From a virus, in the IMG/VR virus record IMGVR_UViG_3300048555_000110, positions 1 through 28,266 of that record: DNA of 28,266 bases. The stretch is one strand, 5' to 3'. A program made the translations under genes and the position numbers. Every line of letters starts with the position of its first letter. The stretch's first letter is position 1. The notes under the pieces were generated by a model, which saw nothing but the letters and a program-made list of their open reading frames with translations, did not search any database and was not told where the DNA came from. Positions 1-28,266 of this stretch are shown here, piece by piece.

Positions 1-1
1 G

Positions 2-397
2 AATGGCATAGTAATCTCTTTTGCAACGCCGATTAAACAGATGCTGACTGCGATAGCAGGGGATGAGTACATCTTTGGGACGAAGAAGAACGCGATAGTA
101 CCGCACCTTGGGGTGACAGGACGGTTCCTTATGCAGACATTGGGGACGGAATGGGGACGCGAAACAATCGACCAGGACATATGGGTGAACTCAGTGCGTC
201 GTATGTTAACGAAGAGCTTCTTCAGTGAGTACACTCCTGTGATCATCGATGACTTACGCTTTGAGAACGAAGCCAAGATGGTACGGGAGATGGGCGGGGA
301 AGTATGGGAGATTGATCGTAAAGATTTTACTCCTGAGAACGACGGACACATCTCAGAGATGGGCGTAAAGGCTGTCGATAAGAAAGTCCTGATATGA
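2..397 (+). CDS. Deoxynucleoside monophosphate kinase-like protein (5' end missing)
   Basis: The reading frame is open from base 2, so the true start lies upstream of the window; the ATG at 41 is probably internal. The visible 131 residues include a GRFLMQTLGTEWGRE segment and a following IIDDLRFENEA stretch. These look like the C-terminal half of phage dNMP kinases (T4 gp1-like P-loop kinase fold), which convert dNMPs to dNDPs for phage DNA synthesis. The P-loop itself would lie upstream and is not visible, so catalytic competence cannot be judged. The stop overlaps the next ATG in an ATGA, indicating translational coupling. The family call rests on recognising these motifs; another P-loop nucleotide kinase-like protein is possible. 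Confidence 0.68.
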   Translation, partial: NGIVISFATPIKQMLTAIAGDEYIFGTKKNAIVPHLGVTGRFLMQTLGTEWGRETIDQDIWVNSVRRMLTKSFFSEYTPVIIDDLRFENEAKMVREMGGEVWEIDRKDFTPENDGHISEMGVKAVDKKVLI

Positions 398-717
398 ACG
401 AAGAAGAAGATTTGTCTTTTTCTAGCGGCGACTTGATGTCGTATGGATCGGAGTATGGACAAGGTGATTGGTTATACTTTGCCAGCGACTTTCCTGCGTA
501 TGAAGATGTCGTCAAAGGCTTTGATAACTTTTGGAATAATACCCAAGTAAAAGAGTTTCCAAAAGATGAGAACGGAAATAACTTGCGTGATGAGAACGGA
601 GAGATAATAGTCATCCGCACAAACAAACCAAGAAAGCGTTTAAAGACGCAGCTTTATTTCCATAACCACAAAAAAAGAAAAGCAAAAACGAATAATGAAA
701 GTACTGAAATTAGCTGA
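394..717 (+). CDS. Small hypothetical protein, acidic N-terminus and basic C-terminus
   Basis: This is a 107-residue protein I do not recognise. The N-terminus starts MNEEED and stays acidic and aromatic (Tyr, Trp, Phe rich) through about residue 50. A short internal near-repeat, DENGN followed by DENGE, lies in the middle. The last 30 residues are strongly basic, with KPRKRLK and HKKRKAK. No membrane segment or catalytic motif is visible. The start overlaps the kinase-like gene by 4 bases and the end overlaps the integrase by 23 bases, which supports it being a real gene in the early transcript. A basic tail could bind nucleic acid, but that is only inference. Confidence 0.55.
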   Translation: MNEEEDLSFSSGDLMSYGSEYGQGDWLYFASDFPAYEDVVKGFDNFWNNTQVKEFPKDENGNNLRDENGEIIVIRTNKPRKRLKTQLYFHNHKKRKAKTNNESTEIS

Positions 718-1528
718 CGAAGTATACAAGAGACACTGGCGCGGGTGTAAGGATGGAATGGGATTACTAAACAATGCGGAGGATGTATGTAAGCGTCTTG
801 GGAACGACGTTGAGATCCGCGAAGTAAACGAACGAAGGATCGACGACCTGGTGCTGGGTTTAGAAGACGATAACAAGGCGGCAGGCACGATTAACAAGCG
901 ATTGGCGGCGTTATCAAAGATGTTACGCTTCGCTTATAGACGCGGTTATATCGAGCGTATGCCCGTGATTGAACGGAAGAAGGAACCGCAGGGTCGTATG
1001 CGTTGGTTGAGCGAGGAGGAAGAGTATCGTATGCTAGGAAAGTTTCATGCGATGGGTAAGCCTTTCATAGCTGACTTCTGCAAGATACTTATTGATACTG
1101 GAATGAGGACGGGTGAGCTGTTTAAGTTGCGGGGCAGGGATGTCGATATAAGCGGGGTAAACTTCCAACGCATGATCCATTTGTGGGAGACAAAGAATGG
1201 TAAATCGAGATCCATCCCGGTTACTAATCGTGTGTACGAGATATTATGTCGTTATAAAACATCGAACGACGCTTTATTGTTTACCTTTAAGCAACACACT
1301 TTAAATCGTGCTTGGAAACAGATGAAGACTGAGCTTGGTATGGACGACGATAAAGAGTTTATACCGCATTGCTTGCGTCATACTTGTGCGTCCAGGTTGG
1401 TACAACGAGGAGTAGACATTCGTGTAGTACAGGAGTGGCTCGGACATAGCTCGATACAAACGACGATGAGGTACGCCAAGATCGCTCCTAAGAATTTAGC
1501 AGATGCGAGAGATGTTTTGGAAGCATGA
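695..1528 (+). CDS. int: Tyrosine integrase (site-specific recombinase)
   Basis: This 277-residue protein should recombine phage DNA with a host attachment site. The N-terminal 90 residues form a core-binding SAM-like domain (INKRLAALSKMLRFAYRRGYI). The catalytic domain shows the full set of residues: Arg138 in TGMRTGEL, Lys167 or Lys170 in the TKNGKSRSIPV hairpin, His225 and Arg228 in HCLRHT, His251 in LGHSS, and nucleophile Tyr260 in TMRYAKI. Nothing is truncated relative to short phage integrases. An integrase directly ahead of the single-subunit RNA polymerase is the arrangement known from marine T7-like phages such as P-SSP7 and the HTVC pelagiphages. No tRNA-like attP core was found nearby, so the attachment site may lie upstream of the window. 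Start 695 gives a typical N-terminus, although it overlaps the previous gene. Confidence 0.95.
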   Translation: MKVLKLADEVYKRHWRGCKDGMGLLNNAEDVCKRLGNDVEIREVNERRIDDLVLGLEDDNKAAGTINKRLAALSKMLRFAYRRGYIERMPVIERKKEPQGRMRWLSEEEEYRMLGKFHAMGKPFIADFCKILIDTGMRTGELFKLRGRDVDISGVNFQRMIHLWETKNGKSRSIPVTNRVYEILCRYKTSNDALLFTFKQHTLNRAWKQMKTELGMDDDKEFIPHCLRHTCASRLVQRGVDIRVVQEWLGHSSIQTTMRYAKIAPKNLADARDVLEA

Positions 1529-2175
1529 AGACGATAGAAGATTTTCGTATAAATAAACTGCTTAGACAGACAGCTCTACAGACAGGTAACCCTAGAGGGA
1601 CTTACAAACGTAATGAACCACATCCATATGTAGAGGGTTTATTTTATTATAGTTGGATAGAGGGAAAGGAGCGTTGGCATGATAGTGATTCTGTCAAAAG
1701 AATGAAGGAGCGCGACAGTAGGTGGAACAAATCTAATAAAGCGAAAGACGCACAATTGAAACATAGTCGAACTGAAAAGCGAAAAGTTTGGACTAAAAAT
1801 TATCAACAAACTGATGCTTACAAAGCTTATCAAGATGCTTATAAAAAGGAAGGTAAAAGAGCAAAAGTACAATCACGTTACAAAAAATCTGACAAAGGTA
1901 AGGCGAAAAACAATGTATACTTAAGCCAACGCAGAGTTAAAGAAAGAGGTTTTTTCAGTAAAATGACACAGGATGAAAAGCTTCTTTTAAAACGATTTTA
2001 TGAGTGGCGTGTACGTATCCAAAAAAAGTTAGGAATAAAATTTAATGTAGATCACATCATTCCTTTAAGCGTAGGTGGTACTCATCACCCTTCAAACCTT
2101 CAAGTAGTGCCTGCTAAGTGGAATCGTCGTAAGCATAACAGAAACTCTGATCGTTGGTTGCCTAACGGTTTTTAA
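1525..2175 (+). CDS. HNH endonuclease, probably free-standing homing type
   Basis: This is a 216-residue protein. Its C-terminus holds a clear HNH nuclease core: NVDHIIPLSVGG, then SNLQVVPAKWN and RRKHN, the His-Asn-His/Asn ribbon that binds a metal and cuts DNA. Residues about 60-140 are rich in Lys, Tyr and Gln with a loose repeated pattern (KSNKAKDAQ, YKKSDKGKAK), probably a DNA-contacting region. It overlaps the integrase stop in ATGA. Hand counting gives about 34% GC for 1741-1920, clearly lower than most neighbours, which suggests it arrived separately. Free-standing HNH genes are common mobile passengers in T7-like phages. Other roles, such as packaging-associated HNH, seem less likely because no terminase is nearby. 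Confidence 0.85.
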   Translation: MKTIEDFRINKLLRQTALQTGNPRGTYKRNEPHPYVEGLFYYSWIEGKERWHDSDSVKRMKERDSRWNKSNKAKDAQLKHSRTEKRKVWTKNYQQTDAYKAYQDAYKKEGKRAKVQSRYKKSDKGKAKNNVYLSQRRVKERGFFSKMTQDEKLLLKRFYEWRVRIQKKLGIKFNVDHIIPLSVGGTHHPSNLQVVPAKWNRRKHNRNSDRWLPNGF

Positions 2176-2179
2176 AGAT

Positions 2180-2206
2180 TTGACAAGTCTTCGAAATAAA
2201 TATCTT
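2180..2206 (+). promoter_or_regulatory. Possible host sigma70-type promoter ahead of RNA polymerase
   Basis: TTGACA at 2180-2185 is a perfect -35 match. TATCTT at 2201-2206 is a 4/6 match for -10 at a short 15-base spacing; TTATCT at 2205-2210 would give 19. It sits in the only gap (44 bases) between the early genes and the phage RNA polymerase, where host transcription would be needed. Spacing is suboptimal, and the start site would fall only a few bases before the ATG, so this is tentative. Confidence 0.3.
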
Positions 2207-2219
2207 ATCTAAAAAACGA

Positions 2220-4628
2220 ATGAATCAAAGCGAATTGAATAAGGAGATGGTGTCTCACGGTATTGCCCGTTACCGTCGTCGAGTACAAACAGCCAAGGAA
2301 CGCCGTCAAGAATCTGATTCACCTTATGGTCAGCGATTGTTGCGTAATTATTTACCGCTGTTTATTGATGCTGTAGAAAAGCGTTTTGATTATCATCGTA
2401 AACATCCACATGCTGTACCCGTTTGGATGCCATTGGTATGGGACATGGATACGAGAAAGCTGTGCTTGTTGGCGTTTAAATGCGTCCTTGATGGTATCAG
2501 TGAGCGTCGTCCTTTAACTTCAGCATCTATTCGTATCGCTACTGCTATTGAAGATGAGATCCGTTATCAACGATTAAAGGAGGAATATCCTAAAGTCTTT
2601 TACTACGCACAAAAGGATGTGGAAAAGAATAAGAACGCTTCATATCGCAGACAACGCGAAGCATTCCTGGCACATGAAAGAGGCGAAGCAAAGAAGGGCC
2701 ATATCGAAGCTTGGAGACAATGGACTCGTCGTGAAAAGACGATGATGGGTACATGGTTATTGGAATTGATACGAGCCAATACGCATCTTATCGCATTTAA
2801 ACTTATAGGTATACGCAAGCAGAGTGTGTTTCATGTTACAGCTACCGACGAATTATTCGAGTGGATGGCTGAGTATAATAAGGACCAAGAAATTTTGAAA
2901 CCTCTGTGGTTACCAACGGTGGAACTCCCTGAGCAATGGTCGTCTATTTGGGTTGGCGGCTATAACGATATTGAGGGAGTTCCGCCGTTATCTTTTATTA
3001 AGTGTCACGACTATAAGTACATGAACTCGCTGGACTTTGACGCGATGAAACCTGTAGTCGATGGGGTCAATCATTTACAAGCGACCAAATGGGAGGTAAA
3101 CGAAGACATTCTAGGTATCGCTAAATGGGCGTGGCAAAACAATAAAGAGATTGGTGAGATGATACGTCGTGAAGACTATGAGTTACCTGTATGGAAGCCC
3201 GAGTATGACGACGATGAAGACGGAGCCAAGGAGTTTAGTCGTAAGTGTGGAAGCATTCATCGTTTGAACATTGCGATGAGATCCAAGCGTTTGATGATTA
3301 TGAAGACGCTATGGACGGCTGAAAGATTCGAAGATAAAACGATATACTTTCCACATCATTTAGATTTCAGGGGTCGCATGTACCCTATTCCTTATTTTCT
3401 ATCTCCGCAAGGGACCGACCTATCAAAAGGCTTGTTACGTTTTGCTACATCGCAAACAATAAACAACGACGCTGATGCACGATGGTTGGCGATCCACGGA
3501 GCAAACTGTTTTGGACACAACAAACTGACATTCGACGAGCGAGTTGAGTGGGTGAATAGCAGACGCAAAGAAATCGAAGAAGTACACCAAGACCCGCAAG
3601 TGAATGACTGGTGGCAAGCTGCGGAAGAACCGTGGCAATTCTTAGCGTTCTGTCGTGAATGGGCGCGTTACTTGGAGCAAGGCTATGGCTTTGAAACTAA
3701 ACTTCCTTGTGCTATGGACGCGTCTAATAACGGTATTCAAATACTCAGCTTGCTCGGTCGTGATGAAATAGGAGGACGAGCCACTAACGTCGTCGCAACT
3801 GAACAGCCCGCCGATCTATACACATATGTAAGTGACCGTGTTAATGAGTTGTTGAAGATGCATATGGAGAAAGGTAATCATGTTGCGGCGGCGTGGCTCA
3901 AGTTTGGTATTGATCGCAAGACAACCAAACAACCTGTGATGGTTAAGCCTTATGGTGGGACACAATATTCCTGTCGTGAATTGATTAGCGATTGGTATCG
4001 CGATAAATGCATGGCTCACTCACTCGATCCTTTCGGATATGAAGCGACGGAAGCAATCGGCTATTTAAATAAGTTAGTATGGCAGGCGATGAACGATTGC
4101 ATGAAGCGTCCGACAGAGGTCATGAAGTGGTTACAACAAACAGTCAGGATCTTAGGCAAGGAAGATAAGCCGATTACCTGGACGACTCCATCAGGATTTA
4201 AAATAAAACAGAACTACATCAACAATAAAACAGTACGAATACAGACACTGCTGGGCGATAAGATCTCATGGATCAAATGTCGGGAACCACAGTTAGGTGT
4301 CGATAAAACACGACAAGCAAACGGAATTAGTCCTAACTTCGTTCACAGTCTCGATGCAAGCGTCGCTCAACAGACAGCGACCAAGGCGAAAGCTGCAGGC
4401 ATTGAGGCATTGGCGATGGTACACGATTCTTTTGCGACGCACTCAACGCATTGTGATAAGTTGTCACAGTTAACAAGAGAGACTACAGCCGATATATTTT
4501 CTACTGATCAACTCGCAAAGTTTCGCGACGAGATCTCAACACAAACAGAGAAGGAGTTACCTGAGCTACCGACTTATGGAAAGTTAGATCCAAAGGACGT
4601 GTTAGACTCACAATACTTCTTCGCATAA
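2220..4628 (+). CDS. T7-like single-subunit DNA-dependent RNA polymerase
   Basis: This 802-residue enzyme transcribes the phage middle and late genes (T7 gp1 is 883 residues). The palm and finger motifs are intact. Asp500 in the AMDASNNGIQ block corresponds to T7 Asp537. Lys570 and Tyr578 in TKQPVMVKPYGG correspond to T7 Lys631 and Tyr639 with identical spacing. Asp736 in MVHDSFATHS corresponds to T7 Asp812. The C-terminus ends in YFFA, resembling the functionally important Phe-Ala end of T7 RNA polymerase. HFRGRMYPIP-type sequence (LDFRGRMYPIPYF) is the conserved T/DxxGR region. No Shine-Dalgarno is evident before the ATG at 2220. It follows a short gap with a possible host promoter and precedes the replication block. 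Confidence 0.98.
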   Translation: MNQSELNKEMVSHGIARYRRRVQTAKERRQESDSPYGQRLLRNYLPLFIDAVEKRFDYHRKHPHAVPVWMPLVWDMDTRKLCLLAFKCVLDGISERRPLTSASIRIATAIEDEIRYQRLKEEYPKVFYYAQKDVEKNKNASYRRQREAFLAHERGEAKKGHIEAWRQWTRREKTMMGTWLLELIRANTHLIAFKLIGIRKQSVFHVTATDELFEWMAEYNKDQEILKPLWLPTVELPEQWSSIWVGGYNDIEGVPPLSFIKCHDYKYMNSLDFDAMKPVVDGVNHLQATKWEVNEDILGIAKWAWQNNKEIGEMIRREDYELPVWKPEYDDDEDGAKEFSRKCGSIHRLNIAMRSKRLMIMKTLWTAERFEDKTIYFPHHLDFRGRMYPIPYFLSPQGTDLSKGLLRFATSQTINNDADARWLAIHGANCFGHNKLTFDERVEWVNSRRKEIEEVHQDPQVNDWWQAAEEPWQFLAFCREWARYLEQGYGFETKLPCAMDASNNGIQILSLLGRDEIGGRATNVVATEQPADLYTYVSDRVNELLKMHMEKGNHVAAAWLKFGIDRKTTKQPVMVKPYGGTQYSCRELISDWYRDKCMAHSLDPFGYEATEAIGYLNKLVWQAMNDCMKRPTEVMKWLQQTVRILGKEDKPITWTTPSGFKIKQNYINNKTVRIQTLLGDKISWIKCREPQLGVDKTRQANGISPNFVHSLDASVAQQTATKAKAAGIEALAMVHDSFATHSTHCDKLSQLTRETTADIFSTDQLAKFRDEISTQTEKELPELPTYGKLDPKDVLDSQYFFA

Positions 4629-4638
4629 AAGGAGATAA
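4629..4638 (+). promoter_or_regulatory. Strong ribosome binding site, AAGGAGATAA, for the SSB gene
   Basis: AAGGAGATAA lies 8 bases before the ATG at 4647 (GGAG to ATG gap 12). The same ten bases occur before the major capsid gene at 13666-13675 and at 13550-13559. It resembles the efficient T7 gene 10 leader and fits the expected high abundance of SSB and capsid protein. Confidence 0.7.
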
Positions 4639-4646
4639 CAACAACC

Positions 4647-5261
4647 ATGAATACACTAACCACACCTATAGGTACAGCTCGTTATTGCTGGCTTACTAAT
4701 CCTTCAAAGGGACAATACGACGGAGAGCACGGTCTTTACCGTTGTGAATTAGTCCTTGAGAAATCAGATTGGGAGGCATTAAAAACTCAGCTAAAGCCTA
4801 TCTATGACACAGCTTACGATGCAGAATGTAAGAAGCAAGGTAAGGAACTAAAGAAAGCAGAAACGCCTTTTAAGATCGACGCTGAAGGCAATCACTACAT
4901 CAAGACGAAATTGAAAGCAGGAGGTATTGATCGGAATAATAAACCTTACACGCTATCAGTCGCTCGTCACGATTCACAAGGTAACCCAATCACTGATGAC
5001 ACTATTGTCGGAGGAGGCAGCCGGATAAAACTAGGAATTAAAGTACGTCCTTGGTTTGTCGGACAACACGGATTTGGAATCACACTTGAACCACACGCTG
5101 TACAAATTATTGAATTAGCAGAGGTTTCAGGCGGTGGTAAATTCGACTTCACATCAGAAGAGAACGGTTACACACATGGCGGAGAAAGTTACGAGTTCTC
5201 CGAAGAAAAACCTAATGCCGAAACGAAAGAGGAGAACAAACCGCTCGCGGCGGACTTCTAA
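4647..5261 (+). CDS. T7 gp2.5-like single-stranded DNA-binding protein
   Basis: This is a 204-residue protein (T7 gp2.5 is 232) that coats ssDNA and coordinates polymerase and helicase at the fork. The body shows alternating strand-like segments expected of an OB fold (ARYCWLTNPSKG, YRCELVLEKSDW, RIKLGIKVRPW). The last 40 residues are acidic and end in Phe (EENKPLAADF), like the acidic tail and terminal Phe of gp2.5 that contact replisome partners. It is preceded by a strong AAGGAGATAA ribosome binding site. The position between RNA polymerase and endonuclease matches T7 gene order. The family is recognised by context, tail and strand pattern rather than by a catalytic motif. Confidence 0.88.
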   Translation: MNTLTTPIGTARYCWLTNPSKGQYDGEHGLYRCELVLEKSDWEALKTQLKPIYDTAYDAECKKQGKELKKAETPFKIDAEGNHYIKTKLKAGGIDRNNKPYTLSVARHDSQGNPITDDTIVGGGSRIKLGIKVRPWFVGQHGFGITLEPHAVQIIELAEVSGGGKFDFTSEENGYTHGGESYEFSEEKPNAETKEENKPLAADF

Positions 5262-5667
5262 TTTTCGTTCTGGATTTGAAGCGAAGACCGCTGACTATTT
5301 GAGGCGGTTGGGCATCGAGTTCGAGTACGAAAGTTTGAAGATCAATTATATGCGAGAAGCTACATACACGCCTGACTTTATATTACCTAATGGAATCATC
5401 GTTGAGACTAAAGGGCTATGGAAAAGTGAGGATAGAACGAAGCACTTGCTGATCAAAGAACAACATCCCGAACTCGATGTCCGTCTTTGCTTTCAAAATG
5501 CATCAAATAAAATACGAAAAAACAGTAAGACTACATATGCTATGTGGTGCGAAAAGAAAGGAATAAAATACTGTGATAAAACCATACCAAAATCATGGCT
5601 GAATACAAAGAAATGCACACGCCGTGTCCAACTTGCGGGTCAAGTGATGCCCGATCAGTCTATCTAG
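5215..5667 (+). CDS. T7 gp3-like endonuclease I (Holliday junction resolvase)
   Basis: This 150-residue nuclease resolves branched DNA and helps degrade host DNA; T7 gp3 has 149 residues. The PD-(D/E)XK core is complete: Glu22 in FRSGFEAK, a Glu in FEYES near 37, Asp54 in TYTPDF, and Glu64 and Lys66 in VETKGLW. These match T7 Asp55, Glu65 and Lys67 in spacing. KHLLIKEQHPELDVR is also shared with gp3. The frame is open further upstream inside the SSB gene, but the ATG at 5215 gives the family length and a basic N-terminus (PKRKRRTNRSRR); the ATG at 5176 is an alternative. It overlaps the SSB end by 47 bases and the primase start by 73, an unusually long overlap. Confidence 0.95.
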   Translation: MPKRKRRTNRSRRTSNFRSGFEAKTADYLRRLGIEFEYESLKINYMREATYTPDFILPNGIIVETKGLWKSEDRTKHLLIKEQHPELDVRLCFQNASNKIRKNSKTTYAMWCEKKGIKYCDKTIPKSWLNTKKCTRRVQLAGQVMPDQSI

Positions 5668-7205
5668 ATGGACACACTCATTGTTTTAGCTGTGGCGAAA
5701 CAGTTCAACCCAATAAACGAATGGAACCACAACAAGAAACCCAACAATCAACATTTATACACAATGGAGAATATACTAATCTTAACCGGAGAAACTTAAC
5801 GGAAGCTACCTGTCGCAAATGGGGATACCAAACAGCGATAGTAAACGGAGAGCAAGCACAGGTAGCAAACTATCGTAGTCGTGACGGTAAACTCGTCGGT
5901 CAGAAAATCAGATTCGCAGATAAGTCATTCAAGATACGAGGCGAGTTAGTCGGCTTATATGGTCAGCATTTATGGCGTGACGGTGGAAGAAAGGTCGTAG
6001 TGACTGAAGGTGAGATCGACGCTTTATCTGTAAGTCAGGCATTCGGACACAAGTGGCCTGTCGTTTCCATTCCGCATGGAGCACAGTCAGGAAAGAATCA
6101 TGTATCACAAGCGCTTGATTGGCTGGAACGCTTTGAAGAAGTGATCTTCATGTACGACATGGACGATGTGGGGCGCAAGGGAGCGACGGAATGTGCGGCG
6201 TTATTAACGCCAGGTAAGGCGAAGATAGCAGAGCTCCCGTTAAAAGATCCGAATGATATGCTGGTAGCTAACCGCTCAAAGGAGTTAGTGGATGCTGTAT
6301 GGCAAGCACGGGAATATCGTCCTGATGGAATCGTCGGGGCCGAAGAACTATGGGAAAAGATTACCGAAGTAAACAACGCGGAGACAGTGCCGTATCCTTA
6401 CGACGAATTAAATCGAATGACATTTGGTTTAAGACGAGGAGAACTGGTTACATTGTGTGCGGGTTCAGGGATAGGTAAGTCGTTGTTCTGCAGGGAGATA
6501 GCATATCATCTATTAGAGCAGGAACAAACGGTAGGATATATCGCGCTCGAGGAGAGTGTCAGACGGACAGCCTTGGGAATCATGGGACTACATATTAATA
6601 AACAATTGCATCTTGAAGACGATGTTCATCATGAAGCGTTACGACCTGTATTCGAAGAGACGGTAGGTAACGGACGCTTTTATACTTACGATCACTTCGG
6701 TAGTTGTGACTCGGATAATCTATTAAATCGCATCAGATACCTATGCAAAGGACTGAACTGTAAATGGATATTCCTTGATCACCTGTCGATTGTAGTGAGC
6801 GGCTTTGACGGCGATGATGAACGACGCTTAATCGACAATACCATGACGAGACTAAGGTCGCTCGTTGAGGAGACTCAATGCGGAATGGTTCTTGTCAGTC
6901 ATCTGAAGCGACCACCAGGCGGTGGACACGAAGAAGGACACGCCACATCCCTGTCACATCTGCGAGGATCTCATGCGATACCGCAGTTGTCGGACATGGT
7001 GATAGGCTTGGAGCGTAATCAACAATCGGAACAAGAAGCAAACCAAACAAAACTACGCGTATTAAAGAATCGTTTCAGTGGCGACACAGGCGAGGCGGGT
7101 ACGCTTTACTTCAACAAACATACAGGGAGATTAAATGACAAGGATACAACGGGGTTTAGACCTATTAATACTAACAATCAAACGGTGGATACGAATCCTT
7201 TTTAA
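5595..7205 (+). CDS. T7 gp4-like primase-helicase
   Basis: This 536-residue bifunctional enzyme unwinds DNA and makes primers (T7 gp4A is 566). A four-cysteine zinc motif is present at Cys11, Cys14, Cys30 and Cys33, so this is the full-length primase form. A TOPRIM-like primase domain follows with VVTEGEIDALS and the acidic YDMDDVGRKGA. The hexameric helicase domain has Walker A GSGIGKS with Lys295, a Walker B-like IFLDHLS, the VLVSHLKRP sensor region, LRGSHAIPQLSDMVIGL and a KNRFSGDTG arginine-finger region. The start at 5595 lies within the endonuclease gene and is needed to include the zinc cysteines. No clear Shine-Dalgarno precedes it, so it may depend on coupling. Confidence 0.97.
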   Translation: MAEYKEMHTPCPTCGSSDARSVYLDGHTHCFSCGETVQPNKRMEPQQETQQSTFIHNGEYTNLNRRNLTEATCRKWGYQTAIVNGEQAQVANYRSRDGKLVGQKIRFADKSFKIRGELVGLYGQHLWRDGGRKVVVTEGEIDALSVSQAFGHKWPVVSIPHGAQSGKNHVSQALDWLERFEEVIFMYDMDDVGRKGATECAALLTPGKAKIAELPLKDPNDMLVANRSKELVDAVWQAREYRPDGIVGAEELWEKITEVNNAETVPYPYDELNRMTFGLRRGELVTLCAGSGIGKSLFCREIAYHLLEQEQTVGYIALEESVRRTALGIMGLHINKQLHLEDDVHHEALRPVFEETVGNGRFYTYDHFGSCDSDNLLNRIRYLCKGLNCKWIFLDHLSIVVSGFDGDDERRLIDNTMTRLRSLVEETQCGMVLVSHLKRPPGGGHEEGHATSLSHLRGSHAIPQLSDMVIGLERNQQSEQEANQTKLRVLKNRFSGDTGEAGTLYFNKHTGRLNDKDTTGFRPINTNNQTVDTNPF

Positions 7206-7208
7206 ACG

Positions 7209-9080
7209 ATGAGTAAACCACTGACATTATACTTCGACATAGAAACCAACGCGATTGAGGACTTCACACTACTGACAGATTTAGAAGTCATTCATTGTAT
7301 TTCTATCTACGAACCACAATCCGAAAAGATCGTCACCTATAGCGGAACTTCTATTGAAGAAGGACTACGACAATTAGACAGGGCGACTACCATCGTCGGT
7401 CACAATGTAATAAACTTCGACATTCCTGCGATACAGAAGTTATACCCTTGGCGACCTAAGGCACGGATCTTGGATACATTGGTATCTTGTCGTGCGGTGG
7501 ATAGCGACATTGCATTACTTGATGCTGTCCGTGAAGACTTCCCTTCTGAACTGATGGGATCGCATAGTCTGAAAGCTTGGGGCCATCGATTAGGTATGGA
7601 GAAGATTGAGTTCGGGGAGGAATCGTTTGATAAGTTCTCGAAAGACATGCAGTTATACTGTGAGAACGATACGATCCTAACCGCTGCTGTCGGTCAATAC
7701 TTACGACAAGAGAATCCAGCTACCAAAATGTTGAACATCGAGCACAACTTCGCTCGACTGATGCGAGCCCAAGAGTTTCGCGGCTTCGCGTTTGATGAGG
7801 ATAAAGCTAGAGAACTTGTACGCGTATTAACGACGAGAAGGGCGGAGCTGACAGACGACCTGCAAAAGATGTTTCCACCTGTAGTCGAAGAGATGAAGAC
7901 TCCGTTGGGATGGAAGCTCGAGATTGAATGGGAGAAAGGGATAGAAGTTATAGTTGCCGATACTCAAAAGCAGATTAAAGAGGCTTTAAAAGTAAGGAAT
8001 CTTAAACAAGTTTTAGTTAAGAACGCGGTAAGACTAGAGAACAAAACAAAACAGATACCGTTTAACCCCAGCAGTCGTGATCAGATAGCAGATCGCTTGA
8101 AGGAACTTGGATGGAAACCAAAGACATTTACTCCTAATGGAAAACCAAAGATAGATGAAAGTGTATTGGAAGCAATAGATCATCCATCTGCTCGAAAGTT
8201 AAACGAGTACCTTATGGTATCCAAGCGGCTGTCGATGTTAGACGAAGGAGATAACTCCTGGTTAAACTGCGTAAGAAACGGACGCATCCACGGGCGTGTC
8301 AATTCAGGAGGAACCGTGACAGGTAGATGTACACATTCGTTTCCCAATGTCGCACAAGTACCCGCAGTACGCGCTCCCTACGGCAAGGAATGTCGTGAGT
8401 TATTCCGAGCCGGGGATGGATACAAGCTTGTCGGTTGTGACGCAAGTGGACTCGAGTTGAGAATGCTCGCCCATTACCTTGCTATTTATGACGGCGGTAA
8501 CTACGCTAAGGAACTGCTGACGGGAGACATCCATAGTCATAATCAAAAGAAAGCGGGATTAGAAACACGTGACCAGGCTAAGACTTTTATCTACGCCTTT
8601 TTATACGGAGCAGGTCCGGTTCGTATCGGCGATATAGTCGGAGGTACAGCGAGAGATGGTAAGATATTACAGAAAAGATTCCTGGCATCACTGCCCGCTT
8701 TAGCACGATTAAAGAGCGAAGTGGAAGATCGTGTAAGAAAGCACGGCAGACTACGCGGTATTGATGGTCGCGTATTACCGATAAGATCCGAGCATTCTGC
8801 ATTAAACACTCTGCTACAATCAGCGGGAGCTGTCGTTATGAAGCAGGCTTTGATCATGTTACACAACCAACTCGCTGGTAACGCGTGGGAGATCGGTAAG
8901 CATTACGCGTTTGTGGCGAACATCCACGACGAGTTCCAAGCGGAGGTAGTCGAGGACAGGGCTGAACGCTACGGAGATCTGGCAGTTCGTGCACTCCGAT
9001 GGACAGGTAAGCATCTGAAGATGAGATGTCCACTTGATGGCGAGTACAAAATTGGTTATACTTGGGCCGACACCCATTAG
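7209..9080 (+). CDS. T7-like family A DNA polymerase with 3'-5' exonuclease
   Basis: This is a 623-residue replicative polymerase (T7 gp5 is 704). The exonuclease domain is intact: Asp10 and Glu12 in YFDIETN, NVINFDIP, and YCENDTILT. Polymerase motif A is GCDASGLELR with Asp411. Motif B is KTFIYAFLYGAG with Lys458 and Tyr462. Motif C is NIHDEFQ with Asp574. Tyr462 occupies the T7 Tyr526 (E. coli Phe762) position. The segment before FNPSSRD, where T7 carries its thioredoxin-binding insertion, is a 60-residue region that does not look like T7. The neighbours are primase-helicase (3-base gap) and a small nuclease-like gene. The function is certain; the processivity partner is unknown. Confidence 0.98.
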   Translation: MSKPLTLYFDIETNAIEDFTLLTDLEVIHCISIYEPQSEKIVTYSGTSIEEGLRQLDRATTIVGHNVINFDIPAIQKLYPWRPKARILDTLVSCRAVDSDIALLDAVREDFPSELMGSHSLKAWGHRLGMEKIEFGEESFDKFSKDMQLYCENDTILTAAVGQYLRQENPATKMLNIEHNFARLMRAQEFRGFAFDEDKARELVRVLTTRRAELTDDLQKMFPPVVEEMKTPLGWKLEIEWEKGIEVIVADTQKQIKEALKVRNLKQVLVKNAVRLENKTKQIPFNPSSRDQIADRLKELGWKPKTFTPNGKPKIDESVLEAIDHPSARKLNEYLMVSKRLSMLDEGDNSWLNCVRNGRIHGRVNSGGTVTGRCTHSFPNVAQVPAVRAPYGKECRELFRAGDGYKLVGCDASGLELRMLAHYLAIYDGGNYAKELLTGDIHSHNQKKAGLETRDQAKTFIYAFLYGAGPVRIGDIVGGTARDGKILQKRFLASLPALARLKSEVEDRVRKHGRLRGIDGRVLPIRSEHSALNTLLQSAGAVVMKQALIMLHNQLAGNAWEIGKHYAFVANIHDEFQAEVVEDRAERYGDLAVRALRWTGKHLKMRCPLDGEYKIGYTWADTH

Positions 9081-9083
9081 TAT

Positions 9084-9479
9084 ATGCCTTCATCTAACGC
9101 CCAACGCATTGGCACGATTGCGGAATACAAGTTCATTGTCGCTTGTTTGGAACGCGACTTTGAGCCACATCTGTCAATCACTCCAATGCCCTGGGATTGT
9201 CTGCTTGCCTGCCCCGCAGGTGACCTCAGAGTACAAGTTAAATCCACAAGCTTCCGCAAGGGGCAATCATATAATGTGGTAACTGCATCGGGATGCAAGG
9301 GCAAGTCGGAATTGTCTAGTGATGTCGATGTCGTCGCTTGTTATGTAAGTCCTGAAGATACATGGTGGATGATACCAAGAGATGAGTTGACAAGTAAATC
9401 GATTAAGCTAAACCCGGAACCTGACAGCAAAAGTAAATACAAAAAATACCAAGATAACTGGAGCATATATTACAAATGA
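9084..9479 (+). CDS. Small PD-(D/E)XK nuclease-like protein
   Basis: This 131-residue protein sits between the DNA polymerase and the exonuclease. It has the ordered residues of a PD-(D/E)XK fold: Glu14 in GTIAEYKF, Asp38 in PMPWDCL, and Gln51 and Lys53 in LRVQVKST. The arrangement of an alpha helix with Glu, then D, then (Q/E)-x-K on a strand resembles the PDDEXK_5 group that includes the I-Ssp6803I homing enzyme, and also Holliday-junction resolvases. No zinc motif or membrane segment is visible. Its last bases overlap the exonuclease start (ATGA), so both are probably translated together. It may act in recombination, host DNA attack or homing; these cannot be separated from sequence alone. 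Confidence 0.6.
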   Translation: MPSSNAQRIGTIAEYKFIVACLERDFEPHLSITPMPWDCLLACPAGDLRVQVKSTSFRKGQSYNVVTASGCKGKSELSSDVDVVACYVSPEDTWWMIPRDELTSKSIKLNPEPDSKSKYKKYQDNWSIYYK

Positions 9480-10327
9480 AAACGACACTATTAATAGACG
9501 GCGATGTACTCGCGTACCAATCCGCATTCATCGCACAAACAAACTTCCAATGGGAAGAAGAACTATGGACAGTACAAAGCGACCTAGCCATCGCCAAGGA
9601 ATGGATCGTAGATCGATTGGTATCCTTTAAGGAGAAAACAAATGCGGATGATTACATCTTAGCTATAAGTGACCGCAATAACTTCCGCCGTAAACTGTTC
9701 CCTGATTACAAAGCTAATCGTCGATCTAAGTTTGCACCGATAGGACTAAAGCCTATACGCGAATGGCTCGACCAGGAATACGGTACAGTTATCTATCCTA
9801 ATCTAGAGGCGGATGATGTGCTCGCTATACTCGCGACTGAACGACCCGATAGAAACGACGAGCGTATCATCGTGTCTATCGACAAAGACTTCAAAGGAGT
9901 CCCGTGTAAGTTCTACGACTTCAATCGCGATGAGATGCATGAGATCAACGAAGAAGAAGCGAATGCCTATCACTTGATGCAGACGATCGCGGGCGACGCT
10001 GTTGACGGATTCAAAGGCGTACCAGGTGTAGGCACAGTTAGAGCAAAGCGTATGCTTGACGATGAAGGTGCGACATGGGCGACGGTTATGAAGGCGTATG
10101 AAAAGGCAGGGTTATCGGAAGAAGACGCGTTAACAAATGCGTGGATGGCGTACTTAATTCGTAAGGGACAATATAATAAAAAGAAAAAAGAACTAACATA
10201 TTTATGGATGCCTGAGGAGTTTACACCCGCTAAGAAGCGTAACTATTCCCATATCATTCATCAGGTTACGGGAGACTTGGACGAAGATTTGTCTCGACCA
10301 AAAGCTTTTGAACCATTAAATATATAA
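9476..10327 (+). CDS. T7 gp6-like 5'-3' exonuclease (FEN/PIN fold)
   Basis: This 283-residue nuclease removes primers and degrades host DNA (T7 gp6 is about 300). The N-terminus LLIDGDVLAY supplies the first metal-binding aspartates, Asp8 and Asp10. FPDYKANR is the conserved basic helical-arch segment. EADDVLAILA and SIDKDFKG provide further acidic ligands. GDAVDGFKGVPGVGTVRAK is the helix-three-turn-helix motif that grips duplex DNA. The order DNA polymerase, small gene, exonuclease matches T7 gene 5 to gene 6. It overlaps the previous gene by 4 bases. All key residues are present. Confidence 0.94.
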   Translation: MKTTLLIDGDVLAYQSAFIAQTNFQWEEELWTVQSDLAIAKEWIVDRLVSFKEKTNADDYILAISDRNNFRRKLFPDYKANRRSKFAPIGLKPIREWLDQEYGTVIYPNLEADDVLAILATERPDRNDERIIVSIDKDFKGVPCKFYDFNRDEMHEINEEEANAYHLMQTIAGDAVDGFKGVPGVGTVRAKRMLDDEGATWATVMKAYEKAGLSEEDALTNAWMAYLIRKGQYNKKKKELTYLWMPEEFTPAKKRNYSHIIHQVTGDLDEDLSRPKAFEPLNI

Positions 10328-10331
10328 TATA

Positions 10332-10535
10332 GTGGAAAATTCTGTTGACAGAAAACTACCCGACCTTAGTAAGGATTTGCTCGACATCTTGGATGCTCGG
10401 TTTCCTTCTCGTTGTCCTGATCCTAAAGATAGTGAGCGCGAGATATGGATGAAGGTTGGTCAGAGGAAAGTCGTAGAGTTTCTACAAGACGTTTACGAAG
10501 AACAAAATACAACAATCATTTCAACAAAGGTATAA
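10332..10535 (+). CDS. Small hypothetical protein between exonuclease and head genes
   Basis: This is a 67-residue protein starting with GTG at 10332. It reads as a helical protein with LPDLSKDLLDILDARFP, then a Pro-Cys-rich SRCPDPKDSEREIWMKVGQRKVVEFLQ region. I recall similar small proteins next to the portal region in marine T7-like phages, but no function is assigned. No membrane segment or catalytic motif is visible. It fits tightly between two genes (4-base gap before, 2 after), which supports it being coding. An alternative start is not obvious, as no ATG occurs early in this frame. Confidence 0.6.
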   Translation: MENSVDRKLPDLSKDLLDILDARFPSRCPDPKDSEREIWMKVGQRKVVEFLQDVYEEQNTTIISTKV

Positions 10536-10537
10536 TT

Positions 10538-10747
10538 ATGTGCATGGGCGGCTCAACTCCTCCACCACCTCCACCTCCTCCACCACCACCGCCTCCACCT
10601 GCGGCGACAGCCGAACGCGTACAGCCTGCTCAAGCTTCCAAACGCGGTGGATCTACGGTTAAACGTAAAAGAGGTACAGCACAACTTACGCGTCCTTCTA
10701 TGGGAGGAATGGCTAAGGGAACTGCTGGTGTAAATCTTCCTAAGTAA
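10538..10747 (+). CDS. Polyproline gp7.3-like virion/tail assembly protein
   Basis: This is a 69-residue protein beginning MCMGGS followed by 14 consecutive prolines (10556-10600 region), then a basic Lys/Arg-Gly segment and a C-terminus with LTRPSMGGMAKG and GVNLPK. The C-terminal Gly-rich end resembles T7 gp7.3, a small virion protein that lies just upstream of the portal gene, exactly the position here. The upstream extension to 10445 overlaps the previous gene, so the ATG at 10538 is preferred; a second ATG follows at 10544. A 14-proline run would stall ribosomes without EF-P. The role as a tail or adsorption protein is inferred from position and C-terminal similarity only. Confidence 0.6.
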   Translation: MCMGGSTPPPPPPPPPPPPPPAATAERVQPAQASKRGGSTVKRKRGTAQLTRPSMGGMAKGTAGVNLPK

Positions 10748-10749
10748 GT

Positions 10750-12312
10750 ATGCATTACGAAACGGCTCAAAGCCTCTACACTTCGTTAGAGAATACGCGG
10801 TGGACATTTCTTGATCGTGCCAGGACTTCATCGGAACTAACCCTTCCGTATGTCCTGCCGCCTGAAGGTCACGGTCCACACACTAAGTACTACACTCCGT
10901 TCCAAGGTATTGGAGCGAAGGGTGTAAACAACTTAGCATCGAAGTTACTTATGGCTTTGCTTCCGCCTAACGCTCCGTTCTTCCGCTTGGTCATTGATCG
11001 GTATGAACTCGACAAAGCGAAAGCTGAGATGGGTGAAGAACAAGGGGAACAGCTACGCACGGATCTCGAGAAAGCTTTGAGTGAAGTCGAGCGAGCTGTG
11101 TCGCAAGAGGTTGAAGTAGAAGCATTTAGAGTAGGAGTTTTTGAGGCGTTAAAGAATCTACTAATTACAGGTAATACTTTACTATATCTTCCTGACGAAG
11201 GAGGTATGCGAGTATTCCGTCCTGATAGATATGTCGTTAAGCGTGACCCTATGGGTAATGTTACGCACATAGCTGTGAAGGAAACGGTAGCTCCAATGAT
11301 GTTACCTGAAGAAGTAAGACAAGAAGTATATAAAGAGTCCAAAGATAATACATGCGATTTATATACTTCGATTGTCAGGGAAGATAATAAGTTCTATGTC
11401 CAGCAGGATGTTAAAGGTATCGTCATTGAATCGTCGAAAGGATCGTATTCTATCGACAAGTCACCTTGGATACCTTTACGCTATACACGTATTGACGGCG
11501 AGGATTATGGTCGCGGTATAGTCGAAGAGTACATCGGTGATTTAAAGTCTTTAGAGTCATTAACTCAAGCTATCGTTGAAGGCTCCGCTGCTGCGGCGAA
11601 GGTATTGTTCATGGTCAATCCTAACGGTACGACCAGAGCGAGGACATTAGCGGAAGCAGCAAACGGTGCAATCGTTCAGGGTTCCGACGGCGATGTGTCC
11701 GTTCTTCAGCTTAATAAGTTCAACGACTTTCGCGTAGCTCAACAGGTCATGGCACAGATCCAAGATCGATTAAGTCACGCTTTTCTTTTAAACAGCAACG
11801 TCGTTAGAGACGCAGAGCGAGTTACCGCCGAGGAAATACGTATGTTATCACAAGAACTCGAGGCGGCTCTCGGCGGGCTGTATTCTATTTTGTCACAGGA
11901 GTTCCAGCTTCCGCTTGTATCGCGTTTGATGGACCGCATGGGCAGGAAGGATCGTCTACCTAAACTACCTAAGGACATAGTCAAGCCTACGATTGTAACG
12001 GGCGTTGAGGCATTGGGTCGTGGTAACGATTTGAATCGATTGGATATGTTTCTGGCAGGAGCGAGTCAAGTCGTCGGGCCACAAGCTATCGCTGAGTACG
12101 TCAATGTAAGCGACTACTTTAAACGCAGGGCAACCGCGTTAGGAATCGAGACCGAAGGTTTGATTAAGACAGAAGAAGAAATTCAACAAGCCATGCAGCA
12201 GGCTCAAATGATGGAGATGGCTCAGAAGTTAGGAGCGCCAGCAATGGGACCCGCTATCAATGCAATGGCTAACCAACAACAACCACAACAACCAACACAA
12301 CAAGAGGAATAA
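10750..12312 (+). CDS. T7 gp8-like portal (head-tail connector) protein
   Basis: This is a 520-residue protein (T7 gp8 is 536) forming the dodecameric ring through which DNA enters and leaves the capsid. It shows the typical N-terminal LYTSLENTRWTFLDRARTSS helix, GIGAKGVNNLASKLLMALLPP, and the Arg/Gly-rich core sequence YTRIDGEDYGRGIVEEYIGDLKSLE seen in podoviral portals. A long helical region with RVTAEEIRMLSQELEAALGG follows. The C-terminus is Gln/Met-rich (QQAMQQAQMMEMAQ) and ends in a Gln-Pro stretch. It is located directly ahead of the scaffold, as in T7. Confidence 0.97.
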   Translation: MHYETAQSLYTSLENTRWTFLDRARTSSELTLPYVLPPEGHGPHTKYYTPFQGIGAKGVNNLASKLLMALLPPNAPFFRLVIDRYELDKAKAEMGEEQGEQLRTDLEKALSEVERAVSQEVEVEAFRVGVFEALKNLLITGNTLLYLPDEGGMRVFRPDRYVVKRDPMGNVTHIAVKETVAPMMLPEEVRQEVYKESKDNTCDLYTSIVREDNKFYVQQDVKGIVIESSKGSYSIDKSPWIPLRYTRIDGEDYGRGIVEEYIGDLKSLESLTQAIVEGSAAAAKVLFMVNPNGTTRARTLAEAANGAIVQGSDGDVSVLQLNKFNDFRVAQQVMAQIQDRLSHAFLLNSNVVRDAERVTAEEIRMLSQELEAALGGLYSILSQEFQLPLVSRLMDRMGRKDRLPKLPKDIVKPTIVTGVEALGRGNDLNRLDMFLAGASQVVGPQAIAEYVNVSDYFKRRATALGIETEGLIKTEEEIQQAMQQAQMMEMAQKLGAPAMGPAINAMANQQQPQQPTQQEE

Positions 12313-12315
12313 ACG

Positions 12316-13092
12316 ATGGGTGATTACCAAAAAGTAGAGATCAACGAACCTACTACAAACGAAGTAGAACCAGAGGAGAAACCACAAGAAGAAGCTGTCG
12401 AACAACAGCCTGAAGTACAGGAAGAGCAACAAGCTGATCGTCCTGAATGGCTACCTGAAAAGTTTGAGTCTGCCGAGGATATGGCGAAAGCTTACTCGGA
12501 ACTTGAAAAGAAGATGGGAGCAGGGGAGGAAGAAAAAGAACAAGAAGAAACAACAGAAGAGAATGAATCGGAAGAAACTCAACAAGATCTTACGGAGTTA
12601 CAAAGCCGTGTTAACGACGCTTCTACTAAATACTTTGAAAGCGGCGGTGAGATTACTGATGAAACTTATCAAGCTTTGGAAGAAGTGGGTATTAGCCGCG
12701 AGCTTGTGGATCGTTTCAAAGCTGGACAAGAGTCACTTGAAAACGCCGAGATAAGCGACATTCAATCCGCTGCTGGAGACGAGTATGAAGCGATGGCTCA
12801 ATGGGCAGGTGACAGTCTTGATGATGATGAGTTTAACGCATTTAACGAAGTGGTGAATAACGGTACTGTCCAACAAGCAAAGCTTGCAGTCAAAGGATTA
12901 TATGCGCGTTATAAATCCGAAGTGGGTGCGACGGGACCGAAGCTTGTCAGCGGAAGTACTACCGGAAGTTCCACAATGCCGTATCAATCGATGCAGGAAG
13001 TCAGTCGGGCTATGCAAGATCCTCGTTATAAGAGCGGAGATAAAGCTTATCATAACGAAGTGGATCGTCGTTTGGCGGTGTCTAACTTTTAA
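12316..13092 (+). CDS. T7 gp9-like capsid assembly scaffold protein
   Basis: This is a 258-residue, very acidic protein (T7 gp9 is 307) that should drive procapsid assembly and then leave. The first 40 residues are almost all Glu, Gln and Pro. A conserved element WLPEKFESAEDMAKAYSELEKKMG follows at about 40-65; it is common in scaffold proteins of this type. Another Glu-rich stretch comes next and then mostly helical sequence. The C-terminus has MPYQSMQEVSRAMQDPRYKSG with a basic end, the usual coat-binding portion. It lies 3 bases after the portal and upstream of the major capsid, matching T7 gene order. Confidence 0.93.
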   Translation: MGDYQKVEINEPTTNEVEPEEKPQEEAVEQQPEVQEEQQADRPEWLPEKFESAEDMAKAYSELEKKMGAGEEEKEQEETTEENESEETQQDLTELQSRVNDASTKYFESGGEITDETYQALEEVGISRELVDRFKAGQESLENAEISDIQSAAGDEYEAMAQWAGDSLDDDEFNAFNEVVNNGTVQQAKLAVKGLYARYKSEVGATGPKLVSGSTTGSSTMPYQSMQEVSRAMQDPRYKSGDKAYHNEVDRRLAVSNF

Positions 13093-13094
13093 CA

Positions 13095-13559
13095 ATGTTT
13101 GAACTGTTGACACTATTCCTTACAGGAGGCGGAAGCGCCGCGATGGGATCGCTTTTAAAAGGGGTCTTTGGTATGATAGTGGATAGTCGTCAACATAAGT
13201 ACGAGTTGGAAATGGCGAGGGAGGCGCGAAATAATGAATATGCAATCAAGTTTCAAGAGAGTCTTAACAGTGGTGATGGAGGTGCTTTTACTCGCGCTAC
13301 TCGCCGGATGCTCGCATTTATCGGAATGGGAGTCATCGCCTTCGTCACATGCCTCACAGCGGTTTATCCGTCAGTCCCAATACTCAGTACAACAAACATT
13401 ACAGGGGAAGGGCGAACAGAAATTCTTTTCGGGCTCCTCAGTTTTCCAGCAGAGCAAACCGCTATGGTCATTACAAGCGGACACCTCTGCCTCTTTGAAT
13501 GCTCCGTCGTGTTGCCGATGATTGTCGGTTTCTATTTTACACCCGGAGGAAGGAGATAA
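13095..13559 (+). CDS. Holin-like small membrane protein, three hydrophobic segments
   Basis: This is a 154-residue protein. Hydrophobic segments lie at about residues 1-28 (with a GGGSAAMGSLLKGVFG glycine-rich part), 73-98 and 120-150. Between the first two is a charged helix (RQHKYELEMAREARNNEY). TRATRRMLAFIGMG and the C-terminal MIVGFYFTPGGRR appear to be family motifs I recall from unnamed marine phage proteins, some annotated as holins. The position between scaffold and capsid is not where T7 keeps its holin, so the lysis role is inferred from topology. A second ORF is nested inside it in the +1 frame. Confidence 0.65.
   Translation: MFELLTLFLTGGGSAAMGSLLKGVFGMIVDSRQHKYELEMAREARNNEYAIKFQESLNSGDGGAFTRATRRMLAFIGMGVIAFVTCLTAVYPSVPILSTTNITGEGRTEILFGLLSFPAEQTAMVITSGHLCLFECSVVLPMIVGFYFTPGGRR
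13234..13521 (+). CDS. Nested lipoprotein ORF, candidate o-spanin (Rz1-like)
   Basis: This 95-codon ORF lies entirely within the holin-like gene in the +1 frame. It starts MNMQSSFKR, followed by a hydrophobic run VLTVVMEVLLLALL and the lipobox LAGC with Cys25, a textbook signal peptidase II site. The mature part of about 71 residues is rich in Ser and Gln, with no further membrane segment. A GGGAGG Shine-Dalgarno lies 9 bases before the ATG at 13234. Nested lipoprotein genes are the hallmark of phage Rz1 outer-membrane spanins, but the host gene here does not look like an Rz inner-membrane spanin. The mature part lacks the proline-rich feature usual in Rz1. It could be a chance frame; the signal and start site together argue against that. 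Confidence 0.45.
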   Translation: MNMQSSFKRVLTVVMEVLLLALLAGCSHLSEWESSPSSHASQRFIRQSQYSVQQTLQGKGEQKFFSGSSVFQQSKPLWSLQADTSASLNAPSCCR

Positions 13560-13564
13560 CAATT

Positions 13565-13675
13565 TTGACATCTAACAAAGACAGAAGTCGTTGCCCTGTG
13601 TGCAGGATAACCTCGAACGAAATCGGCGCGAGAAGTCAGCTAAACACTAACAATAATCTAAATATAAGGAGATAA
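13565..13675 (+). CDS. Possible 36-residue peptide with CPVC motif (TTG start)
   Basis: A 36-codon ORF starts TTG at 13565 and lies between the holin-like gene and the capsid gene. An AAGGAGATAA element at 13550-13559, identical to the SSB and capsid ribosome sites, precedes it with a 9-base gap from GGAG. The peptide contains SRCPVC, one CxxC pair, and ends in Asn/Arg-rich sequence that overlaps the capsid ribosome site. No function is recognised, and a leader role for the 122-base gap is an equal possibility. Confidence 0.25.
   Translation: MTSNKDRSRCPVCRITSNEIGARSQLNTNNNLNIRR
13666..13675 (+). promoter_or_regulatory. Strong ribosome binding site, AAGGAGATAA, for major capsid
   Basis: AAGGAGATAA lies 6 bases before the ATG at 13682 (GGAG to ATG gap 10). 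It is identical to the site before SSB. Strong initiation fits the most abundant virion protein. The rest of the gap 13576-13665 shows only weak short stems (for example CCTG-TGTG-CAGG) and no recognisable phage promoter consensus, although a late promoter would be expected here. Confidence 0.75.
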
Positions 13676-13681
13676 ATAATC

Positions 13682-14749
13682 ATGGCTAATGGAGATACAG
13701 ATCCATCACGCGTCGGTCAGATTAACTCAGCGGGCGATGTTAACGCATTGTTCCTGAAGAAGTTTGCTGGCGAAATCCTAACGACCTTTGAAGAGAATAA
13801 CATCTTTAAAAGTCTTCACACAGTACGCACCATCGAGAATGGTAAAAGCGCTCAGTTCCCTGTTACAGGTATTGCTTCCGCTTCTTACTACACTCCTGGT
13901 CAAAACATCGCTGATTCTGGAAACAGTTACTTGAGCGACATCAAGAAGAACGAAAAGGTTATCACTATTGATGACGTCCTTCTCGCTTCTACCTTCTTGT
14001 CAAACATTGACGACGTAAAGAATCACTACGACATCCGTTCCGTCTACGCTTCCGAGCTTGGTAAAGCTTTGGCACTTCGCTTTGATAGCGCTCTTGCTAA
14101 AGTCTTTATCGCTGCTGCTCGCGAAACTACTCCTAATGTAACAGGTGGAAAACTCGGAGGAATCCTTGACGTTTCTGCTAACGCAATGGGAACAGGAGCT
14201 GACAGTTCTGATGACGCTGACAACACAGATCCAACAGGAGCTGAACTTGTCGCTGCGTTGTTTACTGCTGCTCAAAAGCTCGACGAAAACGACGTTCCTT
14301 CCGACGGAAGATTCGCAGTTCTGCGTCCTAGCGAATACTACAAGTTGATCACAGGTGCTGACGGAAACAACAGCTTCAACTTAGTATCCGCTGTAAACAA
14401 AGACATCGGTGGTCTTGGTTCTATCGCTTCAGGATCTATTCCTCAAGTAGCTGGAATCAGCATCTACAAGTCCAATCACTTGCCTTCAACTGACTTATCG
14501 GGTGGAGCAGGAATTGACGCTGGTGGATCTAACGATGTGTTCGGTGGTAACGGCGTAGGATATGACGGTAACTTCACCAACTCGCTTGGTATCGTTGCTC
14601 ACCCTGCTGCTGTAGGTACAGTAAAACTGCTTGATCTTGCTACTGAGTCTGAGTATCAGATTGAGCGTCAAGGAACTTTGTTTGTAGCGAAGTACGCAAT
14701 GGGCCACGGAATCCTCCGTCCTGAGTGTGCTATCGAATTACAGAAGTAG
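13682..14749 (+). CDS. T7 gp10-like major capsid protein
   Basis: This is a 355-residue coat protein (T7 gp10A is 345), HK97 fold by family. The N-terminal arm MANGDTDPSRVGQINSAGD is followed by the conserved ALFLKKFAGEILTTFEENN and SAQFPVTGIASASYYTPGQ sections. The spine-helix-like region ELGKALALRFDSALAKVFIAAARE is clear, and the C-terminal RQGTLFVAKYAMGHGILRPE matches gp10-like proteins. It has the strongest ribosome site in the window and a hairpin terminator right after it. There is no slippery heptamer near the stop, so a T7-like 10A/10B frameshift is not supported. Confidence 0.97.
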   Translation: MANGDTDPSRVGQINSAGDVNALFLKKFAGEILTTFEENNIFKSLHTVRTIENGKSAQFPVTGIASASYYTPGQNIADSGNSYLSDIKKNEKVITIDDVLLASTFLSNIDDVKNHYDIRSVYASELGKALALRFDSALAKVFIAAARETTPNVTGGKLGGILDVSANAMGTGADSSDDADNTDPTGAELVAALFTAAQKLDENDVPSDGRFAVLRPSEYYKLITGADGNNSFNLVSAVNKDIGGLGSIASGSIPQVAGISIYKSNHLPSTDLSGGAGIDAGGSNDVFGGNGVGYDGNFTNSLGIVAHPAAVGTVKLLDLATESEYQIERQGTLFVAKYAMGHGILRPECAIELQK

Positions 14750-14768
14750 TTCTTTTCTTGGTTGTGTG

Positions 14769-14809
14769 GCGGGTGCGTGGTTTTTTCATTCGTTTTACCT
14801 CGCACCCGC
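14769..14809 (+). terminator. Hairpin terminator downstream of the major capsid gene
   Basis: The arms GCGGGTGCGTGGT (14769-14781) and ACCTCGCACCCGC (14797-14809) pair over 13 positions with a single T-T mismatch, enclosing a 15-base T-rich loop. It lies in the 88-base gap between capsid and tail tubular A, exactly where T7 places its T-phi RNA polymerase terminator. There is no immediate long U-tract after the stem (TCACTTCCTTTATTT), so it may work mainly on the phage polymerase or as an RNA-stability stem. Confidence 0.8.
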
Positions 14810-14837
14810 TCACTTCCTTTATTTAAATATTTTAGTT

Positions 14838-15422
14838 ATGGCACTTACTACAAAGCTTGAAGCAGTAAACACGATGCTCGGAGTCGTTGGAGAATCTCCA
14901 GTTAATTCGATTATAACATCTCCTGGTAATAGTCTTCCTGTTTCTGTCGTTACAGCTTTGAATGTGCTTGATGAAGTCAGCCGGGAGATACAGTCGGAAG
15001 GCTGGCACTACAACACGGAGCATGAATATCCTCTTGTACGCACGGCTGAGAATAAAATCAATCTCCCAAACAATACATTGAAGGTTGATACTGAGGTTAA
15101 TAAATATACCGATATAGACGTCGTTCAAAGAGGTACTAAACTATATGATCGAAAGAATCATCGTTATACATTTACTAGCGATCTAGATGTATCTATCACT
15201 TTTGAGTTAGAGTTCGAAGAACTACCCCAACAATTTAGAACATATATTATTACAAGATCTTCCCGTAAGTTTGCTAATCGTTATTTAGGCGCACAGGAGA
15301 TCGAAGGTTTTACCTTACGCGATGAGATCATAGCCAAAGCTTTAGCGGTTGATAGCGACAGCGAGAACGCCGATAGAACGATCTTTGATAACTACGATGT
15401 AAAACGCGTACTTGATCGCTAA
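14838..15422 (+). CDS. T7 gp11-like tail tubular protein A (gatekeeper)
   Basis: This is a 194-residue protein (T7 gp11 is 196) that forms the ring joining portal and nozzle. It shows the typical LEAVNTMLGVVGESPVNS start, DEVSREIQSEGWHYN (T7: NRQIQSRGWTFN), a Gln/Asp-containing strand region VVQRGTKLYDRKNH, and FRTYIITRSSRKFANRYLG (T7: FRYWIVTKASRQFNNRFFG). The ATG at 14838 gives this start. An in-frame ATG at 14727 would read through the hairpin and into the capsid gene and is rejected. No Shine-Dalgarno is visible. Confidence 0.95.
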   Translation: MALTTKLEAVNTMLGVVGESPVNSIITSPGNSLPVSVVTALNVLDEVSREIQSEGWHYNTEHEYPLVRTAENKINLPNNTLKVDTEVNKYTDIDVVQRGTKLYDRKNHRYTFTSDLDVSITFELEFEELPQQFRTYIITRSSRKFANRYLGAQEIEGFTLRDEIIAKALAVDSDSENADRTIFDNYDVKRVLDR

Positions 15423-18097
15423 TGCCTTTAATATCCACATCTGTACCGAATCTTGTACAAGGCGTTTCACAACAGCCTGATAACCTTCGCTACCCTGGTC
15501 AAGCTGAAGAACAAATAAACGCATTTAGTTCGGTAGTGGACGGGCTTAATAAACGCCCCCATCGTGAATTAATAAAGGGGTTAGGCACGACGCTTGAAGA
15601 CGACGCTCTCATACATTTTGTTGATCGTGATCCGCAGAATAAACACGCGATGATCTTCAACCACAACGGCGGTACAACGAGCGTTAATATCGTAGATGTA
15701 ACCACAGGTAACGCGATTACTACGAATGTAAGCGCATCCGCTGAACCTTATTTAAACAGTATTACTTCTCCTTTGTCGCAGCTTAGAGCGTTGACTGTAG
15801 CGGATTATACCTTTGTTGCTAATACGAATAAAGCAATAGAGATGACAAGCGACGTTTCTGACGCGTTAGAATACGAAGCTTTAGTGTTCGTTAAACTCGG
15901 TGATTACAGTAAAGAATATAATATTTTTATTGATGACGAGAAGTTCACTTATCGAAGCGGTGACGGGCAGGGCTCAGGTACAGATTCAACGGGAGGTAGT
16001 GCTGGGGATGGTAGCGCTGCAGATACTGAATATATCGCTTCTCAGTTGGATGTTACTTTAGAAACCACAGGCTCCGTTGCAAGCGTCACTGTAACAAACG
16101 GAGGTAGCGGATACACTTCACCGCCTGATGTTACATTTCCTAATCCAGGAGGAGGCGGCATAAGAGCCGAGGGTTACGCATCTTTAAATGGAGGAGTAGT
16201 TAGTGAAGTTGTAATTACTAAAGCAGGATCAGGATATACCTCCGCTACAATCGCGTTAACATTTAGTGGTGGAGGCGGATCAGGAGCGGCAGCTACAGGT
16301 AATGTACGATTAGGCAGTATTGCTCAGCATGTAATGGTTCGCGGTAATTTACTGAAAGTTAGCCACGCTACCACCGACTTTAATATCAGTGTAACCGACG
16401 GTCTGTCTGATCAAGCTTTAGGCGTTATTTACAAAGAAGTATCGAGCATAGCCGAGCTTCCTCAAAAGTGCTTTAACGGATTTAAAGTAAAGATCAAGGG
16501 CGATGTAGAACTCGTACAAGATGACTACTATGTTAAGTTTGTAACGAAGGATAATAAGGATGTTGACGATCACTTTGGTGAAGGCTCATGGGAAGAGGAT
16601 GTCGGATACGGTGTTAAAACGACATTGGACAACACAACCATGCCGATTCAAATCGTACCTACCTTGGACGTTAATGGTGTAATTACTTCCTATCAAATAG
16701 ATGTAGCTTCTTGGACAGGTCGATTAGTAGGCGATGATGACACGAATCCTTTACCGTCGTTTGTCACTACCGATCCTTTGATTCCTAAAAAGATAAATGA
16801 TCTATTCTTCTTTAAGAACCGTCTAGGCATATTGACAGACACAGCGGTTTTATTTTCGGAAGCAGATGAATACTTTAACTTCTTTCGTACCACAACTCTA
16901 TCTCTTTTAGACAGCGCTCCTATCGACGTTGGGGTCGCGCATACAAAGGTATCTAAGTTGACTCATGCATCTGCGTTTCAAGAGAAGTTAATCTTATTCT
17001 CCCCGCAATCGCAGTTTGTATTGAGAGGGTCGGATCTACTGACCGCTAAGACGGTTAACATATCGCCTATTACGGAGTATAATGTCAGCTCACAAGTGCG
17101 TCCCTTATCGCTTACTAACTATGTTTACTTCAGTTTCCAACGCGATTCTTACGAGGGTATCTATGAGTTCTTTGTTGATCAAGACAGTCAAGTGTTTGAC
17201 GCGTCGGAAATAACGCAGCAAGTACCGACCTTCTTACAAGGTAACCTCAGAAGTCTTTCAGGTAGTGCCAGTGAGAATGTCATTGTAGCTTCGTCTGATG
17301 ACGACCTATCCAAACTCTTTGTATATAAATATTATTGGAGTAATAAGGAGAAGATACAATCTGCTTGGATGCGTTTTGATTTTGATAAAGAGATTGTCGG
17401 CATGGGCTTTATTGACTCCGATTTATTCATCGTTACAAAGGACGGTTATCTCGAAAAGATGGCGATGGAGTCGGGCCATAAAGATCCAGGTTATGACTAT
17501 GCTTTACATTTGGACCGTCGCATAGACAACACTTATAGCGGAGTTACCCTATCGTCGTATGATACTATTAATAGAACGACGACTATAAGCGGAATGCCTT
17601 ACGATCCTGAAGGTGCGGTCGTTTATACAAAGACAGGAAGACGACTACCTATAACGCGTCTTAGTGCGACCTCATTTACGGTTAGATACGATGTTACGGA
17701 TAAACCGTTTTTTGTTGGCTTTGAATACGAGATGTCTTACACCTTCTCCATACAAACTTTAAAACAACCAACCGAGCGTGGAGGGCGATCATCTAGTAAC
17801 TTCACGAAACAACTACTAAGAAACGGAGCTATTGACTATTCAGACACAGGACACTTTACGGTGGAAGTAACGCCACTTTATCGTGATACTTATAGCTATG
17901 CTTTTAATCCTACTAAGCTTGGGGCAGATGCGGTTATTGGATCTCTTGTGCTTGATAGTGGATCGTTTAGGTTCCCTATACAAGCGCGTCATGACGAGGT
18001 GGAAATAAAACTAACATCTACATCTGCATTGCCTATGAAGTTATTGTCGGCAGAGTTTGAGAACTTCGTTCATTCCCGTTCAAAACGATATGGATAA
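15422..18097 (+). CDS. T7 gp12-like tail tubular protein B (nozzle) with Gly-rich insertion
   Basis: This 891-residue protein (T7 gp12 is 794) builds the tail nozzle. Gp12 motifs run throughout: the N-terminal LVQGVSQQPDNLRYPGQAEEQINAF, NDLFFFKNRLGILTDTAVLFSEADEYFNFF, EKLILFSPQSQFVL, VYFSFQRDSYEGIYEFFV and a C-terminal FRFPIQARHDEVEI. An extra block at about residues 180-297 has two Gly-rich repeats, TNGGSGYTSPPDVTF and TKAGSGYTSATIALTF, which are absent from T7 and explain most of the added length. Such GGSGYT repeats occur in phage fibres and adhesins. The start overlaps the gp11 stop by one base (TAATG). Confidence 0.96.
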   Translation: MPLISTSVPNLVQGVSQQPDNLRYPGQAEEQINAFSSVVDGLNKRPHRELIKGLGTTLEDDALIHFVDRDPQNKHAMIFNHNGGTTSVNIVDVTTGNAITTNVSASAEPYLNSITSPLSQLRALTVADYTFVANTNKAIEMTSDVSDALEYEALVFVKLGDYSKEYNIFIDDEKFTYRSGDGQGSGTDSTGGSAGDGSAADTEYIASQLDVTLETTGSVASVTVTNGGSGYTSPPDVTFPNPGGGGIRAEGYASLNGGVVSEVVITKAGSGYTSATIALTFSGGGGSGAAATGNVRLGSIAQHVMVRGNLLKVSHATTDFNISVTDGLSDQALGVIYKEVSSIAELPQKCFNGFKVKIKGDVELVQDDYYVKFVTKDNKDVDDHFGEGSWEEDVGYGVKTTLDNTTMPIQIVPTLDVNGVITSYQIDVASWTGRLVGDDDTNPLPSFVTTDPLIPKKINDLFFFKNRLGILTDTAVLFSEADEYFNFFRTTTLSLLDSAPIDVGVAHTKVSKLTHASAFQEKLILFSPQSQFVLRGSDLLTAKTVNISPITEYNVSSQVRPLSLTNYVYFSFQRDSYEGIYEFFVDQDSQVFDASEITQQVPTFLQGNLRSLSGSASENVIVASSDDDLSKLFVYKYYWSNKEKIQSAWMRFDFDKEIVGMGFIDSDLFIVTKDGYLEKMAMESGHKDPGYDYALHLDRRIDNTYSGVTLSSYDTINRTTTISGMPYDPEGAVVYTKTGRRLPITRLSATSFTVRYDVTDKPFFVGFEYEMSYTFSIQTLKQPTERGGRSSSNFTKQLLRNGAIDYSDTGHFTVEVTPLYRDTYSYAFNPTKLGADAVIGSLVLDSGSFRFPIQARHDEVEIKLTSTSALPMKLLSAEFENFVHSRSKRYG

Positions 18098-18563
18098 TGA
18101 ATACTATACTTACAAAGATTGCATTGTTGAGCCCGCAAACGGCGATTATGACGCAGATGCTTTGTACGCTGATATGAGAACGTTAGATATGCTTGAGATA
18201 ATAGGACTAGGCAATCATCCTCGTTTAGCACTTGTCGAATCCTACAAAGTAACCGAGAGACCCTGGACGATATTGACGCGTGATTATCGCATGATAGGCT
18301 CGTTTGGAGTCGCTAATTCTACGATTGAAGGCATGGGCGTACCTTGGTTATTAGGAACTCATCGTATGCATTTAATTAAAAGAACTTTTATCGCAAACTC
18401 AAAAGAGTGGCTAAGTCGTCTATTTAATGATAAATATGAAGTGTTAACTAATTATATTATGGAAGAAAACACACTATCTATACGCTGGCTAAAATGGCTA
18501 GGAGCGTCGTTTAATGACTGTGATGTAGAAGGTTATAAACAATTTACTTTTTATAAGAAATAA
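18090..18563 (+). CDS. T7 gp13-like internal virion protein A
   Basis: This is a 157-residue protein (T7 gp13 is 138). The segment LSRLFNDKYEVLTNYIMEENTLSIRWLKWLGASF aligns with the end of gp13 (DTLWNYVWVGNTSHIRFLKTIGAVF), which has a GNAT-like fold and is needed for core and tail assembly. The upstream part has PWTILTRDYRMIGSFGV, a strand-rich pattern. The ATG at 18090 overlaps the gp12 end by 8 bases; an upstream TTG at 18057 is possible but less likely. Acetyltransferase catalysis is not implied. Confidence 0.82.
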   Translation: MDNEYYTYKDCIVEPANGDYDADALYADMRTLDMLEIIGLGNHPRLALVESYKVTERPWTILTRDYRMIGSFGVANSTIEGMGVPWLLGTHRMHLIKRTFIANSKEWLSRLFNDKYEVLTNYIMEENTLSIRWLKWLGASFNDCDVEGYKQFTFYKK

Positions 18564-18568
18564 TCGTT

Positions 18569-19093
18569 ATGTGTGATCCTGTAACATTGACAACAATAGC
18601 GGTAGTTTCCGGCGGCGCTCAGTACATTGGTCAACGCCGTATGGCGCGTCAGCAAGCTCGTTATCAAGCGAGAGCGGCGGAGATGGAACGGCAACGGGCG
18701 ATGCAGGAACAGTCGGCTATGCGGATTCGTCAAGCACAGGAACAAGAAGCAGCTAACAGAGAATTGGCAGATGTATCGTTAAAGAGTCGTGAGGCACTCG
18801 CTAAAGCCCGTACAAGTGCAGGAGAAGCGGGAGTAAGCGGAGCATCTGTCGAAGCTTTACTTGACGACTACACCCGCCAGGAGGCTGCGTATAGAATCGG
18901 TATTAGTCGTCAGCGGGAACTACAGGATGTGCAGACAGGATTAGCTTTAACGGACGCTGGTTATCGCACACAAATGCGTCAAATAGATATTAACCGTCCT
19001 ATCAATAAACCGAGCTTCCTGACGGCTGCCGCTTCTACCGCATTAGGTGCTGCGTCGGCTTATCGCACAGGACTTGAATTACAAAAAGGATAA
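18569..19093 (+). CDS. T7 gp14-like internal virion protein B
   Basis: This is a 174-residue protein (T7 gp14 is 196). It starts MC like gp14 and has an Ala/Gln/Arg-rich helical body (RQQARYQARAAEMERQRAMQEQ), with TSAGEAGVSGASVEALLDD matching the IRAAIGESMLEGSSMDRI region of gp14. The C-terminus has a small-residue stretch ASTALGAASAYRTG. In T7, gp14 is ejected and inserts in the outer membrane as the first part of the translocation channel. Position after gp13 supports the call. Confidence 0.9.
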   Translation: MCDPVTLTTIAVVSGGAQYIGQRRMARQQARYQARAAEMERQRAMQEQSAMRIRQAQEQEAANRELADVSLKSREALAKARTSAGEAGVSGASVEALLDDYTRQEAAYRIGISRQRELQDVQTGLALTDAGYRTQMRQIDINRPINKPSFLTAAASTALGAASAYRTGLELQKG

Positions 19094-19095
19094 TA

Positions 19096-21345
19096 ATGGC
19101 TTCTTTAGACGACTTAGTAAAAGCATCACGTAGTAAACGCGTTCAAGTTGCGGATCTACCGGACGCTCCCAAGCTTCGGCCTACGATTAGAAGCGGCGGT
19201 CAATACACGGTAGCTGTACAGCAGGCAGGTCGTAATAAGCTGATGGATTTAGCGGACGCTTTATCTAAGGTTAATCCCATCCTAAAGGAATACAAAGGGA
19301 TTGCGGACATCGAGCTCGAGGAGTATAAACAAGAGTTAGCAAGCCTAAAGCCTGAAGAATTGCAGGGAATGCTAAAGAAAACCGAAGGCGAGTTTGATAA
19401 GATGTCGCGTAAAGGTGGGTTTACTGAATGGTTAGTATCACCTGTTAACGAAGTCAGAAAACGCCGTGCTTTAGGTCGTGCGGCTCATGATCAATTTCAG
19501 TTAAAAATGCTCGACGCTAACAGTCGTTTGTATAAACCTAACGAAGGTGACGACAAGTTAACTACCGCACAACTACTAGAACAGGAATACGATACATTTG
19601 TTTCTGAAAACCCCGCACTACAGGGCCAATATGCAGGTGAAGGTTTTCGTGAAGCAGTTAATCCTACCATACTCGCGCTTACTCAACGCTTTGATCAGCG
19701 AAAAGCCGAGCAGTCTAAAAGCGATACTTTACTAGGTAATACTTCTGCTATACACAGATTAGCAAAACGAGCACCTTTAGATAGCGAATTAGGCTACAAT
19801 ATCGCAATGGATGAAGCGTCTAAGATTTGGGACGACTTAAATGCGTTTTCTCCTGACAAACAACTTAAAGTAATTGAAAGTATATCGACGAATTTAGCGC
19901 GTGAAAAAGGCGGAGAACGTAAGGCGGAACGCTTTTTATTGTGGGCGCAATCCAATTTAAAGGTAGGTAATACGAGTTTTGCTGTGATGGAGGATCAAGT
20001 AGATCGTCTTGAAAGCGTGATTAGTGCTACCGCCGAAGCTTCTGAGCGTTTAAATGAAGAAGAACGCAAAGACAAAATGCGAGAAAAGAGTGCTGAGTTT
20101 GGGATTTTATTAAATCAGTTAGGACGCAACGGGAGCGTTACATTAAACCCAGGTGAAGAGCCAATTACAACGCGTGAGGCATTACTTGAAAGATTCCAAA
20201 TAGATGCGGAGCAAGACGAGGATAATATATATACAGGGGAAGTTTCCAGAGAATTTGAAAGAGTAATGGCTTCCGATTTAGATCCTAATCAATTTATTAA
20301 AAATAAGATCATTAAAGACTCGTATTCTTATAATGCGTTATACAACAACGTCAGCAGGCAGATGCTAGCTCTTGGTAGAAGCAGTGCTTTTAAAGATTTA
20401 TCGACAGACCCGGAAGGTGCTGGTGAGTTTATAAAAGTAGAGAGAGATCTTTACAATAAGTTGAAAGCCGAAGCTGACATGGAGTTGGAGAGAATTATAG
20501 CTTCAGGTGAGGCGGATAATCCAGCGGAAGCTACTCTTTCTTTGAATAAATTTATAGATAACAAGATGGTCGATTTTCAAAAAGAAGCCATTAATGATTT
20601 AGAACAAGTTAGAAAAAGACAGACTGAGGCAGACAAGGCAGAAAAAGAATACACACAACAAATTGCGGTTGATCCGGGTGAAGACCCTAAACAAGCAGCT
20701 ACTGAAAATACATTTTTTGATGAGTCTTTAACTGAGATGGTAGAAAAAAGCTCTAAAAATGTATTACTACTAGCTATTAAAGATATTCCTTTAGAAGAGA
20801 GACAAAAAGCTTTAGAGTATAATGATAAGTATTTTAAAAAAGCTTTAACGGAATCCGCTAAAGTCGCTACTGGTGGATACAAAAAACGTAAGTTTAAAAA
20901 TTATGGTGTAGCCTTAAAGTCAGGATTAAAAATTGTAAACCCTGAAAAAATGCGTATTAAGGAAAACCGTTTTGGGTTTGATAAGAGTTTAGTTGAAGTG
21001 GAATTAAATGAGCACAGCGCTGAAGAAATGCGAAAAGCTCGCGATCAATACTTTAGAATGGCGAGGATTCACGGTACATTTTCCGATGTACAAGTTTTAA
21101 AATCAGGCATAACTCCTGAAGGGATTGACGGATTTGATGTGGAAAACGATATAAACTCCGCTTCTTTCGTCCTTATGAAAGCAGATAGACTTAAAGCTAT
21201 AAAAGATGTAAAAACATTAGAAGAAGTGCCTGACGATGTAAAAGAGATTGCTGACTTAATTGGGGAGTCTGATGACTATTTAAAATTTATACGTAATCAA
21301 ATAAGGTTGCAGAAAGCGCTATTTGATCCAAACTTTGATAAATAA
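19096..21345 (+). CDS. T7 gp15-like internal virion protein C
   Basis: This 749-residue protein has nearly the exact length of T7 gp15 (747). It is mostly predicted helical and charged, with PDAPKLRPTIRSGGQYTV near the start and many Glu/Lys-rich stretches. In T7, gp15 forms the periplasmic part of the ejection channel with gp16. Coding sequence at 20701-20880 is about 30% GC by hand count, lower than the nearby structural genes. I see no enzymatic motif. A ribosome site AAAAAGGA precedes it. Identification rests on order, length and composition. Confidence 0.88.
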   Translation: MASLDDLVKASRSKRVQVADLPDAPKLRPTIRSGGQYTVAVQQAGRNKLMDLADALSKVNPILKEYKGIADIELEEYKQELASLKPEELQGMLKKTEGEFDKMSRKGGFTEWLVSPVNEVRKRRALGRAAHDQFQLKMLDANSRLYKPNEGDDKLTTAQLLEQEYDTFVSENPALQGQYAGEGFREAVNPTILALTQRFDQRKAEQSKSDTLLGNTSAIHRLAKRAPLDSELGYNIAMDEASKIWDDLNAFSPDKQLKVIESISTNLAREKGGERKAERFLLWAQSNLKVGNTSFAVMEDQVDRLESVISATAEASERLNEEERKDKMREKSAEFGILLNQLGRNGSVTLNPGEEPITTREALLERFQIDAEQDEDNIYTGEVSREFERVMASDLDPNQFIKNKIIKDSYSYNALYNNVSRQMLALGRSSAFKDLSTDPEGAGEFIKVERDLYNKLKAEADMELERIIASGEADNPAEATLSLNKFIDNKMVDFQKEAINDLEQVRKRQTEADKAEKEYTQQIAVDPGEDPKQAATENTFFDESLTEMVEKSSKNVLLLAIKDIPLEERQKALEYNDKYFKKALTESAKVATGGYKKRKFKNYGVALKSGLKIVNPEKMRIKENRFGFDKSLVEVELNEHSAEEMRKARDQYFRMARIHGTFSDVQVLKSGITPEGIDGFDVENDINSASFVLMKADRLKAIKDVKTLEEVPDDVKEIADLIGESDDYLKFIRNQIRLQKALFDPNFDK

Positions 21346-24300
21346 TGGACGAAGAATTAAATAACGAACAAGAAGACGAAAACGAGTTCTTCGATTTATT
21401 CGACACTTTAGCCGCGCCTTTTCGGGGTATTGAAGGAGCTTTCCACGGTGTTTATAACCTGGCGGACTATGTTCTTGCGGATTACTTGCCCGATTGGGAC
21501 GAACGTTGGTTAGGCGAATCTCAGTCTACAGTCGGGTCTCTTGTTGAAAGTGTATCTCAATTCACTGCAGGATTCGGTCCTATCTTCGGTATTGCAGGTA
21601 AGGCGGGAGCATTAGCTAAGGCGGGTAAACTTGGATCATTAGCTAAGTCAGGATCGCTTACACAACGGGCATTAAGTAACAATCTTACTCGTGGTACAGG
21701 CGCTGCAATCGCATCAGACTTCTCCGTGTTTAACGGGCAAGAAGCTAGGTTATCAAATCTTATTCAACAATACCCTGAACTTCAAAATCCTATTACCGAG
21801 TTTTTAGCTTATGAAGAAGGTGAAGGGGAAATAGAGGGTCGTCTTAAAAATGTTCTTGAAGGGCTAGGCTTGGAAGCCGCTACATTCGGCTTAATACGCG
21901 GATTAAAGGGAATTAAGAAAGGGAATAAAATACGCTCTGAAGGCGGCGGTCCTTTAGATGTTTATAAAGGTATGGTCAATGAAATGGGTGGAGACCTTAC
22001 GAAATTATTGCCGGACTTTCTTAAAGGAGGTAAGGAATTAAAAACAGAAACCCCTGAGCAGTTTGAAGCTACTATTGAGTCGCGTCCACCAAGGCAACCT
22101 TTTAAGACTAACCTAGAAGCGAAGCGGGGGCTGGAGGGTAGTCGCGGGGCAGATTATATCAAAGGACGTTTAGTAAAGAAGTTTTTACCTGAAGGACTTG
22201 ATCCTGCTGACGCAAAGGATGTCGAAACATTTATAGACACGATGGGCGAACGCCTATTTAACGATGTGTCTATGTCTGTCACAAACAAGATACAATCAAG
22301 AGGTCGTTTTACATTCTCCAATAAATTGGTAGAGATTCGTAAAAGCGTCATAGAAGAGGGCGATTTAAAGCGTCCTATGATTCATGAATTGTGGCATAGC
22401 TTAAGTCGTTACTTACCCAAAGCGGATGTAAATAATTTAACTAAGCAGTTTGATGCGGAACGCAGTAAGTTTTTAGACGATCTAAGCACAAGAGCTAAAG
22501 ATGAAAACTTAAGTGCTAGTGAGCGTTTACGATTAGCTAAAGAATTAAACGAATTTAAAAAAGGTAACTTTAATGAGGCTAATTATCGTTTCTCTGATAT
22601 AGACGAATACTTCGCAGAAGAAATGACTGATGCGTTTTTAGCGAAGTTAGATAGCGATGCTGCTCTTGCTAAATCAGGAACTTTTAAACGTCTTACGCAA
22701 GAAATGGCGATTCTTCTAAAAGATATATTTGCCAGTGTTAAATCTAAGTTAGGAATTGATCAAAGACAGAAGATATTTAATGACTTTGTAAAACAGCGGA
22801 ATGTAAAGATCCAGCGTCAAGCTCCCTTGGATATGTCAGGAAAAACATACGCTGATATGCCTGAGCTAGATCCGACCATAAAGAAAGCTTGGCAGGAAGC
22901 TGAAGTCGATATTGAGACACCTCGTGGTAGACTGCCTAACATTGGTCAGTTAAATAGTACGGATAAGTTTGACCAAGTAAGAATAGCTGGAAGAGATTGG
23001 GTAAAAGCGAATCTACCTGATCCAGGACCAAAAAGTTACGAAGAGATTACAGAAGAAGCTTTTGCTGATATTGACAATATTTCTCCTGACTTAGCTAAGA
23101 ACTTTAAAGCCACACAAATCAACTCCTTAGAAAAGGCTAAATCGTTGCGTGACGAAGTAGCGGTAATGAAAATGTTTGGTAAGTCTTTGGCTAAGAAGGT
23201 TTTAGATCAAGCCCAAGAATACAAGAGTGCTAAAGGAAGCGATGTAGCTTTAGCTAAATTAAAGAATACATTCCAAGAACTTATTGAGTTTGAAGCTTAT
23301 TATTCAGCTATTGGTCGTGAGCAGTCTTTAGGTCTTGGAGTCCGTCGTTTTACCGACGAATATAAACCTCGAAAAGTAGGTGTGGATGAAGGGGAAATCA
23401 TAGCGTCCGACGGTATTCGTAATAAATACTTAAACGAAAGTGGTGGATTAGATCCAGATCAGTTTATTAAGTTAGTTGACGAAGCTACAGACGATGGTGA
23501 TTTAGAGACGACGCTTACTCGAATGCTAAAGCTGGCGAAGAAAACGCAAGGTAATAAGTTTCTAAACATGACCAAGGAATATTGGATCAATGCCGTTTTG
23601 AGTGGTCCTAGAACGCATGTGGTCAATATGTCGGGTAACTTCTTAACCTCGTTCTTATCGACGCTTGAGACCGCTATAGGCGGAGCTTTGACCGGGAACA
23701 TGGACGTAGCTAAACACGCGTTTGCTTCGTGGGCTGATTGGGAAATGGTAAAGGAATCCTGGAAGTTTTCTAAGAACGCATGGAAGAAAGGTGAGAACCA
23801 ACTACTGCCCGATTCCAAAGCGTTTGATGATGGTCGTATTGATTCGATTACACCTGAAAACATGGGTCTAGCTCAAAGCGATAAGTTGTATAAACCGATG
23901 CAAAGCCTTGGGCAGTTCTTACGCTTACCTTCTAGGTTGTTATTAACTTCTGACGAATGGTTCAAACAAATGAACTACCGTCGTGCGGCTCGTTTTAAAT
24001 TAGCGATAGAAGGTCTACAAGGTGCAGGTAAGATAAAAGATCCGTATGCCTTAGCTGCGTTTATCGAAGATGGTATGCAGAATGTTATTACGACAGGAGG
24101 GCGATACTATTCAAAAGAAGCTTTTGTAAAACAAGCGACTGCCCAAGCGGACGCTAAAGGTTTAACAGATGGTCAAGAACGCGCAGCCTATATTACTGAT
24201 TATGTTTCTCAAAACTTCGACGAAAATATTTCCGCTATTGCTGAGTTTGCTAAAGATCAAACCGAGTATCTTACTCATACGCGAGAACTAGAGAAAGGTA

Positions 24301-25574
24301 CATTTGGATACGGGGTACAGCAATTTACAAAGAATTGGCCAGCAGCTAGTTTTGTTCTTCCGTTTGTTAGGACTCCCACTAATTTGTTGTCGTTTTCTTT
24401 TGAAAGGTTTCTTCCGGTCCAAGGTTACAGGGGAGGTAGGGCTTTACTTAGTTCAAAATACCGCAAAGAATTTTTAGCGGAGTTTAAATCTCCTGATCCT
24501 ATTATTCGAGCTCAAGCTTTGGGTAAGCTAACGACAGGGACAGTGATGACAGGCATGATCGTCGATATGATGTGGAACAATCGTGAATACATCACAGGAG
24601 GCGGGCCTAAGGACGAGAATCAAAAGAAAGCCTTAGAAGCCACAGGTTGGCAGCCTTACAGTTTTAAGGTAGGCGATAAGTACATTAGTTACCAACGTCT
24701 TGATCCTATCGGAACTGTTATCGGTGTTGTTGCTGATATGGTAGAAACAGGTGTTAAGCATCCAAAAGGTTTTAATCAAAGTCCAATGGAAGGCGTATTC
24801 GCCGCTATCGGGATTACCTTCTCACGGAATGTTACTAACAAATCTTACCTATCAGGTGTTCAAATGTGGACAGATGCTTTAAGCGAGCCTGAGCGTTTTG
24901 TACCGCGTTTACTACGAAACTATGCTTCGTCCGGTATTCCTATGAGTGGTTTCTTGGGTCAGTCTCAATATGGAGTCGGTGATCAAGAAGCGCGTGAGAT
25001 CCGTTCGATATGGGAAGCTATGAAGAACAAAACGCCTGGTTTACGCAACTCTCTTGACCCTAAACGGAATATCTTAGGCGAAGCTGTTACAATAGAGAAC
25101 TTGCCGCTTATAGGCGCGTTAAGTCCGATAGCTACAAGCTCCGTTAAAAACGATCCTGTATTGACGGAAATGGCGAACCTACAACACGCGTTTAGGAATC
25201 CTCATTCTACTTACAACGGCGTTATAGATTTATTAGAGTTTTACAACGATAAGGGTCAAACCGCCCATGATCGTCGCTTAGAGAAATTAAATTCTGTTCG
25301 TATTGGAGGCCGTACTATGCGTCAAGATCTTGAGCGTTTAATAAACTCTAGGCGTTATCAAAGTATGTCTCCTATTTCTGAACCAGGCTTTGAAAGTCCT
25401 CGAGTCGAAATGATTAATAAAGTTTTACGAAAGTATCGCAGTAAGGCTTTAGACGAGACCATGCAAGAGTTCCCTGAATTATCGAAATACTACGAGCAAA
25501 TATCAAAAGCTAGGTACGAACTTAGCATGGGAGCTGATCATTCTGATGTCCTTTCGGTATTGACGGCGCAATAA
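21345..25574 (+). CDS. T7 gp16-like giant ejection protein with zincin metallopeptidase motif
   Basis: This is a 1409-residue internal core protein (T7 gp16 is 1318), ejected to span the inner membrane. The N-terminus has FDTLAAPFRGIEGAFHGVY, ESVSQFTAGFGPIFGIAGKAG and RLSNLIQQYPELQNPITEFL, typical of this family. The T7-type lytic transglycosylase motif is not seen. Instead residues 347-351 read HELWH, an HExxH zinc motif with Glu348 as the catalytic candidate, and DEYFAEEM with Glu421 or Glu425 as a third ligand, like metallopeptidase domains of large polyvalent phage proteins. The C-terminal half has LSGPRTHVVNMSGN, LTSDEWFKQMNYRRAARF and FVLPFVRTPTNLLSFSFER, shared by ejection proteins. 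It overlaps the gp15 stop by one base. The peptidase role is inferred. Confidence 0.92.
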   Translation: MDEELNNEQEDENEFFDLFDTLAAPFRGIEGAFHGVYNLADYVLADYLPDWDERWLGESQSTVGSLVESVSQFTAGFGPIFGIAGKAGALAKAGKLGSLAKSGSLTQRALSNNLTRGTGAAIASDFSVFNGQEARLSNLIQQYPELQNPITEFLAYEEGEGEIEGRLKNVLEGLGLEAATFGLIRGLKGIKKGNKIRSEGGGPLDVYKGMVNEMGGDLTKLLPDFLKGGKELKTETPEQFEATIESRPPRQPFKTNLEAKRGLEGSRGADYIKGRLVKKFLPEGLDPADAKDVETFIDTMGERLFNDVSMSVTNKIQSRGRFTFSNKLVEIRKSVIEEGDLKRPMIHELWHSLSRYLPKADVNNLTKQFDAERSKFLDDLSTRAKDENLSASERLRLAKELNEFKKGNFNEANYRFSDIDEYFAEEMTDAFLAKLDSDAALAKSGTFKRLTQEMAILLKDIFASVKSKLGIDQRQKIFNDFVKQRNVKIQRQAPLDMSGKTYADMPELDPTIKKAWQEAEVDIETPRGRLPNIGQLNSTDKFDQVRIAGRDWVKANLPDPGPKSYEEITEEAFADIDNISPDLAKNFKATQINSLEKAKSLRDEVAVMKMFGKSLAKKVLDQAQEYKSAKGSDVALAKLKNTFQELIEFEAYYSAIGREQSLGLGVRRFTDEYKPRKVGVDEGEIIASDGIRNKYLNESGGLDPDQFIKLVDEATDDGDLETTLTRMLKLAKKTQGNKFLNMTKEYWINAVLSGPRTHVVNMSGNFLTSFLSTLETAIGGALTGNMDVAKHAFASWADWEMVKESWKFSKNAWKKGENQLLPDSKAFDDGRIDSITPENMGLAQSDKLYKPMQSLGQFLRLPSRLLLTSDEWFKQMNYRRAARFKLAIEGLQGAGKIKDPYALAAFIEDGMQNVITTGGRYYSKEAFVKQATAQADAKGLTDGQERAAYITDYVSQNFDENISAIAEFAKDQTEYLTHTRELEKGTFGYGVQQFTKNWPAASFVLPFVRTPTNLLSFSFERFLPVQGYRGGRALLSSKYRKEFLAEFKSPDPIIRAQALGKLTTGTVMTGMIVDMMWNNREYITGGGPKDENQKKALEATGWQPYSFKVGDKYISYQRLDPIGTVIGVVADMVETGVKHPKGFNQSPMEGVFAAIGITFSRNVTNKSYLSGVQMWTDALSEPERFVPRLLRNYASSGIPMSGFLGQSQYGVGDQEAREIRSIWEAMKNKTPGLRNSLDPKRNILGEAVTIENLPLIGALSPIATSSVKNDPVLTEMANLQHAFRNPHSTYNGVIDLLEFYNDKGQTAHDRRLEKLNSVRIGGRTMRQDLERLINSRRYQSMSPISEPGFESPRVEMINKVLRKYRSKALDETMQEFPELSKYYEQISKARYELSMGADHSDVLSVLTAQ

Positions 25575-25621
25575 ACCTTGAAACAATCGCAATTAAAAAG
25601 TAATAATATAACACAGAAATC
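25575..25621 (+). promoter_or_regulatory. AT-rich gap before fibre gene, possible promoter
   Basis: This is the only gap in the tail region (47 bases). TTGAAA at 25578-25583 with TAATAA at 25601-25606 at 17 bases is a weak sigma70-like pair. T7 has a phage promoter before gene 17 at the same place. No consensus shared with other gaps was found, so either kind of promoter is possible. Confidence 0.2.
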
Positions 25622-26695
25622 ATGCCGAACACATACGTAGAATATACTTCCGCTATATCGGATCAAGTTGAGAATGGTTTTGAATTTTCTTTTCCATACT
25701 TAAACGACCTGGATGGTACACCTTTAATTGATGTCTATGTCAACGGCACTCAAATATTGTCGAGTCAGTTTTCAATTAGCGCTTCTAAAATCGTTATAAC
25801 TTCGGGTGTGGTCGCCGTTGGAAACGTCGTTAAAATTACCCGCAATAGTACGACGGCTTCGCCGTTGGTTGATTTCGTTAATGGTTCTGTTCTTACGGAG
25901 GAAGCCCTTGATGACGCTTATCTTCACAACTATTATCTATCGCAAGAAGCGGCGGAAGGATCGGGTGGTGAACAACTTAGTAAAAAAGGCGGTGAGAACT
26001 ACGATGCGGACGGCGTTAAGATTACCGATCTTGCCGACCCTACCGACGCTCAAGACGCCGCTACAAAAGCGTATGTAGGCACAACGATTGATACTACTGT
26101 TGATGCGTTGACCCTCGCAGACTTCACGGGTAATGCACTCGATCAAAACCTCGATGTAAACGGCTACAGGCTCGTTGATGTCGGGAATCCGCTGAACGCT
26201 ACAGACGGCGTTAATAAACAGTATGTGGCGGGTGTAGCTGACCAACTGTCGCTTGGAACGGGTAACCCTCCAGGTGTATCGAAGTTTACAGGTACAGGTT
26301 CACAGACGGACTTTGTACTTACGTTTTCAACGAACCATAGTAACTCATCCGCTTATCTAGTAACGCTTAATGGCGTCGTTCAAGACCCCGATAACTACTC
26401 GATTGTAGCGGGTACAAACGACATTAGGTTTACCGTAGCTCCAGCTTTAGGCGTCGAAGTAATCGTTATTGAACGCGGTTATCGCAACGCTTTTACCGAG
26501 ATCCCAACGGATTATGACTACGGTACTATCGCGCCATCGGCTCAGTTTAACTACGACTATGGCGTGGGACTAGCGGCGCTTACAGCGTTCGTTGATAACG
26601 GGCTTGTATCGGGATCAATAACTAACTTCTTAGACTACGGTAGCAACTTCTACGAAAGCTTTGCCACAGTCTTTTCATACGGAACTCTTATTTAA
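25622..26695 (+). CDS. T7 gp17-like tail fibre, short, adaptor-type
   Basis: This 357-residue protein (T7 gp17 is 553) has the T7 fibre N-terminal domain that docks to the tail: ISDQVENGFEFSFPYLNDLD, IDVYVNGTQI, VVKITRNST and SVLTEEALDDAYLHNYYLSQEA. Two similar segments then follow, KITDLADPTDAQDAATKAYV and RLVDVGNPLNATDGVNKQYV, typical fibre repeats. After a second strand-rich unit (LTFSTNHSNSSAYLVTLNGVV) the C-terminus has YDYG, NYDYG, LDYG and FSYG spaced over about 65 residues. It lacks an obvious T7-like tip, so it may be an adaptor for the second fibre that follows 8 bases later. Higher GC (about 51% at 26161-26340) sets it apart from gp15. Confidence 0.88.
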   Translation: MPNTYVEYTSAISDQVENGFEFSFPYLNDLDGTPLIDVYVNGTQILSSQFSISASKIVITSGVVAVGNVVKITRNSTTASPLVDFVNGSVLTEEALDDAYLHNYYLSQEAAEGSGGEQLSKKGGENYDADGVKITDLADPTDAQDAATKAYVGTTIDTTVDALTLADFTGNALDQNLDVNGYRLVDVGNPLNATDGVNKQYVAGVADQLSLGTGNPPGVSKFTGTGSQTDFVLTFSTNHSNSSAYLVTLNGVVQDPDNYSIVAGTNDIRFTVAPALGVEVIVIERGYRNAFTEIPTDYDYGTIAPSAQFNYDYGVGLAALTAFVDNGLVSGSITNFLDYGSNFYESFATVFSYGTLI

Positions 26696-26703
26696 TACAT
26701 CAC

Positions 26704-28266
26704 ATGAGCAATACGCAACTTAGACTCCGCAGAGGCACTACCGCCGAACACGCAAACTTTACAGGCGCTCAAGGCGAGTTGACCGTCGATACCGATAAGA
26801 ACGCATTGGTACTACATGACGGGGCGACTCAAGGGGGTAAGGTTATTGATAACAATGTTACATCCACAGGCACGAGTGTATCGAGAAGCCTTGAAGACCG
26901 TTTTGCTGATTATAGAAACATAATGGATTACATCCCCGAAAATCTTAGAGATGAAATTACTTCAGCTACTTCTACAACTGTTACCTCTACGCTTACACCT
27001 TTGACTTCGTATTTTAATACAGCTTTAGCTGACGCTTCTGCGAATACGATGAACAAATCTATTTATATACCAGCCGGTCGGTATAGGTTAGGTTCAATTA
27101 CGATTCCTCAAAGAGTTAGATTAATAGGTGAATTTATAGGTCGAGCAACAAATGATATTTGGGGTTCCACTTTAGACTTCTCTGAAGATGTCAGTAGTGC
27201 TGGCGATACTAAAGCTTTGATAATGGGAGGTGAAGGTATAGTTTTCCGTAATCTAGGAATCTTAGGCCCTGGAAGATCAGAGTCAGGGACTTTTGGCGTA
27301 TATGCTGGTGTAGCTACATCGGAAGCTCTTGGTCAAAGAATTGACATAGATCACATACAAATAAAAGATTTTGAAACAGGTATATGTATTAGTCGTTGGT
27401 CAAATCGTATTATCAACGCTCGTGTCGGTGAGTGTAATACGGGAATTAGATTAGCAGAACAGACCAATGATACTTATATATTAAACTGCTCTATTGGGGC
27501 ACCCGGAACGGGTTCAGCCAATCCTACAACCGCAATAAAAATAGACCAAAACGCTGGGGATGGTATATTTATAAAGAACAACCATCTCGAACAAAACTAT
27601 AGAACTTTAAATATAGAAGGCGGTACACAGGTTGTTATTAAAGATAATTACTTTGAAGCTACTAACAGCGAAAGTATTTATATAAACGATACAACTGACA
27701 ACATCCCTAAAGGTTACAATATCGTTATAAAGGATAATTTCTTTGTTAATTATAACAACAACGCAGATACAAACGGGCGAAAGCACTTACATTTAGACGC
27801 TGGCGGCCCTGTTTGGATTGAAGGAAATCATCTAGCTCAATATAAATCCAGCACAAACACAGGAGTGGAATATGGTTTTGATTTTAACGCGACTTCAAAT
27901 TTTCAAGGTGTATATGTAGGTCTAAACTCGATGGGTGCGCATCCTACTAACTTTATTACATCAGCGGGATTAACACAGGCTGAAAAAAGAAAGATTAAAT
28001 CACCATTTAATTATAGTAAGAGTTTCCTTTTAGATTTAAGCACAGGAACTTTAGATAAAACTTTCTTTAGCCTTCCTACCCAAGCTTCCCAAGACAATGC
28101 TAATGCTAGATCTTATTATGTAGTAAACGATATAAAGCTAACTGTCGTAGAAGCTTTAAACGCAGATATTGATCACGTTAGGTTCGGTAAGACTAATAAT
28201 ATATCTCAGTTTATGGATAATAGTACCAAACTTAATTTGGGAGGTAATATTAGTGTCAATTCAGTT
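26704..28266 (+). CDS. Second tail fibre / tailspike with beta-helix (3' end missing)
   Basis: The frame is open from the ATG at 26704 to the window end (521 codons) with no stop. The first 40 residues, LRRGTTAEHANFTGAQGE then LTVDTDKNALVLHDG, match the hub domain typical of phage receptor-binding and major-tropism-determinant-like fibres. A Ser/Thr-rich linker follows. From about residue 120, IYIPAGRYRLGSITIP and VRLIGEF begin a pectate-lyase-type right-handed beta-helix, continued by repeated short strands such as NAGDGIFIKNNHLEQN and VVIKDNYFEATNS. This body could bind or cleave a surface polysaccharide, but no catalytic residues can be assigned. It probably sets host range. Confidence 0.85.
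   Translation, partial: MSNTQLRLRRGTTAEHANFTGAQGELTVDTDKNALVLHDGATQGGKVIDNNVTSTGTSVSRSLEDRFADYRNIMDYIPENLRDEITSATSTTVTSTLTPLTSYFNTALADASANTMNKSIYIPAGRYRLGSITIPQRVRLIGEFIGRATNDIWGSTLDFSEDVSSAGDTKALIMGGEGIVFRNLGILGPGRSESGTFGVYAGVATSEALGQRIDIDHIQIKDFETGICISRWSNRIINARVGECNTGIRLAEQTNDTYILNCSIGAPGTGSANPTTAIKIDQNAGDGIFIKNNHLEQNYRTLNIEGGTQVVIKDNYFEATNSESIYINDTTDNIPKGYNIVIKDNFFVNYNNNADTNGRKHLHLDAGGPVWIEGNHLAQYKSSTNTGVEYGFDFNATSNFQGVYVGLNSMGAHPTNFITSAGLTQAEKRKIKSPFNYSKSFLLDLSTGTLDKTFFSLPTQASQDNANARSYYVVNDIKLTVVEALNADIDHVRFGKTNNISQFMDNSTKLNLGGNISVNSV

What the first reader, a model, noticed from the sequence alone, without database searches (positions are those of the whole stretch)
13234..13521. Nested +1-frame lipoprotein ORF with its own Shine-Dalgarno inside the holin-like gene
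The ORF combines a basic N-terminus, a hydrophobic core, a perfect LAGC lipobox and a GGGAGG ribosome site 9 bases before the ATG. It is fully embedded in another gene. This is the genetic signature of Rz1 outer-membrane spanins, whose nested genes are often missed. The host gene is a three-segment membrane protein rather than a normal Rz, so it would be a new nested lysis arrangement in a T7-like phage.
Basis: partly seen in the sequence, partly recalled or inferred. Interest (0 to 1): 0.7.

Follow-up and report, generated by a model that had tools for sequence, protein, structure and literature searches.

The report
Lipoprotein gene nested in holin-like gene
A group of marine phages hides a second gene, for a small outer-membrane lipoprotein that probably helps burst the host cell, inside another reading frame of a membrane-protein gene, and natural selection has kept both readings of the same DNA.

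Summary
Confirmed. The ORF at 13234-13521 is a real, selected overlapping gene. In 112 distinct homologues of the outer gene, no sequence has a +1-frame stop in the nested region. Leu/Ile/Val codons before a purine form +1 stops in 0 of 1508 cases inside the overlap, against 141/463 upstream and 139/468 downstream. Tree simulations never reproduce this. Every homologue keeps a [GA]C lipobox at Cys26 or Cys32, and third-base choice follows nested-frame chemistry. A sister family of the outer protein lacks the frame in 78 of 78 sequences, so the gene looks overprinted in one lineage. The outer protein is three-segment and holin-like; in sister phages its gene abuts a cell-wall hydrolase or lytic transglycosylase. 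In 11 of 12 records the genome also carries a TM/coiled-coil protein, an i-spanin candidate. Best reading: the nested product is an o-spanin (Rz1-like) encoded inside a holin-like gene rather than an i-spanin gene. Function is inferred. The nested ATG is ACG or ATC in 27 of 112, all with an upstream in-frame ATG. New variant of a known kind.

The parts
13095..13559 (+). outer gene: 154-aa membrane protein with three hydrophobic segments (class I holin-like), between the T7-like scaffold and major capsid genes
   Evidence: no Pfam family and only PHROG matches of unknown function (E 0.03 and 0.3); distant homologue of Roseobacter phage CRP-7 gp70
13234..13521 (+). nested +1-frame gene: 95-aa lipoprotein precursor, candidate o-spanin
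13219..13224 (+). Shine-Dalgarno-like GGGAGG, nine bases before the nested ATG
   Evidence: anti-SD duplex energy mean -7.7 kcal/mol in 85 ATG-start homologues, -4.6 in 26 ACG homologues
13234..13308 (+). signal peptide of the nested protein, residues 1-25: basic N-terminus and hydrophobic core
   Evidence: AlphaFold2 helix 3-26, the most confident part of the model
13300..13311 (+). lipobox LAGC, lipidation site Cys26
   Evidence: Cys26 in 112/112; [GA]C at residue 26 or 32 in 112/112
13407..13475 (+). most constrained part of the overlap, encoding the conserved nested segment around FFSGSSVFQQSKPLWSLQ
   Evidence: third-position diversity 0.17-0.26 against 0.51-0.60 at the start of the outer gene; nested residue conservation

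Best explanation
The same DNA encodes two envelope proteins. The outer frame makes a three-segment inner-membrane protein, probably a class I-type holin. An internal start with its own Shine-Dalgarno makes, in the +1 frame, a lipoprotein precursor that is exported, lipidated at Cys26 (or Cys32 in some lineages) and sorted to the outer membrane. There it most likely acts as the o-spanin of a two-component spanin. Its inner-membrane partner is probably the ~105-114-aa TM/coiled-coil protein (PHROG 20984 family) that accompanies it. Shown: the overlapping gene, its conservation, the lipobox and signal chemistry, the genomic company. Inferred: translation, lipidation, outer-membrane location, pairing with the coiled-coil protein, role in lysis.
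For: Frame open in 112/112 homologues in at least three genome backgrounds (84 c1-c2/tail, 19 T7-like, 5 c19/c21, 4 other, all open and all with a lipobox). 0/1508 stop-forming L/I/V codons inside against about 30% on either side. 0 of 300 tree simulations stop-free at low rates, and 69 or more of 112 tips with a stop at higher rates. [GAS]C lipobox 112/112 against 22.6% expected; strict lipobox 97/112 against 7.5%. Hydrophobic fraction of nested residues 16-24: 0.86 against 0.39 expected. All 23 sequences with Val before Cys26 carry a second lipobox at Cys32; all 45 without the second lipobox keep Gly before Cys26. Residue +2 is never Asp. The sister gene directly follows a lytic transglycosylase in CRP-5 and a cell wall hydrolase in CRP-603 and precedes a PHROG 20984-like protein in HTVC142P. 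PHROG 20984-type gene in 11 of 12 records.
Against: No significant match to a known o-spanin family: best Rz-like spanin E-values 0.02-0.12 among 21 members. No recognised endolysin: six Pfam families with a working control found nothing in 12 records. One record, G005, has the nested gene but neither coiled-coil partner. The start is non-ATG in 27 of 112, and the alternative upstream ATG has a weak Shine-Dalgarno (mean -2.1 kcal/mol in the ACG group). Some lineages have a separate 50-aa holin candidate (c5; PHROG holin E 0.012), so the holin role of the outer protein is uncertain. In two pelagiphage-type records the PHROG 20984-type protein has no lipoprotein ORF in its shifted frames or in the neighbouring genes read. 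Some annotators call the sister protein peptidase M15.
Confidence: 0.6

Rival explanations
1. The nested gene encodes a phage lipoprotein with a non-lysis role, for example superinfection exclusion or receptor masking, and shares the locus by chance of overprinting.
For: No o-spanin homology; other phages make exclusion lipoproteins (recalled, no call).
Against: It travels with a holin-like protein and two small TM/coiled-coil proteins in tight operons, and the sister outer gene sits beside cell-wall hydrolases. This fits lysis better than early exclusion.
Confidence: 0.2
2. The lipoprotein itself is a lysis effector in phages without a recognisable endolysin, working like colicin lysis proteins or single-gene lysis proteins.
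For: Six endolysin Pfam families with working controls were absent from 12 records; the nested lipoprotein is usually the only strong lipoprotein ORF that the scan found in a record.
Against: Records may be incomplete and endolysins diverse or virion-linked; sister phages do have hydrolases beside the outer gene.
Confidence: 0.1
3. The nested frame is reached by +1 ribosomal frameshifting from the outer gene, giving a fusion of the first membrane segment with the lipoprotein part.
For: ATG at the nested start is missing in 27/112; an SD-like sequence can also stimulate frameshifting (recalled).
Against: The conserved part is a complete signal peptide plus lipobox, which makes sense only near an N-terminus. 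All 112 have an in-frame ATG at the start or 11 codons above it. The SD is stronger where ATG is present.
Confidence: 0.04
4. A chance open frame produced by codon bias or by the outer protein sequence.
For: Cys26 and the stop are partly fixed by outer Met-Leu and Met-Ile pairs. A codon permutation that keeps the gene's own usage gives an open frame in 4% of draws on average and up to 54% in one sequence.
Against: the homologous sister family shows 0 of 78 open frames.
Confidence: 0.01

Closest known systems
Embedded two-component spanins Rz/Rz1 (lambda; T7 18.5/18.7)
   Same: Small lipoprotein gene wholly inside another membrane-protein gene in the +1 frame, with its own ribosome site; mature part predicted mostly unstructured; start at 0.30 and end at 0.92 of the outer gene, against about 0.4-0.5 and 0.9-1 in about 70% of embedded spanins (passages of PMC6139136).
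   Different: The outer gene is not an i-spanin: it has two strong C-terminal hydrophobic segments. The candidate i-spanin is a separate gene. The mature protein is Ser/Gln-rich (25% and 13%) with 6% Pro, unlike proline-rich lambda Rz1 (10 Pro in 40, passage).
Separated two-component spanins (T4 pseT.3/pseT.2)
   Same: o-spanin and putative i-spanin are separate genes.
   Different: Here the o-spanin candidate is embedded in a third, holin-like gene; in the T7-like record G001 the i-spanin candidate lies far away, beyond the terminase.
Holin genes with internal antiholin starts
   Same: Second product from within a holin gene (passages in PMC9144972 and PMC9025707).
   Different: Those passages speak of dual starts or antiholins embedded in holin genes; here the second product is in another frame and is a lipoprotein.
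CRP-7 gp70 / HTVC142P gp46 family (CRP-7 gp70 matches PHROG 38283, unknown function)
   Same: Homologue of the outer protein (HMM 29 bits, E 2.9e-8), with similar neighbours.
   Different: No open +1 frame in 78 of 78 distinct sequences.
uncultured phage S45C18 (Ayaqvirus), scaffold-capsid slot
   Same: In the same slot an unannotated 73-aa lipoprotein ORF lies inside a 104-aa ORF and weakly resembles an Rz-like spanin.
   Different: No sequence relation was found; conservation there was not tested.

Membership tests
o-spanin (Rz1 type) | short protein with Sec signal and lipobox | tested here: met
   [GA]C in 112/112; strict lipobox 97/112; hydrophobic core in all
o-spanin (Rz1 type) | outer-membrane sorting (no Asp at +2) | tested here: met
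   0 of 112 with Asp after Cys; the rule is that of E. coli, recalled
o-spanin (Rz1 type) | partner i-spanin encoded in the same genome | tested here: inconclusive
   TM/coiled-coil candidate in 11 of 12 records, function unknown
o-spanin (Rz1 type) | sequence match to known o-spanins | tested here: inconclusive
   Rz-like spanin PHROGs at E 0.02-0.12 only
o-spanin (Rz1 type) | needed for outer-membrane disruption at lysis | not testable with these tools
   needs complementation
embedded spanin pair (lambda architecture) | host gene of the o-spanin is the i-spanin (one N-terminal TM, periplasmic coiled coil) | tested here: not met
   outer protein has hydrophobic segments centred near residues 80 and 140 in 112/112 and is not single-pass
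class I holin | three TM segments, N-out/C-in | tested here: inconclusive
   exactly three segments at KD 1.6 in 73 of 112, four in 30, five in 6, two in 3; orientation from basic residues before segment 2 and at the C-terminus is inference; AlphaFold2 model unusable, pLDDT 39
class I holin | gene beside the endolysin | tested here: inconclusive
   met in sister phages CRP-5 and CRP-603; no endolysin found in 12 records of the window's own family
class I holin | match to a holin family | tested here: not met
   no Pfam hit for the window protein; 23 members scanned, best E 0.07 to non-holin families; PHROG matches of unknown function only
u-spanin | lipobox plus C-terminal TM in one protein | tested here: not met
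   no C-terminal hydrophobic segment in the nested protein (read from the sequences)

The most novel reading that the evidence does not exclude
A holin-like gene and an outer-membrane lipoprotein overprinted on it form a single mobile lysis locus that has spread across unrelated marine phages, and in phages without a recognisable endolysin the lipoprotein itself drives envelope breakdown.
Probability: 0.1. Interest if true: 0.85.

Novelty: new variant of a known kind. Interest (0 to 1): 0.66.

Why it matters
Embedded o-spanins are described inside i-spanin genes. Seven literature searches showed no o-spanin nested in a holin-like gene. If the function holds, it is a separate origin of a spanin gene by overprinting, with an outgroup family that lacks it, so the birth of an overlapping gene can be dated and tested. 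It also tells annotators to look for missing spanins outside i-spanin genes in marine phages.

Tried and rejected
Chance or codon bias: rejected by stop avoidance, tree simulations, third-base chemistry and the sister-family control. A codon permutation that keeps the gene's own usage is weaker (mean 4%, maximum 54%), as expected, because about 60% of the gene lies in the overlap.

Known families: no Pfam match and only weak PHROG matches for either frame; no credible solved-structure relative. Cultured phages: the window protein had no tblastn match; a distant member led to CRP-7 gp70 at E = 1, confirmed by HMM.

Structure: outer model unusable (pLDDT 39); nested model gives a signal helix, one weak helix and coil (pLDDT 61); no fold search was run.

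CRP-7 neighbours: the shifted frames of gp69, gp68 and gp71 show no lipoprotein ORF by eye. Independent-pairs tests on the tree for start and lipobox traits had no power, so the Fisher p-values are not corrected for kinship. The Fisher test on columns entered 10 of 11 outside columns with stops; one search shows 11 of 11, so its p is conservative.

Endolysin search by PF05838 is void (control silent).

Full report
What is there. The window is a 28,266-base virus record of a T7-like phage: portal, scaffold, major capsid, tail and internal virion proteins match the corresponding PHROGs. Between scaffold (12316-13092) and capsid (13682-14749) lies a 154-codon ORF, 13095-13559. Inside it, in the +1 frame, lies a 95-codon ORF, 13234-13521, with GGGAGG at 13219-13224 and LAGC at residues 23-26.

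Sample. Scans of IMG/VR and one of bacterial genome contigs gave loci with the outer gene. Each IMG/VR scan keeps only the best 80 of 196, 330 and 309 relatives, so the sample leans to the queries. From all loci held, 204 full copies were taken; six partial or cut copies (L046, L047, L112, L150, L151, L208) were dropped; 112 distinct DNA sequences remained, all 154 codons. Protein identity to the window was 75-100% in the first 80 loci.

The nested frame is under selection. In 112 of 112 the +1 frame has no stop from codon 38 to 129 (counted from 0), while stops occur at codons 4, 8, 20, 26, 27, 28 and 37 upstream and 130-143 downstream; frame +2 has stops in many places along the gene. Where the outer protein has Leu, Ile or Val before a purine, a stop-forming codon is used in 141 of 463 cases upstream, 0 of 1508 inside the overlap and 139 of 468 downstream. 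By alignment column, 0 of 18 inside and 11 of 11 outside ever show a stop. Randomising synonymous codons with the window's usage left 90 or more codons open in at most 0.2% of draws for any of 80 sequences. Neutral synonymous evolution along the gene tree left 69-112 of 112 tips with stops at rates giving four-fold diversity of about 0.52-0.67, and no stop-free outcome in 300 runs at lower rates bracketing the observed overlap diversity of 0.395. A permutation keeping the gene's own codon usage is less decisive (mean 4%, maximum 54%).

It is selected as a lipoprotein. Cys26 is present in 112 of 112, but it is largely forced by an invariant outer Met-Leu, so it is not evidence on its own. The residue before it is not forced. 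Every sequence has Gly or Ala before Cys26 or before Cys32. In 23 the first site has Val, and all 23 have a good second site; in the 45 without a second site the first is always Gly. Under synonymous randomisation a [GAS]C lipobox appears in 22.6% and a strict one in 7.5%, against 112 and 97 of 112 observed. Third bases of four-fold codons follow nested chemistry: in the signal core they are mainly T or C, giving Leu, Val and Ala, and further on mainly A or C, giving Gln, His, Ser and Pro. For example, outer Thr100 gives nested Gln in 102 of 106 and outer Ala122 gives Pro in 68 of 68. Hydrophobic residues fill 86% of nested positions 16-24 against 39% expected. Synonymous diversity falls from 0.567 (codons 2-45) to 0.377 (codons 72-129) at four-fold sites, and to 0.17 over all degenerate sites near codons 112-126.

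Start. ATG is at the nested start in 85, ACG in 26 and ATC in 1. All 27 exceptions have an in-frame ATG 11 codons upstream, and all 14 with an intervening stop have ATG at the nested start. The Shine-Dalgarno is stronger in the ATG group (-7.7 against -4.6 kcal/mol); the upstream ATG has a weak one, -2.1 in the ACG group. On the tree the start changes state 8 times and the first lipobox 14 times; the paired test had no power. The exact start in ACG lineages is open.

Outgroup. A profile of the outer protein finds Roseobacter phage CRP-7 gp70 at 29 bits against 7 for the best shuffled control. Homologues of gp70 occur in roseophages, pelagiphages, a Verrucomicrobia phage and a Vibrio phage and in many IMG/VR contigs (80 kept, of which L274 and L312 were left out as incomplete). 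With nine annotated or CRP-7 loci (of 26 records) this made 87 sequences, 78 distinct. None has an open +1 frame over codons 40-123: each has at least two stops there, and the longest run is 66 codons, against at least 99 in the window's family. The nested gene is thus specific to one branch, probably gained there by overprinting; loss in the other branch is not excluded.

Company. The outer gene sits in at least three backgrounds: T7-like scaffold-capsid (19 of 112), a cassette or tail region that mostly has two small TM/coiled-coil genes (84), another type (5), and four unplaced. All are open and carry a lipobox. In 11 of 12 larger records both coiled-coil genes exist: c1, 105-114 aa, and c2, 72-83 aa; G005 lacks both. 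Three c1 copies were scanned and match PHROG 20984. In cassettes c1 or c2 often ends within one base of the outer start. In G001, whose outer protein is identical to the window's, c1 lies beyond the terminase and c2 after the tail fibre. The sister gene directly follows a putative lytic transglycosylase in CRP-5 and a cell wall hydrolase in CRP-603 and precedes a PHROG 20984-like gene in HTVC142P (the likeness there is by eye). In several pelagiphages the sister gene is labelled peptidase M15, which its sequence does not suggest. This places the outer gene in a lysis setting.

Mechanism. Shown: two overlapping genes under selection, lipoprotein chemistry, lysis-like company. Inferred: the outer protein is a holin (three segments; basic residues before segment 2 and at the C-terminus suggest N-out/C-in); the lipoprotein goes to the outer membrane (no Asp at +2 in 112) and pairs with c1 as o-spanin with i-spanin. 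I give about 0.97 that the nested gene is real and 0.6 to the o-spanin role.

Gaps. No endolysin was found in 12 records with PF00959, PF01510, PF08291, PF01464, PF07486 or PF13539; PF05838 is uninformative. Records may be incomplete. Eight selected proteins of G001 and G008 also gave no peptidoglycan hydrolase domain. The host is unknown; one copy lies in a gammaproteobacterial MAG contig.

Literature. Passages of Kongari et al. 2018 (PMC6139136) describe embedded, overlapped and separated spanins, the embedded o-spanin lying within the i-spanin gene, in about 70% from 0.4-0.5 to 0.9-1 of its length. Passages of PMC12596118 use the same classes; passages of PMC9144972 and PMC9025707 mention antiholins coded within holin genes. 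Seven searches (listings only otherwise) showed no spanin gene nested in a holin-like gene.

Noticed in passing
L135:10888-11109 (uncultured phage S45C18, AP013544.1): In the same scaffold-capsid slot, an unannotated 73-aa lipoprotein ORF lies in another frame of an annotated 104-aa ORF and weakly matches an Rz-like spanin PHROG (E 0.01).
   Followed up: partly
G001-G012: Twelve phage records of 30-68 kb show no match to six endolysin Pfam families whose controls rang; the endolysin of this group is unknown.
   Followed up: partly
L324:2501-2932 and L329:2501-2932: Pelagiphage proteins annotated 'peptidase M15' are homologues of the three-segment holin-like sister family; the label looks wrong.
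   Followed up: no
window 695-1528: The T7-like phage carries a tyrosine integrase gene, which suggests a temperate option.
   Followed up: no
L139:7777-7974: A further small lipoprotein ORF in record G001 (signal and SC lipobox, acidic Cys-rich tail) weakly matches Rz-like spanin PHROG 456 (E 0.0005).
   Followed up: no
L223:5001-5384, L224:4001-4327, L325:2936-3298: PHROG 20984-type TM/coiled-coil proteins sit shortly before the terminase genes in Pelagivirus-like phages; candidate i-spanins in an unannotated place.
   Followed up: partly
window 10445-10747: A 100-aa ORF overlapping 10332-10535 before the portal gene weakly matches PHROG 13568 (unknown) and a spanin PHROG; not explained.
   Followed up: no

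Follow-up and report, generated by a model that had tools for sequence, protein, structure and literature searches.

A gluzincin-like metallopeptidase domain as a probable exchangeable cassette in the gp16-like ejection protein of a T7-like virus

The metallopeptidase (MPTase) domains of polyvalent proteins have been described as a helix, three strands, a helix bearing HExxH and a helix bearing glutamate, and fall into 12 clades (Iyer et al. 2017, PMC5512222). Auto-processing was proposed for these domains in the same work, which cites the processed P1 protein DdrB, and the N4 virion RNA polymerase, which includes an MPTase domain, is packaged unprocessed (PMC5512222). The structure paper on N4 points out that HExxH is also found in non-peptidase enzymes (PMC12633501). 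Polyvalent cargo domains are already known in N4-like and P1-like phages. The term 'internal virion' is absent from the main text of PMC5512222, and the open-access literature that we searched yielded no paper describing the slot reported here.

The window analysed here, meaning the whole stretch of DNA, is a fragment of 28,266 bases from a marine virus with a T7-like layout. Pfam matches within it include T7_gp14, Phage_T7_Gp13, tail tube and nozzle proteins, the T7 tail fibre and the T7 capsid assembly protein, and its single-subunit RNA polymerase shares up to 35% identity with phage polymerases. On the plus strand, a gp13-like protein (18057-18563; Pfam Phage_T7_Gp13 E 4.7e-6, PHROG 308 E 1.7e-26) is followed by a gp14-like internal virion protein (18569-19093; Pfam T7_gp14 E 6.5e-25), by a 749-residue protein called gp15-like from gene order (19096-21345) and, directly downstream, by a gp16-like ejection (internal virion) protein of 1409 residues (21345-25574). 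The last of these matched PHROG 6651 (internal virion protein) with E 2.4e-55, and its C-terminal half resembled 'internal virion protein D' of Pelagibacter, Roseobacter and other phages by tblastn (roughly 22-30% identity). The initial annotation had called this protein gp16-like, an assignment borne out by PHROG, tblastn and profile comparisons alike. From gene order and this homology, we infer that the protein is packaged and ejected ahead of the DNA. Elsewhere in the window, positions 695-1528 resemble, by eye, a tyrosine recombinase/integrase in this T7-like genome; 1525-2175 encodes a protein with an HNH endonuclease domain (Pfam HNH E 7.9e-6); 10445-10747 is a small open reading frame containing a long proline run; and the open reading frame at 26704-28266 has an Mtd_N domain (E 3.8e-16) and a weak pectate-lyase-like match.

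We split the 1409-residue protein into an N-terminal module, a zincin, a linker and a core, and searched the profile of each against seven cultured phages and the complete S45-C18 genome. The core (residues 700-1409; 23442-25571, plus strand, as are all parts of this protein), delimited by tblastn and profile matches, was found in all of them. The N-terminal module (residues ~15-195; 21387-21929), recognised by profile matches in relatives without a zincin, was found in every one of these phages except HTVC019P (E 5e-37 to 1.5e-6). The putative zincin-type metallopeptidase domain (residues ~250-495, ~245 residues; 22092-22829), placed by conservation, model and relatives, gave nothing significant in the same set (best E about 0.04). 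Residues 496-699 (22830-23441) form a fast-changing linker, set apart by divergence and profile comparison. Pfam detected no known polyvalent domain in the window's own 1409-residue protein.

The motif HELWH, which had been reported at residues 347-351, was confirmed at that position in the open reading frame spanning 21345-25574 (22383-22397, plus strand); sequence, homologues and model agree in predicting it to be the zinc-binding and catalytic helix. Given the composition of the protein, HExxH is expected 0.0067 times by chance and appeared in 0.6% of shuffles. H347, E348, L349, W350, H351, D420, E421 and E425 were each invariant among distinct close homologues (66/66), an invariance that is partly selected because PMIHELWH and DEYFAEEM were among the six retrieval patterns. 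L071, which has neither exact pattern, still contains HELWH and DEYFVE, and slot zincins retrieved through the N-terminal module only retain HExxH and Tyr-x6-Glu. Likewise, part of the invariance of E421, F423 and E425 in alignment A3 was imposed by a selection rule that required E-aromatic-F-x-E together with HExxH; the case for conservation draws instead on the 66 homologues, on the ten sequences described next and on the divergent slot zincins.

The initial annotation had looked for the third zinc ligand in DEYFAEEM (residues 420-427), naming both glutamates. Because ten further sequences (DEYFAV or DEFFAV) retain Y414 and E421 and have valine in place of E425, we take E421 (22605-22607, plus strand), rather than E425, as the most probable third ligand. 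E421 and Y414 persist even among very divergent relatives, and E425 does not; the expected conservation of the motif residues held for both histidines, Glu348 and Glu421, and failed for Glu425. In the structural model, E421 falls in the helix at 174-194. Tyr414 (22584-22586, plus strand), seven residues before Glu421, is the predicted oxyanion tyrosine, judged from homologues and from a spacing (Y-x6-E) that equals that between the oxyanion Tyr190 and the zinc ligand Glu197 in the protease PPEP-3. Compared with L003 and L007, the domain gave pN of 0.10 and 0.19 and pS of 0.83 and 0.74 (the ranges cited for the domain being pN 0.10-0.19 and pS 0.74-0.86), and the linker changed non-synonymously at about twice the rate of the domain in the same comparisons. 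By these substitution patterns, the domain is under purifying selection.

Given 44 diverse sequences, AlphaFold2 predicted a helix, then three strands, then the helix bearing HExxH and finally the one bearing Glu (pLDDT 86.8). This model supersedes one from 55 close homologues that was all-helical and without a fold match. Foldseek with the diverse-alignment model returned mostly zincin metallopeptidases from the PDB, with minigluzincins among the best rows (probability 0.75-0.98) and BlaR1, ArdC and Wss1/SPRTN also present, along with non-zincin matches; the best E was 0.085, and none fell below E 0.001. Against viral models the best match reached E 1.6e-6; polyvalent proteins were also matched, as were an N4-like virion RNA polymerase and a crAss-like 'zincin protease' fusion. 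Pfam and NCBIfam gave no match for the domain itself, and sequence profiles against the PDB gave chance matches only. Searches of sequenced phages found no match with the window domain or with one divergent relative as query, and only matches of E >= 0.1 with two other relatives. A zincin fold for residues ~250-495 is thus likely from the model: the zincin core and the mostly zincin PDB matches agree with the fold originally proposed, while a PDB match below E 0.001 was not obtained. The gluzincin-like layout that had been ascribed to the polyvalent phage protein kind is also seen in the model, where HExxH is followed by a downstream Glu helix and the topology matches that of polyvalent MPTases. 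In L177, a divergent member of the family lies in a large polyvalent-type protein that also has LPD38, and in L175 in one with a weak LPD39 match. In the domain tree, copies from gp16-like proteins separate from polyvalent-type copies with full support, subject to a rooting caveat and several long branches. One contig of a bacterial metagenome-assembled genome (L172) also codes for a divergent family member.

To sample the region between N-terminal module and core with less bias, we considered loci fetched with the N-terminal module alone; all relatives are metagenomic contigs, and the slot statistics come from a handful of loci. Some of these loci have the HELWH domain in the slot, five have a different zincin-like motif there (L254, L255, L256, L259 and L261), L260 has no zincin-like motif, and in L257 and L258 the slot is almost empty. 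The L257 protein is 330 residues shorter than that of the HELWH-bearing L027; identity between the two is 73% across 897 residues in the linker and core and 64% across 281 residues in the N-terminal part. Since L257 and L258 are different contigs that share 79% identity, a single misassembly is unlikely. A protein scan with the core alone returned three close contigs. In one group of alternative slot zincins, HExxH and Tyr-x6-Glu fell in register with the family profile on alignment (Prob 98.1, E 8e-14); a second group aligned weakly with that profile and strongly with the first group.

The slot also varies in length and content. Among HELWH-bearing relatives, 51-360 residues separate the N-terminal module from the zincin, and in a dozen homologues, likewise in the window protein, the distance is only 51-65. 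A Pfam scan of ten slot stretches placed ART-PolyVal above its cut-off in two (L068 and L261), a three-fold HTH-like repeat in L016 (HTH_40 E 7.1e-12) and a weak ParB_N match, possibly a ParB-like domain, in L017; the remaining stretches had no Pfam domain above its cut-off. By eye, the slots of L022, L037 and L056 resemble those with ART-PolyVal, and those of L014, L030, L035 and L038 resemble the HTH-repeat slot of L016. Because close relatives have the slot empty or otherwise filled, it reads as a cargo bay and not as the site of a replacement for a cell-wall cutter; in sequence terms, it resembles the cargo bay of polyvalent proteins, here within a T7-like ejection protein.

Together, these observations appear to suggest that the domain is a gluzincin-like, polyvalent-type metallopeptidase that forms an exchangeable cassette in the slot of a gp16-like ejection protein and acts soon after ejection, a reading to which we assign a probability of roughly 0.66. 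Its basis in sequence and model is the intact active-site residues, the strong conservation, the zincin-like topology and the variable slot, from which we infer zinc binding and proteolysis by the domain. The gp16-like protein would be packaged in the virion and ejected before the DNA; soon afterwards, the domain might cut the ejected protein, freeing slot cargo or the N-terminal module from the core, or alternatively might cut an early host target. A broader view, which we hold at slightly better than even odds, is that in marine T7-like phages the gp16-type protein is a modular delivery vehicle whose slot, set between an unchanging N-terminal module and an unchanging core, stays empty or is loaded with effector cassettes that can replace one another (several zincin types, ART-PolyVal and HTH repeats). 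If this is true, the DNA-ejection machine also serves as an effector injector. Because loaded and empty forms of nearly the same protein occur naturally, an exchangeable cargo slot of this kind in a T7-like gp16-type protein would offer a clean test system for ejected domains.

Several modes of action were weighed. Self-processing, in which the domain would cleave the ejection protein that carries it, either while the virion is assembled or once the protein has been ejected, and so separate the N-terminal module and any slot cargo from the core, is possible and held tentatively: in long-slot relatives the zincin sits between the added modules (ART, HTH repeats and the possible ParB) and the core, and auto-processing is what Iyer et al. 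2017 proposed for polyvalent MPTases on the example of DdrB. However, the dozen homologues with short distances and the window protein leave little between N-terminal module and zincin, and a release role in the window would free only the N-terminal module, because no other cargo is recognisable there. Relatives with an empty slot, moreover, manage without a zincin, and the unprocessed packaging of the N4 virion RNA polymerase, which has an MPTase domain, weakens cleavage before packaging as a general rule. We regard as near equal in standing the other mode, an ejected protease that early in infection cuts a host protein, be it a defence, stress or transcription factor. The cassette is optional and swappable, and its slot also accepts ART-PolyVal, whose type is predicted to target macromolecules of the host; yet divergent phages show good conservation of the domain, which would be unusual if it tracked fast-changing host targets. 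A structural or non-proteolytic role, whether as a dead enzyme or as another type of HExxH enzyme, is unlikely. The occurrence of HExxH outside peptidases speaks for it, but the active-site residues have been kept against saturated synonymous change and divergent slot zincins retain Tyr-x6-Glu. That the motif arose by chance within a helical structural protein, as the all-helical model from the shallow alignment might have suggested, is refuted by its conservation, to which the low chance expectation and the second model add.

Both favoured modes stand well above cleavage of peptidoglycan cross-links in place of the gp16 transglycosylase, the weakest of the main modes of action and in our estimate a very improbable one. 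In its favour, Pfam confirmed that the gp16-like protein has no detectable N-terminal transglycosylase, and detected none anywhere in the 1409-residue protein, nor in the upstream gp15-like protein or its 21 closer homologues. The transglycosylase domain SLT is absent from the window and from 15 of 17 relatives. When 24 gp15-like proteins were scanned with Pfam, SLT appeared in two only; these divergent relatives, L224 (below cut-off) and L230 (above), encode it within the open reading frame immediately upstream of the zincin and so have both enzymes. Conversely, neither a zincin nor a transglycosylase was detected in seven cultured relatives with the same core (six of the seven with the same N-terminal module), the latter enzyme having been looked for in their gp15 by motif search only. 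Since the gp16 and gp15 of zincin-less relatives likewise showed no transglycosylase, its absence does not imply replacement by a zincin. The earlier suggestion of a peptidase instead of a transglycosylase is thus not supported, given relatives that show neither, relatives that have both and close relatives without the domain. In addition, the Foldseek list consists of protein and peptide zincins, no known peptidoglycan-hydrolase family in Pfam or NCBIfam matched the domain, and, to our knowledge, the metal-dependent peptidoglycan peptidases M15 and M23 have folds other than zincin.

We compared the window protein with known systems. Like T7 gp16 (PMC8954989), it is large and comes third among the ejection proteins, its gene following those of the gp14- and gp15-like proteins; unlike T7 gp16, it is without an N-terminal transglycosylase, a feature that is T7-specific and not universal in the family, and it has no sequence match to the solved T7 gp16, because the core profile gave no relevant chain in the PDB. 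An enzymatic domain inserted in a gp16-like protein has a parallel in the tetrameric ejection protein of the PhiM1 ejectosome (residues 268-528; PMC11440229), although the PhiM1 insert is endolysin-like and neither the N-module nor the core profile of the window matched PhiM1 ejection proteins significantly. With PPEP-type Pro-Pro endopeptidases and lethal-factor-like gluzincins (PMC12828418) the domain shares HExxH and a putative catalytic Tyr that precedes the predicted third-ligand Glu by seven residues, but it has no sequence match to them, and its HExxH-to-Tyr insert is longer than in PPEP-3 (67 residues from the first His, against 37). The predicted HExxH helix, three-stranded sheet and downstream Glu helix are as in polyvalent MPTases (PMC5512222), and like polyvalent proteins the carrier is large, multidomain and probably injected, with ART-PolyVal in slots of its relatives; unlike those MPTases, the domain has no Pfam match and its carrier is a T7-like gp16-type ejection protein. 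Among studied proteins, the nearest analogue is the N4 virion RNA polymerase, whose C1 domain (PMC12633501) likewise has HExxH and belongs to a giant ejected protein in the role of gp16, the difference being that the N4 domain is fused to an RNA polymerase, whereas the window protein has a gp16-like core.
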